Part shown: one piece after another, positions 1 to 64,000 of the stretch
Layout: every line of letters starts with the position of its first letter
Position numbering within the stretch: position 1 is the stretch's first letter
From: Acinetobacter sp. ANC 4862
Lineage (GTDB): Bacteria > Pseudomonadota > Gammaproteobacteria > Pseudomonadales > Moraxellaceae
Length of the DNA stretch: 64,000 nucleotides
Assembly (NCBI RefSeq): GCF_004336635.1
Contig: NZ_SJXH01000004.1
Location: 62,001-126,000, forward strand
Direction of reading: 5' to 3'
Program-made: the position numbers and the translations under genes
Notes under the pieces: generated by a model
Database searches by the model: none
The model's input: the letters and a program-made list of their open reading frames with translations, nothing else
Told to the model about the DNA's origin: nothing

Positions 1-1385
1 GTCGATAATTCCTGAATACACATCTGAATGGATGCTTCACCAGTAATACATACCACTTGCTGATCCGGGAATGCGAGTTTCGCTGCCATTGCATATGGCA
101 AGCCCACACCCATTGTTCCTAAACCGCCAGAGTTGATCCATTGACGTGGACGTTTGTATTTATAGTAGTTTGCACCAAACATTTGATGCTGACCTACGTC
201 CGAAGTAATAATGGCTTCACTGTTGGTGATACGATCAAGTGCTTCAACCACCTGTTGTGGTTTCATTACACCATTTTTACCCGCTTCATAACGCAAGCCA
301 TGTACTTTGCGCCATTCATTGATTTGAGACCACCACGCAGCAATCGCTTCAGGATTTGGCTTAGAAACATTCATTTGTTTCAATTGAACCAGCATCTCTT
401 GAAGTACAGGTTCTACTGCACCCACAATTGGAATATGCGCCATGATGGTTTTTGAAATCGTCGCCGGGTCGATATCAATATGAATTACTTTGGCATTCGG
501 ACAGAATTTTGCTGGATTATTGGTTACACGGTCATCGAAACGCGCGCCTACACACAAAATCACGTCTGCATTGTGCATGGTCATGTTGGCTTCATACCTA
601 CCATGCATACCCAACATACCAATGAACTGCTTATCATTACCCGGGAAACCACCTAAGCCCATCAGGGTATTGGTTACCGGGAAATTTAGAAGATGGGCAA
701 GCTCAGTCAGCAATTCCGATGCATTGCCTTGAACAACACCACCACCACTATAGATGACTGGACGTTCAGCACTGATCAATTCTTCAATGGCTTTACGGAT
801 TTGACCTGAGTGACCACGATGCGGTGGTTGGTACGAACGCATCTTCACTTTTTCAGGATATTCGTAAGCAAATTTTTCTGCAGGATTGGTTGCATCTTTA
901 GGAATATCAACAACCACAGGACCTGGACGACCTGAAGACGCAATATAGAATGCTTTTTTAATAATCCCAGGAATTTCACTGGCATGACGCACTTGGAAAC
1001 TATGTTTCACGATTGGACGAGAAACACCTACCATGTCTGTTTCTTGGAATGCATCTTCGCCAATTAAATGTGTTGCAACCTGACCAGACAAAATCACCAT
1101 TGGGATTGAGTCCATATATGCGGTTGCAATAGGCGTCACTGTATTGGTTGCGCCCGGACCTGATGTGACAAGTACCACACCAGTTTTACCTGTTACGCGC
1201 GAATAGGCATCTGCCATGTGACCAGCAGCTTGCTCATGACGTACGAGGTAATGATTGATTTTGTCTTGTTGAAAGAGCGCGTCGTAAATATGAAGTACTG
1301 CGCCGCCTGGGTATCCAAATAAATGTTCAACGCCTTCGTCCGCCAATGCGCGAACGAGCATTTCACCACCAGATAAAAGTTCCAA
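1..1385 (-). CDS. ilvI: Acetolactate synthase large subunit (5' part, runs off the window)
   Basis: The reverse strand encodes about 461 residues of the thiamine-diphosphate enzyme that makes acetolactate or acetohydroxybutyrate, the first shared step of valine, leucine and isoleucine synthesis. Visible are the N-terminal FGYPGGAVL and [15 protein letters not shown] (the catalytic glutamate of the ThDP domain), TSGPGATN, and the [13 protein letters not shown] and HIDIDP segments of the central domain. At the window edge the Mg/ThDP-binding motif reads TGEASIQM where Escherichia coli has TGDGSIQM. I chose a TTG start (complement of 1383-1385): it gives an N-terminus MELLSGGEM matching E. coli MEMLSGAEM, and GGGTGA lies six bases before it. 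The 3' end, and presumably ilvH, lie outside the window. Confidence 0.95.
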
Positions 1386-1407
1386 CGTGATTCACCCTAA
1401 TCTTTTT

Positions 1408-1435
1408 CACTAACAAATGGAGGGCATTTGTAGTG
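1408..1435 (-). promoter_or_regulatory. Hairpin in the ilvI 5' leader
   Basis: CACTA-A-CAAATG pairs with CATTTG-TAGTG around a five-base loop, an 11-bp stem with a single bulged A. Read on the minus strand it lies about 22 bases upstream of the ilvI TTG start, just before the GGGTGA ribosome-binding site. It is not followed by a U run in that direction, so it looks more like a translational or stability element than a terminator. The function is inferred. Confidence 0.4.
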
Positions 1436-2179
1436 GTTAATTCATTAACTGTCTGCACTGTTATAGCACACAAATTTCATAGTTTTCATAGCAATAGGAA
1501 AAAAATCTGACCTGACTGCTGTTTGAGCAATATGAGGTCTAAAACATGTTGGGATAAACATATTTTGTTGGCTTTGTTCAGCTTCTCGGCTAGAGAAGAA
1601 GTCCATTGCTAAAATGACGCTGATTCGAAGGGTGATCAAATAAACGCATATAAAACTACAGTCAGCATTTTTGTAGTTTCGACTATTAAAGTCAAGTTTA
1701 AAAATTAGCTTTTTCTTGATTATTTACAGACCGTCTGTTTTTTAAGCTTTAGGCATGATTTTACATTTCATTTGCTTATTGAGGATTTCATGAGAAAAAC
1801 CAATCACTTCATTACAACTCAAAATTTAATGATAAAAAAATACTATAAATTAAATAAATAATTTTAATATATTGCGGTTTTTCAGATTTATCTTTCTCAA
1901 TACAAATTTAAAATAACGCTGTCATGTGCCGAATATTCTGCTTTTATTTTCATCATCGCACATTACTCATATGATCACAAATCAGTCAAAACAGAACGAC
2001 TTAGATTTAAAAAAGTAACACTAAATTAAACCATTCTTCATGCTGAATTGAATCATTAATATCATTCGTCAGCTTATCTTTTTTTTCTGCAAATACATAA
2101 AAATCATATAAAATACAAAACTGATGTGACTATATTTCATATATTACAACTGACTGATTATTATAAGGACTTGTTCATT
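1436..2179. other. Gene-free A+T-rich region upstream of ilvI and the DUF4124 gene
   Basis: No convincing gene is visible here. It must hold the divergent control regions of ilvI (minus) and the DUF4124 gene (plus). It contains a perfect palindrome ACAGAC-C-GTCTGT at 1726-1738, followed on the plus strand by a short T run. On the minus strand at 1590-1649 a 19-codon open frame ends in three consecutive leucine codons. The 64-codon open frame at 1445-1639 starts only at TTG and shows no domain, so I did not call it a gene. Confidence 0.5.
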
Positions 2180-2533
2180 ATGTCATCATCTTTCATCAAA
2201 ATTGGGTTCATGGCTGCATGCTTTACCTTCAGTCTAAGTTCAACCACTGGCTTTGCTAAAGAATATTACAAATGGGTCGATGCAAAAGGGTCTACTCATT
2301 ACACCACCACTCCCCCGCCAAAATCAGCCAAGAAAAAAGGCAAAGTAGATACTTACGGTCCGAATAAGTCATCTCAAAGCTCTAAAAACACCTCTACCGC
2401 AGAAGCAGAGTCCGTATCAAAAGAAGCTCAAAACCTTGCCAATGTTGCAGTGGCTGCTGCAAATGCAGCTCCAGCTGTAGCACGAGAAGCGGATCGTTCA
2501 TCAAATTCTAATAAAGTATTATCTGCTCAATAG
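2180..2533 (+). CDS. DUF4124 domain-containing secreted protein
   Basis: The protein is 117 residues long, starting at the ATG preceded by AAGGA; an upstream in-frame ATG at 2126 would put extra residues before the signal peptide. Residues 1-23 form a Sec-type signal peptide ending near GFAKE. It is followed by YYKWVDAKGSTHYTTTPPP, the usual DUF4124 opening: a short beta hairpin with a conserved W-D-G pattern. The rest is lysine-, serine- and alanine-rich and probably disordered. The family is exported to the periplasm and its role is unknown. The gene stands alone, 150 bases before leuS. Confidence 0.75.
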   Translation: MSSSFIKIGFMAACFTFSLSSTTGFAKEYYKWVDAKGSTHYTTTPPPKSAKKKGKVDTYGPNKSSQSSKNTSTAEAESVSKEAQNLANVAVAAANAAPAVAREADRSSNSNKVLSAQ

Positions 2534-2616
2534 TCAGCAATCTCTCATTTCCTCCTTTGAAATGGTTTTTGCTGGTTAAAAACTTTTATATTTTATGATT
2601 TATGTCGGGCGCAAAA

Positions 2617-2646
2617 TTCACTTTTTAGTGCATTTTGCGCTATGCT
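2617..2646 (+). promoter_or_regulatory. Candidate leuS promoter
   Basis: TTCACT (2617-2622) and TATGCT (2641-2646) with 18-bp spacing lie about 40 bases before the leuS start. The match to sigma-70 boxes is moderate and the position is suitable. Confidence 0.35.
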
Positions 2647-2663
2647 GTGCAACAAACTTTTAA

Positions 2664-5309
<2,646 letters not shown>

Positions 5310-5319
5310 ATTCCTTAGG

Positions 5320-5465
5320 TTCCCTCTCATCTCAGGAGAGGGTTAGGGAGAGGTACTTATTTTAAAAACCCCTCATCCTAATCTTCTTCCCTGAGCCATA
5401 TATGGCGCAAGAGAAAGAATTTTAGAAATAATCCCTCCAAACCTCCCTTTAAGAAAGGGAAGCTT
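5320..5465. repeat. Intergenic palindromic repeats (REP-like) between leuS and lptE
   Basis: The stretch holds several short inverted repeats: CCCTCTC (5322-5328) with GAGAGGG (5336-5342), a following GGTTAGGGAGAGG, and TCCCTTTAAGAAAGGGA near 5446-5462. The pyrimidine-rich palindromic style matches the repeat at 14963-15003, which suggests a dispersed element class. Confidence 0.5.
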
Positions 5466-5474
5466 AAAAAACAC

Positions 5475-5501
5475 AAAGCCCGTTGCCAGCCAACGGGCTT
5501 T
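5475..5501 (+). terminator. Strong hairpin, probable leuS terminator
   Basis: AAAGCCCGTTG pairs perfectly with CAACGGGCTTT around a five-base loop (11-bp, GC-rich stem). The T run is short (TTT then GACTTTAC), so termination may be partial and allow read-through into lptE, whose start is 80 bases downstream. Confidence 0.6.
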
Positions 5502-5580
5502 GACTTTACAATCCACTGAGCTTAGGGAAAGATATCCCTCCCAATCATTACAATTGGGAAAATTAAATAGAGGAATAAGC

Positions 5581-6123
5581 ATGCATTTAGTTCAACGTGT
5601 TGCAGCGGTTGTATTAACTTTGGGTCTAAGTGCTAGCTTAGTCGGTTGTGGTTTTCACTTAAAAGGAACTACCCCAACCACGGCTCCTGTTGCATACTCT
5701 AAAATGAAATTGGCATTGCCAGATAATGCAGGTCAATTACATGAAAAACTTGCAATTTATTTGGGTGCAACCGGTATTCAACTTAGCAATAGCCCCGATG
5801 CCTATGTGTTACGTGTACTGGATTACACCCCACAACGCCATGAATTGAATGGCAAATTGATCGAAACTTTGCTTCGCTTAACCGTGACTTTCCGTATTGA
5901 AGATGCACAAGGTAATCCTGTGACTGAACCACGTACCCTGACCGCTTCACGCAGCTATCAATATGACGTCGCGACAGTCAACACCGATGACCAAGAACAG
6001 AAGTATCTCAATCAAGTCATTGTTGATGACATTGCACAGCAAATTGTACGTCAGATTTCATCGAATCGTCTGCCGAAAGTCGTGACCAAACCAGCAGCAT
6101 CAACCACTCAACCTGAAAGATAG
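5581..6123 (+). CDS. lptE: LPS-assembly lipoprotein LptE
   Basis: LptE is the outer-membrane lipoprotein that plugs the LptD barrel and helps insert lipooligosaccharide into the outer leaflet. The protein is 180 residues, with signal peptide 1-21 and the lipobox LVGC placing the acylated cysteine at 22, followed by GFHLKG, the typical LptE start. The chosen ATG has GAGGA seven bases upstream; the frame extends upstream but would bury the signal peptide. leuS-lptE-holA is a conserved order, and holA begins only ten bases after the stop, so the two are probably co-transcribed. Confidence 0.93.
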   Translation: MHLVQRVAAVVLTLGLSASLVGCGFHLKGTTPTTAPVAYSKMKLALPDNAGQLHEKLAIYLGATGIQLSNSPDAYVLRVLDYTPQRHELNGKLIETLLRLTVTFRIEDAQGNPVTEPRTLTASRSYQYDVATVNTDDQEQKYLNQVIVDDIAQQIVRQISSNRLPKVVTKPAASTTQPER

Positions 6124-6133
6124 AAATTAAGCT

Positions 6134-7132
6134 ATGAAACTTGACTATCCACAAGCACTAAAACGTGTTGATGAAGCTCGCGGTGCTTGGATTATGTATG
6201 GTCAAGAACCATTACTTGAGCAAAATTTGCTGGATGCGTTTCGTCAAAGTTGGCAAAAACAAGAAATTGAACGTCAGCGTTATGACATTAACAATGTCAG
6301 CGATTGGAAAAATGTGTTTAATGCTTTAAATAGTTTATCGCTTTTTTCCAATCAGCTTGCTATTGAAGTGCATGGCAACATCAAGCCGGATGCTAATGGC
6401 ATCAAGCAGCTGAAAAGCTACATTCAGCACAATGAGCAAAACCTGTTGCTTGTGGTGATGCCCAAACAGGACAGTAGCAGTTTAAAATCAAGTTTTTTTC
6501 AGGTGGTTGATGCCAATGGTGTCACTGTACCGCTGACTGCCAACTATCCACAAGATCGTCAACGGATTTTAGGGATTGAAGCGGAAAAACTGGGGATTAA
6601 ACTGGCGAATGATGCCTGGCAGTGGCTTGAACAACATCATGAGCATAACCTGCTCGCGGCAAAAAACAGTTTAATGCGCGTCAGCGATACTTTTGCCGAT
6701 GTCGACATCATCCAGATTGATCATTTATATTCATGTTTACAAGATCAATCACGCTATACCACTTACGACTTAAATGATGCCCTGCTTGCCGGAAATCTGG
6801 CTCAGGCAATTAAAATTTTCCAATATTTAATTGCCTCGGGTGAACCGATGAGCCTGATTTTATGGAGTATCAGCAAAGAAATGCGCTTGCTTATGCAACT
6901 GTTTGAACAGCCGCAAAATGCCTTGCAACTCGGGATTTGGAAAAATAAAGTCAGTCTATATCAACAAGCTCTAAGACGACTGAATCCAAATAACTTTCTA
7001 ACCTGGCCTTCACTGCTGTTACGTATTGATGCATCCATTAAAGGTCTAGGAAAGGAAAATCCAGAACATCTGGTTCTACAAGCGATTACCAGTATGTGTG
7101 GTCAAATGTTATTTGAATTACCTACTGCTTAG
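6134..7132 (+). CDS. holA: DNA polymerase III delta subunit
   Basis: HolA is the clamp-loader delta subunit that opens the beta sliding clamp during DNA replication. The protein is 332 residues, normal for the family. The N-terminal part resembles the delta fold: YGQEPLLEQNLLDAFR, then SLSLFSNQLAIEV, which includes the clamp-binding SLF element, then LLLVVMPKQDSSSLKS. A C-terminal helical collar domain follows (IWKNKVSLYQQALRR). It lies ten bases after lptE. Its stop codon overlaps the stop of the convergent hemerythrin gene, so no terminator separates them. Confidence 0.95.
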   Translation: MKLDYPQALKRVDEARGAWIMYGQEPLLEQNLLDAFRQSWQKQEIERQRYDINNVSDWKNVFNALNSLSLFSNQLAIEVHGNIKPDANGIKQLKSYIQHNEQNLLLVVMPKQDSSSLKSSFFQVVDANGVTVPLTANYPQDRQRILGIEAEKLGIKLANDAWQWLEQHHEHNLLAAKNSLMRVSDTFADVDIIQIDHLYSCLQDQSRYTTYDLNDALLAGNLAQAIKIFQYLIASGEPMSLILWSISKEMRLLMQLFEQPQNALQLGIWKNKVSLYQQALRRLNPNNFLTWPSLLLRIDASIKGLGKENPEHLVLQAITSMCGQMLFELPTA

Positions 7133-7578
7133 CTGAAAAAACGCGAAAACCAACTTTTACCTTTCTTCTGTTCTTGTGAACGTAAATAGTGCAGCATATT
7201 GTCACGCACCGCATCCACATAATCTTGATCATCATGTTGGATATGATTAATCAACCACTTTGACAGTAATCGATATAAATCATTTTCGACTGATTCTCCC
7301 CGATCAAATTTTTGACGATAATCATTCAGCCGTTTAACAAATAAGTCGTGTATGCCTCTATGAGAAGGCAAATACTGATAACTCACTTGTTCAAGCAAGT
7401 TTTCTTCGAAACTAAAATGTGATTGGGTATAATCAATCAAATCATCCAAGACTTCTTTGATCTGATTACGATCCCCACTCACTCTAATCTTCTCTAAAGC
7501 ATTAATGTAATCCAAGATTTGGCGATGTTGATTATCAATCACATCGATTCCAATATTATAACTTTCATTCCATTCCAT
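7129..7578 (-). CDS. Bacteriohemerythrin
   Basis: This 149-residue single-domain protein should form a four-helix bundle holding a non-haem di-iron O2-binding site. The family's ligand set is visible: H18 (DNQH), H54 and E58 (HFSFEE), H73 and H77 (HRGIH), H112 and D117 (HIQHDD). The opening WNESYNIGIDVIDNQH is diagnostic. Family members bind or sense oxygen, or deliver it to oxygenases. Nothing nearby points to a specific partner; it is convergent with holA (3-base overlap) and divergent from macA 570 bases away. There is no methyl-accepting or GGDEF domain, so it is a stand-alone carrier or sensor. Confidence 0.92.
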   Translation of the reverse strand: MEWNESYNIGIDVIDNQHRQILDYINALEKIRVSGDRNQIKEVLDDLIDYTQSHFSFEENLLEQVSYQYLPSHRGIHDLFVKRLNDYRQKFDRGESVENDLYRLLSKWLINHIQHDDQDYVDAVRDNMLHYLRSQEQKKGKSWFSRFFS

Positions 7579-8148
7579 CCGTTACCTCTCACAAATTTTC
7601 ATATTAAAGTCATGATTTATTGCGCACAATCATTGTGCATGGCACTATTATTATTAATCCCATAAAAAAATTATGGAATTTAATGTTACAAACTTTTTTT
7701 ATTTAAATCTATAGATAAAACAAAGATTTTTTTAAATTATTAGAATAATGATCTAGCTAGGTCTGCTGAAATAAAGAAGATTCAAAAATGTCAAACATAG
7801 AATTTTTTTAAACAAAAATCATTAAATAAGTCCAGTATTATTCGACTAAAATCTAATCCGTTCTCGAGGCTTGAGATCCGTTGGTAAAAATGCAGTCTCA
7901 TAGCAGTATTGCTGTGAAACTCAACAATCAAACTGAAAATCACCTTTCAAAAATTCATTGAATCCAAATTCAATAAAGTGCTAATCGCCTACAAATCACG
8001 CTGTAAAAGGCTGGTCTAAAATCAGTTCACAATCGCTTTAGTCACTTTTCAAGAGATCTCAAAAAAGAAAATAATTCTCATTTGTTTTTAAAAATTCACG
8101 CTCTATCCTCATTTAGCTTTTATAATCTTTTCAATTTTCTCAATTTAT
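7579..8148. other. Intergenic region between bacteriohemerythrin and macA
   Basis: The region is A+T-rich and no coding sequence is supported. A perfect -10 box TATAAT lies at 8121-8126, about 25 bases before macA, without a clear -35. AATAATTCTCATTT near 8080 looks like half of a Fur box but is too weak to call. AGCA-GTAT-TGCT near 7902-7913 forms a small hairpin of unknown role. Confidence 0.4.
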
Positions 8149-9501
8149 ATGCTCACTATGCCAAAAATAAAGCCGTCCAAAATAGTTGTAGCAGTGGTCT
8201 GTATTCTTGCTATTGCAGTCACAGCCTGGTTTTTCTTAAAGCCAAAAGAGCAACCCCCTCAATACATTACCAGTGAAGTCAGCCGTGGTGATATTGAAGA
8301 CTCGGTACTTGCAACCGGTGTACTTGAAGCCACCAAAATGGTCAGCGTCGGTGCACAGGTGTCTGGTCAGGTGAAAAAAATGTATGTGAAACTGGGCGAC
8401 CAAGTGAAACAAGGTCAACTGATTGCGCGAATTGATTCGATTCGTCAGGAAAATGATCTTAAAACGGCTGAAGCGAGCATTAAAAATCAACAAGCACAAC
8501 TGGCAGTCAAGCAAGCCAACTTGGCTAAAGTTCAAGCTGAATATCAACGTCAACAAGCGATGTATGCTCAAGATGCGACTTCACGTGCCGAATTAGAAGC
8601 AGCATTGGCCAGCTATAAAACAGCCCAAGCTGAAATTCTGGCGATTAATGCACAAATTGAACAATCTCGCTTAACACTGGCAACGACTAAAGAAGATTTA
8701 GGCTATACCCAGATTGTTGCGCCGATGGATGGCACCATTGTGGCGATTGTGACCGAGGAAGGTCAGACCGTAAATGCCAACCAAAGTGCACCGACCATTG
8801 TCAAATTGGCAAAACTCGACACTATGACCATTAAGGCTGAAATTTCTGAAGCTGATGTAATGAAAGTTGAAGAAGGTCAAACTGTTTATTTCACCACGCT
8901 GGGTAATAGTGACAAAAAGCATTATGCAAAACTACGCCAGGTAGAACCTGCACCGAATTCAATTAATACTGAAACCAATAACAACTCAACCTCATCTTCA
9001 AGTTCTGCGGTGTATTACAACGCCTTATTTGATGTACCCAATGAAGATGGCAAGTTACGTATTGATATGACTGCACAGGTTTATATCGTACTCAGTGAAG
9101 CAAAAAATGTATTAACCGTTCCTGCGGCTGCTTTACAGACTTCAAACCGTCCACAAGGCAAACGTGCTGACCGTAATGCAGATAAAGCCAAAGAACAAAA
9201 GCCGGCAGCTACAGATCAGGCTAAAACTGAACGACCAAAACGCCTGGAACTGTCTGCTGAAGAAAAATCACTGATTGAACAAGGCAAAGCTTCTATGTCG
9301 ATGGTTCGTGTAGTGCAGGCTGATGGTACTGCAAAACCGCAACCTGTGTTGGTTGGCTTGAACAACCGTGTAACCGCTCAAGTGATTAAAGGCTTGAAAC
9401 AAGGTGATCAAGTGGTCATTGCAGATGCTTCAGATACCTCGAATGATTCTGCCAAACGCAGTAACCGTGTAGCTGGTGGTGCCGGTCCAGTGAGAATGTA
9501 A
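8149..9501 (+). CDS. macA: MacA-type periplasmic adaptor (RND/HlyD family)
   Basis: This is the membrane-fusion protein of a tripartite exporter, linking the MacB ABC transporter to an outer-membrane channel. The protein is 450 residues, with one N-terminal membrane anchor (about 11-30) and then the lipoyl half VSVGAQVSGQVKKMYVKLGD. Next come a long alpha-helical hairpin rich in Q, A and K (about 100-180), the second lipoyl half APMDGTIVAIVTEEGQTVN, and a beta-barrel and MP domain. An inserted low-complexity stretch (NNNSTSSSSS), and a charged linker near 335-365, look lineage-specific. ATGs at 8149 and 8158 are both possible and neither has a good ribosome-binding site. It overlaps macB at TAATG, so translation is probably coupled. 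Confidence 0.92.
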   Translation: MLTMPKIKPSKIVVAVVCILAIAVTAWFFLKPKEQPPQYITSEVSRGDIEDSVLATGVLEATKMVSVGAQVSGQVKKMYVKLGDQVKQGQLIARIDSIRQENDLKTAEASIKNQQAQLAVKQANLAKVQAEYQRQQAMYAQDATSRAELEAALASYKTAQAEILAINAQIEQSRLTLATTKEDLGYTQIVAPMDGTIVAIVTEEGQTVNANQSAPTIVKLAKLDTMTIKAEISEADVMKVEEGQTVYFTTLGNSDKKHYAKLRQVEPAPNSINTETNNNSTSSSSSAVYYNALFDVPNEDGKLRIDMTAQVYIVLSEAKNVLTVPAAALQTSNRPQGKRADRNADKAKEQKPAATDQAKTERPKRLELSAEEKSLIEQGKASMSMVRVVQADGTAKPQPVLVGLNNRVTAQVIKGLKQGDQVVIADASDTSNDSAKRSNRVAGGAGPVRM

Positions 9502-11483
9502 TGATGAGTCAAGATCAACAGCCTTTGCTCAAGGTCACAGATCTGACTCGTGAATTCCCTGCCGGGGAAAGCACCATTCAGATTTTAAAGGGCATTAATT
9601 TAGAGATTTATCCCGGAGAACTGGTGGCCATTGTCGGGCAATCCGGTTCGGGCAAATCAACCCTGATGAATATCCTAGGTTGTCTAGATCAACCGACTGC
9701 GGGTAGCTATCAGGTTAAAGGGCGTGAAACACGCAAATTGGAACCGGATGAACTGGCACAACTGCGCCGTGAATATTTCGGTTTTATTTTCCAGCGCTAT
9801 CATTTACTGGGTGATTTAACTGCGGCAGGGAATGTTGAAGTTCCGGCCATTTATACTGGTGTCGATGCCTCTGCGCGTCAACAACGTTCGACCCAACTAC
9901 TCACGGATCTAGGATTAGCTGAAAAAACCCAAAACCGCCCCAGTCAACTTTCCGGCGGTCAGCAACAGCGTGTGTCGATTGCACGTGCCCTGATGAACGG
10001 CGGCGATGTGATTCTAGCCGATGAACCGACCGGTGCACTGGATAAAAACAGTGGTATTGAAGTGATGCGTATTTTACGTGAACTGAATGCCAAAGGTCAT
10101 ACCATCATTTTAGTCACACACGATCATAATGTGGCAAAAAATGCCTCGCGCATTATTGAAATCAGTGACGGGAATATTATTTCGGATCGGGCCAATGTGC
10201 CTGAAACCGATGGCGAAGTACTAGAAAAGCAGCAGCTTGACCGTACTCCGCAAAAGAAAACACCTTCTTGGCGCTCTGCTGCGGATCGACTAGGCGAAGC
10301 CTTCCACATGGCACTTCTAGCCATGAATGCACACCGGATGCGTACCTTCCTGACCATGCTCGGGATCATTATTGGTATTGCATCGGTAGTATCGGTGGTC
10401 GCTTTAGGGAATGGCTCACAGAAACAGATTCTGGAAAATATCAGTAGCCTGGGTACCAATACCATTACGGTTTATCAGGGTCGGGGATTTGGTGATAACT
10501 CCAAAACCGCCCAAGTCAAAACACTGGTTCCTGCCGATGCTGAAGCTTTGGCTGAACAACCCTATGTCGATGGGGTCAGTCCTTCAGTCAATAGCAGCGT
10601 CACTGCCCGTTTTAAAGATACCGAAGCTTCTGCCACGGTCAATGGTGTCAGTGAAGACTTCTTCTATGTCAAAGGCATGACCTTCGAATCCGGACAACCT
10701 TTTGACAAAGAAGGGGTTACTGAACGTGCCCAAGACGTAGTGATTGACAGTAATACCAAGAATACTTTCTTTAGTGATGGCACCAATCCTGTGGGTCAGG
10801 TCATTCTATTGGGCAGTGTACCGAGTCGTATTATTGGCGTGATTGAAGCGCAAAAATCGATGATGGGGAATTCAGACAGCCTGAATGTTTATCTGCCCTA
10901 CTCCACTGTGATGAGCCGGATGTTAGGTCAGGCGAATGTGCGTAGCATCATTGTCCGAATTAAGGATGAATACCCAAGTGCTGCTGCTGAAAATGCGATT
11001 CTGAACCTGCTGGTACAACGTCACGGCGCGCAAGACGTGTTTACCCAAAACTCCGACAGTATTCGCGAAACCATTCAGCAAACCACACAAACCATGACCT
11101 TACTGGTTTCCGCGATTGCAGTCATTTCCCTGATTGTCGGCGGTATTGGAGTCATGAACATCATGTTGGTTTCGGTGACCGAACGTACTCAGGAAATTGG
11201 CGTACGTATGGCGGTCGGTGCACGACAAAGTGACATCTTGCAGCAGTTCCTGATTGAAGCTGTATTGGTCTGTATTTTGGGCGGGATCTTAGGCGTACTT
11301 CTATCCTTAGGTATTGGGCAGCTGATTAGTCATTTCGCTGGCGGTACTTTCCAGATGGCCTATTCAACCACATCGATTATTGCAGCCTTTGTCTGTTCCA
11401 GCATGATCGGGATTATCTTTGGCTTTATCCCGGCCCGTAATGCAGCACAGCTTAATCCTGTCGATGCACTTTCTCGCGAATAA
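9501..11483 (+). CDS. macB: MacB-type macrolide/peptide ABC exporter, fused ATPase-permease
   Basis: MacB is an inner-membrane mechanotransmission ABC transporter; in other Proteobacteria it exports macrolides, lipopeptides, toxins and haem precursors. The protein is 660 residues. The nucleotide-binding domain comes first (Walker A GQSGSGKST, signature LSGGQQQRVSIARAL, Walker B VILADEPTGALD, H-loop VTHD). It is followed by a first membrane helix (about 280-305), a large periplasmic domain, and three C-terminal helices including GGIGVMNIMLVSVTERTQEI, the FtsX-type signature. ATG occurs twice in tandem (9501, 9504). The overlap with macA and the 11-base gap to the outer-membrane gene indicate a single operon. 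Confidence 0.95.
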   Translation: MMSQDQQPLLKVTDLTREFPAGESTIQILKGINLEIYPGELVAIVGQSGSGKSTLMNILGCLDQPTAGSYQVKGRETRKLEPDELAQLRREYFGFIFQRYHLLGDLTAAGNVEVPAIYTGVDASARQQRSTQLLTDLGLAEKTQNRPSQLSGGQQQRVSIARALMNGGDVILADEPTGALDKNSGIEVMRILRELNAKGHTIILVTHDHNVAKNASRIIEISDGNIISDRANVPETDGEVLEKQQLDRTPQKKTPSWRSAADRLGEAFHMALLAMNAHRMRTFLTMLGIIIGIASVVSVVALGNGSQKQILENISSLGTNTITVYQGRGFGDNSKTAQVKTLVPADAEALAEQPYVDGVSPSVNSSVTARFKDTEASATVNGVSEDFFYVKGMTFESGQPFDKEGVTERAQDVVIDSNTKNTFFSDGTNPVGQVILLGSVPSRIIGVIEAQKSMMGNSDSLNVYLPYSTVMSRMLGQANVRSIIVRIKDEYPSAAAENAILNLLVQRHGAQDVFTQNSDSIRETIQQTTQTMTLLVSAIAVISLIVGGIGVMNIMLVSVTERTQEIGVRMAVGARQSDILQQFLIEAVLVCILGGILGVLLSLGIGQLISHFAGGTFQMAYSTTSIIAAFVCSSMIGIIFGFIPARNAAQLNPVDALSRE

Positions 11484-11494
11484 GGATACTTAGA

Positions 11495-12898
11495 ATGCAA
11501 ATGAATTTTACCAAACTTGTCGCTAGTCTTATTTTAACTGGATCACTGGTCGGTTGTGCTGCGGTGGTGAAAACGCCATATGAGCAACCTGCTGTGAATA
11601 TTCCAGGCAGCTTCCAGAACAGTAAAGCGCTGAGCCAACAGGTGCATGCTGATGTCTATGCCGATCAATGGTGGACCCTGTTTGGCGATACTCAGCTGAA
11701 TCAACTGGTCAATCAGGTGTTAGCGACTAATACCGATTTGGCAGTGGCTGGCATTAACTTGCAGCAGGCACGTTTACAAGCCGGTTTGGCTCAAAACAAG
11801 CAAGGTCCACGGGTCAGTTCCAGCGTTTCGGCAGGACATAGTATTGACCTGAATTCAGGGGATGATGCTTCACGCGGCTTGTCTATAAGTGCTGGTGTGA
11901 GTTATGAACTGGACTTGTTCGGCAAACTGGCGCGTCAAACTGAAGCCAGTAAATGGGAAGCGCTAGCGACCGAACAGGACTTGCAAAGTACCGCACAAAG
12001 TCTGGTGGCGACGACTGCCAATTTATACTGGCAATTGGGTTATCTGAATGAGCGTTACGCCGTTGCACAGCAAAACTTGGCCAGTACGCAAAAAATCTAT
12101 GAACTGGTACGCACCCAATATCGTGCTGGAGCGGTTTCAGGTCTGGACCTCACCGCGGCAGAACAATCCGTTCAAAGCCAAAGAGCGAGTTTAAGTCAGA
12201 TTGAACAGCAGCGTGTTGAAGCACGTACGGCTTTGGCCGTTTTACTTAACATGCCCGTCCAGCAACTGAATATTCAGGAACCGTCCCGTTTACCGCGGAT
12301 TGCCCTACCGACTGTATCGGCTGGCTTACCGGCTGACTTGCTGTCGCGTCGTCCAGATTTGCAAGCGTCCGAATTACGCTTACGTAAGGCTTTGGCAAGC
12401 AAAGATGCCACTAAAGCTAGCTATTATCCTTCAATCAGTCTGACCGGAAATTTAGGCTCTTCCAGCACATCGTTAAGCAACTTGTTACAAAATCCTGCTT
12501 TAACGTTGGGCGCAAATCTCAGCTTGCCGTTCCTGCAATATAACGATATGAAGAAAGATGTAGCGATCAGTAATCTGGATTATGAAAAATCGATTATGCA
12601 ATATCGCCAGACCTTGTATCAGGCTTTTGCCGATGTGGAAAATGCACTTTCCGCACGTACCGAATTAAATAAACAAGTGGCTTTGCAGGAACGGAATGTG
12701 CAACTTGCCGAAAAAACCGAGCGTTTAACTGAAGTGCGTTACCGCAACGGTGCCATCGCGCTGAAAAACCTGCTCGATGCCCAAGAAACCACACGTAATG
12801 CCCGTTTGTCTTTGGTACAAACCAGACAGAGTCAATACAATGCCTATGTGACCTTAATGCAGGCTTTAGGCGGCAGTCCCATCAAACAACTGCCTTAA
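11495..12898 (+). CDS. Outer-membrane efflux lipoprotein (NodT/TolC family) of the MacAB system
   Basis: The 467-residue outer-membrane factor should form a trimeric channel completing the MacAB exporter. Signal peptide 1-20 ends in the lipobox LVGC, with the acylated cysteine at about 21. Two tandem OEP repeats follow: the first includes DQWWTLFGDTQLNQLV and SYELDLFGKLARQTEA, the second begins near RRPDLQASELRLRKA and ends with AFADVENALSAR and NAYVTLMQALGG. It is co-transcribed with macAB. E. coli MacAB borrows TolC; here the channel gene sits in the operon, as often seen in Pseudomonas and Acinetobacter. I leave the symbol blank because naming varies. Confidence 0.92.
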   Translation: MQMNFTKLVASLILTGSLVGCAAVVKTPYEQPAVNIPGSFQNSKALSQQVHADVYADQWWTLFGDTQLNQLVNQVLATNTDLAVAGINLQQARLQAGLAQNKQGPRVSSSVSAGHSIDLNSGDDASRGLSISAGVSYELDLFGKLARQTEASKWEALATEQDLQSTAQSLVATTANLYWQLGYLNERYAVAQQNLASTQKIYELVRTQYRAGAVSGLDLTAAEQSVQSQRASLSQIEQQRVEARTALAVLLNMPVQQLNIQEPSRLPRIALPTVSAGLPADLLSRRPDLQASELRLRKALASKDATKASYYPSISLTGNLGSSSTSLSNLLQNPALTLGANLSLPFLQYNDMKKDVAISNLDYEKSIMQYRQTLYQAFADVENALSARTELNKQVALQERNVQLAEKTERLTEVRYRNGAIALKNLLDAQETTRNARLSLVQTRQSQYNAYVTLMQALGGSPIKQLP

Positions 12899-12908
12899 AC
12901 TAAACAAT

Positions 12909-12936
12909 AAAAAAAGCCTCAACAGAGGCTTTTTTA
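12909..12936 (+). terminator. Rho-independent terminator of the macAB operon
   Basis: AAAAAAGCCTC-AACA-GAGGCTTTTTT: a perfect stem with a four-base loop and a T run, eleven bases after the last gene. The A run on the other side means it can also serve the convergent amidase-like gene on the minus strand. Confidence 0.9.
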
Positions 12937-12959
12937 TTTAAGCAGTTTTCAAAGAAAAC

Positions 12960-13481
12960 TTAAAAACTCGGACGATAATATTTATAGGTCAGACCTTTTT
13001 CATTATAAATGTCATAACTTTTTTGCTTAAAGTCAGAGACCCATTGCGTGCCATTAAACCCTGCAATATGTCCATAAACATGTTTACCGGTTCGATCAAT
13101 AATATAAATATCACCTTCTTTAGGTGCATCAAACTTAGGGTTAATTTGTCGATAGCCAATTTTCATTAAAGTATTGCCCCAGTCTGCCGCAGCAACGGGA
13201 TGACTTTGGAACCGTGCCCCTGCCGACTCCAAAGCAAGCCGAATACTTTTCGCACACTTTTGTGAACTGCTATATGAACTAATACCCTGCAAGAAATTAG
13301 TGAATTTATTAATATCAATTCGCTGTCCATTGCTTGCAATGATGTTCTGTCTTTGGAAGGCTTGAACGGACTTGGATTCTGTATTTTTCTTAGAATTCTT
13401 ACCAGATTGGGAACGAATTACGATGTTTGTCTGGACTGGAGCATATACTTCATTCATGTTTACATTATGATCATAAACCAT
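12960..13481 (-). CDS. NlpC/CHAP-like amidase family protein (putative peptidoglycan hydrolase)
   Basis: This 173-residue protein has no signal peptide. Residues 1-65 are polar and variable. From about 68 it resembles small NlpC/CHAP-type cysteine amidases: SSQKCAKSIRLALESAG (Cys76 as likely nucleophile), HPVAAADWGNTLMKIGY, PKEGDIYII, then VYGHIAGFNGTQWVSDFKQ (His138 as likely base, Asp150 a candidate third residue). Proteins of this pattern are often murein hydrolases, including type VI secretion effectors, but no vgrG, hcp or immunity gene is recognisable next to it. The start at 13481 has AGGAG twelve bases upstream; Met9 is an alternative. It is a single gene, convergent with the MacAB operon. 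Function is inferred from motifs only. Confidence 0.65.
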   Translation of the reverse strand: MVYDHNVNMNEVYAPVQTNIVIRSQSGKNSKKNTESKSVQAFQRQNIIASNGQRIDINKFTNFLQGISSYSSSQKCAKSIRLALESAGARFQSHPVAAADWGNTLMKIGYRQINPKFDAPKEGDIYIIDRTGKHVYGHIAGFNGTQWVSDFKQKSYDIYNEKGLTYKYYRPSF

Positions 13482-14114
13482 TCTTTATAACGACTCCTAA
13501 CCCTTAAAATTCGGGCTTTTCACTCATTTTGACGGCAAAGATAGTACCTTGTCAAATGTGATTTTTCATGCAATAAATGTAATAAAATTTAACTAAAGCC
13601 TTTGAAATAGACTTAAATGATTATTTTTTGTTAATTTTTATAATCCAACGCCACTGAAAATTTAATTGATGCTCACTCGAGCAACACAAGGCGGTTATTG
13701 GATTTCGAGTCTTTAAGCCATAATTTGATGGAATAAAACGGTATAAATTGCAAAATCTGACATGGGCTATATGTTGTAATCTTTTAAGCCCTGCTTGTTC
13801 TCCTGCAGGATCATGCAAATATTTTGAATATTGAATACCAACTGACCTATAGCGTTTTTTAGGGGTTTGAAAAATTCTTTATAGAAAAATTGATCCATTT
13901 TCCTCACCCTTATGTTTTTTAATCAAACCCAGTCAAGATTGGACGTGATTATTTAGGTCACAATAAAATATTAATAATATCTATATAAATCATTAATTTA
14001 TAAAAATAAACTCGCAGATTTTAATTTAGCTATCTGCTCCCCTGATAGAGTTTCCTCACCGGTAAAAAAAGGCTAATATGTGCCACAAGAAATTCACAAG
14101 ATTATGAGAGAGAC
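13482..14114. other. Gene-poor region before thyA, possibly with decayed coding sequence
   Basis: No intact gene is supported here. On the minus strand from about 13905 to 13621 two frames remain open in turn: a 43-codon frame opening with ATG at about 13894 after GAGG, and an overlapping frame of more than 80 codons without its own good start. That pattern fits a frameshifted remnant, but the product is unrecognised. The remaining sequence near thyA is A+T-rich control region; GAGAGA lies directly before the thyA start. Confidence 0.35.
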
Positions 14115-14957
14115 ATGCGTCAGTATTTAGACCTTTTACAACACATCCTCGACAACGGTGGCGACAAAGGCGATCGTACTGGAACAGGTACACGTTCTGT
14201 ATTTGGTCATCAAATGCGCTTTGATCTTTCCAAAGGTTTTCCTTTATTGACCACCAAAAAAGTTCATTTTCGTTCCATCGTGATTGAACTGTTGTGGTTT
14301 TTAAAAGGTGATACCAACGTCAAATATCTGCAGGACAATAAAGTTTCGATTTGGGATGAATGGTCCACTGCAGAACAAACTGCACGTTTTGGTCGTCCTG
14401 AAGGTGAATTGGGTCCAGTCTATGGTCATCAATGGCGTAACTTTGGCGCAACTAAAAAAGAAAATGGCTTATATGAGCAAGATGGTTTTGATCAAATTGA
14501 ATGGTTGATTAATGAAATTAAAACCAATCCCAATTCACGCCGTTTAATCGTGTCGGGCTGGAATCCGAATGAAGCTGGAAATGTTGCTCTTCCGCCTTGT
14601 CACACCCTGTTCCAGTTTTTTGTACAGAACGGCAAATTGTCTTGCCAGCTCTATCAACGCAGTGCGGACGTGTTCCTGGGTGTGCCATTTAATATCGCCA
14701 GCTATGCCCTGCTCACGCATATGATTGCGCAAGTATGCGACTTGGGTGTAGGTGACTTTGTCTGGACCGGTGGTGATACCCATTTATATGCCAACCATTT
14801 TGAACAGGCTCAATTGCAACTTAGCCGTGAACCTTTGCCACTTTGCCAATTGAAATTGAATCCTGAAGTGAAAGACATCTTCGATTTTAAATTTGAAGAT
14901 ATCGAAATTGTTGGCTATGAATCACACCCAGGGATTAAAGCGCCGGTTGCGGTTTAA
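14115..14957 (+). CDS. thyA: Thymidylate synthase
   Basis: ThyA methylates dUMP to dTMP using methylene-tetrahydrofolate and releases dihydrofolate. The 280-residue length is standard. Visible motifs are [19 protein letters not shown] (phosphate-binding arginine), [10 protein letters not shown], the active-site [10 protein letters not shown] with nucleophile Cys162, [20 protein letters not shown], and the folate-binding GDTHLYANH near the C-terminus. It is followed 82 bases later by folA, which regenerates the folate it consumes; the pairing is common. The intervening sequence is a pyrimidine-rich repeat, so co-transcription is likely but not certain. Confidence 0.98.
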
Positions 14958-14962
14958 TTTCT

Positions 14963-15003
14963 AAAATCCCCCTTTAATTCCCCCTTTTGCAAAGGGGGGG
15001 GAA
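14963..15003. repeat. Intergenic palindromic repeat between thyA and folA
   Basis: Two pyrimidine-rich units (TCCCCCTTTAA, TTCCCCCTTTTG) are followed by CAAAGGGGGGGG, so that CCCCCTTTTG pairs with CAAAGGGGG in a stable hairpin. It resembles the element after leuS (5320-5465) and is probably a short dispersed repeat that can also slow transcription. Confidence 0.55.
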
Positions 15004-15039
15004 AACGTATCTGAATATAAAAAATACAGGGAAAATTTT

Positions 15040-15552
15040 ATGACCTTTCAAAATTTAGAAGTTGTTCATGTCGTGGCCATGGATCAACAGCGCTGCATTG
15101 GTAAAAATAATGACTTACCTTGGCACATTTCAGCTGACCTCAAGCACTTCAAAGAAATCACCCAAGGTGGTGTCGTGGTCATGGGTCGTAAAACTTTAGA
15201 GTCTATGGGTCGCACCTTGCCGAAGCGTGTCAATTGGGTAATTACCCGTGACACCGACTGGTCATTTGAAGGGACTAAAGTTGCCTACTCGATTGAAGAT
15301 GCCTTGACTCAAGCGGTTGCCGATGTACAAGCATCAGAGAAAGCCGACGCGATCTTTATTATCGGTGGCGGTGAGATCTTTAAACAGACCATGAATATTG
15401 CCGACCGTTTAGAGCTGACCCATGTCGAACTGGATGTTCAAGGCGATGCCTACTATCCAGAAATTCCAGCTGAATTTAACAAGGTCGCGTCTGAACAACA
15501 TATTGACGACAAAACTGGGATTGCTTTTGAGTTCGCAACTTACCGAAAATAA
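15040..15552 (+). CDS. folA: Dihydrofolate reductase
   Basis: FolA reduces dihydrofolate to tetrahydrofolate with NADPH and is the target of trimethoprim. The protein is 170 residues, typical of chromosomal type. It shows VVAMDQQRCIGKNNDLPWHI (substrate pocket and Met20-like loop), DLKHFKEIT, VVMGRKTLESMGRTLPKR (cofactor binding) and IFIIGGGEIFKQTM. It has extra C-terminal residues relative to E. coli (159 aa). Encoded just after thyA. I see no sequence feature that would by itself suggest a mobile resistance (dfr) allele. Confidence 0.97.
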   Translation: MTFQNLEVVHVVAMDQQRCIGKNNDLPWHISADLKHFKEITQGGVVVMGRKTLESMGRTLPKRVNWVITRDTDWSFEGTKVAYSIEDALTQAVADVQASEKADAIFIIGGGEIFKQTMNIADRLELTHVELDVQGDAYYPEIPAEFNKVASEQHIDDKTGIAFEFATYRK

Positions 15553-15580
15553 AGGCAATAATTACTTATAACAGTCAAAT

Positions 15581-16642
15581 ATGCATAATATTGGAAAAAG
15601 GGAGTTTTTCGCTGCTCTAGGCATGGCTTTACTTCATTCCATGTTTAGCCTTTTCGTTATTGTGTCCTCTATTTGGCTGTGTCTTGCGTTGTGGTTTCAA
15701 GAACCTTTTGGTTGGTTGGTCACCCGCATAATGATTGGTATTTGGATTGTCTTTGCTTTAAGTATCCTGGGTATTTATATCACCCAAAATTTATTTAACC
15801 GTCATATAGATATACTGATTTATATGTTTGGTTTTCTGTTTGGCTTATTTTGGTATTTTAGCCTGGAAGCCAAGCAAGATCGTGACTGGAATCCGGAAGT
15901 TGCCCAAATATTGTCTTATGAACAACAGGGCAATTTGGTCACGCTGCACAATGTACGTAATTTTAACTGGCATGCTGATGGCAGCTATGATGAACATTGG
16001 GAAACCCGTCAGTTTGATTTAAACCAGATTACCGGCGTGAATATCATCACTTCCTATTGGATGGGGCCACGCATCGCGCATACCCTAGTCAGTTTTGATT
16101 TTGCCAATAGCAAGCCACTGACCTTTTCGATTGAAATTCGCAAACAAAAAAATGAAGAATTTTCTACTTATGGCGGTTTTTTTAGAAAATATGAACTCAG
16201 CCTGATCGCAGCAGATGAAAAAGATCTGATTTATACCCGCAGCAATATTCGGGGCGAACATGTCTATTTCTTCCCGGTGAATATGTCGAAAACCGAAAGA
16301 CGCGCCTTGTTTGAAGAATATCTGCATAAAGCCAATGAATTAAGAAATCAGCCCAAATGGTATAACAGCCTCACCAGTAACTGCACCACGCTGGTGTTTG
16401 ATATGGTGCAAGCAGTCTCTAAAAGGCACTTGCCGACCGATTACCGCCTGCTGGCTTCTGGTTATTTACCCAATTATCTGTATGACCTACATGCGATTTC
16501 ACACGATTTAACCATGCAACAGTGGTATGAGGTTGCCTACATCAACCCACGTGTCAGTGCATTAAACAATATGAGCAGCACTCAATATTCAACCCTTATT
16601 CGTCAGGGGTTACCGCAACCGACAACTGTAGATGTACCATAA
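15581..16642 (+). CDS. DUF4105 domain membrane protein
   Basis: The protein is 353 residues. Three hydrophobic helices occupy roughly 9-37, 46-67 and 75-95, then a soluble domain follows. The DUF4105 hallmark lies at W-Y-N-S-L-T-S-N-C-T-T (Cys268), with upstream HTLVSFDFANSKPLTFSIEIRKQ, where a histidine precedes a beta strand. DUF4105 proteins have a NlpC/P60-like cysteine-histidine arrangement and are suspected peptidases or amidases of the envelope; no reaction is established. The gene starts 28 bases after folA and may be transcribed with it. Conserved neighbours do not reveal its role. Confidence 0.8.
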   Translation: MHNIGKREFFAALGMALLHSMFSLFVIVSSIWLCLALWFQEPFGWLVTRIMIGIWIVFALSILGIYITQNLFNRHIDILIYMFGFLFGLFWYFSLEAKQDRDWNPEVAQILSYEQQGNLVTLHNVRNFNWHADGSYDEHWETRQFDLNQITGVNIITSYWMGPRIAHTLVSFDFANSKPLTFSIEIRKQKNEEFSTYGGFFRKYELSLIAADEKDLIYTRSNIRGEHVYFFPVNMSKTERRALFEEYLHKANELRNQPKWYNSLTSNCTTLVFDMVQAVSKRHLPTDYRLLASGYLPNYLYDLHAISHDLTMQQWYEVAYINPRVSALNNMSSTQYSTLIRQGLPQPTTVDVP

Positions 16643-16745
16643 TAAGAAATGCAAAAAATATATAAAACATAGATTTAAGCCTAGTTAAATGGCTATTTTT
16701 TTGTTTATATAGAACGTAAGTTAAATCAAGAACGAGAATTCCAAT

Positions 16746-17207
16746 ATGTTAAAAAAATTATGTGCTGTCAGCCTGATTGCTGCAGCTATTGCTTTTACAG
16801 GTTGTGAAACGATGCCTAACGCATCTTCTACGATTGAAACTGCAAATTTAGTTCAATTACAAAACCGTACCTGGATTGCAACCCATATTGGCAATACTGA
16901 AATCAAAACAGTACCGACTGCACACAATATTCCAAGTTTACAGTTTGATGCCTCAACCAAACGGGTCAGCGGTGCTGATGGCTGCAACCGTATTATGGGC
17001 AGCTACGAAGCAGGTCGCGATACTCTCATGCTCAGTCAAATGGCAGGCACCAAAATGGCATGTTTAGATAGCCACAATGTCTCGCAACAATTTAATGAAG
17101 CACTAACTAAAGTGGCAAACTATCAAGTCTTTGGCAAAACACTCAAACTGCTTGATCGTCATGGCAATCTTGTTATTCAATTCACCAGTCCGGTTCAACC
17201 GCGTTAA
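16746..17207 (+). CDS. META domain lipoprotein (HslJ-like)
   Basis: The protein is 153 residues. Signal peptide 1-19 ends in FTGC, giving an acylated Cys20, so it should be anchored in the outer membrane or periplasmic face. The META domain is clear: NRTWIATHIG at the start, then PSLQFDASTKRVSGADGCNRIMGSY (the G-x-D-GCN-x-x-x-G-x-Y signature) and MAGTKMACLD near the end. E. coli HslJ has this fold and is linked to heat shock and novobiocin tolerance, but the biochemical role is unknown. The gene is monocistronic, with 100 bases of A+T-rich sequence upstream. Confidence 0.88.
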   Translation: MLKKLCAVSLIAAAIAFTGCETMPNASSTIETANLVQLQNRTWIATHIGNTEIKTVPTAHNIPSLQFDASTKRVSGADGCNRIMGSYEAGRDTLMLSQMAGTKMACLDSHNVSQQFNEALTKVANYQVFGKTLKLLDRHGNLVIQFTSPVQPR

Positions 17208-17327
17208 ATAATGCAGATAAAAAGCCTAAAATTTCAGGATTTTGTATATAAAATGCATAAATAAATACATTGTAGCTTCATAAAAAGCCCATATATTAAA
17301 AAAAATAAACAAATATAGGATAAAACC

Positions 17328-17852
17328 ATGCAACAGGCATTATTTGGTGGTGGATGTTTTTGGTGTGTTGAAGCCATATTTCTACAGCTGAAAGGCGTAG
17401 AAAAAGTGGTTAGTGGTTATGCTGGCGGTCATACTGACAATCCAAGTTATGACAATATTTGCCGTGGGGACACCAACCACGCAGAAGTGATTTTGATTGA
17501 TTATGATGAAACCCAAATTAGCTTTGCTCAGCTTTTGGATGTGCTTTTTACCACCCATGACCCAACGACCTTAAACCGTCAAGGCAATGACGTCGGTACT
17601 CAATATCGTTCTGTGATTTATTACCTGAATGATGAACAGCAACAGCAGGCACAACAAACGATTGATGCTCTAAAAGCAGAAGGTCTGAATATTGTGACCG
17701 AACTGAGTCCTGCACCCAAGTTCTACCCTGCCGAAGAATATCACCAGAATTTCTTTGCCCGGAATCCATCCCAAGGCTACTGTAACTTTGCCATTCCACC
17801 GAAATTAATGAAATTACGCAGTAAGTTTCAGGATTTGCTTAAATCCGAATAA
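17328..17852 (+). CDS. msrA: Peptide methionine sulfoxide reductase MsrA
   Basis: MsrA reduces methionine-S-sulfoxide in oxidised proteins back to methionine. The protein is 174 residues, single-domain, without a signal peptide, so it acts in the cytoplasm. The catalytic [10 protein letters not shown] lies at the very N-terminus (Cys10), followed by VVSGYAGG and then [25 protein letters not shown], the substrate-binding signature, and [15 protein letters not shown], which supplies a resolving cysteine. ATAGGA lies seven to twelve bases before the start. There is no fused MsrB. Confidence 0.97.
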
Positions 17853-17878
17853 TCACACTTTTCAGCAAACTTTAGACA

Positions 17879-17911
17879 TAAAAAAAGCGACTCTCTCGGT
17901 CGCTTTTTTTA
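17879..17911. terminator. Bidirectional terminator between msrA and exbD
   Basis: AAAAAAGCGAC-TCTCTCG-GTCGCTTTTTT: A and T runs flank a perfect stem, so it can end both msrA (plus) and the tonB-exbB-exbD operon (minus), which converge here. Confidence 0.88.
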
Positions 17912-17920
17912 TATTTTTGA

Positions 17921-18325
17921 TTAGTTATCAGTCGCAAAAGCAATATCGCTGAGCCCGGCTTCGCTCGCACGAGACATCACTTGTGCAACAGCGTCATAAC
18001 GTGATTCTTTATCTGCTTTCAAAACAATGGTCGGCTGACGCTCTTCCTGACCTGCTTCGTTAAATTTTTTCTGTAACTCGTCAAGCGTGACTACATCACC
18101 ATTCCAGGCCACTTCTCCACCCGCATTAATACTGATGGTCACATTTTTAGGCGGCAAATCAATAATATCTGCCGTGGTTTTTGGTAAAGTTAATGGAATT
18201 GATGGGTTAGCAACGGTTGCTGTCACCAAAAAGATGATCATCAATACCAACATAATATCGATCAGTGGAATGAGATTCATCTCATTCATACCTACATCGT
18301 TGTCTTCGCCCAATTGAAAGCCCAT
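17921..18325 (-). CDS. exbD: Biopolymer transport protein ExbD
   Basis: ExbD is one of the two proton-channel subunits that energise TonB from the inner-membrane proton gradient. The protein is 134 residues: a short cytoplasmic N-terminus, one transmembrane helix LIPLIDIMLVLMIIFLVTA with the essential aspartate in PLIDIMLV, and a periplasmic domain. Its ATG shares one base with the exbB stop codon, so translation is coupled. It is the last gene of tonB-exbB-exbD. Confidence 0.95.
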   Translation of the reverse strand: MGFQLGEDNDVGMNEMNLIPLIDIMLVLMIIFLVTATVANPSIPLTLPKTTADIIDLPPKNVTISINAGGEVAWNGDVVTLDELQKKFNEAGQEERQPTIVLKADKESRYDAVAQVMSRASEAGLSDIAFATDN

Positions 18326-18945
18326 TAAGCTTGACCTCCAACCAAATTATTTGCTGTTGCTTTAGTCGCTACTTGAGCCGAACTATCTTGTTGCAACATG
18401 GTATCAATTAACAGACTGTGCGCCTGATCTTGTAACTCATGCGATAAACCACGGTTTACACGGGTACAAATGTTATACGCCAGTACTGCTGGAATCGCCA
18501 CAGCCAAACCTAAACCGGTCATGATCAAGGCTTCACCTACCGGGGTCGCAACTTGTGCCAAACCGGCTTGACCGCTTTTACCGACTGCAACCAAGGCATG
18601 AAAAATACCCCATACTGTACCGAACAAACCCACAAATGGTGCAAGTGAAGCAATAGTACCTAGAACCGCAACGCCTTTTTCAGCACTCGATTTTTCAGCA
18701 GAAATTTGACGCAATAAAGCCTGTTCTGCCACTGCCTTACGCTGTTCAAAATTTAAAGGGGCAAATTTTGCCTTTAACTTGCTTAACGCTTGAGAAAGTT
18801 GAGCATAAGCTTGTTGCTTCAGTTGGCGAGTCCCCATTAAACGTAAAACGAAGATCGTCCATGTCGTAATCGACATTGCCAATAACACGAAATACAGTGT
18901 TTTACTCACTGCATCGGCGTGTTGCCAATAAACTGAAAAGTTCAT
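18325..18945 (-). CDS. exbB: Biopolymer transport protein ExbB (MotA/TolQ family)
   Basis: ExbB is the pentameric proton-channel scaffold of the TonB motor. The protein is 206 residues with three membrane helices: about 13-35, then AVLGTIASLAPFVGLFGTVWGIFHAL and GEALIMTGLGLAVAIPAVLAYN, the two conserved helices of the TolQ/MotA family. A cytoplasmic stretch lies between the first and second helices. It lies between tonB (20-base gap) and exbD (1-base overlap), so the three are one operon. Confidence 0.95.
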   Translation of the reverse strand: MNFSVYWQHADAVSKTLYFVLLAMSITTWTIFVLRLMGTRQLKQQAYAQLSQALSKLKAKFAPLNFEQRKAVAEQALLRQISAEKSSAEKGVAVLGTIASLAPFVGLFGTVWGIFHALVAVGKSGQAGLAQVATPVGEALIMTGLGLAVAIPAVLAYNICTRVNRGLSHELQDQAHSLLIDTMLQQDSSAQVATKATANNLVGGQA

Positions 18946-18965
18946 ACTCGAACTCCTAAAAAATG

Positions 18966-19760
18966 TTAGCCGTGTGGATTCAATGTCAATTCAAATGGTT
19001 GGTCAGCACTAATTGGATAAGCAACGCCATTTTCTTTGTACGGTTTGAATTTGGAACTACGCACTGAGCGTAAAATCTTGTTATCTAAAGCAGCTATACC
19101 ACTCGAACGCGAAATACGCGCCGAGGTAACCACCCCTTTTTCATTCGCTTCAATATGCACCACCACAATACGCGTTTGACCTTCTAAATCGCTATTGTTA
19201 TATGAAGGTTTTGGCGAACGACTCCATTGCACGCCCGAGCCACCAATCGATACACTTTTTGGCGATGGTGGTGCAGCTGGCGCTGGTGGAGCAACAGGTG
19301 CAGGTGGCGCAACTGGCGCAGGTTTAGCGACCTGTACAGGTTTAACTACTTTAGTTTCAGAAATCGTTGTAGTGACAGTTGGTTTAGGTGGCGCTTCAAC
19401 CGGCTTCACCACTGGTTTTGGTGTTTCTGCTTTTTTAACTTGTTGAACCTTCTCTACCTTTTTCGGCGGTGGTGGAAGTTGTTTTTCTACAATTTTAACT
19501 TCTTTCACTTCCTTAGGCTTGGGCTGCTCTTTTTTCGGTTCAGCTTTCGGCTTAGGTGGTAAAGGTTTTGGTGGTTCTTGAATTTTAACAAAGCGAACTT
19601 TTAAAGGTTCTTTTTCAACGGGTTTGAGTTCCGGGGTTTTCATTTGCCCCACCGCCCACAACACGCCCATGTGACCGACCACAACGGCGATAAGCGCTGT
19701 GATAATTTTCTTTTTCATCGGATTGGGAGTTTGCATATTTAGAGCGGGAGATTGACTCAT
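18966..19760 (-). CDS. tonB: TonB energy-transducing protein
   Basis: TonB spans the periplasm and pulls on the TonB box of outer-membrane receptors for siderophores, haem and vitamin B12. The protein is 264 residues: an uncleaved N-terminal anchor (about 16-37), a long proline/lysine-rich rod (about 50-175), and the C-terminal domain with GQTRIVVVHIEANEKGVVTSARISRSSG and FKPYKENGVAYPI. The rod contains short tandem units (PAPVAPPAPVAPPAPAAPP). It opens the operon with exbB and exbD. A Fur-like sequence lies about 90 bases upstream, which would fit iron control. Confidence 0.95.
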   Translation of the reverse strand: MSQSPALNMQTPNPMKKKIITALIAVVVGHMGVLWAVGQMKTPELKPVEKEPLKVRFVKIQEPPKPLPPKPKAEPKKEQPKPKEVKEVKIVEKQLPPPPKKVEKVQQVKKAETPKPVVKPVEAPPKPTVTTTISETKVVKPVQVAKPAPVAPPAPVAPPAPAAPPSPKSVSIGGSGVQWSRSPKPSYNNSDLEGQTRIVVVHIEANEKGVVTSARISRSSGIAALDNKILRSVRSSKFKPYKENGVAYPISADQPFELTLNPHG

Positions 19761-19850
19761 TAAAATCAGTTACCTAATTAAAGCGATTGTAGATCAATAC
19801 AGATTTAAGCAATCAAGCTCATCGGTTAGTACAATTAAAGCACCGCAATA

Positions 19851-19869
19851 ATAAATGAGAAGTGTTTTC
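19851..19869 (-). promoter_or_regulatory. Possible Fur box upstream of tonB
   Basis: The plus-strand sequence ATAAATGAGAAGTGTTTTC matches 11 of 19 positions of the Fur consensus GATAATGATAATCATTATC, including the AATGA core and the closing TT-TC. It lies about 90-110 bases upstream of tonB. The match is partial, so this is a suggestion only. Confidence 0.3.
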
Positions 19870-19921
19870 ATTTGCAACTATTAAATCGTAAGTTTTGATG
19901 AGTTTTTTTAATCAATAAAAC

Positions 19922-19953
19922 AAGAAAGGCATACTTTAAGTATGCCTTTCTTT
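19922..19953 (-). terminator. purU terminator
   Basis: AAGAAAGGCATACTT-AA-GTATGCCTTTCTT, a long perfect stem just after the purU stop (on the minus strand). The stem is symmetrical, so it could stop transcription arriving from either side. Confidence 0.8.
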
Positions 19954-19973
19954 AAAAATTAGTCAATGTTGTT

Positions 19974-20840
19974 TTATTGGAAGACTACGGTTTTATTGCC
20001 ATCGACAATAATACGATCTTCAAGATGCCATTTTACCGCACGTGCCAGCACATTTCGTTCGACGTCTTGTCCAAGTTCACGCAGTTGATCAACCGTAAAA
20101 TCGTGATTTACCCGTTCTACATCTTGCTCAATGATTGGTCCCTGATCGAGATCAGCTGTCACATAATGCGCTGTTGCACCAATCAGTTTCACACCTTTTT
20201 CATATGCTTGCTTATAAGGGTTAGCACCGACAAAGGCAGGCAAGAATGAATGGTGAATGTTGATGACTTTCATTTCCCATTTTTTGACAAATTCTTCATC
20301 CAGAATTTGCATATAACGTGCAAGAACTAACAAATCGTTGCCTTGCATGATTTCATCAATTTTGGCATAGGCTTCACGTTTATTTTCTTTATTGACTGGA
20401 ACCACAACAAAAGGAATGCCGAAGTTTTCAACTGACTCGCGTAAATCTTCATGGTTGGACACCACAGTCGTGATTTCACACGGTAAACCACCACGTGCAT
20501 GACGCCATAACAACTCAAGCAAGGCATGATCGACTTTAGAGACTAAAATGCCGACTTTTTTGACATCGCTGACCAAAGCCAAACGCCAATTCATGTTATA
20601 GCGCTCTGCAACATTGCTCGCAAAAGTTTGCGTCAAATTTTCTTTACGGCTTTGCAAGTTATCCAGTTCAAACTCAACACGCATGAAGTAACGCCCGCCC
20701 TGAGCTTCAGTTGCGTATTGATCAAGTGCGGTAATATTTGCTCCTTGATGATACAAAAAGCTCGATACAGCTTGCACGATTCCTGGTTTATCCTCGCAAG
20801 TAATCAGTAAACGTGCTGTGTTAGCAGTGGTCATATTCAT
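19974..20840 (-). CDS. purU: Formyltetrahydrofolate deformylase
   Basis: PurU hydrolyses 10-formyl-tetrahydrofolate to formate and tetrahydrofolate, balancing one-carbon pools and supplying formate for PurT. The protein is 288 residues. An N-terminal ACT domain (LLITCEDKPGIVQAVSSFL) precedes the formyl-transferase fold, with INIHHSFLPAF and the C-terminal HYVTADLDQGPIIEQD; together these carry the catalytic N-H-D set. The start could be either of the two ATGs six bases apart (20840 or 20834); neither has a strong ribosome-binding site. It is monocistronic, with its own terminator. Confidence 0.96.
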   Translation of the reverse strand: MNMTTANTARLLITCEDKPGIVQAVSSFLYHQGANITALDQYATEAQGGRYFMRVEFELDNLQSRKENLTQTFASNVAERYNMNWRLALVSDVKKVGILVSKVDHALLELLWRHARGGLPCEITTVVSNHEDLRESVENFGIPFVVVPVNKENKREAYAKIDEIMQGNDLLVLARYMQILDEEFVKKWEMKVINIHHSFLPAFVGANPYKQAYEKGVKLIGATAHYVTADLDQGPIIEQDVERVNHDFTVDQLRELGQDVERNVLARAVKWHLEDRIIVDGNKTVVFQ

Positions 20841-20918
20841 GTTGGTTTATATCACTAATCAGTTAAATTGAAAAACAAGCCGAGCATTCTAACGCTTTTT
20901 TAAGGCTTTCTAAATAGG

Positions 20919-21620
20919 CTATGTTGCATCGGGATTTTTACTTGAAGACAGGCTCTCAAAAAGCTCTGAAGGACCCAGCGTTTCAAGCAAATGTTCATAA
21001 GTTTGACGACTTTCACCACGCAAATACGCCCCTTCCAGGAACACCATTTGACGTAATGCCTGCCAGACCCATTTTTCTTCTAAAGTATTTGAGTCGGTAA
21101 TATGACCCGACATATATAAGAAGTTGGTCCAGTTGGTCAAAACAATCCACAAGTTAATAATCAGGGCCTCAATTTCCGAGTCCGTCATTTGCATCAAGCC
21201 TGCATTCACAAAGGCTTTATAAATTTTCTGCCCCTGTTGCATCACCTGACCGGCAAAACGTGGATACATTTTTCGAAAATCATCATTATTTTCAACCAAA
21301 TGATAAACATCACGATGCAAGAAGCGATAAGCCCAGAGCTGGCTGCTCAGGACTTGAAAATAACGAATCTTATCATTGGCATCAAGCAAGCGATCATCTG
21401 GCAATGCAAGCATTTCCAAAGTTTCTTTCTGATACTGCTCCATCAAGTCTTTGATAATTTCGTTTTTATTACGAAAATGGTAATACAAATTACCCGGACT
21501 CATACTCAGTTCAGCTGCAATATGATTTGTTGTAACTGAACGCTCACCGCGCTCATTAAACAATTGTAAGCTGAGCTGTAAAATACGATCTTTGGTTTTC
21601 ACCGTTTTGGAGTGAGACAT
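20919..21620 (-). CDS. TetR/AcrR-family transcriptional regulator
   Basis: The 233-residue protein has an N-terminal TetR helix-turn-helix: RILQLSLQLFNERGERSVTTNHIAAELSMSPGNLYYHFRNKNEII, with LYYHF as the usual TetR ending. A helical ligand-binding domain follows. The frame extends to an ATG at 21638 that would add MNGYFR; I prefer MSHSKTVKTKDRI because it matches the compact N-terminus of the family, though neither start has a good ribosome-binding site. It is divergent from the aldehyde dehydrogenase gene, with a perfect 14-bp palindrome in the 115-base gap, so it most likely represses that gene and itself. The inducer is unknown. Confidence 0.9.
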   Translation of the reverse strand: MSHSKTVKTKDRILQLSLQLFNERGERSVTTNHIAAELSMSPGNLYYHFRNKNEIIKDLMEQYQKETLEMLALPDDRLLDANDKIRYFQVLSSQLWAYRFLHRDVYHLVENNDDFRKMYPRFAGQVMQQGQKIYKAFVNAGLMQMTDSEIEALIINLWIVLTNWTNFLYMSGHITDSNTLEEKWVWQALRQMVFLEGAYLRGESRQTYEHLLETLGPSELFESLSSSKNPDAT

Positions 21621-21645
21621 CCTAAAGTAACCATTCATTCAATAG

Positions 21646-21659
21646 GTTAGCTAGCTAAC
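21646..21659. promoter_or_regulatory. Perfect palindromic operator candidate (TetR regulator / aldehyde dehydrogenase)
   Basis: GTTAGCTAGCTAAC is identical to its reverse complement and sits between the divergent TetR and aldehyde dehydrogenase genes, next to the regulator's start. That is where TetR autoregulators usually bind. A second inverted repeat, TTTAGAG-CTTTTA-CTCTAAA (21679-21698), lies between the candidate -35 and -10 boxes of the dehydrogenase gene. Confidence 0.55.
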
Positions 21660-21672
21660 ACATAAAGTAACT

Positions 21673-21700
21673 TGACTATTTAGAGCTTTTACTCTAAAAA
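21673..21700 (+). promoter_or_regulatory. Candidate promoter of the aldehyde dehydrogenase gene
   Basis: TTGACT (21673-21678) with TAAAAA (21695-21700) at 16-bp spacing. The -35 is good and the -10 weak, as expected for a regulated promoter. Confidence 0.4.
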
Positions 21701-21735
21701 TTAAATTAATCGCTTTTATTTAATGGTAGCAGGTC

Positions 21736-23184
21736 ATGAATAGTCATACAAAAACAACTTCAATGACACCACATTCTTTCGATATTCCGCACTTGCATGA
21801 TGTGCTGGAACAGCAAAAACATGCCTATCAACGCCATCCTTTACCAAGTGCAAAGGAACGTATTGATCGTTTAGCACGTTTAAAGCGTATCTTAGTTAAA
21901 TATCAAGATCAATTTGCCGAAGCAATTAACCAGGACTATGGTAACCGTTCTATTGGCGAAACCAAAATCGGTGAATTACTCACCTGTCTTGAGCAGATTA
22001 AATATTATAGCAAGCATTTGACCCATTGGATGAAACCTTCGAAACGCCATGTCGGAATTATTCATCAACCGGCAAAAGCCTGGGTTCAATATCAACCGCT
22101 AGGTGTGATTGGAATTATTGCCCCTTGGAACTATCCTTTATTATTGTCGGTTGGTCCACTGATTTGTGCAATTGCTGCCGGCAACAATGCCATGATCAAA
22201 ATTTCCAGTGCATCAAGCAATTTTGGTCGTGCGCTTGAAAAAGCCTTAACTGAAGCCTTTCCGATCGAATTGGTTGCAGTCATTAATGGTGGCGGTCCTG
22301 TTTCTGATGCATTTAGCCATTTAGCCTTTGATAAAATCATTTTCACCGGTTCTACCGAAATTGGTAAAACCGTGATGGCGGCTGCTTCAGAAAACCTGGT
22401 GCCGGTGATTTTAGAATTGGGCGGAAAGTCCCCGGTTCTGGTTCACCCATCGATTGATTTACAGGATGTGGCACAACGTCTGGCTGCCGGTAAACTGTGG
22501 AATGCAGGTCAAACTTGCGTAGCACCGGACTATATGTTCCTGCCTAAAGGAAAAACGGCCGAATTCATCGAGCAGTTCAAGGCGTGTGTTGAAGAGATGT
22601 ATCCAAATATTGCATACAATCAGGATTACACCTCGATTATTAATGACAAACAGTACAATCGCCTGCAAGGTTATTTAGAAGATGCCCTTAATCAGGGTGC
22701 CAAAATTATCGAAATCAATCCTGAATATGAAGATTTAACTGCAGTTCGAAAAATTGCACCGACTTTATTGACCGGTGTAACCACTGAAATGCAGATTATG
22801 AAAGAGGAAATCTTTGGCCCGATCCTGCCAATCATGGAATATGATCAAATTGACGATGTTATTGACTTTATTAATAGCCGTCCGCGTCCACTTGCTTTAT
22901 ACTATTTCGACTTTGATCAGGCGCGTGCCGACTATGTCGCACAGCATACTCATTCAGGGCATTTCGGGCAAAATACGGTACTCACCCATGTTGCACAAGA
23001 CGATTTACCATTTGGTGGCGTCGGTGCTTCAGGTATGGGGAAATATCATGGTCCAGAAGGTTTCTTCAGTTTGTCTCATGAACGGTCGGTGATGTCGAAT
23101 CCTAAGCTCTATAGCTTAAAATTCATTCTCCCACCATTTAACAAGCCGATTCATAAATTGATTTCGAAGACCCTTCTTCGCTAA
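21736..23184 (+). CDS. Aldehyde dehydrogenase (coniferyl-aldehyde dehydrogenase type)
   Basis: This NAD(P)-dependent enzyme oxidises an aldehyde to the acid. The protein is 482 residues. The Rossmann segment includes GVIGIIAPWNYPLLLSVGP and FTGSTEIGKTV. The general base lies in LELGGKSP (Glu227) and the catalytic cysteine in GQTCVAPD (Cys261). The C-terminus has EEIFGPILPIM and PFGGVGASGMGKYHG. Sequences like these belong to the class 3-like, coniferyl-aldehyde type group, which take fatty and aromatic aldehydes; a hydrophobic C-terminus may associate with membrane. The divergent TetR regulator suggests induction by the substrate or a related lipid-like compound. Confidence 0.9.
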   Translation: MNSHTKTTSMTPHSFDIPHLHDVLEQQKHAYQRHPLPSAKERIDRLARLKRILVKYQDQFAEAINQDYGNRSIGETKIGELLTCLEQIKYYSKHLTHWMKPSKRHVGIIHQPAKAWVQYQPLGVIGIIAPWNYPLLLSVGPLICAIAAGNNAMIKISSASSNFGRALEKALTEAFPIELVAVINGGGPVSDAFSHLAFDKIIFTGSTEIGKTVMAAASENLVPVILELGGKSPVLVHPSIDLQDVAQRLAAGKLWNAGQTCVAPDYMFLPKGKTAEFIEQFKACVEEMYPNIAYNQDYTSIINDKQYNRLQGYLEDALNQGAKIIEINPEYEDLTAVRKIAPTLLTGVTTEMQIMKEEIFGPILPIMEYDQIDDVIDFINSRPRPLALYYFDFDQARADYVAQHTHSGHFGQNTVLTHVAQDDLPFGGVGASGMGKYHGPEGFFSLSHERSVMSNPKLYSLKFILPPFNKPIHKLISKTLLR

Positions 23185-23239
23185 CTGATCAAGGCATGAG
23201 CTATTGCACATGTTCATGCCGAGTTTTTATTAAATTCGC

Positions 23240-23268
23240 TTGTCTTTTAAGCGTATTTTTGATATAAA
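23240..23268 (+). promoter_or_regulatory. rpmB-rpmG promoter
   Basis: TTGTCT (23240-23245) and TATAAA (23263-23268) with ideal 17-bp spacing, about 80 bases before rpmB. Confidence 0.6.
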
Positions 23269-23346
23269 ACGCCCCTTGAATGATTTCATCCGTTTACTTT
23301 TAATGACTAGCCGCACAATCGGTGCTGTCTAGCAATGGAGTTCACC

Positions 23347-23583
23347 ATGTCTAAGGTTTGCCAAGTTACCGGCAAGCGTCCAGTCGTTGGCAACAACGTC
23401 TCGCACGCCAATAACAAAACCAAACGCCGGTTCGAGCCGAACCTGCATCACCACCGTTTCTGGTTAGAAAGCGAAAAACGTTTTGTACGTCTTCGTTTAA
23501 CCACTAAAGGTATGCGTATTATCGACAAATTGGGTATCGAAAAGGTTGTTACTGACCTACGTGCTCAAGGTCAAAAGATCTAA
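23347..23583 (+). CDS. rpmB: 50S ribosomal protein L28
   Basis: The 78-residue ribosomal protein starts at the ATG preceded by GGAG with six-base spacing; an upstream in-frame ATG at 23335 lies before that site and is unlikely. It opens with [26 protein letters not shown] and has KRRFEPNLH, as in E. coli L28. It lies 12 bases before rpmG, the standard ribosomal operon order. Confidence 0.97.
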
Positions 23584-23595
23584 GGAGTTCGAACC

Positions 23596-23751
23596 ATGCG
23601 TGATAAAATTCGTCTAGTTTCTTCAGCTGGTACTGGTTATTTCTATACCACAACTAAGAACAAACGTACTATGCCGGAAAAAATGGAAATCAAAAAATTT
23701 GATCCAAAAATCCGTCAACACGTGATTTTCAAAGAAGCTAAAATTAAATAA
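23596..23751 (+). CDS. rpmG: 50S ribosomal protein L33
   Basis: This 51-residue protein reads [20 protein letters not shown] and then [20 protein letters not shown]. It has none of the paired CxxC motifs of zinc-binding L33, so it is the zinc-independent form, as in E. coli. AAGGAG is placed 8-13 bases before the ATG. It follows rpmB in one operon and is followed by a strong terminator. Confidence 0.97.
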
Positions 23752-23763
23752 TTTTGCCTTCTT

Positions 23764-23794
23764 AAAAAAACGACCTTCTGGGTCGTTTTTTTTT
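23764..23794 (+). terminator. Rho-independent terminator of rpmB-rpmG
   Basis: AAAAAAACGACC-TTCTG-GGTCGTTTTTTTTT: a six-base GC-rich stem extended by A-T pairs, with a long T run directly after rpmG. Confidence 0.93.
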
Positions 23795-23890
23795 GCATTT
23801 TTTTTATCCGAGTTGATACACTTTAGCTAATTTTTTGGCACCGTTTGTGCTTTTTGTATTTTACCCTTAACTAGGCTTAAGGAGTTTTTA

Positions 23891-25609
23891 GTGCCTCATG
23901 ACGTAGATCTCATCATCTTATTAGCCGTTGGCTTTGGACTGGCGCTTATTTTTGGCTATATTGCAGCTCGTATACGCCTCCCCCCTCTTATCGGCTATCT
24001 CGTTGCCGGTATCATTATTAGTCCGAACACGCCTGGTGTGGTCGGAGATATTCATCTTGCCAACCAACTGGCTGAACTTGGGGTCATGTTCCTGATGTTT
24101 GGTGTCGGGATGCACTTTTCCCTTAATGATTTGATGCAGGTACGTCGAATTGCCTTACCGGGTGCTGTTTTACAAATTGCTGTAGCAACCTTACTGGGAA
24201 TAGGCGTTTCCATGATCTGGGGCTGGAGTTTTGGTTCTGCACTGGTTTTTGGCTTAAGCCTGTCCTGTGCCAGTACTGTAGTATTACTCAAAGCATTAGG
24301 TGACCGCGGTCTACTCAACTCGGTCAACGGTAAAATTGCCGTGGGCTGGTTATTAGTTGAAGACTTGGTCATGGTCTTGGTTCTGGTTCTACTTCCTGCC
24401 ACAGCAGTGTTACTCGGTGGCACACCTGTTGCTGGTTCCAGTACCGATGCAAACATCTGGATGACCTTAGCAATTACCCTGCTTAAAGTGGCTGGTTTTA
24501 TTGCCTTTATGCTAATTATCGGGAAACGTTTAGTCCCCTTTATCATGCAAATTGTGGCGCGCTTAGGTTCCCGCGAATTATTTACCTTAACCGTCGTTGC
24601 TGCTGCTGTATCTATTGCTTTTGGTGCTTATAAAGTCTTTGGCGTATCGATGGCACTTGGTGCATTTTTCGCAGGGATGGTGGTTAAAGAATCTGATTTC
24701 AGTCACCGTGCAGAAGAAGAAACGTTACCCTTACGTGAAATTTTCTCAATCTTATTCTTTGTATCTGTCGGCATGCTGTTTGACCCACGCATTTTGATTG
24801 AGCAACCTTTCCACGTGCTTGCTGTGGTTGGCATCATTATGATTGGCAAGACCATTGCCGCAATGGCTTTGGTTTTATTCTTCCGATATCCCATTAATAC
24901 TGCGTTAACCGTTGGCGCAAGCTTGGCACAAATTGGCGAGTTTTCTTTTATTCTGGCCACTTTGGGCCTCTCACTCAATTTACTTTCCATAGAAGGACAA
25001 AACCTGATTCTAGCGGGCGCATTGATTTCAATTACCCTGAATTCATTTGTGTTCTCTGCTATTGAACCTGTACAAAACTGGATTCGTGAACGCTCGCATT
25101 TAGCACGTTTACTGGAACGTAGTGGTGACCCTCTTTCCATGCTGCCTGATGAAGTATCTCAAGAGTATTTGCGTGATCAGGTGGTGATTGTCGGTCATGG
25201 TGAAGTCGGTCGTCGTATTACCAAAACATTAATGGCTCAAGACATTAAAGTGGTGATTGCGGAAGAAAACCGCGAAATTGTAGAAAGTTTACGTGAAAAA
25301 GGAATTGCTGCCGTTTCTGGTCATGCCACTGAACCAAGCGTATTAATTCAAGCGCATATTCAACATGCACGCTTATTGGTGCTATCACCGATGGATATTT
25401 TAGATATTCACAAAATTGTGGATATTGCCAAAACCCTGAATCCGCAAATTCAGGTTTTAGTCTGTGCAGAAAGCAAGGAAGAAGCTGAAGTGATTCGTCG
25501 TGATGGTATTGGTGAAGTCTATTTTGCCAAAGAGGAAATGGCGAAGAATATGACCAATCATATTCTCCATCAAATCCAGATTGCACATCAGCAAGAACCA
25601 ACACATTAA
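23891..25609 (+). CDS. ybaL: Monovalent cation:proton antiporter, KefB/YbaL type with RCK domain
   Basis: This CPA2-family inner-membrane antiporter probably exchanges K+ or Na+ for H+. The protein is 572 residues. About twelve membrane helices span 1-395, including RLPPLIGYLVAGIIISPNTPG, LMFGVGMHFSLNDLM, SCASTVVLLKALGD and ALGAFFAGMVVKESD. A cytosolic RCK_N domain with a Rossmann nucleotide site (VVIVGHGEVGRRI) spans about 415-550. Close to E. coli YbaL in the order of motifs. The start is GTG with GGAG six bases upstream. It has no KefF-type partner gene nearby, so glutathione gating cannot be claimed. Confidence 0.92.
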   Translation: MPHDVDLIILLAVGFGLALIFGYIAARIRLPPLIGYLVAGIIISPNTPGVVGDIHLANQLAELGVMFLMFGVGMHFSLNDLMQVRRIALPGAVLQIAVATLLGIGVSMIWGWSFGSALVFGLSLSCASTVVLLKALGDRGLLNSVNGKIAVGWLLVEDLVMVLVLVLLPATAVLLGGTPVAGSSTDANIWMTLAITLLKVAGFIAFMLIIGKRLVPFIMQIVARLGSRELFTLTVVAAAVSIAFGAYKVFGVSMALGAFFAGMVVKESDFSHRAEEETLPLREIFSILFFVSVGMLFDPRILIEQPFHVLAVVGIIMIGKTIAAMALVLFFRYPINTALTVGASLAQIGEFSFILATLGLSLNLLSIEGQNLILAGALISITLNSFVFSAIEPVQNWIRERSHLARLLERSGDPLSMLPDEVSQEYLRDQVVIVGHGEVGRRITKTLMAQDIKVVIAEENREIVESLREKGIAAVSGHATEPSVLIQAHIQHARLLVLSPMDILDIHKIVDIAKTLNPQIQVLVCAESKEEAEVIRRDGIGEVYFAKEEMAKNMTNHILHQIQIAHQQEPTH

Positions 25610-25712
25610 AAACTATTTAGAGTTTAAAAATTGTCTAATTAGATAACTTTTAAACTCTATAAATTTAAATACTTATAGTCATTTAATTATTTTATAAATC
25701 AGAGGGGGAGTT

Positions 25713-25946
25713 ATGTTGCTAATTTATTTAGGTTTAGCAGTTTTCATTATTGGGGGAATTGGTTTTTTAATTACTGCTTTCAAGAATAGTATTTTATGGG
25801 GACTGGGATGTCTATTGCTTTATCCAGTTTCTATCATATTCTTAATCCTAAATTGGAATGATGCTAAGAATCCATTTTTGCTCCAATTACTAGGCATTGG
25901 AATTATGCTAGTTGGATCAGTATTTTCTTCCCCTACGCATATTTGA
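25713..25946 (+). CDS. Small inner-membrane protein
   Basis: The 77-residue protein is not recognised. It has three hydrophobic segments (about 2-22, 27-47 and 57-72) broken by FKNS and NWNDAKNP, so it is an integral membrane protein. An excellent ribosome-binding site (GGGGGAG, three bases before the ATG) and a terminator directly after it support a real gene. Codon use is more A+T-rich than its neighbours. Confidence 0.7.
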   Translation: MLLIYLGLAVFIIGGIGFLITAFKNSILWGLGCLLLYPVSIIFLILNWNDAKNPFLLQLLGIGIMLVGSVFSSPTHI

Positions 25947-25996
25947 AAAATTTCTTTTTTAAAAATATTCGTATTAAATCTAAAATATTTGATTCG

Positions 25997-26028
25997 TAAA
26001 AAAACGCACCCATGAGTGCGTTTTTTAT
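25997..26028. terminator. Bidirectional terminator
   Basis: AAAAAAACGCAC-CCATGA-GTGCGTTTTTTAT: a perfect stem between the small membrane protein (plus) and the convergent 92-residue protein (minus), with A and T runs on either side. Confidence 0.88.
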
Positions 26029-26038
26029 TTGGGAGAGA

Positions 26039-26317
26039 TCAGCTCAAATACTTAGGTTGATCATCCACAATCTCTGCCTGCCATTCATTGACCTGCTTTT
26101 CCATCATGGCAAACAAAGCGGCTTGCACCATATGTTGTGCAATCTCAGGCATTTGATCACCCAGTAATGACTTAACTTCATCATTAAACTGAATTTTAAC
26201 CAAGGGTTCTTTTTGAGAGCCTGCATTTCGCAATGCCAACTCACCACCTTCAAGTTGAACCAATTCTAAAATCGCTTCTTGATTACCAAATAATTCTTTC
26301 AATTGTTCTATAGACAT
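26039..26317 (-). CDS. Conserved hypothetical protein, 92 aa
   Basis: This soluble acidic protein is not recognised. It begins MSIEQLKELFGNQEAILEL and contains a predicted beta hairpin (GELALRNAG) and a helix-rich second half (MPEIAQHMVQAALFAMMEKQVNEW). A consensus GGAGG five bases before the ATG and the following terminator make it a confident gene. It is transcribed in the same direction as the next gene upstream (gap about 100 bases). Confidence 0.75.
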   Translation of the reverse strand: MSIEQLKELFGNQEAILELVQLEGGELALRNAGSQKEPLVKIQFNDEVKSLLGDQMPEIAQHMVQAALFAMMEKQVNEWQAEIVDDQPKYLS

Positions 26318-26420
26318 AGTTCCTCCATGTTCAACATGGTGGCAAAGGCAGTTGCACTTTGCATTACGTAGACTATTTATATAAGGTCGATAACAAAAAC
26401 TTCAAGAGCAGAAAAAAAGA

Positions 26421-26924
26421 TTAAAACTCAACCATCTCGTTACGAAAGCCATCAATCAGCTGGGTTAAATCACGATGCCATTCACGTAAAATTTTTGTAT
26501 CCGGCAACCATGCTTGTGAAGTCTGCGTCACTTTAATAATTAAGTTAGATGATGTTTCATGTTCTGGTTCAGGTGCACTTGGCTCAGGTGCATATTGGCA
26601 CATGCGATACGCACGCTTCAACTCTGCAATAAAACCTTGCTTTGACAATTGCTGCATCACGGTCACTTCAGGAGATACTTGTCCCTTTTCCGCCATGTTG
26701 TGTTCAATCGACTTGAGTGTCGGCATAAAGTCATTTAAACGATAGTAACGCACCAACTCCTGTAGAAATGCCAAGACTGCACCATGTAAATGAAATACGG
26801 CAGCTTCACGATGTGCCTGTGCCTGTTGAATATTGTCAGTTTGCTCAGCTTGTTGGCATGAAAGACGTGCAAAATACAGTTTTTGATTGGTACGGTCAGC
26901 ATGGAAGCGAGCAACACGAGACAT
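26421..26924 (-). CDS. Conserved hypothetical protein (DUF6586-like), 167 aa
   Basis: The first half (RTNQKLYFARLSCQQAEQ, then AHREAAVFHLHGAVLAFLQELVRYYRL) matches the pattern of the DUF6586 family of Pseudomonadales, small helical proteins of unknown function. The region about 115-135 is a proline/glutamate-rich linker, followed by a tryptophan-containing helix (WLPDTKILREWHRDLTQLIDGFRNEM). AGGA lies eight bases before the ATG. It is cytoplasmic by composition; no role can be inferred. Confidence 0.7.
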   Translation of the reverse strand: MSRVARFHADRTNQKLYFARLSCQQAEQTDNIQQAQAHREAAVFHLHGAVLAFLQELVRYYRLNDFMPTLKSIEHNMAEKGQVSPEVTVMQQLSKQGFIAELKRAYRMCQYAPEPSAPEPEHETSSNLIIKVTQTSQAWLPDTKILREWHRDLTQLIDGFRNEMVEF

Positions 26925-27156
26925 AGCGATATTCCTAAATTTTGGCGTTTGTTACAGACTTAAGATTAAACTTAATTTTGATCAATTCACAATAAAAATT
27001 ATGCATGATCCATTTCAATTCAATAGATTTTACGTTTTACAGCAGCTTCGGTCTTGTTCTCGATTGAACTTCTCAAACCTTGATTCCCTGAGAAATATCT
27101 ATTCCATTGGGGCCAATCATAGACAGGACCTGAACATTCCGTTTCATTTTTATCTA

Positions 27157-27186
27157 TAAAAAAAGGAGCTTTCGCTCCTTTAATTA
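27157..27186 (-). terminator. Terminator of the RRM-protein gene
   Basis: On the minus strand: AAAGGAGC-GAAA-GCTCCTTT followed by a T run, directly at the end of the RRM gene. GAAA is a stable tetraloop. Confidence 0.88.
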
Positions 27187-27456
27187 TTTGTTTTCAGTTT
27201 TACTTTCGGCTTCAGGCTTATCTTCAGCCTGTTTTACACGAATACCATGTCCGTGCAAACGAAGGGTATTTAAACCCTTAATTGCTTTGATCGCCTCACG
27301 AGCATGTGGCATTTCAACAAAAGCAAAACCTTTCGATTTACCTGTCGTCGCATCAAGCACCAACTTGCATGACTCAACTGTGCCAAAATCTTGAAATAAC
27401 TTCAATAATTCAGCTTCTGTTACTGTACGTTCTAAACTACGAACTAAAATTTTCAT
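27184..27456 (-). CDS. RRM-type RNA-binding protein
   Basis: The 90-residue protein is a single RNA recognition motif. RNP2 is ILVRSL (3-8) and RNP1 is KGFAFVEM (43-50), separated by the usual alpha helix TEAELLKLFQDFGTV. A lysine/glutamate-rich tail closes the protein. Small bacterial RRM proteins are often cold-induced RNA chaperones; that role is inferred from the family, not shown here. The gene has its own terminator and a separate, A+T-rich upstream region shared with the helicase gene. Confidence 0.88.
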   Translation of the reverse strand: MKILVRSLERTVTEAELLKLFQDFGTVESCKLVLDATTGKSKGFAFVEMPHAREAIKAIKGLNTLRLHGHGIRVKQAEDKPEAESKTENK

Positions 27457-27553
27457 CTTACAACCTTAAAATAGGCAAAATCATCAAAAAGCACTCGCCT
27501 ACTCGACTTTTTGAACTTCGCAATAAAAAACAAAATAACGCAATTGTGATAGT

Positions 27554-29545
27554 TTAATCGAGATCAATGCCAAAATCTAAATTAATCGACTGTCGTTCAA
27601 TTAAAGCGCTTTTCACGGTTTGCTGGCGTTGTTTGTAATGGGTTTCGCTAATACACAAATTACGGGTTAATTCATTCAGAAAATAACTTTCAATCTTGCG
27701 CCCCTGATCATCGACCTGATCACGCGCCCATAAATTCAGATTCTGCTTGGTGAGAATCAATTCATTTTTGGCACGGGTCAATGCCACATACAACACACGG
27801 CGTTCTTCTTCAACTTCATCGAAATTACCCTGCGCACGTGCATGCGGATATTGTCCCGCCGAGACATTCGCCACATAACAGACTTTCTGTTCTGTCCCTT
27901 TGGCAGAGTGGATGGTGATGAGTGTGACTACATCATCCTGCGACTGACGCTCAATTTCACTGATCGACACGGGATCGAGCACATATTCTTCCAAAAACTC
28001 GCTCAGTTGATCATGTTTAGATGCTAGTTGCTTAACTAAATCAAAATCGCCTAAACGTTTCGACCAATCCTTCTTGGCATAGTTTTCTTCCAGCTGTTCT
28101 TTTAGAGCTTCGATACCCAGCGATACACAAGCCTGTACTTGATCTTTCAACACCAGCATTTGCTTCATGATCAGCAAAGTATTGTCTGGAATACGACCAA
28201 ATTTTTCTAACTTTTCAAAAATGCGGTCGGTCTCAGGTTCAAGTAATAATTGCTGAGCCAGTTTACTTGCGCCTACATCACCTACACCATTCCATAGGGT
28301 CAGGAAACGCATCCAGGCAATATCATCCAGAGGATTGGCGATCACACGTAGCAGACTGAGCAAGTCTTTTACATGCGCGGTTTCAAGCAGTTTCATGCCA
28401 CCAATAAAACGGTAAGGCACATTAGCCTGAATGAATGCCGCCTCAATATGACGTGCGGCAAAACTTGAACGTACCAGCACCATATGTTCATACCATGCTG
28501 AACCTTGCAGCAAATGACGCTCTTTAATGTCGATGGCAATCCATTTTGCTTCATCAAACTCATTCAGGAAAATATGCATGCGAGGTTTGATGCCCTCGCC
28601 ACGATAAGCCTCTAAATGCTTGTCATATTGAATCGGACTTTGATCGAGCAACCAGTTGGATAGGTCCAGAATTTCTTGCGTAGAACGGTAATTTTTTTCC
28701 AGTTTAAAAATCTGTGCATCGGGTACACGTTCTTTAAAATGGTGAATATTTTCAAAGTCGGCACCCCGAAAACCGTAAATGGATTGTGCATCATCACCGA
28801 CACAGAACAGACTGGTTTTATCTTTTAATGGTTCAAGCAAAGCCCATTGCAAAGGATTAGTATCCTGCATTTCATCCACTAGCATGTGCTGACAGATCGA
28901 TGAAACGTAATCCACCAAGCCTTCAGATTGCGCCAGTGCTGAAGCCACTACCGCCAAAATATCGTCATAATCCAGAAAGCTACGTGCCTGTTTCCGGGCT
29001 TCGTACTCTTTCATGATTTCCGCAATCTGGTCTTTATATTCCAGAAATTCCGGCATTTGCTTTTCTAGAGCCAGACTTAATTTTTGCCGAGTATTTCGAG
29101 CAAAAGAATAGAGATCACATAACTCTTTCGGTTTTGGCAGTGCATTGGGATTTTTCTTGTCATCTTTACCGCGAATCAAGCGGAACATCATCAACTGATC
29201 ATCACGGTCGATAATCGAGAATTGTTCCAAGCCAAAAGCTTTGGGAATACGGCGCAGCAAGTACATACAGAAGGTATGAAAAGTCGATGCACGAAGCCCT
29301 TTAGCTTGTTCACCTAAAGCGAGTTCCACACGTGCGACAATTTCACTGGCTGAACGTCGGGTAAAGGTCAGAATCTGGATTTGATTGGCGGGTACACCTT
29401 GATCAATCAGATAAGCTGCACGTGCCACAATGGTTTTGGTCTTGCCACAGCCTGCGCCTGCAAGTACCAAACTGTGCTTAGATTCGGTGGTTGCGGCTTG
29501 CTTTTGTTGAGGGTTTAATTCATCAATCAGGGTGGCTAAACTCAT
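27554..29545 (-). CDS. UvrD/Rep-family superfamily I helicase
   Basis: This 3'-5' DNA helicase is 663 residues, close to Rep length. Motifs: Walker A LAGAGCGKTKT (about 28-38), ILTFTRRSASEI, ASTFHTF, Walker B LVDEMQDTNP, motif III VGDDAQSIYGFRGAD, motif IV EKNYRSTQEIL, motif V ITIHSAKGTEQK and motif VI EEERRVLYVALTRAKNEL. There is no nuclease domain. It is not close enough to UvrD, Rep or PcrA by what I can see to name it, and Acinetobacter carries those separately. It probably acts in DNA repair or replication restart; the neighbours do not add to that. Confidence 0.9.
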   Translation of the reverse strand: MSLATLIDELNPQQKQAATTESKHSLVLAGAGCGKTKTIVARAAYLIDQGVPANQIQILTFTRRSASEIVARVELALGEQAKGLRASTFHTFCMYLLRRIPKAFGLEQFSIIDRDDQLMMFRLIRGKDDKKNPNALPKPKELCDLYSFARNTRQKLSLALEKQMPEFLEYKDQIAEIMKEYEARKQARSFLDYDDILAVVASALAQSEGLVDYVSSICQHMLVDEMQDTNPLQWALLEPLKDKTSLFCVGDDAQSIYGFRGADFENIHHFKERVPDAQIFKLEKNYRSTQEILDLSNWLLDQSPIQYDKHLEAYRGEGIKPRMHIFLNEFDEAKWIAIDIKERHLLQGSAWYEHMVLVRSSFAARHIEAAFIQANVPYRFIGGMKLLETAHVKDLLSLLRVIANPLDDIAWMRFLTLWNGVGDVGASKLAQQLLLEPETDRIFEKLEKFGRIPDNTLLIMKQMLVLKDQVQACVSLGIEALKEQLEENYAKKDWSKRLGDFDLVKQLASKHDQLSEFLEEYVLDPVSISEIERQSQDDVVTLITIHSAKGTEQKVCYVANVSAGQYPHARAQGNFDEVEEERRVLYVALTRAKNELILTKQNLNLWARDQVDDQGRKIESYFLNELTRNLCISETHYKQRQQTVKSALIERQSINLDFGIDLD

Positions 29546-29638
29546 GGTATCTCATCGTGTTCGGTAGACGAATAGTTTAACAGAGCTATCCACAGAAAAC
29601 TTGCGATGAAAATTCTAGAAGGAATATACATCGTGACA

Positions 29639-29738
29639 GGCAGCATGGATGCTGCCGTTATTCAGTGATGCATGGACGTATCATCTGAATAACGAAGGGT
29701 TTGGTTACTTTGCCCTGTCAAAGTAACCAAACCCTTCG
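29639..29738. repeat. Multi-hairpin intergenic repeat element
   Basis: Three consecutive inverted repeats occur here: GGCAGC-ATGGAT-GCTGCC (29639-29656); TTATTCAG...CTGAATAA around 29658-29693; and CGAAGGGTTTGGTTACTTTG, whose exact reverse complement follows after the six-base loop CCCTGT (29693-29738), a perfect 20-bp stem. It resembles the elements at 32632-32720 and 61207-61338 in its AAAGTAAC/AAAAGAAC hairpin theme. It has no coding potential. Confidence 0.7.
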
Positions 29739-29805
29739 CGTTAGCATTTATCTATTCACATCCTTTCGGGGCTATGAGTATCTCTACTTTTAGAATTTAG
29801 CATGA

Positions 29806-30942
29806 TCACTTTTCAAGTTTATTTAACACTGTAACTACAGCATCCTCCAAATACCTTTCCGCATTTTGCATCGCATCTTCTAAAGTGCAACCTGACGGGT
29901 TAATGCCAATAATCTGAGTAAATCCCAACGCATAAAGCTCATCAATACCATCCCCAACCACACCCGCAAAAGCAATCACAGGCTTATTCAATCGCTTCGC
30001 CACCTGCGCCACACCAAAAGGGGTTTTACCAAATTTGGTCTGAAAATCAATTTTGCCCTCACCGGTAAATACATAATCAGCCTGGACAATTTTTTCTGCC
30101 AATTGGGTCTGTTCAATGACAAGCTCTACACCTGAACGAATGCTTGCGCCAGCAAATACCATCAAGCCAAAACCTAATCCGCCAGCGGCACCCGCCCCTG
30201 CGATATCTTTAACATCAATATTTAATTGTTGAGCAACCAGTTCTGCAAAATGCGTAAGGTTCTGATCAAGCTGTTGCACCATTTCAGGTGTTGCACCTTT
30301 TTGTGGACCAAACACATGCGATGCCCCGTTTATTCCAGTCAAAGGATTATTCACATCACTGGCAATCATGATTTCAACTTGCTTTAAACGTGCGTCCAAA
30401 CCTGAAATATCAATCGTTCGAATTTGATCGAGTTGCCCACCACCTATTGCAACTTCAGTATTGTGTGCATCTAAAAATTTTGTTCCCAATTCCTGTGCCA
30501 TTCCTGCACCTGCATCATTGGTGATACTTCCGCCCAAACCCATAATGATTTTAGAGACGCCTAAATCCAATGCCGCTTTAATCATCTCTCCCGTACCGAA
30601 AGTGGTAGTCAGTAAGGGATTTCGCTGGGAAGGTTCGAGCAAATGAATGCCATTAGCTTTTGCCATTTCAATCACAGCGGTTTGACCATCTTCAATTAAG
30701 CCAAAATAAGTTTTTACTTTTTGAGTGGATAAAGGTCCTGTGACTTCACAATCGACTATCTGTCCATTTAAGCAAGAAACCAAGGCATCGACTGTCCCCT
30801 CACCACCATCTGCCATGGGCACCTGAATAAAATGTGCATCCGCAAATACTTTCTGGATGCCACGTTGCATCGCCTGACAAGCCTGTTCAGCAGTCATGCT
30901 TTCTTTGAAAGAATCTGGAGCGAGGACAAAAGTTTTAGACAT
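29806..30942 (-). CDS. Glycerate kinase
   Basis: This enzyme phosphorylates D-glycerate (glycerate 2-kinase, GlxK/GarK type) and feeds glyoxylate or glucarate breakdown into glycolysis. The protein is 378 residues. Motifs: LAPDSFKESMTAEQA at the start, VPMADGGEGTVDAL, GLGGSITNDAGAGMAQELG, KGATPEMV, then GAGAAGGLGFG and YVFTGEGKIDFQTKFGKTPFGVA. The frame continues to a TTG nine bases upstream; the ATG after GAAGAG is preferred. No tartronate-semialdehyde reductase or other pathway gene is nearby, so its source of glycerate is not evident. Confidence 0.93.
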   Translation of the reverse strand: MSKTFVLAPDSFKESMTAEQACQAMQRGIQKVFADAHFIQVPMADGGEGTVDALVSCLNGQIVDCEVTGPLSTQKVKTYFGLIEDGQTAVIEMAKANGIHLLEPSQRNPLLTTTFGTGEMIKAALDLGVSKIIMGLGGSITNDAGAGMAQELGTKFLDAHNTEVAIGGGQLDQIRTIDISGLDARLKQVEIMIASDVNNPLTGINGASHVFGPQKGATPEMVQQLDQNLTHFAELVAQQLNIDVKDIAGAGAAGGLGFGLMVFAGASIRSGVELVIEQTQLAEKIVQADYVFTGEGKIDFQTKFGKTPFGVAQVAKRLNKPVIAFAGVVGDGIDELYALGFTQIIGINPSGCTLEDAMQNAERYLEDAVVTVLNKLEK

Positions 30943-30981
30943 GCTCTTCAAAAAATGAAATGAATAAATCTTTTATACAAT

Positions 30982-31008
30982 AAAAAAGAGCGCATATAAC
31001 GCTCTTTA
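30982..31008 (-). terminator. Terminator of the HdeD-family gene
   Basis: Minus strand: AAAGAGCG-TTATATG-CGCTCTTTTTT, a stem with a T run eleven bases after the stop codon. Confidence 0.85.
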
Positions 31009-31020
31009 GTCGAATTGAGT

Positions 31021-31593
31021 TTAAACATCGGCAGAACTTTTGGGCACTTCACGTTTGATATAAGAAGCTAAAGTGAGATAGTTAATGCCCTGAAACAAAA
31101 TATCGACTGCAAGGAATAGACCCAGCACCCAGAACGGCGCATCGGGTGACATCAAAATAAGAATCCCTGTCACCAAGGTAAGAATGCCGGAAAATAATAC
31201 CCAACCCCAACCTTGATAGGCTTTAAAAACAAAGGCACTCAAGACACGAATGATACCAGCAACGATCAATACAATCGCCAATAGATTAGTCAATACAATT
31301 GCAGTTTTGACAGGGGTGGTAAAAGCATAATATCCAGCTACCAGATACAGCACACCGAACAATGCCCACAACCAACGATAGCCCCCCTCAAAGATTTTAA
31401 ATGCTGCAATGAAGTGTAGAACGCCACCAATCATCATCAGCACACCAAACAGAAAAACGACTGAAAGCGTAGCAAAAGGTAGAGCTGCCAGTAACACAAC
31501 TCCGAATAGGATCAGCAGAATGCCTAGACCTAAGTACCACTTTCGATTTTCATGCAGCTGATGTCGAACTAAATCATTTCCTACTGTTTTCAT
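31021..31593 (-). CDS. HdeD-family membrane protein (DUF308)
   Basis: The 190-residue integral membrane protein has six predicted helices arranged as DUF308 pairs, for example GILLILFGVVLLAALPFA, FLFGVLMMIGGVLHFIAAF, GVLYLVAGYYAF and LSAFVFKAYQGWGWVLFSGILTLVTGILILMS. E. coli HdeD is an inner-membrane protein linked to acid resistance; that role is a family inference. I use the ATG after GAGAAG; a TTG twelve bases upstream is less likely. It has its own terminator and a palindrome ACAGA-TG-TCTGT (31647-31658) about 55 bases upstream. Confidence 0.85.
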   Translation of the reverse strand: MKTVGNDLVRHQLHENRKWYLGLGILLILFGVVLLAALPFATLSVVFLFGVLMMIGGVLHFIAAFKIFEGGYRWLWALFGVLYLVAGYYAFTTPVKTAIVLTNLLAIVLIVAGIIRVLSAFVFKAYQGWGWVLFSGILTLVTGILILMSPDAPFWVLGLFLAVDILFQGINYLTLASYIKREVPKSSADV

Positions 31594-31646
31594 GATTCTT
31601 CTCAAGTCTTTTGTTTAGGAACAGGTTTATTTTTCAATATTTTAAA

Positions 31647-31658
31647 ACAGATGTCTGT
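31647..31658. promoter_or_regulatory. Palindrome upstream of the HdeD-family gene
   Basis: ACAGATGTCTGT: two five-base arms around TG. The same half-sites, ACAGA and TCTGT, form the palindrome at 1726-1738. Two sites in 64 kb might be chance or operators of one regulator. Confidence 0.3.
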
Positions 31659-31728
31659 TATGAATATGCGACATTTTTATCCACATCAGTAAGTTAAACT
31701 GTGGATAAATTAAGCGTTATCCACAAAA

Positions 31729-32487
31729 TTATTTTTTCCAACCCAATTCAATCGCGGTAATTTCATTAATTAATGTCTGTTGCAAAGTACCCGGCATCTT
31801 ACTTTTATCGCTTGACACAGGAATATGCCCTGCCATTAACTCACATTTAGCTTGAGGAAATAAAGGCTTTTGATTGGGATAAGCATAACCCACCGGATAC
31901 AGGGGTTGTCCTGTCGCCAAGTCATATTTATCGGTGGCACCGAAAGCATGAAGTAATTCATGTACGAGTACAATTTTGTTTTGTTCAGACTGTTTTTTTG
32001 ATGCAAATAAATTGACCGAACCAATCCGCCCTTTTTGCAAGGCGGTTGAATGCTTTAATTCTTTAGTCTGTGCAGGATCATAATAATTTAAAAACAACGT
32101 CACACTTGGTGAGCCATCTTTGCTTTCATGCTGTTTCCAGGCATAAAAACGGAACTTTAAACTCCATAAAATGGTATCCAGCATGCTTGCATGCTCAGGT
32201 ACTTTCGGAGGTATCTTTTTGAGTTCACGACCCATTTGAAAATAAATGGAAATCGGTTGTCCTCGATATTCTGTAGACATATGTTTCAAGTATTCTTGTG
32301 CAGCACTTAATTCAGATAAGTTAAGGGTCTGAATATAGTTTTGGGTAGCAGCCTGCCCATCTGCATTAATGGGATGCAGCATGACAATAATAGGCTTGGA
32401 CCAATTCTGGTTTTGATCACGATAGGCATTGACTGCCACGATGAATAAAATGATGAGTAAACACAGTACCCGAATTTTTTTCCACAT
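31729..32487 (-). CDS. Putative membrane-anchored zinc metalloprotease (HExxHxxGxxD)
   Basis: The 252-residue protein has an N-terminal hydrophobic segment (about 5-20), an uncleaved anchor or a signal peptide, and a periplasmic body. The motif HELLHAFGATDKYD (His176, Glu177, His180, Gly183, Asp186) fits the HExxHxxGxxD zinc site of snapalysin-like metzincins. A possible Met-turn follows at CELMAG (Met218). Long substrate-like segments (QPISIYFQMGRELKKIPP, FLNYYDPAQ) show no other known domain. I do not recognise a named family. It stands alone between a gene desert and the HdeD gene. Protease activity is inferred from the motif only. Confidence 0.6.
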   Translation of the reverse strand: MWKKIRVLCLLIILFIVAVNAYRDQNQNWSKPIIVMLHPINADGQAATQNYIQTLNLSELSAAQEYLKHMSTEYRGQPISIYFQMGRELKKIPPKVPEHASMLDTILWSLKFRFYAWKQHESKDGSPSVTLFLNYYDPAQTKELKHSTALQKGRIGSVNLFASKKQSEQNKIVLVHELLHAFGATDKYDLATGQPLYPVGYAYPNQKPLFPQAKCELMAGHIPVSSDKSKMPGTLQQTLINEITAIELGWKK

Positions 32488-32631
32488 TAATTTTTCTCAT
32501 TATTAAGTAATAACATTTTCAAAATCCATCCAAAAATTGGATACACAAAAATTCATCCGCAACTGTCCGAGACAGACTGCATTATTATAGATAATGTTTC
32601 TGAGATTTTTTAGATAAAATAAGGAATCTGA

Positions 32632-32720
32632 CGAGTTTTGCGGAGGACAAATGCCTTTCTTGCGAACTCAAAATATATTTTGAGGCTTCTCATTTGGGCG
32701 AAACCAAAGTAACAAATGAG
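32632..32720. repeat. Intergenic repeat, family member 2
   Basis: CGAGTTTTGCG (32632-32642) and GACAAATG (32646-32653) match the reverse strand of 61237-61258 at 20 of 22 positions. Downstream, CTCATTTG (32689-32696) pairs with CAAATGAG (32713-32720) around a loop containing GGCGAAACCAAAGTAAC, close to GGCGAAACAAAAGAAC of the 61.2-kb copy. The rest of the 330-base gap (32488-32821) shows no gene. Confidence 0.6.
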
Positions 32721-32779
32721 CTCCAAACATTAAATTGAATACCGAGAAGACTCCGCTGAACCATGTAGTATCAACAAAT

Positions 32780-32808
32780 AAAAAATGCCGACTTTCGTCA
32801 GCATTTTT
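32780..32808 (-). terminator. topA terminator
   Basis: Minus strand: AAAAATGCTGAC-GAAA-GTCGGCATTTTT, a GAAA-tetraloop hairpin with T run, 14 bases after the topA stop. Confidence 0.85.
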
Positions 32809-32821
32809 CACTTCTTAAAAA

Positions 32822-35461
32822 TTAGGCTTCAACCCATTTCCCATCCTGGAAAACCAGGCTCCACTTGGTTTGTTTCCCTTCAGCATTTTCAGAACCAATA
32901 TACTGCGCCTGATTCTTACGGCTGAATTTCACCAGTGTTGGATTACCTTCTGGGTCTACATCCGGAGCTTTCAAAATAAATTGATATTTCGGATCAAGCT
33001 GTTCAGCTACAGAACGTAGTTCTGCGACTTTCGGCGCACGTGTTTCACGTACTTTCGGGAATTTACTCGCTGCCAGGAATAAACCGGCTGCACCATCACG
33101 AAGAACAAAGAAGTCATCATGTTTGGTTGAACGTAAATGTTCCATTTTAATCGGATCGACACGTGGAGGCGCAGGCTGACCGCTCTTCAACACTTTACGG
33201 GTATTGTCACAACTGGTGCAGGCAAAGTAAGGTCCAAAACGACCCGTCTTAAGCTGCATTTCACCATCACATTTATCACATGGAATGGTTGGACCATCGT
33301 AACCTTTAATTTTGAACTCACCTTCTTCAAGTTCAAAACCAGCACAGTCTGGGTTATTACCACAGACATGCAATTTACGACCACCATCAATCACATAACT
33401 GTCCATTGCCGTTTCACAGATCGGGCAACGTTTTTTCGACATCAAATCAGCAGTTTCTGCTGCATCATCATCAGACAATGCCGCAAGCGACTCAACCGGA
33501 GTCAAGTTCAAGGTACCTTTGCAACGCTCTTTTGGCGGCAAGTTGTAGCCTGAACACCCTAAGAATACACCCGTTGTACCGGTACGAATCTGCATCGGAC
33601 GTGAGCATTCAGGACAATGTACCGCTTCAACTTCAACAGGTTGATTACGACGCATGCCGTTTTCACCCTGTGCTGTCGTTAAGCGTTTTTTAAAGTCACC
33701 GTAGAAATTATTCAGTAACTCTTTCCAGTTGCGCTCACCCATCGCCACTTTATCGAGCTGACCTTCAAGATCAGCCGTAAAAGCGTAATTCATCAGGTTG
33801 TTGAAGTTTTCATCGAGACGATCCGTCACGATTTCACCCATCTTCTCGGCAAAGAGACGACGGTTATCCAACTTCACATAGCCACGATCCTGAATAGTTG
33901 AAATAATTGCCGCATAGGTGGATGGACGACCAATGCCTTTTTTCTCTAATTCTTTAACCAATGACGCTTCGGTAAAACGTGCAGGCGGTTTAGTAAAGTG
34001 TTGAGAGGGATCAAGTTTCTCAAGATTAAGTACTTCACCCACTTTAACTGCAGGTAGCAAAATATCGTCATCGGCTTTGTTTGCACCGCGAACTTTGGTG
34101 AAACCGTCAAAAACTAAAGTACGACCTTTGGCCTTAAGTTCCACGCCATTGGCATCGACTAAAATGGTTGAAGACAGGTATTCTGCCGGTGTCATTTGAC
34201 ACGCGACAAACTGACGCCAAATCAGATCATACAAGCGCTGTGCATCACGATCGACACCGACTAACTGATCACCGTTTAAAGCAACATTGGATGGACGAAT
34301 CGCTTCATGGGCTTCTTGCGCACCGGCTTTGTTACCATAACGGTTTGGCTTGGCTGGAAGATATTTATCACCAAACTCAAGTTCAATGTGATTACGAACC
34401 ATATTGACTGCATCATCACTTAAGAATGTTGAGTCAGTACGCATATAGGTAATAAAACCTGCTTCATACAGACGCTGTGCCATAGTCATGGTTTTCTTTA
34501 CAGAAAAACCTAAACGGGTACTTGCGGCCTGTTGCAGGGTCGAGGTGATATACGGTGCACTTGGATTAACCTTGGTCGGTTTATCTTCACGCGTGGTCAC
34601 TTTATATTCAGCATCGTTCAGAATTTTTAATAAAGCATCCGTTTGGGCTTTATTTTGCAGTTTTAAGGTCTTACCACCTTGTTTGACTGCTTCTAACCGA
34701 ATGTCATCTTTTTTAGATTTGGTATCTGCAAACACCTGCCAGTATTCTTCAGGAATAAAAGCGCGAATCTCACGTTCACGTTCTACCACCAATTTTACTG
34801 CAACCGATTGCACACGACCTGCCGATAAACCGCGGGCAATTTTTTCCCACAGTAATGGCGAAATCATAAAGCCCACCACGCGGTCCAAGAAACGGCGTGC
34901 TTGTTGTGCATTAACCTTATCAAGATCTAAACGTGCTGGCTGTTTAAAGGCTTCTTGAATCGCATTTTTGGTAATTTCGTTAAAGACTACACGTTGATAA
35001 CGTGAATCATCTCCCCCAATCACTTCTTTTAAATGCCAGGCAATCGCTTCCCCTTCACGGTCCATATCCGTTGCGAGGTAGATTTCATCGACTTGCGATG
35101 CCAGTTTTTTCAGTTCAGCAACGACATGCTCTTTACCGGGTAGCACTTCATAGTGAGCTTTCCAATCGTGTTCAGGGTCGACGCCCATACGATTAACCAA
35201 AGCCGTTTGTGCTTTTTCAGCTTTTTGCTCATCGGTGAGTTTGGCACGTGATACAGGCTTTTTTTCTGTACTTTTAGAACCACCTGTCGGTAAGTCACGG
35301 ACATGACCAACGGATGATTTCACAATGTAATCTGAGCCGAGGTATTTATTGATTGTTTTCGCTTTTGCAGGCGACTCCACAATCACTAAGGCACGCTTTT
35401 TCGCAGCACTCGGTGATTTTGCTGTGGTGCTTTTGGATGTAGACCGAGGAGCGTTCGCCAT
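32822..35461 (-). CDS. topA: DNA topoisomerase I (type IA)
   Basis: This enzyme relaxes negative supercoils by single-strand passage. The protein is 879 residues. A lysine/serine-rich tail precedes the TOPRIM domain ([18 protein letters not shown], acidic triad in TDMDREGEA at D132, D134 and E136). The active-site tyrosine is Tyr339 in FITYMRTDS. Three C-terminal zinc ribbons are visible: [13 protein letters not shown]...[20 protein letters not shown]...CGNNPDC and [13 protein letters not shown]...CTSC, followed by a basic C-terminal domain. Compared with E. coli TopA (865 aa) the length is normal. It is transcribed away from the NYN-like pair's side of the cluster, with its own terminator. 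Confidence 0.97.
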
Positions 35462-35496
35462 AGTTAACCGTTAATCCTGTGTGTTTGGTTTATAAA

Positions 35497-35946
35497 TTAA
35501 AGTTCAGCCAAAGACTGTAAATAGGTTTTGATGTCATCTAACTGTGTTGCTCGAAGGTCAGATTCTTCATCCCAATAGAGTCCTACACAGTTTGCCTGCA
35601 TATCAATAGCATAAATGCCCTTTAATGCAATGGGCAAATCGTTAAACTTATCATCGCCCTGCACAAGCTTTAGCTTTTGATCTTCCACACGTGCACGCAT
35701 TAAAGGCAGACGTGCATCTGGAATAAGTACGCTGTAATAGGCCACCATACTGGCACGCTTTTCAGAAGCCATTGGAATTTTTGTCCAATCGGGAGCTGCG
35801 ACTAAACGTGGGTGCAGTGCCATCTTGCGTGCTTTCTCACGCATGATTCCTAATGCTTTTTCTCGCGGACTGACGCGAAGACCCAAAATCGAGCCCAAAA
35901 CAAATAGAATGATGAAGCCAATGACCCAAATACCGGTATTTTCCAT
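35497..35946 (-). CDS. Conserved membrane-anchored hypothetical protein, 149 aa
   Basis: One N-terminal transmembrane helix (about 5-24, GIWVIGFIILFVLGSILGL) is followed by a soluble part rich in arginine and lysine that opens with SPREKALGIMREKARKMALHPRLV. A later segment, ANCVGLYWDEESDLRA, looks like a folded core. The N-in or N-out topology cannot be decided. Similar small proteins occur beside topA in other Pseudomonadales (recalled, not checked). The gap to topA is only 35 bases, so the two may share a transcript. Confidence 0.65.
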   Translation of the reverse strand: MENTGIWVIGFIILFVLGSILGLRVSPREKALGIMREKARKMALHPRLVAAPDWTKIPMASEKRASMVAYYSVLIPDARLPLMRARVEDQKLKLVQGDDKFNDLPIALKGIYAIDMQANCVGLYWDEESDLRATQLDDIKTYLQSLAEL

Positions 35947-36069
35947 ACTACAACCTTGTCTATTCCTTTATTAGAGTTGCATAAGCTGAATATAAAACGC
36001 AAGCACCACCATCAAAATTAATAATTACAGGATTAAATAAATATACTTATTTATCTGTTTTTATTCATA

Positions 36070-37074
36070 TCATGATGCAATTTCTGAATTTGGCTGTTCA
36101 AGTACATTAATTATGTTCTGAGACTCAGCTAAATAAATAATATCAATACTTGACCAAGCTTCAATCAATGAATCGTTATAAGTCACTTTATTATTTACCT
36201 GAAATACGATTTTTTGTTTTATTAATATATTTAGAAAATCTTGAAGGAACTGTTCTCGATCCAACCGTAAAACGGCTTGAATTGAATTAATTAAGCTCTC
36301 AACTTTAGCTGGTCTTCCTTTCTGAATTTTGATCAAATAATCACAATATTGCTTTATTCTTTGTAAATGAGGTTTTTGCTGAATCTCCTCTACAGTTGGT
36401 AATTGAACAACTAAAGTTTTTATTGTCTCATTCGCTTGAACCGATAGTACTTCCGTCATACGAGCAAGCTCATAACTGACATTTTGATTTTTAATTTGAA
36501 TAAACTGATATTGCTTCAATAATTCAATAGTTTGTTTTATATTCGCACCACTATTTTTCATCCAAGATTTCAAGGCATTATTTAAAGAATTAAATTGCTT
36601 AGGTTGATTTTTTTGTAATAATTGAAGTGCATTTAATAGATGTTTATATTCAGTTTTTTGCAAATCAAGATGCGTTATTTCTAACTTGTTCCCATTACTA
36701 TTAGAAATTTTTTCACGCTTAACTTGCTGTGCTTTAAAACCCATTATTTTTAGTAAATCAACAATATATTCAAATTTTTTATCATTTGACATGACATCAA
36801 ATTCTGTATTTATTTTATCCATTTGAATGGATAATTGTCCTGCTAAAAAGGCTAAACCAAAATCTGCTGCATCTGGTCCCGTTTTCGGCATTTTTATAAG
36901 TACTAATTTTTTTTTGCTAATAAAATCTGCAAGACTCTGTAATCCATCAAGACTCAAGGTCATCGGTGATTTCGCATAAACCAGATACACAAACGCATAG
37001 CTTTTAAGCAACTGGAATAATTCATTTTCTGTTTTATGTAAATTCTCTATATCCAATAATAATATTTTTTTCAT
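36070..37074 (-). CDS. NYN/PIN-like domain protein with C-terminal helical modules (active-site residues present)
   Basis: The 334-residue protein is not a named family member, but residues 1-120 read as a NYN/PIN-like nuclease fold. The fold shows DIEN (Asp8, Glu10) after a first beta strand, GPDAADFGLAFLAGQL (Asp68, Asp71), and VMSNDKKFEYIVDLLKIMGFKA (Asp98) as in the family's D-E-N, xxD and SxDxxF motifs. Two similar modules follow: about 140-205 (LLNALQLLQKNQPKQFNSLNNALKSWM...VSYEL) and about 225-305 (KQYCDYLIKIQKGRPAKVESLINSI...KVTYN). Each is a helical unit ending in a short strand, as in tandem winged-helix or nucleic-acid-binding repeats. A strong GAGGGGA precedes the ATG. The upstream gene is its paralogue, 21 bases away. 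Base composition is more A+T-rich than the neighbours. Confidence 0.6.
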   Translation of the reverse strand: MKKILLLDIENLHKTENELFQLLKSYAFVYLVYAKSPMTLSLDGLQSLADFISKKKLVLIKMPKTGPDAADFGLAFLAGQLSIQMDKINTEFDVMSNDKKFEYIVDLLKIMGFKAQQVKREKISNSNGNKLEITHLDLQKTEYKHLLNALQLLQKNQPKQFNSLNNALKSWMKNSGANIKQTIELLKQYQFIQIKNQNVSYELARMTEVLSVQANETIKTLVVQLPTVEEIQQKPHLQRIKQYCDYLIKIQKGRPAKVESLINSIQAVLRLDREQFLQDFLNILIKQKIVFQVNNKVTYNDSLIEAWSSIDIIYLAESQNIINVLEQPNSEIAS

Positions 37075-37095
37075 GCTTCCCCTCAGGCGATGAAA

Positions 37096-38094
37096 TTAAT
37101 TCAAGAACATCTCGTGACTATACAGCACTTCACTGCCATTCCAGTAGATATATCCCTTTTCAATCAACTCCTTAAGCAACAATCTGACATCAGATTTCGG
37201 GAACATTTGCTCCAGCAAATCCCTCAAGGCATAAATATCTTTCGGCTTGTCCGATTTTAATTCACGCAATTTACGCGCAACAATGACCTGAACCGGATCG
37301 ATTTTAGAGAAGTTTTTAAATAAATCTTTTTGCGCATGATGAATGGGATCTGAATGTTCCAGTTCTTCATCTGAGGAAGATTCTGTCTGTAGTTGAGCAA
37401 AAATTGGAGAAATGTTGGGTGCTGTTTCCAAAGGCGTTGCTTGCTCTAAATCAAGTTGCGTCCATTGTTTTAATAGCTTTTTACGGAAGTTAATTTGCTC
37501 ATCATAACGTTTCACAATTTTTAGATTAATCAGTAAAGCAATCAGCTGCTGTGCTTGATCAGTTTCAACTTGCAAAATGTTACTGATCGAGTTTTTGAGT
37601 TTCTCAATCGAGTTCGGTTTGCCCTTCATTTTACCCAAGGCATCGCAATATTTTTTAACCAACAACAACTCTGGTTTTTGCTTAATGGTTTCAACACTTG
37701 GAAGTTTATATTTTGAATTTAAACAAGGTGCTTCTGGCTGAATTTGAATCAAGTGACAGTTCATGTCTGAGGATTGCATCATCTCAATCAGGATTTCACT
37801 GCTTGGCATGGCAGAAATGACTTCAATCGTCGTGTCAGGTTCTAACAATGCAATCAGTTGCCCAACCACCACCGCATATTCAAATTCTTTGTGATCGACC
37901 TCGGCAGTTTCTAAGATCACCACTTGTCCACTACTCACCCAACCTGAAAACTCGGTTAAATCTTCAAGTGAGTATTCAAACTTTCCTTGGCAGTTAAATA
38001 AGTAAATTACAGCGTAGTGTTGAATAATCTCACGCAACAGTTGTGCGTTAGGCATATTCTTTTCAAGATCAAGAAGAACGACTTTGTTGGACAT
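37096..38094 (-). CDS. Paralogue of the NYN/PIN-like protein with degenerate active site
   Basis: The 332-residue protein has the same layout as the downstream gene: an N-terminal NYN-like domain (LLDLEK, then EVDHKEFEYAVVVGQL) and C-terminal modules, one reading VKKYCDALGKMKGKPNSIEKLKNSI and one reading KLRELKSDKPKDIYALRDLLEQMF...SEVLYS. The counterpart of Asp71 is Glu and the counterpart of Asp98 is lost (ISAMPSSEI replaces MSNDKKF), so catalysis is doubtful. This start follows TTGAGATT; a TTG at 38109 would add five residues and is less likely. It precedes its paralogue by 21 bases, so the two are co-transcribed and probably work together. Confidence 0.6.
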   Translation of the reverse strand: MSNKVVLLDLEKNMPNAQLLREIIQHYAVIYLFNCQGKFEYSLEDLTEFSGWVSSGQVVILETAEVDHKEFEYAVVVGQLIALLEPDTTIEVISAMPSSEILIEMMQSSDMNCHLIQIQPEAPCLNSKYKLPSVETIKQKPELLLVKKYCDALGKMKGKPNSIEKLKNSISNILQVETDQAQQLIALLINLKIVKRYDEQINFRKKLLKQWTQLDLEQATPLETAPNISPIFAQLQTESSSDEELEHSDPIHHAQKDLFKNFSKIDPVQVIVARKLRELKSDKPKDIYALRDLLEQMFPKSDVRLLLKELIEKGYIYWNGSEVLYSHEMFLN

Positions 38095-38192
38095 AATCTC
38101 AATAGACAAGTAAGCAAACTTTGAGCACGCATTAGAACGAGCCGGGATGAAAAGGTCAAATCAATTCAGCAAAAAGACCGGTGAAGATTGAC

Positions 38193-38438
38193 TCAATAAT
38201 GCGGTGGTCGATTGGTCATTGGATCAAAAGCGGCAATTCCATCGGATAAATCGGAAGACTCAATGCGTTGATACAAAAACTGCATTTGTTTTTTCAAATC
38301 AGCGATTTCGGCATGTTGCAGAGACACCTGTTCATTTAATTGTTCAACTAAATCATCTAAAAATGTAATTCGCACTTGCAAATCTTCTATGGGTGCGGAA
38401 AATGACGCCTGATCATTAAGATTTTTTTGTTTAGTCAT
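38193..38438 (-). CDS. slyX: SlyX-like protein
   Basis: The 81-residue protein has a heptad-patterned coiled coil (LQVRITFLDDLVEQLNEQVSLQHAEIADLKKQMQFLYQRI) and ends in TNRPPHY, the typical SlyX tail. SlyX is a small coiled-coil protein first described next to slyD; its role is unknown. Its ATG overlaps the upstream region of uup on the plus strand, so the two are divergent with almost no gap. Confidence 0.85.
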   Translation of the reverse strand: MTKQKNLNDQASFSAPIEDLQVRITFLDDLVEQLNEQVSLQHAEIADLKKQMQFLYQRIESSDLSDGIAAFDPMTNRPPHY

Positions 38439-38471
38439 TTTAAGTCCTCATTTTGGATTTCAGGAAACAGT

Positions 38472-40367
38472 ATGGCCTATATTACGTTAAGGGATGTCCA
38501 ACTCGCATTTGGCGGACCTTCCCTGCTCGACGGCGCGAACTTCAATTTGGAACGCGGTGAACGAGTTTGTTTGATTGGCCGTAACGGTGAAGGTAAGTCT
38601 ACTTTACTTAAACTCATTGAGGGAAGTTTACTGCCAGATCGTGGTGAAGTTTCTATACAAAATGGCATCACCATTTCCATGCTTGCTCAAGATGTACCCA
38701 TGGATTCCGGTAAAGTTGCAGATATCGTGGCTGATGGCGCAGGTGAAGCAGCAGCGGTACTGAAAGCCTATCACGAAGCCAGTGATGCTTGTGTACTCGG
38801 TGATATGGAAGCCTGCGACCGCATGGGTAACCTGCAGCACAAACTCGATCAGGTCGATGGCTGGGCTTTGGAAACCAAAGTAAATTCTATTTTAAGCAAA
38901 ATGGGTTTAGATCCGGATGCCGATTTATCCGATTTATCCGGTGGTCGTAAACGTCGTGTCCTATTAGCACGCGCCCTACTCACTCAACCCGATGTACTTT
39001 TACTCGACGAACCGACCAACCACTTGGATGTTGAAAGTATTGAATGGTTAGAAAAATTCCTGCTCGATCAAAATAATTTAACCTTATTATTTATTTCGCA
39101 TGACCGTTCATTTGTCGACAGCATTGCAACGCGTATTGTCGAACTCGATCGCGGTACTTTGCGTAGCTATGAAGGTAACTATTCACGTTATCTTGACCTT
39201 AAAGCGCAGCAAATGGAAGCGGAAGAAAAGCAAAATGCGTTGTTCGATAAACGTTTAGCTGAAGAAGAAGTCTGGATTCGCCAAGGAATTAAAGCGCGTC
39301 GTACCCGTAACGAAGGTCGTGTACGTGCGCTGAAAGATTTACGTGAAGAATCTAAAGCACGTCGCTCGCAACAGGGCAAAGTGAGTATGGCAACGCAAGA
39401 AGCCAATCGTTCTGGTAAGCTCGTCTTTGATATTGAACATTTAAGTGTTGCTTTTGGCAATCAAGAACCGATCATCAAAGATTTCTCTGCCTTGGTGCTT
39501 CGTGGCGACCGCATTGGCTTGGTTGGCGACAATGGTGTGGGTAAAACAACACTGATCAAAGCCATTCTGGGTGAGATTGAACATGGCGGTACAGTAAAAA
39601 CGGGTACCCAGCTTGAAGTGGCTTATTTCGACCAGCTGCGTAATGCACTTGATTTAGAGAAATCGGTTAAAGATAACGTTTCTGAAGGTTCGGACTTTGT
39701 CGATGTCAACGGTGGCCGTCGTCATATCTACAGTTATCTTCAAGATTTCCTGTTCTCACCTGAACGTGCCCGTACGCCGGTAAAAGCATTGTCTGGTGGT
39801 GAACGCAACCGTATTCTGTTGGCAAAACTGTTACTTAAACCATCCAATCTAATCGTTATGGATGAGCCAACCAATGACTTGGATATGGTGACCCTTGAGC
39901 TCTTGGAAGAAATGCTCGGTGGTTATAAGGGTACATTACTTTTGATCTCGCATGACCGTGCATTCATGGACAATGTGGTCACGTCGACTTGGGTATTTGA
40001 TGGTAAAGGTAACATTGATGAATACATCGGTGGTTATCAGGACTATCTGGAACAACGCCCTGACCAAACTGCTGTAGATCAGAAAAGTGATGTGAAAAAA
40101 GCCATTGCTAAAGCGGAAGCAGCTGCGCCGAAAAAAGTAAAGTTGAGCTATAAAGATCAGCGTGCTTTAGAACAGTTACCGGCTGAAATTGAAGCCTTAG
40201 AGAAAGAACAAGCAGAGCTGAATGAGCAGCTTGCAGATGGCTCTTTATTTGTTAAAGATGCCGATGCAGCCGCTCAAGCATCACAACGTTTAGCCGAAAT
40301 TGACGAGCTATTGCTTGAAAAATTAGAACGTTGGGATGAATTAGAGAACCTGACCCAAGGTAACTAA
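38472..40367 (+). CDS. uup: ABC-F family ATPase Uup
   Basis: This cytoplasmic ATPase has two tandem ATP-binding cassettes and no membrane domain. The protein is 631 residues. The first cassette has Walker A GRNGEGKST and signature LSGGRKRRVLLARAL; the second has GDNGVGKTT and LSGGERNRILLAKLL. A charged linker (about 235-310) joins them, and a C-terminal coiled coil (LPAEIEALEKEQAELNEQL) is the Uup hallmark. Uup affects transposon excision and ribosome or replication-related functions. An upstream in-frame ATG at 38427 would overlap slyX and is not used; AGGA lies before the ATG chosen. Confidence 0.94.
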   Translation: MAYITLRDVQLAFGGPSLLDGANFNLERGERVCLIGRNGEGKSTLLKLIEGSLLPDRGEVSIQNGITISMLAQDVPMDSGKVADIVADGAGEAAAVLKAYHEASDACVLGDMEACDRMGNLQHKLDQVDGWALETKVNSILSKMGLDPDADLSDLSGGRKRRVLLARALLTQPDVLLLDEPTNHLDVESIEWLEKFLLDQNNLTLLFISHDRSFVDSIATRIVELDRGTLRSYEGNYSRYLDLKAQQMEAEEKQNALFDKRLAEEEVWIRQGIKARRTRNEGRVRALKDLREESKARRSQQGKVSMATQEANRSGKLVFDIEHLSVAFGNQEPIIKDFSALVLRGDRIGLVGDNGVGKTTLIKAILGEIEHGGTVKTGTQLEVAYFDQLRNALDLEKSVKDNVSEGSDFVDVNGGRRHIYSYLQDFLFSPERARTPVKALSGGERNRILLAKLLLKPSNLIVMDEPTNDLDMVTLELLEEMLGGYKGTLLLISHDRAFMDNVVTSTWVFDGKGNIDEYIGGYQDYLEQRPDQTAVDQKSDVKKAIAKAEAAAPKKVKLSYKDQRALEQLPAEIEALEKEQAELNEQLADGSLFVKDADAAAQASQRLAEIDELLLEKLERWDELENLTQGN

Positions 40368-40381
40368 TTTAGCCGCGCTAT

Positions 40382-40419
40382 AAAAGCACCTGTAAAGTAT
40401 TTTGCAGGTGCTTTTTTAT
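40382..40419 (+). terminator. uup terminator
   Basis: AAAAGCACCTG...CAGGTGCTTTTTT forms a strong hairpin 15 bases after uup, with a T run. Confidence 0.9.
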
Positions 40420-40473
40420 TTACAAAATAACTTCATGTTAAACTGCAGATAATTTTTGGTATAAACGGTCATT

Positions 40474-41409
40474 ATGAGTAAAAAGCCAGACTACAAACCG
40501 GGTGAGTTTCAATGGTCTTTCCTGCTGCCTCAATATTGGGGCATTTGGATTGGAATCATATTTTTAATGATTCTGGCAATTTTACCGTGGGCTATTCAGC
40601 ACCGTTTAGCCACCTTTATTGGCAATCTGGCGTTCAACAAACTGAAATCCCGCCGTAAAACCACAGTACGTAATCTGGAAGTCTGTTTTCCTGAATGGAC
40701 AGCCGAACAAGTTCAGGACAATGCCCGACAAGTTTTTGTCGACCAAATGATCGGGATTTTTGAAACTTTAAATGCGTGGTATTGCCCGCAGTGGTTTAAA
40801 GGTCGTGTCAGTATTGAAGGCTTAGAACATCTCCAAAAAGCACAAGCTGAGGGCAAAGGGGTTTTACTGTTAGGCACGCATTCAACATTACTCGATGCCG
40901 GTGGTTATTTATGTGCTCAATATTTTGAGCCCGATGTGGTTTATCGTCCGCAGAATAATCCACTGCTGGATATGCTGATCTACCGCTGCCGGGCCACCAT
41001 TTATGCCCATCAGATTGACCATGATGATATGCGTGGCTTGATTCGTCATTTAAAAAATGGGCGTGCGATTTGGTACAGTCCCGATCAAGACTATGGCCTC
41101 AAACAAGGCGTAATGGCACCCTTTTTTGGTGTGCCTGCTGCAACGGTCACTGCACATCGTCGTTTGATTAAAATGTCAAAAGCTGTAGCGATTCCGCTAT
41201 ATTTCTACCGTGATGGCGATATTACCAATCCTCAATACAAAGTCTTAATTGAAGCACCGGTAGAAAATCTACCGAGCGAAGATGAAGTCAATGATGCCAC
41301 TCGCGTCAACAAGATCATTGAAAATCAGCTGCGGATCGCACCCACTCAATATATGTGGTTTCACCGTCGCTTTAAAACTCGCCCTGAAGGCTATGACGAG
41401 ATTTATTAA
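40474..41409 (+). CDS. lpxL: Lipid A biosynthesis acyltransferase (LpxL/HtrB family)
   Basis: This enzyme adds a secondary acyl chain to lipid A at the cytoplasmic face of the inner membrane. The protein is 311 residues with one N-terminal membrane helix (about 22-40). The HX4D catalytic motif is HSTLLD (His136 to Asp141), followed by VVYRPQNNPLLDML and IWYSPDQDYGLKQGVMAPFFGVPAATVTA, which are typical of the family. Acinetobacter has LpxL and LpxM, and I cannot separate them firmly by eye. Its neighbour is an LpsB-type glycosyltransferase, which fits a lipooligosaccharide cluster. Confidence 0.85.
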   Translation: MSKKPDYKPGEFQWSFLLPQYWGIWIGIIFLMILAILPWAIQHRLATFIGNLAFNKLKSRRKTTVRNLEVCFPEWTAEQVQDNARQVFVDQMIGIFETLNAWYCPQWFKGRVSIEGLEHLQKAQAEGKGVLLLGTHSTLLDAGGYLCAQYFEPDVVYRPQNNPLLDMLIYRCRATIYAHQIDHDDMRGLIRHLKNGRAIWYSPDQDYGLKQGVMAPFFGVPAATVTAHRRLIKMSKAVAIPLYFYRDGDITNPQYKVLIEAPVENLPSEDEVNDATRVNKIIENQLRIAPTQYMWFHRRFKTRPEGYDEIY

Positions 41410-41445
41410 TCAATCCCACCCTTTAAAATAATGAAGATAACATCC

Positions 41446-42552
41446 ATGAAAATTATGCAGCTTCTTCCTGAATTGAACAGTGGTGGTGTTGAACGTGGCA
41501 CACTGGAAATTGCACGTACACTTGTTGCTGACGGTCACGAATCTTTGGTGGTTTCAAATGGTGGACGTCTGGTTACACAACTTGAAGCGGAAGGTTCACA
41601 ACACCTCACTTTAGCCATTCATAAAAAATCTTTATCCAGTCTTTGGCAAATACGCCCTTTGCGTGATTTGATTGAACAGCACCAACCCGACATTCTGCAT
41701 GTTCGTTCACGCGTACCTGCATGGCTGACTCATTTTGCATTAAAAGGAATACCGGCAGATCAACGCCCCCATCTCATTTCAACTGTGCACGGCTTTTATT
41801 CAACCAATCGTTATAGTGCCATCATGACCCAAGCGGAAAAAGTCATTGCCGTCTCTGACAGTGTGGTGAAATACATTACCGAACATTATAAAAACTGTCC
41901 GCCTGAAAATATCGTACGCATTTATCGTGGTATTTCGCCTCAAGAGTTTCCTCACGGCTATCAACCTTCTGCACAATGGATCAATCAAACGCTTAAAGAT
42001 TTCCCTCAACTGGAAAACAAGTTTTTAGTCTGCCTTCCCGGACGTATTACCCGTTTAAAAGGTCATGAAACTTTAATTGAATTAATGGAACAGCTTCAAA
42101 ACCAGTATCCAAATCTGCATGCTGTAGTGGTGGGTGGAGCTGACCCGAAAAAAGCAGCTTACTTAAAAGAAATGCAGGACAACATTCAAAGCAAAGGTTT
42201 AAGCGAAAAAATCACTTTTGTCGGTCATCGTTCGGATATTCGTGAGTGGTTGGCATTTAGTGATATCGTTATTTCTCTTTCAAATCAGGCGGAAACTTTT
42301 GGTCGTACTGCATTAGAAGCATTATCCGTGGGTACACCCGTGATTGGCTGGAACCGTGGCGGTGTTGCAGAAATTCTATCCAATGTTTATCCGCAAGGTT
42401 TAATTGATGTTGATGATCAATCTGCACTATTAAATGCCATAAAGCAGCATATTGAACAGCTTCAAGAAGTTGAGCCAGTCACGATGTTTAGCTTAAAAGA
42501 GATGTGTGATCAGACCATTGCTTTATATAAACAGGTTCTAAGTTTAGATTGA
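41446..42552 (+). CDS. lpsB: Lipooligosaccharide core glycosyltransferase (GT4 family, LpsB type)
   Basis: The 368-residue GT-B glycosyltransferase begins MKIMQLLPELNSGGVERGTLE, with the glycine-rich GGVERG typical of family 4. It has HVRSRVPAWLTHFAL in the N-terminal half, and LVCLPGRITRLKGHETLI, the GRITxxKG donor-site signature, in the second half. The acceptor/donor cleft motif SNQAETFGRTALEALSVGTPVIG closes it. This closely fits the Acinetobacter LpsB core glycosyltransferase. An ATG fifteen bases upstream gives an extra five residues. It is co-transcribed with lpxL. Confidence 0.85.
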   Translation: MKIMQLLPELNSGGVERGTLEIARTLVADGHESLVVSNGGRLVTQLEAEGSQHLTLAIHKKSLSSLWQIRPLRDLIEQHQPDILHVRSRVPAWLTHFALKGIPADQRPHLISTVHGFYSTNRYSAIMTQAEKVIAVSDSVVKYITEHYKNCPPENIVRIYRGISPQEFPHGYQPSAQWINQTLKDFPQLENKFLVCLPGRITRLKGHETLIELMEQLQNQYPNLHAVVVGGADPKKAAYLKEMQDNIQSKGLSEKITFVGHRSDIREWLAFSDIVISLSNQAETFGRTALEALSVGTPVIGWNRGGVAEILSNVYPQGLIDVDDQSALLNAIKQHIEQLQEVEPVTMFSLKEMCDQTIALYKQVLSLD

Positions 42553-43040
42553 ATTTGTTCAACCCAACTTATAGATGATGTCTTCGTGACATACAAAAAT
42601 AGGTTGGGCATAAAAAGATAGACTTAAATTTATCATCTAAAAATGATCAATGTTCTCTTCCTGCATAGATCTACATCGGCTCAGTCTGTCCTGCTCGAAC
42701 AAAACCTATTGATTCATATAGTTTTAAGTTATTGAAATTTGGATAAATACATAGCTAAATTTTATTTTTAAGATCTTCTATAAAAGCATAACCCGAGTTC
42801 TGCATCCTGCAAAACTCGGGTGGATAAGGTTGTGCTTTTCAAATCATATTTTTATTATATTCGTGCTATCCATTGCTGCATCATATCCATGATGACTCAC
42901 CATCAGCCCAACATCGTCTTCCATAATGGGATTTTCCTTTCCCCACTCCTTGGCTGATGAGTCTAGATTAAACAGAAATGGAAAAAAGAACTATTCGCAA
43001 TTAACCTAAATCAATGTAAGCCATTTCGTACACTTTTCCT
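42553..43040. other. Gene-poor region after lpsB
   Basis: Two hairpins stand out: CCCAACTTAT (42563-42572) with ATAGGTTGGG (42599-42608), and ACCCGAGTT-C-TGCA...TGCA-A-AACTCGGGT (42791-42821), a 13-bp stem with one mismatch. On the minus strand 42844-42924 an open frame of 26 codons starts at ATG after AAGGA and extends upstream for 17 more codons. It ends in a protein-like tail (GYDAAMDSTNIIKI). It may be a small gene or the end of a decayed one. Otherwise nothing is seen. Confidence 0.4.
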
Positions 43041-44183
43041 TTAATTGCCTTGAGGTACTTTTGGGTCATTTTTATAGTCCTGTGCAATTTCATCAGTCAC
43101 TAATTTTTCTTCTTTTTCTGCTTTTTCAATGCCTTCCTGAATCGCTTCGTGTGCTTCCTGTTCATCTGCATCGGTTTGTTCCAACTCGTCTTGGACTTGC
43201 TCAAAAACACGACTGGTTTGCAAGACTACATACACTGGAAAATGATCCGATCCAATATGAGGTAAACGCTGCATTTTTACCAAGGCAAAATCGGTACTAT
43301 GAAAGATATGATCCAGTGACCAGCGTAACAATGGATAATCTGCATGGAAAGTATTGACGAAATGCCGCCCTACTCGTGGGTCTAACAGTCCGCTAATCCG
43401 CTGAAATAACCGTGTTGTGCGTGACCATGCCACATCATTCAAATCTCCCATCACAATACAGCTTTCATCCAAATCCTTGATTTGATCTCCGACAATTAAA
43501 AGCTCGGCATCTCGGAGGGTGGAATCTTTGGCTTCTGTTGGGCTAGGCGGTTTAGGGTGCAAGCAATAGAGTTGTACAGGTTGGCCTGAAGGTAAAATCA
43601 CCGTGGTATGAATAGAAGGAATTTCATCACTTAAAATGAATTTGACTTCGGTATCTTTCAACTCAAGATGGCTATACAGATGCATACCATACAAATTATC
43701 CAACGGTACCGGCACACGATATGGATAATCTTTTTCAATCACTGCAAGTGCATTTTGCCAGGTTTGATCTGATTCTAATGTTAGGATCAAATCAGGTTGA
43801 TGTTTTTGAATCTGTTCAATCAACAAGTGGTATTTATCATTTGTAGTCAATACATTGCAAACAATCAAAGAGATTTGCTTCTCTGGATTGAGCTGATTCT
43901 TGCGAACTTTTTTGACCTGCTTTTTCCAGATAAAAGTATAAGGCAGCACCATTTTCAGTTGATAAGCCAGCGCCGCAATCAACGCAATCAAGATAATTTG
44001 ACGCCATAAATCCCAGGGCTGATCCCAAACCAATAACAGGACAAAAGCAATCAGTCCCAAAACTAAAATTTGCAAACGTGGAAAATCAGCACCTCGAATC
44101 CACCATTCATCTCGTGGAATCAATGACCAAAATGTCAGCCATACGACAAAAACTGAAATTAACTCCACCCAAATCATAAGCAT
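43041..44183 (-). CDS. Membrane-anchored endonuclease/exonuclease/phosphatase-family protein
   Basis: The 380-residue protein has three N-terminal membrane helices (about 5-22, 37-53 and 61-84). The EEP domain follows on one side of the membrane: SLIVCNVLTTNDK, ILTLESDQTW (catalytic Glu), CIVMGDLNDVAWS (Asp and Asn) and LDHIF...GSDHFPVYVVL (Asp-His pair). A glutamate-rich tail (ELEQTDADEQEAHEA) closes it. The substrate is unknown; family members cleave phosphodiesters in nucleic acids, lipids or inositides. It is divergent from asd, with about 180 bases between. Confidence 0.85.
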   Translation of the reverse strand: MLMIWVELISVFVVWLTFWSLIPRDEWWIRGADFPRLQILVLGLIAFVLLLVWDQPWDLWRQIILIALIAALAYQLKMVLPYTFIWKKQVKKVRKNQLNPEKQISLIVCNVLTTNDKYHLLIEQIQKHQPDLILTLESDQTWQNALAVIEKDYPYRVPVPLDNLYGMHLYSHLELKDTEVKFILSDEIPSIHTTVILPSGQPVQLYCLHPKPPSPTEAKDSTLRDAELLIVGDQIKDLDESCIVMGDLNDVAWSRTTRLFQRISGLLDPRVGRHFVNTFHADYPLLRWSLDHIFHSTDFALVKMQRLPHIGSDHFPVYVVLQTSRVFEQVQDELEQTDADEQEAHEAIQEGIEKAEKEEKLVTDEIAQDYKNDPKVPQGN

Positions 44184-44364
44184 CTGCTCTTTGATCGCTT
44201 TTAGTTTTTCTATGATGAAATAACTTTATCAATTTTGTATTTAACATAAACAAGATATTTCGCTCAATAATATTGATGTTTTCATTGTGTAGTACTTGCA
44301 GTTGTGGGCGCTTTTGATACACTCAAGCCCCCTTTTATTTTTTTACGCACCGAGGCAAAGTGAC

Positions 44365-45483
44365 ATGAAAGTAGGTCTGGTCGGTTGGCGCGGGATGGTT
44401 GGTTCTGTCCTCATGCAACGTATGGTTGAAGAGAATGATTTTGCTCACTTTGAGCCATTCTATTTTTCTACCAGTAATGCTGGTGGTGAAGCCCCTGCGT
44501 TTGGTGGTAAGACTGCCCCAGCACTTATGGATGCATCAGACATTAGCAGTCTGAAGCAAATGGATGTCATTATTACCTGCCAAGGTGGTGACTACACTTC
44601 TGAAGTTTTCCCTAAACTCAAAGCGGAAAACTGGAACGGTTACTGGATTGATGCGGCATCTACCCTGCGTATGGAGGATGAAGCCATCATCGTACTTGAT
44701 CCCGTCAACATGAACGTGATTAAAGATGGTTTAGTCAATGGTACTAAAACATTTGTGGGCGGTAACTGTACCGTTTCATTGATGTTGATGAGCATGGGCG
44801 CACTTTACCAAAACAATCTGGTTGAGTGGATGACTGCCATGACGTATCAGGCCGCATCTGGTGCGGGCGCACAAAACATGCGTGAGCTGATCACAGGTAT
44901 GGGTTATTTATATAACAATACCAAAGACTTGTTAGATGACCCACGTTCACCAATTTTAGACATTGACTCTAAAATTGCATCCTTACAACGTGGTGAAGGC
45001 TTCCCTGCTGCCAACTTCGGTGTGCCTCTAGCCGGTTCTTTGATTCCATATATCGACAAACAGCTCGACAATGGTCAATCAAAAGAAGAGTGGAAAGCGC
45101 AAGTTGAAACCAACAAGATTTTAGGCAACCAACAAATCGTGCCGATTGATGGTCATTGTGTTCGTATTGGCGCAATGCGTTGTCACTCTCAAGCTTTAAC
45201 TTTAAAGCTTAAGAAAGACGTACCTTTGGATGAAATTGAAGACATGATTCGTCAATCTAATCCATGGGCGAAAGTGGTTCCAAATACCCGTGAAGCATCG
45301 ATGACGGACCTGACTCCTGTAGCCGTTACTGGTACATTGTCTGTTCCTGTGGGTCGTTTGCGTAAATTAAACATGGGTAAAGAATACCTGGGCGCGTTCA
45401 CTGTCGGTGACCAGTTGCTTTGGGGTGCTGCAGAGCCTTTACGTCGTATGCTTCGCATCTTAATTGAATATAAAAACGCTTAA
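44365..45483 (+). CDS. asd: Aspartate-semialdehyde dehydrogenase
   Basis: Asd reduces beta-aspartyl phosphate to aspartate semialdehyde, at the branch to lysine, diaminopimelate, threonine and methionine. The protein is 372 residues. It shows [15 protein letters not shown] (NADP-binding GxxGxVG), [22 protein letters not shown] with the catalytic cysteine, and [19 protein letters not shown] containing a catalytic histidine. An in-frame upstream start at 44296 would add 23 residues and is not conserved. In P. aeruginosa the same order, asd then fimV then truA, is found. Confidence 0.97.
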
Positions 45484-45502
45484 TTTCCAAAGTTAAGAAA
45501 AT

Positions 45503-45536
45503 AAAAAGTCGGTCACAATTGATCGGCTTTTTTTAT
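45503..45536 (+). terminator. asd terminator
   Basis: AAAAAGTCGGTC-ACAATT-GATCGGCTTTTTTT: a stem containing G-U pairs, followed by a T run. Confidence 0.75.
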
Positions 45537-45626
45537 GTATCCTTTATGTTACTATTTTACAATACTTCAACATCTCGTTAATCTACAACTTTCGCAATGC
45601 GATACAAGACCGAGCTAAAAATTAAG

Positions 45627-47084
45627 ATGACCGCATATAACAAATTAAAGATTGCCATTTTAGCCATTATCGCCTCACAACCTATTTATGCGATTACTAT
45701 TGATCCTATTCAAATCCAGTCTGCACCGGGCGAATTACTCTATGCAGAAATGAATTTCCGCCAAGCTGATCCTAATTCACAAATACAAGCCAGCTTGGCA
45801 AGTACAGCAGATATCAACACTTTAGGGGTTGCCCATCAACCCCCTGGACATCTTAATTTTTTTACTCGTCGTGATGGCTCGGGGAATGGCGTGATTACCA
45901 TTACCTCTTCCCGCCCTTTAACTGAAGCTGAACTGAATATTATTGTTAAAATTCAGGAAGGCAACGCGACACGTTTACAGCATATCAAGACACCCCTGAA
46001 ACGTAGCCAAGCAAATGTTCAGGCACGTATTGCAAGCAATGAAAAACCTTTAACGCCTATCACCATTGTCAGTGAAAAAGATATTGCCTTGCACTTGCCT
46101 GAAAGCACTCAATATCAGGTCAAAAAAAACCAACAGACAGCGGGTCAATCATTTGAAGCCCCATTGATGCTACAAAAAGCAGCACCACCTCGCTTAAATG
46201 CCATGACTCCTGCGCCTGTAGTCATTTCAGCAATAAGTATGCCGTCAGCACAAGCCAATGAAACTGCTGTAGCTGAAGTAAAAACATCAACACCAGAACC
46301 AGTCACGACAAAAAATCAGATCAAAGACAATTCTCTTGCGTCGAATAAAACGACGTCCAATACAAGTTTTTCTGCAGACCCATTAGTGAAAAAATATGCA
46401 GAATCACCGACTCAAAAAGTAGCCGAAAATAAAATAGCGAATAAGCCAGCAGGACAAGCGACTGCAAAAACCAAACCGGAGGTGCCTGCACCTACTCCTA
46501 AGCAACCCAAACAACAAAATGAGCCTGTAGCTACCGCACAAACCACCAAGCATGTGGTGCAATCTAATGAATCGCTTTGGGCGATCGCATCTCGTGTGGC
46601 AACTGAGCAAAATCGTCCGATCGGCGAGGTCATGAAACAGATCAAAGCGAACAATGAACACGCCTTTATTCAGGGTGATGTGAATCGCTTACGTCGAGGT
46701 GCGGCATTGAATTTAAACACCACCAATAGTCCAAAAGAAGACAAAAAAGTAAGTGTTTCGAATGTAGCAAAAACACCGTCTAACCAATCAGGTAAAGCCA
46801 AATACCGCCTAAATCAAGCGGAGATGAGTCTGGTTGCAGAGAAAGAACAAGATTCAACCAGCGGTTCTGCTAAAAAGAACACAGAAAAAAATCAAACATC
46901 GAACGAGTTGTCATTAAAAGTTATGACATCGCGTAAAAAAACCGTTAAATTACAGAGAAACGTAACACACTTAGAATTGGCATTGCGTCACAAGGATCAC
47001 AGAATTCAATTATTAAATACTCGTCTTGCTCAATTGCAACAACAATTGAAAGCACAACAAGTAGAGAAAAAGCCAACACACTAA
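45627..47084 (+). CDS. fimV: FimV N-terminal part (peptidoglycan-binding, LysM)
   Basis: The 485-residue protein has a signal peptide (about 1-22), and then FimV's N-terminal domain: IQIQSAPGELLYAEMNFRQ and LNFFTRRDGSGNGVITITSSRPLTEAELNI. A long polar linker follows, then a LysM-like domain (HVVQSNESLWAIASRVATEQNRP...NNEHAFIQGDVNRLRRGAAL), and a helical end (LQRNVTHLELALRHKDHRI). FimV supports type IV pilus assembly and twitching through cyclic-AMP signalling in P. aeruginosa. The transmembrane helix and TPR C-terminal domain are absent and encoded by the next gene. I use the ATG at 45627 rather than 45597. Confidence 0.75.
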   Translation: MTAYNKLKIAILAIIASQPIYAITIDPIQIQSAPGELLYAEMNFRQADPNSQIQASLASTADINTLGVAHQPPGHLNFFTRRDGSGNGVITITSSRPLTEAELNIIVKIQEGNATRLQHIKTPLKRSQANVQARIASNEKPLTPITIVSEKDIALHLPESTQYQVKKNQQTAGQSFEAPLMLQKAAPPRLNAMTPAPVVISAISMPSAQANETAVAEVKTSTPEPVTTKNQIKDNSLASNKTTSNTSFSADPLVKKYAESPTQKVAENKIANKPAGQATAKTKPEVPAPTPKQPKQQNEPVATAQTTKHVVQSNESLWAIASRVATEQNRPIGEVMKQIKANNEHAFIQGDVNRLRRGAALNLNTTNSPKEDKKVSVSNVAKTPSNQSGKAKYRLNQAEMSLVAEKEQDSTSGSAKKNTEKNQTSNELSLKVMTSRKKTVKLQRNVTHLELALRHKDHRIQLLNTRLAQLQQQLKAQQVEKKPTH

Positions 47085-47154
47085 GGTGTTATACAATTTG
47101 ATTTTTTTGGATGAGTTTCATTGATAACAACTCAATCCTGTAAGGGGTAACAAC

Positions 47155-48513
47155 ATGCTGCTTTATGTGATTCCGTTTATATTATTATTAGTGATCGCAA
47201 TTGTATTAAAAAAGCGTGACACAAATAAACAAGCAGAGCAAACTTCAGCATCTAAGGCGAAAGCTAAAAAAGGAAGCTCGGCAAAAAAGACCCCGCAAAA
47301 AACTCAAATTGTCGAAAATACGGGTGTTGAGAAGAAAAAAACCACTCCTTTATCTGCTGATGTACGCAATAAAATTGAAGCTTTAATCCGTGAGCGTAAC
47401 TTTTTCTCTGCTGAAGCACAGATTAACCAGGCATTAAACAAAGACAATTCACAGCATGAATTGTATTTACTGTTGCTGGATATTCACATCTTACAAAAAG
47501 ATGAGTTTGCAACAAAACAATTGATTAACCATCTTCGTTCATTAGAGCTTGATGAGATTTTAGAACAAGCACTTGCTAAAAACGCAGTGCATAACCAACA
47601 AGACAACGAAGTTGAAAGTTCCAAAGATGCGAATACTGTAGATTTCAAACCAACATCTTCATTTAAAGCACCTACTCATACAGCACCGACTGAACAAAAA
47701 AACACTGCTGATTTTGATGCATTAATGAATACTGCTGCACCCTCTGCGACAGCACCTCATCAATCTTTCGACCAATTAAAGCAAGAATCCCTTTCAACTA
47801 AAACTGAAGCGGTTGAAGAAATTCAGCCCTTAGATTTCAATACCTTTTCTTTTGATCAAGCTCCTGTAGAACCTCCAAAAGTAGAATTACCTGCCTCTAC
47901 TGTTGAAGAAATCAAACCTTTAGACTTCAGTACACTCTCTTTAGATCCGAGTCCTGCAGCAGTCGCTCCTAAGCAAGAAGTGACTCCAGTAACAGAAGAA
48001 ATTAAACCTTTAGATTTCTCTTTTAGTTTAGATACTCCTGCTGCAGAGCAAACAACGACAATAGCTGATGCCACTATTTCTGAACCTGTTGTTGATGAGA
48101 AACCTGAATTTAATTTTGATTTCTCAACTACAGAAACTGTTGCACCGACTGAAGTAAAAATTGCAGTTGAAGAAACGAAGCCAAGCCTAGATTTAGACTT
48201 TAATTTAGAACCAGCAACGACAACTGAACAACAGCCTGTAGAACCCACTCCAGCAAAAGCTTCAGGTGTGAGTTTTGATATTAGCAATATCAGCTCATCT
48301 GCATCTAAAGCAGATCAAAATGATCCGCTGGTTCAATCTTTCCCTGAACTGATTGAAGTCAATGAAATCAGCCTGAATTTAGATCTTGCACAGCAATATA
48401 TTCAACTCGGTGCTTTTGAATCGGCACGTGAATTATTGGCAGAGCAAGAAACTGACTATACTGCTGAACAACGCCAACAAGCCGATCATTTACGCAATCA
48501 GATAGCTTCTTAA
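47155..48513 (+). CDS. FimV C-terminal part (membrane anchor plus TPR domain)
   Basis: The 452-residue protein begins with one transmembrane helix (about 2-18, LLYVIPFILLLVIAIVLKK). A basic segment, a TPR-like helical domain (VRNKIEALIRERNFFSAEAQINQALN) and a long acidic linker follow. The linker has three imperfect repeats of the type E-E-I-x-P-L-D-F. The end, NEISLNLDLAQQYIQLGAFESARELLAEQ, matches the FimV C-terminal domain. It begins 70 bases after the FimV N-terminal gene and is probably co-transcribed, so FimV is apparently made as two chains. GTAAGGGG lies ahead of the ATG. Confidence 0.75.
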   Translation: MLLYVIPFILLLVIAIVLKKRDTNKQAEQTSASKAKAKKGSSAKKTPQKTQIVENTGVEKKKTTPLSADVRNKIEALIRERNFFSAEAQINQALNKDNSQHELYLLLLDIHILQKDEFATKQLINHLRSLELDEILEQALAKNAVHNQQDNEVESSKDANTVDFKPTSSFKAPTHTAPTEQKNTADFDALMNTAAPSATAPHQSFDQLKQESLSTKTEAVEEIQPLDFNTFSFDQAPVEPPKVELPASTVEEIKPLDFSTLSLDPSPAAVAPKQEVTPVTEEIKPLDFSFSLDTPAAEQTTTIADATISEPVVDEKPEFNFDFSTTETVAPTEVKIAVEETKPSLDLDFNLEPATTTEQQPVEPTPAKASGVSFDISNISSSASKADQNDPLVQSFPELIEVNEISLNLDLAQQYIQLGAFESARELLAEQETDYTAEQRQQADHLRNQIAS

Positions 48514-48532
48514 GTTATTTCGCTCTACTATG

Positions 48533-48558
48533 AAGCAGTCATCATTGACTGCTTTTTT
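48533..48558 (+). terminator. Terminator directly before the asparaginase gene
   Basis: AAGCAGTC-ATCATT-GACTGCTTTTTT: the T run ends four bases before the next ATG. It should stop the fimV transcript, and it leaves no room for a normal ribosome-binding site for the following gene. Confidence 0.85.
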
Positions 48559-48561
48559 ATT

Positions 48562-49530
48562 ATGAAAAAAATAGCTTTACTTTATATGGGTGGAACATTT
48601 GGTTGCAGTGGTGAGCCACTGAGTCCCATGCCTGCCGAAAATTTTATCCCCCAGTTACAACGCATTCTTCCTTTACATCTTAATATTGAATGTTTTGTTG
48701 CACCTAGCATAAAAGACAGCAGTGCCAGTACTGCAACTGACTGGCTGCAACTGATTCAGTTGATTCAGAATTTACAACTTAAAAATTATCAACATTTTGT
48801 CGTGATCCACGGCACTGATACCCTCAGCTATGCCAGTGCGACACTTGCTCGATTTCTGGGACAATCCGCACATGTGGTACTCACCGGTAGCCAATATCCA
48901 TTACTGAACGTAAATGGAACCAATACCCGTGAATTTACCGATGCCATCGATAACCTTAATTTTGCCCTTGATGCGGTAGTAACAAGTGCTGTCGGTGTGT
49001 ATTTGGCTTTTCATCATCAGCTTATTCACGCCCAAACGGCGTTAAAGCAGCATACGACTGAATTAGACGCATTCGCCGGGTTAAATGCCAAAGAGAACCT
49101 AATCACACATCAGCAAAGCTATGTCGTCCATGAACGTGATATTGAGAAGGCACACTCATTTAACTGCTTAAGTTTAATGGTTCAGCCGATCGCCATAGAA
49201 CAGCAAATTGCTAACTTAAAAAATTTCCAACAACATCCCCCCCACGTTCTGATTTTGCAGGGCTTCGGCACAGGGAATTTGGCAGTCAATGATGAATTCA
49301 TTGCTACGCTTCATGCTATACACGCGCAAGGCTGCGCGATTGTTCTTACCACTCAAGTCCCTTTTGGCACGATTAACCAACATTATGCCGTGAGCGAATG
49401 GACCCAGCATGCCAATATCATCATTAGTGATTGCTTGGGACATACAGATCTTTATGCAAAAGCACTGAAAATGTATTTACAATACGACAGCGTAGACCAG
49501 TGGCATGCTCACTGGCATGATTCAGTGTAA
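48562..49530 (+). CDS. L-asparaginase (type I, AnsA-like)
   Basis: The 322-residue protein belongs to the amidohydrolase family that deaminates asparagine to aspartate. Active-site motifs are GGTFG with Thr12, DSSASTATDW with Ser53/54, and HGTDTLSY with Thr85 and Asp86. LTGSQYPLLNVNGTNTR is the second signature region and LQGFGTGNLAVNDEF follows. There is no signal peptide, so it is cytoplasmic. The ATG has no recognisable ribosome-binding site because a terminator abuts it, but a later start would lose the catalytic strand. It lies twelve bases before truA and may be read with it. Confidence 0.85.
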   Translation: MKKIALLYMGGTFGCSGEPLSPMPAENFIPQLQRILPLHLNIECFVAPSIKDSSASTATDWLQLIQLIQNLQLKNYQHFVVIHGTDTLSYASATLARFLGQSAHVVLTGSQYPLLNVNGTNTREFTDAIDNLNFALDAVVTSAVGVYLAFHHQLIHAQTALKQHTTELDAFAGLNAKENLITHQQSYVVHERDIEKAHSFNCLSLMVQPIAIEQQIANLKNFQQHPPHVLILQGFGTGNLAVNDEFIATLHAIHAQGCAIVLTTQVPFGTINQHYAVSEWTQHANIIISDCLGHTDLYAKALKMYLQYDSVDQWHAHWHDSV

Positions 49531-49542
49531 ATAGAGGTAAAT

Positions 49543-50340
49543 ATGCAGCGTTTTGCGGTTGGGATTGAGTTTAGTGGTGTTGATTATCGAGGTTGGCAAA
49601 CTCAGCAAACTGGCGTGCGTAGCGTACAGGAAACCATTGAAAAAGTACTGTCCAAAGTCGCAAATGAACCGATCATGTTACATGGCGCAGGTCGTACCGA
49701 TGCCGGCGTGCATGCCACCAATATGGTGGCGCATTTTGATACTCATGCCATCCGCAGTATTGATGGCTGGCTGATGGGCTCAAACAGCCAACTCCCTAAA
49801 GACATTTCAATACAATGGATTAAAGAAATGGATATGGCATTCCATGCCCGTTTCAAAGCACAAGCACGACGTTATCGTTACGTGGTGTATAACAATCCGG
49901 TGCGTCCTGCGTTACTCTATAAACAAGTCACCCATGTATATTATCCGCTTGATGCAGACAAGATGATTGAGGCTGCGAAAAAATTTGAAGGTACACATAA
50001 CTTCGAAAGTTTTCGAGCATCCTCCTGTCAATCGAATCAGCCTGTCCGTCATGTCAGCCATTGCCGTTTAATTCGCCATGGTTGTTATTTAGTGCTCGAC
50101 ATTCAGGCAGATGGTTTTTTACATCATATGGTGCGCAATATCATGGGATGCTTGCTTGAAATTGGTCAGGGCATGTATGAAATTGACCATATTGACGAAA
50201 TTTTTGCAGCTGAAGACCGTAAAGCAGCGGGTATCACAGCCCCACCTGATGGCTTGTATTTTATTCATGCCGATTATCCTGAACAATTCGAATTACCTAA
50301 AGCACCTCTAGGTCCGCATTGGCTGAATATGCCGGAATAA
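49543..50340 (+). CDS. truA: tRNA pseudouridine synthase A
   Basis: TruA converts uridines 38-40 in the tRNA anticodon stem to pseudouridine. The protein is 265 residues. It starts MQRFAVGIEFSGVDYRGWQTQ and has the catalytic aspartate in GRTDAGVHA (Asp53). It also has RRYRYVVYNNPVRPAL, NFESFRASSCQSNQPVR and FLHHMVRNIMGCLLEIG. AGAGGT precedes the start. In P. aeruginosa truA follows fimV directly; here the asparaginase gene lies between them. Confidence 0.97.
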   Translation: MQRFAVGIEFSGVDYRGWQTQQTGVRSVQETIEKVLSKVANEPIMLHGAGRTDAGVHATNMVAHFDTHAIRSIDGWLMGSNSQLPKDISIQWIKEMDMAFHARFKAQARRYRYVVYNNPVRPALLYKQVTHVYYPLDADKMIEAAKKFEGTHNFESFRASSCQSNQPVRHVSHCRLIRHGCYLVLDIQADGFLHHMVRNIMGCLLEIGQGMYEIDHIDEIFAAEDRKAAGITAPPDGLYFIHADYPEQFELPKAPLGPHWLNMPE

Positions 50341-50341
50341 T

Positions 50342-50704
50342 TTACTTCCAGAAAAATTGTGCTTGTGTCGGTGTAAAGTGAATCGAAGCTTCACTCCATT
50401 GCTGACCTTTTAAAATTTGCTCAATACATTGAACAGGATATAAATGATCAGCAGGCTCAAATTTTTCATATTCTGAGCCTTCTTTCTGCTTCACTAGATA
50501 GCTTGTTTCTACAACTCTTTCACCAACAGCATGATTTTGCAAACAAACCATTTTTGCTTCAAGAAAAGAGTCATTTAACCCTTCTAGCATACATTCGGCA
50601 GCCCAAGCGATAAATTGATCCTCTGAAGGATCAACAGATTCTGTTTCTGGCTGTTCAGTTTGATTGAAAAGTCGGGTCAAAGTCTTCATCATGGTGCTGA
50701 GCAT
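50342..50704 (-). CDS. Hypothetical protein, 120 aa
   Basis: Not recognised. It is acidic and soluble, with three helices suggested around EDQFIAWAAECMLEGLNDSFLEAK. The start is uncertain: Met1, Met5 and Met6 are all near one another, and no strong ribosome-binding site marks one. It ends one base after the truA stop on the other strand, so it is convergent and without its own terminator. The even codon use suggests a real gene, possibly a lineage-specific one. Confidence 0.6.
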   Translation of the reverse strand: MLSTMMKTLTRLFNQTEQPETESVDPSEDQFIAWAAECMLEGLNDSFLEAKMVCLQNHAVGERVVETSYLVKQKEGSEYEKFEPADHLYPVQCIEQILKGQQWSEASIHFTPTQAQFFWK

Positions 50705-50763
50705 ACGCGTATAAATTCCTTATTCAAATTTTGAAGTAATTGTTTTGAACTCTCAGGCTTTAA

Positions 50764-51774
50764 TTACCGCTGCTTTCTTTTACGATATTCCACAGGCGTT
50801 TCATTGGTCCAGCGCTTAAAGGCACGATAAAAAGTGCTAGGTTCAGAAAAACCGGTTAAATATACAATTCGCTCAACACTTTCCGCCGTATTCGCCAAAA
50901 GCTTTTTCGCCAAACGACAGCGATAATCGGAAAGAATTTGCTGGAAACTGGTATTGGCTTCACTCAGCTGTGTCCGTAAACGGCGCGGCGTAATATTCAA
51001 ATGCGTTGCAACGGTTTCTAAGGTCGTTTCACCACTTTCTAGCGTTGAACCAATGGCACGGCGAACCTCACCGACCAAATCATAGCGTGCAAGTTCTTGC
51101 AGCTTTTCAAGCGCCAGTTGCTCATGTAACTGCAATAACTCGGGCTCTGCTTGCCATAATTGATAATCCAGAATGGCGGGATCAAAATACAGACGTGTTT
51201 CCTTTTGACCTAAGCTCACCGGACATTCGTAAACCCGAAAATATTCCTCGTCAAAAGCGCCCTGACTAAAATTAAAGTCAATATAAATCGGCTGAAAACG
51301 ACCTTCGGTAATAAATTTAAAGAAGCGTAATACCCCTGACATCGCACATTCAGAAAAATGACGATTGACCAAATTGTCCGACCAAGCGCCTTGTTCACCA
51401 TTGGTGAGATAGCAACGATCATCTTCAATAATCAGTTTTGCATGAAATGCATCACTGATCAGTCGTTGATAGGCCAAAGCACGTTTTAACCCTTCACCAA
51501 AGTTTTCACTCGAAATAAACAGATGTTCAATCACCTGTCCGCGATATAAAGGCAGGTGTTCACCTAAATGCAAACCAATGTCAGGATCTTTACTTACCTC
51601 CTCTGCAGCCACCCAAAAAGCATATTGAGCACTGAGCGGAGTACGATCATTCGTTTCGACCTGATTTAAGGCCACACCAGCTTTTGTTAAAATTTCTTCA
51701 GTTGGCAAACCTGCACGACGAATGGCTTGGTAGCCCAATCGCAAAACAACCGATGCATCAGTTAGCTGACCCAC
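50764..51774 (-). CDS. AraC-family transcriptional regulator
   Basis: The 336-residue protein has an N-terminal ligand-binding domain of the Arabinose_bd type (GYQAIRRAGLPTEEILTKAG, then YRGQVIEHLFISSENFGEGL). The C-terminal AraC helix-turn-helix pair is ETVATHLNITPRRLRTQLSE followed by GFSEPSTFYRAFKRWTNETPVEYRKRKQ. Regulators of this layout often control amino-acid or fatty-acid catabolism (for example OruR-like), but its target is not visible. It is divergent from infA across 230 bases and not part of an operon. Confidence 0.92.
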   Translation of the reverse strand: MGQLTDASVVLRLGYQAIRRAGLPTEEILTKAGVALNQVETNDRTPLSAQYAFWVAAEEVSKDPDIGLHLGEHLPLYRGQVIEHLFISSENFGEGLKRALAYQRLISDAFHAKLIIEDDRCYLTNGEQGAWSDNLVNRHFSECAMSGVLRFFKFITEGRFQPIYIDFNFSQGAFDEEYFRVYECPVSLGQKETRLYFDPAILDYQLWQAEPELLQLHEQLALEKLQELARYDLVGEVRRAIGSTLESGETTLETVATHLNITPRRLRTQLSEANTSFQQILSDYRCRLAKKLLANTAESVERIVYLTGFSEPSTFYRAFKRWTNETPVEYRKRKQR

Positions 51775-51942
51775 GCAAAGACCTTCCTTGTATGTTATTC
51801 ATTTATACTTAAAAAGATTAATTTTAGATTAACTGCGATTGACCAAACTGACAACAGAACAATACGCTTTTTTGTAGAAAATATTTAAACCGATGGTTCG
51901 CTTATTTAACTGACAGATGATCGGGCAAAGCCGCATTGCGCC

Positions 51943-51971
51943 TTGTTTTATGCAAAAAAATTGACTATAAT
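51943..51971 (+). promoter_or_regulatory. infA promoter
   Basis: A perfect -10 TATAAT (51966-51971) with TTGTTT (51943-51948) at 17-bp spacing, 35 bases before the infA start. Confidence 0.65.
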
Positions 51972-52005
51972 TTGCGCCTTTCCAATTTATTCATTCAGGT
52001 AGGCT

Positions 52006-52227
52006 ATGGCCAATAAAGAGGAACTCATCGAGTTCGAAGGCGTTGTCACCGAGACGCTTCCTAATACTATGTTCCGTGTACGTTTAGAAAACGGTCATGA
52101 AGTGATTGCTCACATCTCTGGTAAAATGCGTAAACACTATATTCGTATTTTAACTGGCGACAGTGTTAAAGTAGAAATGACTCCTTATGATTTGACCAAG
52201 GGTCGTATTACTTATCGTGCACGCTAA
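52006..52227 (+). CDS. infA: Translation initiation factor IF-1
   Basis: IF-1 is an OB-fold protein that binds the A site of the 30S subunit during initiation. The 73-residue protein reads [20 protein letters not shown] and ends KGRITYRAR, as in gammaproteobacterial IF-1. AGGTAGG precedes the start and the gene has its own promoter and terminator. Confidence 0.98.
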
Positions 52228-52242
52228 GTTTTAGCGAAAGCA

Positions 52243-52270
52243 AAAGCCACTTTAAAAGTGGCTTTTTTTA
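52243..52270 (+). terminator. infA terminator
   Basis: AAAAGCCACTT-TTA-AAGTGGCTTTTTTT (overlapping A/T pairs in the stem), sixteen bases after infA, with a long T run. Confidence 0.9.
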
Positions 52271-52365
52271 TGGTCTGTATACTCCGCTACTGACCGTGTA
52301 TCAAACAACAACGTTCATTGACACTTTATCCATTTAAAATAAAATTTTATCCAATGGAGAAAGCC

Positions 52366-52767
52366 ATGTCATTTCTTCACTGCATGAGTTTATTGACCAC
52401 GCTTTGCCTGTTGTATGGCTGTGCCACTTCTCCAACCACTACAGCACAACAACGTGATACCTATTTACAACAATTCATTGGGCAGAGCAGTCAGATAATT
52501 CAAACCAAGTTAGATTTAAGGCAATTAGGCTATCAACAAGTATTATCGCCTAGCTTAGATAATCAGACGCTCACCTATACGGTGATTCGTCCCATCACCA
52601 TTCCGATGCCCATGGCACAAAATCCTGCTGACATCGATTCTGGCGCAATCCCCATACAAATCACGCCTAGAGCGCAAAGCTATGACGTGAACTTACAATG
52701 CAAAATTGTCTATCGTTTAGAAAATAACATTGCCAAGTCTGTTCATTACACAGGCCGAACTTGCTAA
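52366..52767 (+). CDS. Small outer-envelope lipoprotein
   Basis: The 133-residue protein has a signal peptide ending in the lipobox LLYGC (Cys19). The mature part (QQRDTYLQQFIGQSSQIIQTKL, then VIRPITIPMPMAQNPADIDSG and CKIVYRLENNIAKSVHYTGRTC) is unfamiliar and includes two more cysteines. The start is fixed by GGAG six bases upstream. The function is unknown. A terminator follows and also serves the convergent leuB. Confidence 0.75.
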   Translation: MSFLHCMSLLTTLCLLYGCATSPTTTAQQRDTYLQQFIGQSSQIIQTKLDLRQLGYQQVLSPSLDNQTLTYTVIRPITIPMPMAQNPADIDSGAIPIQITPRAQSYDVNLQCKIVYRLENNIAKSVHYTGRTC

Positions 52768-52790
52768 ATCAGGTCTAAATATCCATAAAA

Positions 52791-52820
52791 AAACGCAGCA
52801 CTTTGGCTGCGTTTTTTAAA
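52791..52820. terminator. Bidirectional terminator, lipoprotein gene and leuB
   Basis: AAAAAAACGCAGC-ACTTTG-GCTGCGTTTTTTAAA: a perfect stem, with A and T runs on both sides, between two convergent genes. Confidence 0.9.
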
Positions 52821-52829
52821 CCGGATGAC

Positions 52830-53909
52830 TTAGTTCAAGGCTGTAACTACAGCTTGACCCATTTCAACAGTACCGACTTTGTTCATGCCTTCAGACATAA
52901 TGTCAGCAGTACGCAAACCTTGGTCAAGAACATTCCCTACCGCAGCTTCAATGGCTTGTGCTGCAGTTTCTTCACGGAAGGTATAACGTAGCATCATCGC
53001 TACAGAAAGAATCGTTGCAAGTGGATTTGCCAGGTTTTGACCTGCGATGTCTGGTGCTGAACCATGACAAGGTTCATACATGCCTTTGCCATTTTCATCT
53101 AAAGATGCAGATGGCAACATACCGATTGAACCGGTCAACATTGCAGCTTCATCAGACAAGATATCACCGAACAAGTTAGAAGTTACAATCACGTCAAACT
53201 GTTTTGGTGCACGTACCAATTGCATTGCAGCATTGTCGACATACATATGTGACAAGTTGATCTCTGGATATTCTGCTTCTTTCATTGCAGTAACTGTTTG
53301 TTTCCAAAGTTCAGTCACTTCAAGGACATTGGCTTTATCGACAGAACAGACTTTACCGCCACGAAGACCTGCAAGCTCAAATGCCACTTTCGCAATACGC
53401 TTGATTTCAGACTCTGAATAAACGTCAGTGTTAAAACCTTGTTTCTCACCGTTTTCTAATTCACGAATACCACGCGGTTGACCGAAATAGATACCGCCGG
53501 TCAATTCACGCACAATCAGAATATCCAAACCCGATACGATTTCTGGTTTTAAGCTCGAAGCATCTGCTAATTGTGGATATAAAATCGCAGGACGCAAGTT
53601 AGCGAAAAGATTAAGTTCACTACGTAATTTTAATAGACCACGTTCCGGGCGAATTGAGCGCTCAATCGTATCCCATTTAGGACCACCGACTGCACCCAGT
53701 AAAATTGCATCGGCTTTTTTTGCCTGTTCCGATGTCTGTTCAGGATATGGCGCACCATGCGCATCAATCGCCGCGCCACCCAATAAACCTTGTTCCCAAG
53801 TCAAACCTAAATTGAATTTTTCATTTACGCGTGTGAGTACTTGCTCTGCGGCTTTTACAATTTCAGGGCCGATGCCGTCACCAGCTAAAATCAAAATATG
53901 TTTAGACAT
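52830..53909 (-). CDS. leuB: 3-isopropylmalate dehydrogenase
   Basis: LeuB oxidises and decarboxylates 3-isopropylmalate in leucine synthesis. The protein is 359 residues. It starts [22 protein letters not shown], with [54 protein letters not shown] and [27 protein letters not shown], which carry the substrate- and Mg-binding residues. The frame extends to an ATG twelve bases upstream; the start preceded by GGA is preferred. It is the last gene of a leuC-leuD-lipoprotein-leuB block. Confidence 0.97.
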
Positions 53910-53934
53910 GAGATTTTCCATTTTTCAGAGTCAG

Positions 53935-54519
53935 TCATTTGACTGATGTGGATTTTAAATTTTTTTGTTCTACAAACTCGCCTAAGCCGTTCAGGACATT
54001 ATAGGGTTTGCAAAAACGCCGAATCGTTTGTTGTTGTTGTTGAAGTTCCACACACAATGGATCAGGTGCAGAGGCATTCAACAAATTACCTTTATGATGG
54101 CTTCGGTCACGATACATCTTAAAGGTATAGTGTTTTTGCGAATTAAAATTGTGAATGACATGCAGTGTTTCCGCACGATCTTTCGATATCGGATAGAAAC
54201 GGATGACCAATTCATGCTGCCCTGTCGGTACAGACAAAAACAAAGGATTGGCGTCATTTAACGACTTGGCTTTTAAACGAACAATCCCTTGTTGAATTGC
54301 GTCACGACTTAACCGATGACTTTGGGCATCGACAATGTGAATTTGATCCAAACGCTCAAATTCACATTGTTCCGTCCCCGCACAGAAAATCAACGCATTT
54401 AATTCTGTCGATTGTGTTTCCTTGACCTGTTTAACACGTACTGTATCAATGCTTTGGCATGCACTTAAGGATGCGACCATAAGACCAAGTACAGCAAGCT
54501 GACCGTAAACCTTTGCCAC
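53935..54519 (-). CDS. Lipoprotein encoded within the leu operon
   Basis: The 194-residue protein starts at GTG preceded by AGGGGGG at eight bases. Residues 1-20 form a signal peptide ending in LSAC (Cys21). The mature part, TELNALIFCAGTEQCEFERLDQIHIVDAQ, then FLSVPTGQHELVIRFYPIS and HYTFKMYRDRS, suggests a small beta-rich lipoprotein. No family is recognised. It lies between leuD (about 105 bases) and leuB (25 bases), the position occupied by an unrelated gene (PA3119) in P. aeruginosa, so leucine synthesis may not be its role. Confidence 0.7.
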   Translation of the reverse strand: MAKVYGQLAVLGLMVASLSACQSIDTVRVKQVKETQSTELNALIFCAGTEQCEFERLDQIHIVDAQSHRLSRDAIQQGIVRLKAKSLNDANPLFLSVPTGQHELVIRFYPISKDRAETLHVIHNFNSQKHYTFKMYRDRSHHKGNLLNASAPDPLCVELQQQQQTIRRFCKPYNVLNGLGEFVEQKNLKSTSVK

Positions 54520-54624
54520 TGTTCGAGCCCCCCTCTCACCAATTAAAGCCAACGAGATATTTTTATGGACTCGATATTAGCAAGAGTTAGCCGCCGATAC
54601 TACTAGCGCTGAAAATTCAAACAA

Positions 54625-55275
54625 TTAACCGCGAATTTCCTGAAATACCCAAGGACGAGATTGCTTGGTTTTTTCTTCATAGGCACGAATATCATCCGCT
54701 GCTTGAAGGGTTAAACCAATATCATCAAATCCATTTAACAAGCAGTGTTTACGGAATGGATCCACTTCAAATTTAAATGCTTCATCACTTGGCGTACGCA
54801 CTTCTTGTGCTTCCAAGTCGATAGTAAGTTGATAACCTTCAGTTGCAGCACATTCTTTGAAAAGCTGGTCAACAATTTCTTCAGGCAAAATCACGGGTAA
54901 CATGCCGTTTTTAAAACTGTTATTAAAGAAGATGTCTGCATAACTTGGTGCAATCACGGTACGGAAGCCGTATTCATTCAATGCCCATGGTGCATGCTCA
55001 CGGCTTGAACCACAACCAAAGTTGGCACGTGAAATCAATACCGTCGCACCTTGATAACGCGGTTGGTTCAATACAAAATCAGGATTGATCGGACGAACTG
55101 AATTATCCTGCCCCGGATAGCCTTCATCCAAATAACGCAATTCATCAAATAAGTTTTCACCAAAACCGGTACGTTTGATCGATTTCAAAAACTGTTTTGG
55201 AATAATTAAATCTGTATCGACATTGGCACGGTCTAATGGTGCAACGATACCTTGTTCAACGGTATAAGCTTTCAT
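54625..55275 (-). CDS. leuD: 3-isopropylmalate dehydratase small subunit
   Basis: LeuD is the small subunit paired with LeuC that isomerises 2- to 3-isopropylmalate. The 216-residue protein has [19 protein letters not shown] at the start and [19 protein letters not shown] in the core, the conserved aconitase swivel segment. It follows leuC by 21 bases. The C-terminus ([15 protein letters not shown]) is typical of proteobacterial LeuD. Confidence 0.97.
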
Positions 55276-55296
55276 GTTTTGCTCCCCTTAGCCCAA

Positions 55297-56730
55297 TTAG
55301 AATGAACGAACATCAACAAAGTGACCGGCAATGGCTGCTGCGGCTGCCATGGCTGGACTCACCAAGTGTGTACGACCGCCATTACCCTGACGACCTTCAA
55401 AGTTACGGTTAGAGGTTGATGCACAGTGCTCGCCCGGCTGCAATTTGTCAGCATTCATGGCCAAACACATTGAGCAACCCGGCTCACGCCATTCAAAACC
55501 AGCTTCTAAAAAGACTTTATCCAAGCCTTCAGCTTCAGCTTGCTGTTTCACCAAACCGGAACCCGGAACCACCATCGCCTGTTTAATTGAAGGTGCAACT
55601 TTACGGCCTTTAATCACTTCAGCAGCAGCACGAATATCTTCAATACGCGAGTTGGTGCACGAACCAATAAATACGCGGTCTAACTGAATATCTGCCAATG
55701 CCTGACCGGCATTTAAACCCATATATTGATAAGCACGGGTCCAGTCATTGCGTTGTACGTCGTCTTTAGCCTGTTCCAAAGTCGGTACAGATTCTGAAAC
55801 AGGAATCACCATTTCAGGCGATGTTCCCCAAGACACTTGTGGCTCAATCTCTTCACCTTGCAACACCACTACAGTGTCAAAATGTGCGCCTTCATCAGAA
55901 TGTAAAGTATTCCAGTAGGCAACAGCCTGATCCCACTGCTCACCTTTCGGTGCGTAGTTACGACCTTTAACATATTCGATGGTTTTGTCATCAACAGCCA
56001 CCATACCGACACGTGCACCGGCTTCAATCGCCATGTTGCACACAGTCATACGACCTTCGATCGACATATCACGGAATACTTGACCACCAAATTCAATCGC
56101 GTGACCTGTACCGCCGGCAGTACCAATTTTACCAATGATCGCTAACACGACATCTTTTGGTGTTACGCCTTGACCTAATTTTCCATCAACACGCACCAAC
56201 ATGTTCTTCATTTTCTTTTGAACCAAGCATTGCGTTGCCAATACATGTTCAACTTCTGAAGTGCCAATTCCGTGTGCCAAGCAACCAAATGCACCATGAG
56301 TCGCCGTATGCGAGTCACCACACACCACGGTCATACCCGGCAAAGTCAAACCTTGTTCAGGACCCACCACGTGCGCAATACCCTGACGAATATCATTGAT
56401 TTTAAATTCAACGATATTGAAAGCTTCACAGTTGTCATCCAAGGTTTGCACCTGGATACGTGAAGTTTCATCTTCAATACCGGCAATCCCCTGATCACGT
56501 TCAGCTTTTGAGGTTGGTACATTATGGTCTGGAGTTGCAACATTGGCACTTAAACGCCAAGGTTTGCGACCTGCAAGCTGTAAACCCTCAAAAGCTTGTG
56601 GCGACGTTACTTCATGTAATAAATGACGATCGATATAAAGTAAGGCTGAACCATCATCTCGTTGTTTTACTAAATGGTCATCCCACAATTTGTCATACAA
56701 AGTCTTTGCTTTTTCGGTATTGCCTGCCAT
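55297..56730 (-). CDS. leuC: 3-isopropylmalate dehydratase large subunit
   Basis: LeuC is the aconitase-type catalytic subunit holding a [4Fe-4S] cluster. The protein is 477 residues. The cluster cysteines lie in [15 protein letters not shown] and [45 protein letters not shown] is the long signature of the family. The first in-frame ATG, at 56766, would add twelve residues; I chose the ATG nine bases after GGAG. Transcription runs on the minus strand to leuD and leuB. A LysR gene lies upstream on the plus strand, separated by two small genes. Confidence 0.97.
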
Positions 56731-56841
56731 GTCGACGCGCTCCATAGAACTGGGTAATGCTTTCATTAACTTCGATTATAACCACGTATTCGCATAAATC
56801 TAATTTATCATTTTTATTAGTTTGAAAACTTTTTGGAATTA

Positions 56842-56860
56842 GTTTTTAGAATCTAAAAAC
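56842..56860. promoter_or_regulatory. Palindrome upstream of leuC
   Basis: GTTTTTAGA-A-TCTAAAAAC is a perfect 9-1-9 palindrome about 110 bases upstream of leuC. It could be the site for a regulator of the leu genes. No clear sigma-70 boxes were found, and the region 56731-57062 holds nothing else recognisable. Confidence 0.4.
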
Positions 56861-57062
56861 CCTGAATTGTTGCAAAATTTCATATCCAAGCTTTCAAACC
56901 AACACCCTATTTCCACACAGTTTTATTGAATAACTAAAAGATTAATCATTGCGGTATAGGAAACTCAGCTTTCCATAAAACAAGTGAATCTATGCCGCAT
57001 ACCCAACTTTAATTTAGATACACATTGAGTGATTGCCAAAGTTGTAGAGGTCTAATACGTCT

Positions 57063-57254
57063 CTATTTAGAGGACTGCTCTTTGTGCTCTACCAGTTCCT
57101 CAATGGCCTTGAGTAATTCAGCCTTGGCCTGACTACACTCAGCAGCGGCTCTGTTTTCGTCGCCTTCATCATCTGCGATTTCATAGACACCCATCCGTTT
57201 TTCGACTGCTTCTTCGAAAATATCCAGCAAGTATTTAATATGTTTAATGTCCAT
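57063..57254 (-). CDS. Small hypothetical protein, 63 aa
   Basis: The 63-residue acidic protein (ENRAAAECSQAKAELLKAIEELVEHKEQ) is predicted to be mostly helical. A consensus AGGAG seven bases before the ATG supports translation. Not recognised. It is divergent from the DUF2061 gene and transcribed in the same direction as leuC, 330 bases upstream of it. Confidence 0.65.
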   Translation of the reverse strand: MDIKHIKYLLDIFEEAVEKRMGVYEIADDEGDENRAAAECSQAKAELLKAIEELVEHKEQSSK

Positions 57255-57429
57255 GATTTATCTCCTGTTAGGAATACATCAGTAATTGATACTGTTTACT
57301 TGTTTTTGTAATTGACTCACTTTTAAATCTATAAAACCGATTAAAAATAACTAAAGATTCGTTTTTACAGATCAAATAAGATTAATTATCATTTAGCCAT
57401 ACTCCAAGAGAAAGATTGAGGAATCCCCC

Positions 57430-57672
57430 ATGGCGCATATTCAAAAGTTTGTTGATTACAACCAGAAAACCTTAAAAAAGACCTTCAGCTATTACATCAT
57501 GCACATCACAATTGCCATGTTGGTGGGCTATTTCGTAACAGGAAATATCTGGATGGCATTAACCCTCAGCTTGCTTGAACCGACGATTCAAGCCATTGCC
57601 TTCTTCTTTCACGAAAAAATTTGGGAAAGAAAATCATCAAATATGCAAAAACGGAAGAATTTTTCGACCTAA
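57430..57672 (+). CDS. DUF2061 family membrane protein
   Basis: The 80-residue protein has two membrane helices (about 19-39 and 42-60). TLKKTFSYYIMHITIAMLVGYFVTG and LSLLEPTIQAIAFFFHEKIWER are the DUF2061 hallmarks, including the H-E-K-x-W end. The family is small membrane proteins of unknown role, sometimes fused to or near sulfur-assimilation genes. It is divergent from the 63-residue protein gene. Confidence 0.85.
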   Translation: MAHIQKFVDYNQKTLKKTFSYYIMHITIAMLVGYFVTGNIWMALTLSLLEPTIQAIAFFFHEKIWERKSSNMQKRKNFST

Positions 57673-57869
57673 GATGCTTGAGATATCACGGGTTCCGACT
57701 TTCTCCTTTTTCAACAGATCACTCTACTTATATAGGGTGATCTGTTTCTTTATACGACTCAAATTCACATCTTTATACATTTTTTATGTATAGATTTTTA
57801 TGATTAGATTCACATTTAATATAAAAATATTTTATAATTACTGCAATATTGTATAACCAGACTATCACT

Positions 57870-58742
57870 ATGAATCTTGCCGCCTTTGAAGCGTTTGTTA
57901 AAGTCATGGAAACCGGCTCTATTTCTATGGCTGCCGATCTGTTGTTTATTACCCAGCCGGCAGTGACCAAACGCATTCATAGTTTAGAAGAATATTTTGG
58001 TGTGAAACTTTTTGAATCTGCGGGTCGTGGCGTTCAAGCCACCCATGCCGCGCATTCCTTACTCCCCAAAGTAAAAAACTGGTTGAATGAACTGGGCGAT
58101 ATTCACCACACCCTCAGTCATGAACAAGGGCAAGTTCAAGGCAAACTCAAAATTGGCACCAGTCATCATATTGGTCTGCATCATTTACCCAGCCACTTGC
58201 GTCATTACGTGCAAGAATTTCCGAACGTGACTTTGGATGTGCATTTTGTCGATTCAGAACAGGCGCATGAAAAAGTGCTTGCCGGTGACCTGGAACTGGC
58301 ATTTTTGACGCTTCCACCTCAAGGCGATGCTCGTCTCAGTTATGTCACCATCTGGGATGATCCTCTGGTTTTTGTGGCAGCACCTTTTCACCCCTTAGCC
58401 AATCAGAAAGATTTGCAACTGCAAGATCTGATTCAATATCCGAGCCTGTTGCCGGCGGCCCAAACCTATACCACGCAAATCACCCTGGCAGAATTTGAAA
58501 AGCAAGGTGTTAAACCGAAAATCACCATGAGCAACAATCCGCTTGAATCCATTCGGATGCTAGTCTCGATTGGACTGGGCTGGTCAGTATTACCCAAAAC
58601 GCTGGTCAATCATGATTTAAAACAACTGGATATTAACCTGCAGATGAACCGTCAATTGGGCATGGTCTGGCATCCTGGACGCACCCAGTCACGTGCAGTA
58701 CAGGAACTGGTTGCCATGATGCAAAACCCTCACCTCAGCTAA
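57870..58742 (+). CDS. LysR-family transcriptional regulator
   Basis: The 290-residue protein has an N-terminal winged helix (NLAAFEAFVKVMETGSISM, then LLFITQPAVTKRIHSLEEYFGVKLFESAGRGVQAT) and a periplasmic-binding-type effector domain (KLKIGTSHHIGLHHLPSHL). The ATG follows a poor ribosome-binding site; a TTG at 57849 would add seven residues. In P. aeruginosa a LysR gene (PA3122) lies upstream of leuC, and here the same regulator type precedes leuCDB with two small genes between. It is the best candidate regulator of leuCDB. Confidence 0.9.
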   Translation: MNLAAFEAFVKVMETGSISMAADLLFITQPAVTKRIHSLEEYFGVKLFESAGRGVQATHAAHSLLPKVKNWLNELGDIHHTLSHEQGQVQGKLKIGTSHHIGLHHLPSHLRHYVQEFPNVTLDVHFVDSEQAHEKVLAGDLELAFLTLPPQGDARLSYVTIWDDPLVFVAAPFHPLANQKDLQLQDLIQYPSLLPAAQTYTTQITLAEFEKQGVKPKITMSNNPLESIRMLVSIGLGWSVLPKTLVNHDLKQLDINLQMNRQLGMVWHPGRTQSRAVQELVAMMQNPHLS

Positions 58743-58888
58743 AATTTGCTTTAGGGCTGCATCTGTCTGGATGCAGCATCTTGTTACTTAAATCCTCAGC
58801 ACAATGACACAGCTTTCGAGTACTTTTAAATAAAACACATAAAACCTGATGTTTTAAATGTAAAAAGAATTCGACGGAGTATGAACAT

Positions 58889-61075
58889 ATGCTGAGGGAT
58901 TCATCATCGTTAATCTCTAAAAAAAATCCATCTACATCCCATTCTGATGCTCCCCATTTGTGGCAAGACGCTAAAATTTCTTTACTGCCCACCCCCAATC
59001 TAAACTTTGCGGATGAATCCACTGCACGGCATAGCTTGCGTGATTATTTTCTGAATACTTTTGACAGCTATGAACTGCTGTTTGACTGTCTAAAAAATCC
59101 GGAAGGCTATTACCTCAAACCCATCTCCTTACGTCATCCGCTGATTTTTTATTTTGGTCATACTGCTACTTTTTTTATTAATAAATTGCTTCTAAGCAAA
59201 CTGATTAGCGCACGTTTGAACCCGCAACTTGAAAGTATTTTTGCTGTGGGAGTCGATGAAATGAGCTGGGATGACTTGAATGACCAGCATTATGAATGGC
59301 CAAGCGTAGCAGAAGTCCAGGCTTATCGTCATCAGGTACGCGCACTGATCCTGAATCTGATTGAGCACGCACCTCTCACTTTACCTTTGAACTGGAACCA
59401 TCCGTGGTGGTCCATTATCATGGGGATTGAACATGAACGGATTCATCTTGAAACCTCATCGGTGCTGATTCGCCAGCAGCAGCTAGACCATGTACAAAAT
59501 CATCCGCAGTGGCGTGCCCATGTCATTAGTGGAATAGCACCTGAAAATAGGCTGATTGCTGTCCCTGCAGGACAGGTCAGTCTGAACAAGACTTTCGACA
59601 GTAATTTTTATGGCTGGGACAATGAGTTTGGTCAGCATCAGGCGGATGTTCCCGCTTTTGAAGCTTCGCAATATTTAGTCTCCAATCAGGAGTTCTTAAG
59701 TTTTGTGGAAGATAACGGTTATTCAACTGATCGCTACTGGACAGCAGAAGGACTAGATTGGCTGAAATTTTCTCAAGCAGCACATCCCTGCTTTTGGCGA
59801 AAAACACCTCTGGGCTGGTCACTGCGTCTGATGCTGGAAGAAATTCCCATGCCTTGGGACTGGCCAGTAGAAGTGAATTATCTTGAGGCCAAAGCTTTTT
59901 GTCACTGGAAAGCCGAGAAAACCAATCAAAGTATTCGCTTGCCCACAGAAGACGAGTGGTATCGGCTCTATGATGTGGCAGGTTTAGATCCTGATCTTCC
60001 CAGTACTGAACATGCCAACATCGAACTGAAGTATGGAACCAGTCCCTGCCCGGTCAATCATTTTCAGCAAGGTGATTTTTTTGATATTCAGGGCAATGTC
60101 TGGCAGTGGACTGAAACCCCGATTTACCCTTTTGAGAGTTTTCAGGTGCATCCGATCTATGATGATTTCAGCACGCCCACCTTTGACGGCCAACATAATT
60201 TAATCAAAGGTGGCTCCTGGATTTCTGCCGGCAATGAGGCTTTGCATAGCGCACGTTATGCCTTCCGTCGGCATTTCTTCCAGCATGCCGGATTCCGCTA
60301 TGTCGCGGCCTCACAAGAATTGAAGCAGTTTCAATCTTCGTATGAAAGTGACCAGATGATCTCTCAATATTTAGAGTTTCAGTACGGCGCGGAATATTTT
60401 AATGTCCCTAATTTTGCCCAAAGCCTGATTAACCTTGCACAACCTTATTTTAAGGAACTTGCTACACATAAGGCACTGGATCTCGGTTGTGCCACAGGGC
60501 GTGCCAGCTTTGAACTGACGGCTTATTTTGATCAGGTCACGGGACTGGATTTTTCCGCGCGCTTTATTCAGCAAGCGGCACAGTTAGCACAAGGCGAAAC
60601 ACTACGTTATACCCTGCCCATCGAAGGTGAACTGGTCGAATATAAAGCCTGTAACTTAAAAGAATTTGGTTTGGATGCCCATGCGGATCGTGTGGATTTT
60701 TTTCAGGCGGATGCCTGCAATTTAAAACCTCATTTTACCGATTACAATTTTATTCTGGCGGCGAATTTAATTGACCGCCTGCATCATCCAAAAGATTTTT
60801 TGGCCGAGATTCATACCCGATTAACTCTGGGTGGAATTTTAATGCTAGCCTCACCCTACACCTGGTTAGAGGAACATACTGCGCGTGCTGAATGGGTGGG
60901 TGGTTTTAAACAATCGGGGGAAAACTTTAGCACGCTGGAGAGTATTACTGAGCTGTTAAAAGGACATTTTGAAATGCTTGCAGAGCCGCAGGATATGGCA
61001 TTTGTGATTCGTGAAACAGCGCGTAAATATCAGCATACGCTGTCGCAAGTCACGCTGTGGAAACGGATCAGATAA
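58889..61075 (+). CDS. ovoA: 5-histidylcysteine sulfoxide synthase / 4-mercaptohistidine N-methyltransferase (OvoA)
   Basis: OvoA makes the thiol-histidine ovothiol A from histidine and cysteine. The 728-residue protein has all three expected parts. A DinB-like iron-binding domain (about 40-240) carries His91 (FGHTATF) and EHERIHLET, with His182 and His186 as HX3HXE ligands. A formylglycine-generating-enzyme-like domain (about 240-470) contains YLVSNQEFLSFVEDNGY, WQWTETP, GGSWISAGNEALHSARYAFRRHFFQHAGFRYV. A C-terminal SAM methyltransferase (about 490-728) has LDLGCATGRASFEL near residue 530. The sulfoxide lyase step is usually a separate enzyme, not seen here. It follows the LysR gene by 146 bases; no terminator separates them. 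Confidence 0.9.
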   Translation: MLRDSSSLISKKNPSTSHSDAPHLWQDAKISLLPTPNLNFADESTARHSLRDYFLNTFDSYELLFDCLKNPEGYYLKPISLRHPLIFYFGHTATFFINKLLLSKLISARLNPQLESIFAVGVDEMSWDDLNDQHYEWPSVAEVQAYRHQVRALILNLIEHAPLTLPLNWNHPWWSIIMGIEHERIHLETSSVLIRQQQLDHVQNHPQWRAHVISGIAPENRLIAVPAGQVSLNKTFDSNFYGWDNEFGQHQADVPAFEASQYLVSNQEFLSFVEDNGYSTDRYWTAEGLDWLKFSQAAHPCFWRKTPLGWSLRLMLEEIPMPWDWPVEVNYLEAKAFCHWKAEKTNQSIRLPTEDEWYRLYDVAGLDPDLPSTEHANIELKYGTSPCPVNHFQQGDFFDIQGNVWQWTETPIYPFESFQVHPIYDDFSTPTFDGQHNLIKGGSWISAGNEALHSARYAFRRHFFQHAGFRYVAASQELKQFQSSYESDQMISQYLEFQYGAEYFNVPNFAQSLINLAQPYFKELATHKALDLGCATGRASFELTAYFDQVTGLDFSARFIQQAAQLAQGETLRYTLPIEGELVEYKACNLKEFGLDAHADRVDFFQADACNLKPHFTDYNFILAANLIDRLHHPKDFLAEIHTRLTLGGILMLASPYTWLEEHTARAEWVGGFKQSGENFSTLESITELLKGHFEMLAEPQDMAFVIRETARKYQHTLSQVTLWKRIR

Positions 61076-61206
61076 ACCATTTGCCAAAAAAAGCCAATCA
61101 GTTGATTTAATACTGACCAGTTAAAGGATTTGACCATAAAAGCCTCAGCTTTTGGGTTATTCACAGCAGAGTCTTATTTTTTAAATCAAATATTTGGAGT
61201 TCATCA

Positions 61207-61338
61207 GTTCTTTTGTTTCGCCAAAAGAACCAAAAACATTTGTCATTCGCAAAACTCGCCCACTACCACCGAGTAGAAAATCCCTCGTAGAAACAGTAAC
61301 TTATTAATGTAATCCTGCCTCAAACAGTTGCGAATGAC
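61207..61338. repeat. Intergenic repeat, family member 3
   Basis: GTTCTTTTG (61207-61215) pairs with CAAAAGAAC (61222-61230) around TTTCGC. GTCATTCGCAA (61242-61252) pairs exactly with TTGCGAATGAC (61328-61338), an 11-bp pair 75 bases apart. The minus strand of 61237-61258 matches 32632-32653 at 20 of 22 positions. No coding sequence is seen between 61076 and 61434 apart from this element and the terminator. Confidence 0.65.
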
Positions 61339-61379
61339 GTTTTCGCGTATCAAATAACATTATGAATTAAAAATCAAAA

Positions 61380-61411
61380 ATGCCAGCCAATTTCTTAACT
61401 GGCTGGCATTA
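61380..61411 (-). terminator. DUF2789 terminator
   Basis: Minus strand: ATGCCAGCCA...TGGCTGGCATTTTT, a perfect ten-base stem and a T run, shortly after the DUF2789 stop. Confidence 0.85.
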
Positions 61412-61434
61412 AATCATTTGATTGACTTTGATCT

Positions 61435-61680
61435 TTATTGAATCACTGAATCTTCATGCAGGGATTCATTCAACTGATCGACAATAATGGCCCATGAACC
61501 GTCGGACTTAATTTTTTCTGCTAAAAACTGGCGTTGTGCTTCAGTCCAATAACTCGCTTCGGTAATTTTGGTATGAGCACTGAGTTGATGGGTGGCAATA
61601 AACAGGGCGATCGCTTCTTCACTGGAGTCTAGTCCCAGTTGCTCAAAAAGATTGGTCATTCTTGGACGTGTTTGGCTCAT
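61435..61680 (-). CDS. DUF2789 family protein
   Basis: The 81-residue protein has the family's features: NLFEQLGLDSSEEAIALFIATH at the start, then ASYWTEAQRQFLAEKIKSDGSWAIIVDQLNESL. DUF2789 proteins are small, helical and of unknown function, found across Gammaproteobacteria. It is monocistronic with its own terminator. Confidence 0.88.
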   Translation of the reverse strand: MSQTRPRMTNLFEQLGLDSSEEAIALFIATHQLSAHTKITEASYWTEAQRQFLAEKIKSDGSWAIIVDQLNESLHEDSVIQ

Positions 61681-61898
61681 TTTGATATCCCATTCTTCAA
61701 TCTAATGTTTAATTTTTATCAATATTGATCATCATCTTCATGTCTAATATACGGCAAAGGCATACTGATAGTAAGGGTTATTTTATAATCTCTGGATCAA
61801 TATAAAATATTCAATTGGGTTCTGTATATAAGTTGAAACTTTCTTAGAAATGGAAAGATTTCGACGCCATCTCATTTTTTATTTTTAACATTTAAACT

Positions 61899-61933
61899 GG
61901 GGAGAACTTCGATATTCCATACGGATTCTCCCC
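61899..61933. terminator. Hairpin at the 3' side of the HAD hydrolase gene
   Basis: GGGGAGAA (61899-61906) pairs with TTCTCCCC (61926-61933) around a 19-base loop, about 20 bases after the HAD stop (minus strand). The T run is short, so termination is possible but not certain. Confidence 0.5.
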
Positions 61934-61951
61934 TTACTCATAACAGCGTGC

Positions 61952-62602
61952 CTAGATTGACCAATCCTGAATTTCCCAATCTTGTTCTTTGGCAAGTGCA
62001 GCTAAACGCTCATCAGGATTGACCGCAATCGCATGATCGGCGTGTTCCAATAAGAAACGGTCATTGATTGAATCTGAATAAGCCCATGATTCTTCTACAT
62101 TTCGTCCTGAAAGCCATTGTTCCAAACGGATCAGTTTGCCTTTTTGGTAACATGCGGTATTAATGACTTTACCGGTATATTTACCATCAATGACTTCTGC
62201 ATTGGTGGCAATAATTTCGGTAATGCCAAACTCATGAAAAATCGGTGCCGTAATAAAATCAGACGTTGCAGTGATGCCGACCAGTTCATGTCCTGCATCG
62301 CGGTGTTTTTGAATCGCGGCAAAACCTTCGGGACGCATTTGTGGACGAATCACTTTTTTCATGAATAACTCATGTAATTCAGCCAAGTAATCATTGTCAT
62401 GCTGGGTTAAAAATTCAAATACAAATTCATTATAAGCAATCGGGTCAAGTTGCCCGGCTTTATAGTCTTCATAAAACTTGTCATTCATTTGGCGATGTCG
62501 GATTGGATCGACTAAACCTTCGTTTACTAAAAACTCACCCCATGAATAATCCGAATCGGTATTTAATAAGGTATGGTCGAGGTCAAATAAAGCCAATTTC
62601 AT
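61952..62602 (-). CDS. HAD-family phosphatase (SerB-like subfamily IB)
   Basis: The 216-residue protein has the four HAD motifs: DLDHTLL (Asp7 nucleophile and Asp9), GITATSDFITAP (Ser/Thr motif), a lysine in CYQKGKL, and YSDSINDRFLLEHA as motif 4 with the metal-binding aspartates. A helical cap (about 30-90) fits subfamily IB, which includes phosphoserine phosphatase. The substrate cannot be read from sequence. The start is unambiguous (ATG) and the gene is divergent from rppH. Confidence 0.88.
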   Translation of the reverse strand: MKLALFDLDHTLLNTDSDYSWGEFLVNEGLVDPIRHRQMNDKFYEDYKAGQLDPIAYNEFVFEFLTQHDNDYLAELHELFMKKVIRPQMRPEGFAAIQKHRDAGHELVGITATSDFITAPIFHEFGITEIIATNAEVIDGKYTGKVINTACYQKGKLIRLEQWLSGRNVEESWAYSDSINDRFLLEHADHAIAVNPDERLAALAKEQDWEIQDWSI

Positions 62603-62784
62603 GAAAATACTCGTAAAAACTGAAATTTAAGAAAAAAAATGTAAATCTATCTCCGCTAGTCGATAGAAATTCGTTAAGATCATAGCAATTTTTAACATTT
62701 AAGCTGTGCTTTTTTTCGAGATGGATATAGAAATAACAATCCCCGAATGAAAAGCTACACATTACACATGATTTAGGTAGCCAA

Positions 62785-63261
62785 ATGATCGACTCAGAAG
62801 GTTTCCGACCGAATGTCGGGATCATTTTGGCAAACGACGTTGGACAGGTTTTATGGGCAAAACGCATTGGACACAATGCTTGGCAATTTCCACAAGGAGG
62901 TATCCAGTATGGAGAAACCCCTGAACAGGCACTTTATCGAGAGCTGAGAGAAGAAATTGGCTTATTGCCCGAACATGTTCAAGTTATAGCGCAGACCAAA
63001 GGCTGGCTGCGTTATCGTTTGCCGCAACGGTATATACGCTCGGATTCAGACCCGGTGTGCATTGGTCAAAAACAAAAGTGGTTTTTACTCAAACTGACAG
63101 CACCAGTAAAAAATATTCAGCTGGATTTGTCTGATCCACCCGAGTTTGACCAGTGGCAATGGGTAAGTTATTGGTATCCATTGGGACAGGTCGTGAATTT
63201 TAAACGCGATGTATACCGAAAAGCGATGGTGGAACTGTGTAACCAGTTACCTTCCTTATAA
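62785..63261 (+). CDS. rppH: RNA pyrophosphohydrolase (Nudix)
   Basis: RppH removes pyrophosphate from the 5' end of mRNA and begins its decay by RNase E. The 158-residue protein begins [29 protein letters not shown]. The Nudix box is [22 protein letters not shown], with the full GX5EX7REUXEEXGU pattern. [14 protein letters not shown] follows. The gene precedes ptsP, the conserved order in Gammaproteobacteria. Confidence 0.96.
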
Positions 63262-63348
63262 GCATAAAAAAATCGTATGAAAATGCAGATTTTTTAGTAG
63301 CATGTTGTTATAACTAAAACGTATTTAGACTTTTTTGGAGCAGACTTT

Positions 63349-64000
63349 ATGTCGAATATGCAACTGGACACCTTAAGACGCATTGTACAAGAAATCAATG
63401 CGTCCACCAGTTTGCATGAGTCACTCGACATCATGGTCAATCAGGTTGCTGAAGCCATGCATGTGGATGTCTGCTCCATTTATTTGCTGGACGAACGTAA
63501 TCAACGTTACTTGCTGATGGCCTCTAAAGGTTTAAAAGCAGAAGCTGTCGGACATGTTTCTTTACATACCGGTGAAGGCCTGGTCGGTCTGGTCGGGCAA
63601 CGTGAAGAAATCGTCAATTTAGACAATGCACCCAAGCACGAACGCTTCATGTATTTACCTGAAACAGGTGAAGAGATTTACAACTCTTTTCTTGGTGTTC
63701 CGGTAATGTACCGTCGTAAGGTAATGGGTGTACTGGTCGTTCAAAATAAAGAATCCCAAGACTTTAGTGAAGCAGCCGAATCCTTTCTGGTCACCTTGTG
63801 TGCACAGCTTTCCGGGGTGATTGCCCACGCACATGCCGTCGGAAATATTGATGTTTTCCGCAAACCCAACAACCTGCCAGCGTATAAAACCTTCCAAGGC
63901 GTGTCTGGTTCTGGCGGGATTGCCTTAGGTCGTGCGGTCATCCTATATCCACCTGCGGATTTGGCTTCTGTACCGGACCGTGAAGCAGATGATATCAGTG
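63349..64000 (+). CDS. ptsP: Phosphoenolpyruvate-protein phosphotransferase PtsP (EI-Ntr), 5' part
   Basis: The open frame runs off the window; about 217 residues are present. PtsP starts the nitrogen-related phosphotransfer chain (PtsP to NPr to EIIA-Ntr). The visible N-terminal part is the GAF domain: LRRIVQEINASTSLHESLDI, DVCSIYLLDERNQRYLLMASKG and GEGLVGLVGQREEIVN, ending near LVTLCAQLSGVIAHAHA. The following sequence, GVSGSGGIALGRAVIL, opens the enzyme I N-terminal domain. GGAG lies eight bases before the ATG. It follows rppH by 87 bases, as in E. coli. Confidence 0.93.
   Translation, partial: MSNMQLDTLRRIVQEINASTSLHESLDIMVNQVAEAMHVDVCSIYLLDERNQRYLLMASKGLKAEAVGHVSLHTGEGLVGLVGQREEIVNLDNAPKHERFMYLPETGEEIYNSFLGVPVMYRRKVMGVLVVQNKESQDFSEAAESFLVTLCAQLSGVIAHAHAVGNIDVFRKPNNLPAYKTFQGVSGSGGIALGRAVILYPPADLASVPDREADDIS

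Follow-up and report, generated by a model that had tools for sequence, protein, structure and literature searches.

Two adjacent genes in Acinetobacter sp. ANC 4862 raise the question of why a bacterium would carry a nuclease-like protein with an intact acidic site next to a paralogue in which that site is degraded. We studied this locus in a 64,000-nucleotide stretch of the genome (the window) and compared it with the corresponding loci of other Acinetobacter genomes. The downstream gene, with the intact site, is called P1; the upstream gene is called P2.

A paralogous gene pair in a fixed chromosomal slot

The minus-strand gene order is slyX, P2, 21 nt, P1, a gene for a 149-aa membrane-anchored protein, and an ORF that we take to be topA (the name that a first-pass annotation of this DNA had given it). 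Both P2 and P1 were recovered as the adjacent ORFs that this annotation had described (Table 1). It had also placed them between slyX and topA; the slot is right, although the 149-aa gene likewise lies between P1 and topA. The proposed paralogy is borne out by BLASTP, which aligns the two proteins from the N-terminus over about 200 aa (E 7e-9) and over the C-terminal module with 35% identity over 114 aa (E 2e-16).

Table 1. Coordinates of the slot genes, their parts and their flanks in the window
Feature	Coordinates	Strand	Basis or remarks
topA	32822-35461	-	ORF and conserved synteny; context; name assumed
149-aa membrane-anchored protein, right-hand slot boundary	35497-35946	-	Present in 148/149 genus genomes
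P1 3' flank	35947-36069	-	Variable stretch followed by CTTGCGTTTTATATT..CTTATGCAACTCTAAT; P2 loci compared at the junction
P1, PIN7/NYN-domain protein, 334 aa, acidic site intact	36070-37074	-	Pfam PF18475, AF2, MARF1 NYN match, module HMM
P1 PIN domain	residues 1-118		
P1 winged-helix-like modules	residues about 138-206 and 235-304		
P2-P1 intergenic stretch, 21 nt	37075-37095	-	GAGGGGAAGC ahead of P1 ATG, ribosome-binding-site-like
P2, putative pseudonuclease paralogue, 332 aa	37096-38094	-	BLASTP to P1, fourth Asp lost, AF2, iterated module HMM
P2 acidic PIN-like domain	residues 1-117		
P2 modules	residues about 141-219 and 263-330		
slyX, left-hand slot boundary	38193-38438	-	Pfam SlyX 1.6e-16

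The short gap and GAGGGGAAGC suggest that P2 and P1 are co-transcribed. A promoter and terminator scan of the locus scored below shuffled expectation. Both genes are A+T-richer than their neighbours, as first annotated. Among the 38 window ORFs of at least 200 aa (median GC 0.433), P1 has the lowest GC (0.289) and P2 the third lowest (0.382).

Slots that lack both genes vary in content. slyX is present in 34 of 40 such slots, and the other six have no slyX in the stretch examined. Seventeen of the 34 are a gap of -4 to 673 bp. Another 16 contain what we take to be a quinone-oxidoreductase-like gene and an HxlR-like regulator, and one contains what is presumably a gene for a 295-aa membrane protein.

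P1 is a predicted NYN-type nuclease

P1 matches the Pfam family PIN7 (Pfam accession PF18475) with E 5e-15 and 56.4 bits, above the curated cut-off of 34. The NYN profile (Pfam accession PF01936) matches neither P1 nor P2 at E <= 1. In the AF2 models, each protein has a ~118-residue alpha/beta domain of PIN-like type, followed by two modules that each consist of three helices and a beta hairpin. The P1 model has a mean pLDDT of 86.8 (alignment of 36 sequences); pTM is low for both models (0.50 for P1, 0.40 for P2), so the relative arrangement of their parts is only tentative.

Compared with solved structures, residues 1-127 of P1 match two structures of the MARF1 NYN domain best, 6fdl (Z 11.5, rmsd 3.0, 120 aligned) and 5yaa (Z 11.4). 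Rae1 follows at 8.9, with an unrelated hydrogenase domain at 8.8 and VPA0982 at 8.6. On the strength of the model, the nuclease domain of P1 has an NYN fold.

The acidic residues of P1 form the motifs D8-x-E10-N11, GPDAADF (D68, D71) and SND (D98), which the first-pass annotation had correctly read as intact. D8, E10, N11, D71 and D98 are present in 24/24 P1 sequences, the window's P1 included (the P1 pieces of genome G421, each <200 aa, are excluded). Position 68 is D in 18/24 and Asn in 6/24. The spacing of D8/D71/D98 (63, 27) resembles that of the MARF1 triad D358/D426/D452 (68, 26). This triad and D13/D118/D143 of a Bacteroides fragilis NYN enzyme are given in PMC11346440, and the MARF1 triad appears also in PMC6294520. 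The P1 PIN domain has a median net charge of +1 (-7 to 4, n=24). From its predicted fold and site, P1 is probably an endoribonuclease.

The first Foldseek matches of both models (Csa3, CARF-HTH) raised a link to CRISPR signalling. We set this link aside for P1 because the rmsd of the whole-length alignments is ~14 A and the MARF1 NYN domain is well ahead in VIA-align. For P2, whose model gives the same kind of match, such a link may still hold.

P2 has a degraded but conserved site

In the window, P2 keeps D9 and E11, with E70 replacing D71 and M96 replacing D98. The Glu and Met that the first-pass annotation had noticed thus belong to a pattern conserved across P2s. Asp occupies the D8 position in 94/94 sequences that reach it, Glu the E10 position in 92/94 (Gln in 2) and Glu the D71 position in 93/95. 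The D98 position is non-Asp in 94/95 (Met 63, Ala 9, Gln 5, Val 5, others), and the sole P2 with Asp there (n=95) is that of genome G409. The N11 and D68 positions have drifted. The conserved acids are alike in 13 genomes with P1 and 82 without it. P2 is most likely no longer a nuclease.

P2 has no Pfam match at E <= 1, PIN7 included. Its AF2 model (mean pLDDT 80.1, alignment of 33 sequences) yields a tie of Rossmann-like folds, with a CARF-HTH protein best at Z 8.3 and MARF1 at 6.6. The NYN/PIN-like fold proposed for both proteins by the first-pass annotation is therefore upheld by structure prediction for P1; for P2 it rests on homology to P1, because the P2 model singled out no NYN fold.

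The P2 PIN domain is strongly acidic (median net charge -12, -15 to -4, n=94); nine non-Acinetobacter PIN7 domains range from -8 to 2. Conservation within P2 is highest in its C-terminal module B, where mean entropy is 0.79 vs 1.17 for the PIN domain (76 sequences). D9, E11 and E70 rank 21st, 33rd and 34th in conservation among 332 columns. Their near-perfect retention counts against a pure docking domain, which need not keep them. These residues may be structural, may bind a single metal or may serve a partner's site.

Modules and relatives of P1 and P2

According to an iterated HMM, which itself includes these modules, each of the two proteins has the module twice. An HMM built from 14 non-Acinetobacter relatives matches the second module of P1 (E 2.5e-9) and the first (0.01), with no shuffled sequence below 0.01; it gives no significant match to the P2 modules. 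The modules have an H-H-H-beta-beta arrangement. Pfam OST-HTH matches neither protein at E <= 1, and no LOTUS domain is among the structural matches listed for the modules, which were modelled within whole proteins. RNA binding by the modules is thus proposed by analogy only, since the OST-HTH/LOTUS profile is unmatched in P1 and P2.

Among 36 aligned relatives, PIN7 is matched by 31 and NYN (Pfam accession PF01936) by 17 (best 2e-7). OST-HTH is not among the 25 of 45 Pfam families listed for these relatives, and the remaining families match at most one member each. Non-Acinetobacter relatives share the same PIN domain and have one module, or two in the case of L216. Relatives with PIN7 and a module occur in Thioploca, Desulfobacterales, Acidobacteria, Planctomycetes and others. 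The PIN7 cut-off is passed in 11/229 sampled genomes of the host's class.

Inspection by eye of the gene neighbourhoods of 13 distant relatives revealed no neighbour common to the whole set. Common neighbours occur within pairs only: the desulfobacterial L206 and L217 share one, and the planctomycete L218 and L219 share theirs. Neither NCBIfam nor sequence searches against solved structures returned anything meaningful for P1 or P2. The pair is not named in the titles or abstract openings that we found on PIN7, NYN, LOTUS or inactive PIN domains, a search with subscription journals outside its scope.

Distribution in Acinetobacter and beyond

We identified P2 in 104 of 175 Acinetobacter genomes and P1 in 25; 61 have neither. 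The P2 count is the 114 genomes with any P2 match, minus 10 that match through P1 alone. The P1 count takes in G421 and G422 (split by stops), G001 (stop-truncated) and G091, and G412 and G030, whose matches are weak and unclassified, are placed among the genomes with neither gene. P1 is in tandem with P2 in 14 genomes, including the three with broken copies, adjoins slyX without P2 in 10, and lies on a second replicon in one (G091, beside a chromosomal P2). P2 is also split in G025, perhaps through sequencing error, because abcF is split there too.

P1 and P2 are not associated (15/104 vs 10/71, odds ratio 1.03, Fisher p = 1 across 175 genomes, kinship ignored). The genes usually occur apart, an outcome that the first-pass annotation had named as refuting its proposal: P2 lacks a P1 gene in 89/104 genomes, including G059 with a P1 remnant, and P1 lacks P2 in 10/25. 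This distribution rules out an obligate cassette or a VapBC-type toxin-antitoxin system, and the survey lends no support, as a general rule, to the characteristic cassette acting as a regulated heterodimer that the first-pass annotation had envisaged. P1 and P2 may nonetheless pair where both are present.

A search of 193 further genomes of the order, which represent 96 other genera, found no P2. Among 72,556 plasmid records, there is one match for P1 and none for P2. P1 has no match among 50,697 phage records, and viral contigs contain no relative of P1 or P2. No PADLOC family matches either protein at E <= 1. The defence role once guessed for the pair finds no footing in these phage, viral and PADLOC searches.

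On plasmid NZ_CP015111 of Acinetobacter sp. TGL-Y2, a PIN7 gene is preceded by a gene for a 485-aa protein. The single Pfam match of this protein at E <= 1 is PIN7, at E 0.093 and below the cut-off. It has weak but collinear PIN (4.1 bits) and module (3.0 bits) scores. Both scores together are reached by 0/742 other non-family ORFs and 0/866 shuffled ORFs, and singly by 1 and 10 of 742. The plasmid may carry a second degenerate-plus-intact pair which, if real, would be the best argument for functional coupling.

P2 is inherited vertically and P1 is scattered

We built a tree from topA, abcF and the 149-aa protein gene for 116/175 genomes, leaving out those without available topA or abcF. This tree takes in every genome with P1 in the slot, so P1 is over-represented. 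P2 requires 4 changes on the tree vs 37.8 +- 2.8 in shuffles. It is present in 54/54 genomes of one clade, with 12 more carriers outside the clade. P1 requires 20 changes vs 22.0 +- 1.4 in shuffles. P2 is inherited vertically, and P1 is scattered almost at random over the tree. In P2 (66 genomes), pairwise identity correlates with that of topA at 0.74; in P1 (21 genomes), at 0.38.

The clearest case is the genome pair G085 and G072, in which dS is 0.02 for P1 vs 0.69 for P2, 0.84 for topA and 0.84 for abcF. Identity between the two is 0.98-1.00 across P1, 0.71-0.93 over P2 and 0.82-0.93 over topA, and one segment towards slyX likewise reaches 0.98. Four P1 pairs have a dS below 0.8, and in each of them P1 dS is below that of P2, topA and abcF; in two of the four, the dS of slyX or of the 149-aa gene equals that of P1 or is lower. 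These comparisons indicate that P1 has moved between species, which bears out for P1 the acquisition hinted at by the first-pass annotation. The distribution of P1 fits old losses as well as transfers, and very recent transfer is indicated by one pair only. P1 is A+T-richer than topA in 17/17 genomes with both values (mean GC 0.322 for P1, n=20, vs 0.446 for topA, n=94).

dN/dS is 0.05-0.19 for P2 in 14/14 pairs, which are not independent, and 0.06-0.34 for P1 in 4 pairs. These ratios indicate purifying selection on P2, and on P1 also.

Origin of the pair

P2 branches among Acinetobacter P1s in a PIN-domain tree, which is based on a short domain and shows no support values. In genome G058, P1 and P2 are collinear over 313 aa (E 5e-16), a repetitive linker included. 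In 51/81 P2 loci that lack P1, P2 is separated from the 149-aa gene by just 68-110 bp. In P1-less relatives, CTTGCGTTTTATATT..CTTATGCAACTCTAAT directly follows the P2 stop, and the junction comparison marks this as the empty site. The end of P1 repeats AATTAATTT of the P2 stop region in several genomes (e.g. G072 and G085, by eye). This repeat and the short P1-less junctions fit a tandem duplication followed by near-precise P1 deletions. The window's P1 is closer to the A. junii-like P1 than to the other tandem P1s, as are those of G067, G110 and G416, so lineage mixing by transfer is likely.

A proposed retained pseudonuclease and exchangeable nuclease

We hold with moderate confidence that a PIN7 gene duplicated in this slot, that P2 is a retained pseudonuclease adaptor and that P1 is an exchangeable active copy. 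The starting point would be a PIN7-family gene, with an NYN-type nuclease domain and winged-helix-like modules, in the fixed Acinetobacter slot between slyX and the 149-aa gene and topA. An early Acinetobacter lineage would have duplicated it in tandem. P2, the upstream copy, whose PIN domain is strongly acidic, would then have lost its last metal-binding aspartate; it has been passed on vertically under purifying selection and would work without P1. P2 is most likely an adaptor, in which basic module A would sit on RNA, with the highly conserved module B at the C-terminus, and the dead PIN domain would offer a protein-docking surface. In P1, the downstream copy, the acidic site is complete; this protein most likely cleaves single-stranded RNA with Mn2+/Mg2+, and its two basic modules would guide it. 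P1 is an accessory gene that would have been lost repeatedly, probably through near-precise deletions, and that has moved between species. That a large Acinetobacter group has faithfully kept the degraded copy, with the intact one appearing and disappearing, suggests that P2 has a role of its own.

P2 might instead dock on P1 where both are present, restraining P1 or completing its site as a regulated or composite heterodimer. The tandem order with a 21-nt gap, the retained D9, E11 and E70, and the acidic P2 PIN domain beside basic P1 modules are all consistent with this, as are the published active/inactive PIN pair SMG6/SMG5 (PMC12923823) and the possible second pair on NZ_CP015111. We consider it unlikely, given that P1 and P2 show no co-occurrence (15/104 vs 10/71, p = 1), that the P2 acids are equally kept in the 82 P2s without P1 and the 13 with it, and that P1 without P2 adjoins slyX in 10 genomes. 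Moreover, P2 dN/dS in three pairs with P1 (0.14-0.18) lies inside the 0.05-0.19 of the other pairs. It is similarly improbable that P2 retains nuclease activity through an altered metal site, in which Glu serves for Asp and the fourth ligand is dispensable. Residues at the fourth position are non-acidic and diverse in 94/95 sequences, the strongly acidic PIN domain (median -12) is unfavourable for RNA, and the N11 and D68 positions drift, against which stand the near-invariant D9, E11 and E70 and the Asp at the fourth position in G409.

Both proteins could also act on DNA as winged-helix DNA binders, with P1 as a flap- or structure-cutting nuclease and P2 as a transcription regulator. Some module matches are DNA-binding proteins (VanR, MepR, BpuJI), and FEN-type nucleases (ExoIX, T5) are among the P1 structural matches at Z 7-8. 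NYN ribonucleases are nevertheless the nearest P1 matches by a clear margin, and the Pfam NYN family is matched by 17/36 of the wider family, so we doubt a role on DNA. That the two are decaying accessory genes without present function is most improbable, and was already disfavoured for P2 by its dN/dS of 0.05-0.19 and its retention in 54/54 genomes of one clade. In favour of decay, stops split or truncate P1 in G421, G422 and G001, G059 has a mere P1 remnant, and P2 is split in G025; the P1 active site is intact in 24/24 sequences.

Several known systems resemble parts of the preferred reading of a retained pseudonuclease and an exchangeable nuclease. MARF1, an animal NYN endoribonuclease with LOTUS winged-helix repeats, is closest in fold to the nuclease domain of P1 (6fdl, Z 11.5), joins its nuclease domain to repeated small domains as P1 does, and has an acidic cluster of the same kind (PMC6294520). 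P1 differs in being 334 aa long, without an RRM match and with modules that do not match Pfam OST-HTH, and is not known to have targets or a decapping link. The B. fragilis CRISPR-associated NYN protein is a bacterial, Mn-dependent single-stranded RNase with an aspartate triad and belongs to a type III CRISPR system (PMC11346440), whereas no cas genes are among the slyX-topA slot genes seen. VPA0982 (2qip) and Rae1/YacP (5mq9) share the NYN/PIN nuclease fold with P1 (Z 8.6 and 8.9), but the match is lower and their chains of about 160 residues are too short for the modules.

The dead partner has parallels of its own. The SMG5-SMG6 composite PIN combines active and inactive paralogous PIN domains, as P1 and P2 do, but it is a demonstrated heterodimer of eukaryotic NMD (PMC12923823), and P2 mostly occurs without P1. 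Ssd1 and related fungal RNase II pseudonucleases are dead nucleases kept as RNA-binding proteins with well-conserved accessory domains; unlike P2, they belong to another nuclease superfamily, are fungal and have had their function tested (PMC8097288). In a variant that we rate as decidedly unlikely, P2, a pseudonuclease that outlasted its enzyme, would act on its own as an RNA-regulatory adaptor, and its dead, acidic PIN domain would still form a composite site with any active PIN7 partner, such as P1, arriving in the slot through gene exchange. If true, bacteria would have an equivalent of SMG5-SMG6 with a permanent dead half and an optional active one.

Pseudonucleases that survive as RNA-binding regulators are known in eukaryotes. 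P1 and P2 look like a bacterial pseudonuclease case with a traceable history, whose steps would be intact relatives, a tandem duplication, an early loss of an aspartate, a vertically inherited dead copy and a live copy that is lost and exchanged. Genomes with P2 only, P1 only, both or none in the same slot would provide a natural set for separating the roles of the nuclease and its dead twin.

Variation within P1 and P2

P1, the PIN7/NYN-type protein with an intact acidic site, carries an in-frame 9-bp tandem repeat in seven loci (L105, L116, L123, L125, L129, L138 and L139), with 14.9 perfect copies in L116. The linker that it encodes between the protein's modules is (ETA)n or (ETV)n, and the copy number of the repeat varies among near-identical P1 genes (L123 versus L129, L105 versus L138). 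No such linker repeat was found in the window's own P1 and P2. The second module of the window's P1 matches phrog_25891 (E 6e-4), a phage family of unknown function.

Among 95 copies of P2, the pseudonuclease paralogue, only that of genome G409 has Asp at the fourth acidic position, within an ISSDES motif. This protein could be either a revertant or an early branch.

Related gene pairs and the P1 position

A plasmid-borne PIN7 gene, in L271 (a plasmid of Acinetobacter sp. TGL-Y2) and L090, is overlapped by an upstream gene whose 485-aa product resembles a PIN7 protein in highly degenerate form. A further tandem of P1-type genes occurs in Acinetobacter brisouii L087, and in L203 too; stops interrupt the upstream copy, and the downstream copy retains D8, E10, D71 and D98. 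In a Thiotrichales MAG, a PIN7-plus-two-module gene lies directly downstream of an NYN-domain gene (PF01936, 1.8e-22).

Coordinates of the features described
Feature	Locus	Position
P1 second module (residues 227-306)	window	36157-36396, minus strand
9-bp repeat	L116	4931-5064
G409 P2	L256	4186-5202
Plasmid PIN7 gene pair	NZ_CP015111.1	252174-254670 (L271:6485-8981)
Plasmid PIN7 gene pair	L090	6175-8671
A. brisouii tandem	L087	7600-8566
NYN/PIN7 neighbours	L216	4409-6560

In L114, L121, L126, L128, L130, L132 and L133 the P1 position is filled otherwise: by what we take to be HxlR-like together with SDR genes, by insertion-sequence genes, or by a gene whose product is a membrane protein of 288-300 aa. 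The stretch between P2 and the gene for the 149-aa membrane-anchored protein is a small accessory-gene hotspot.
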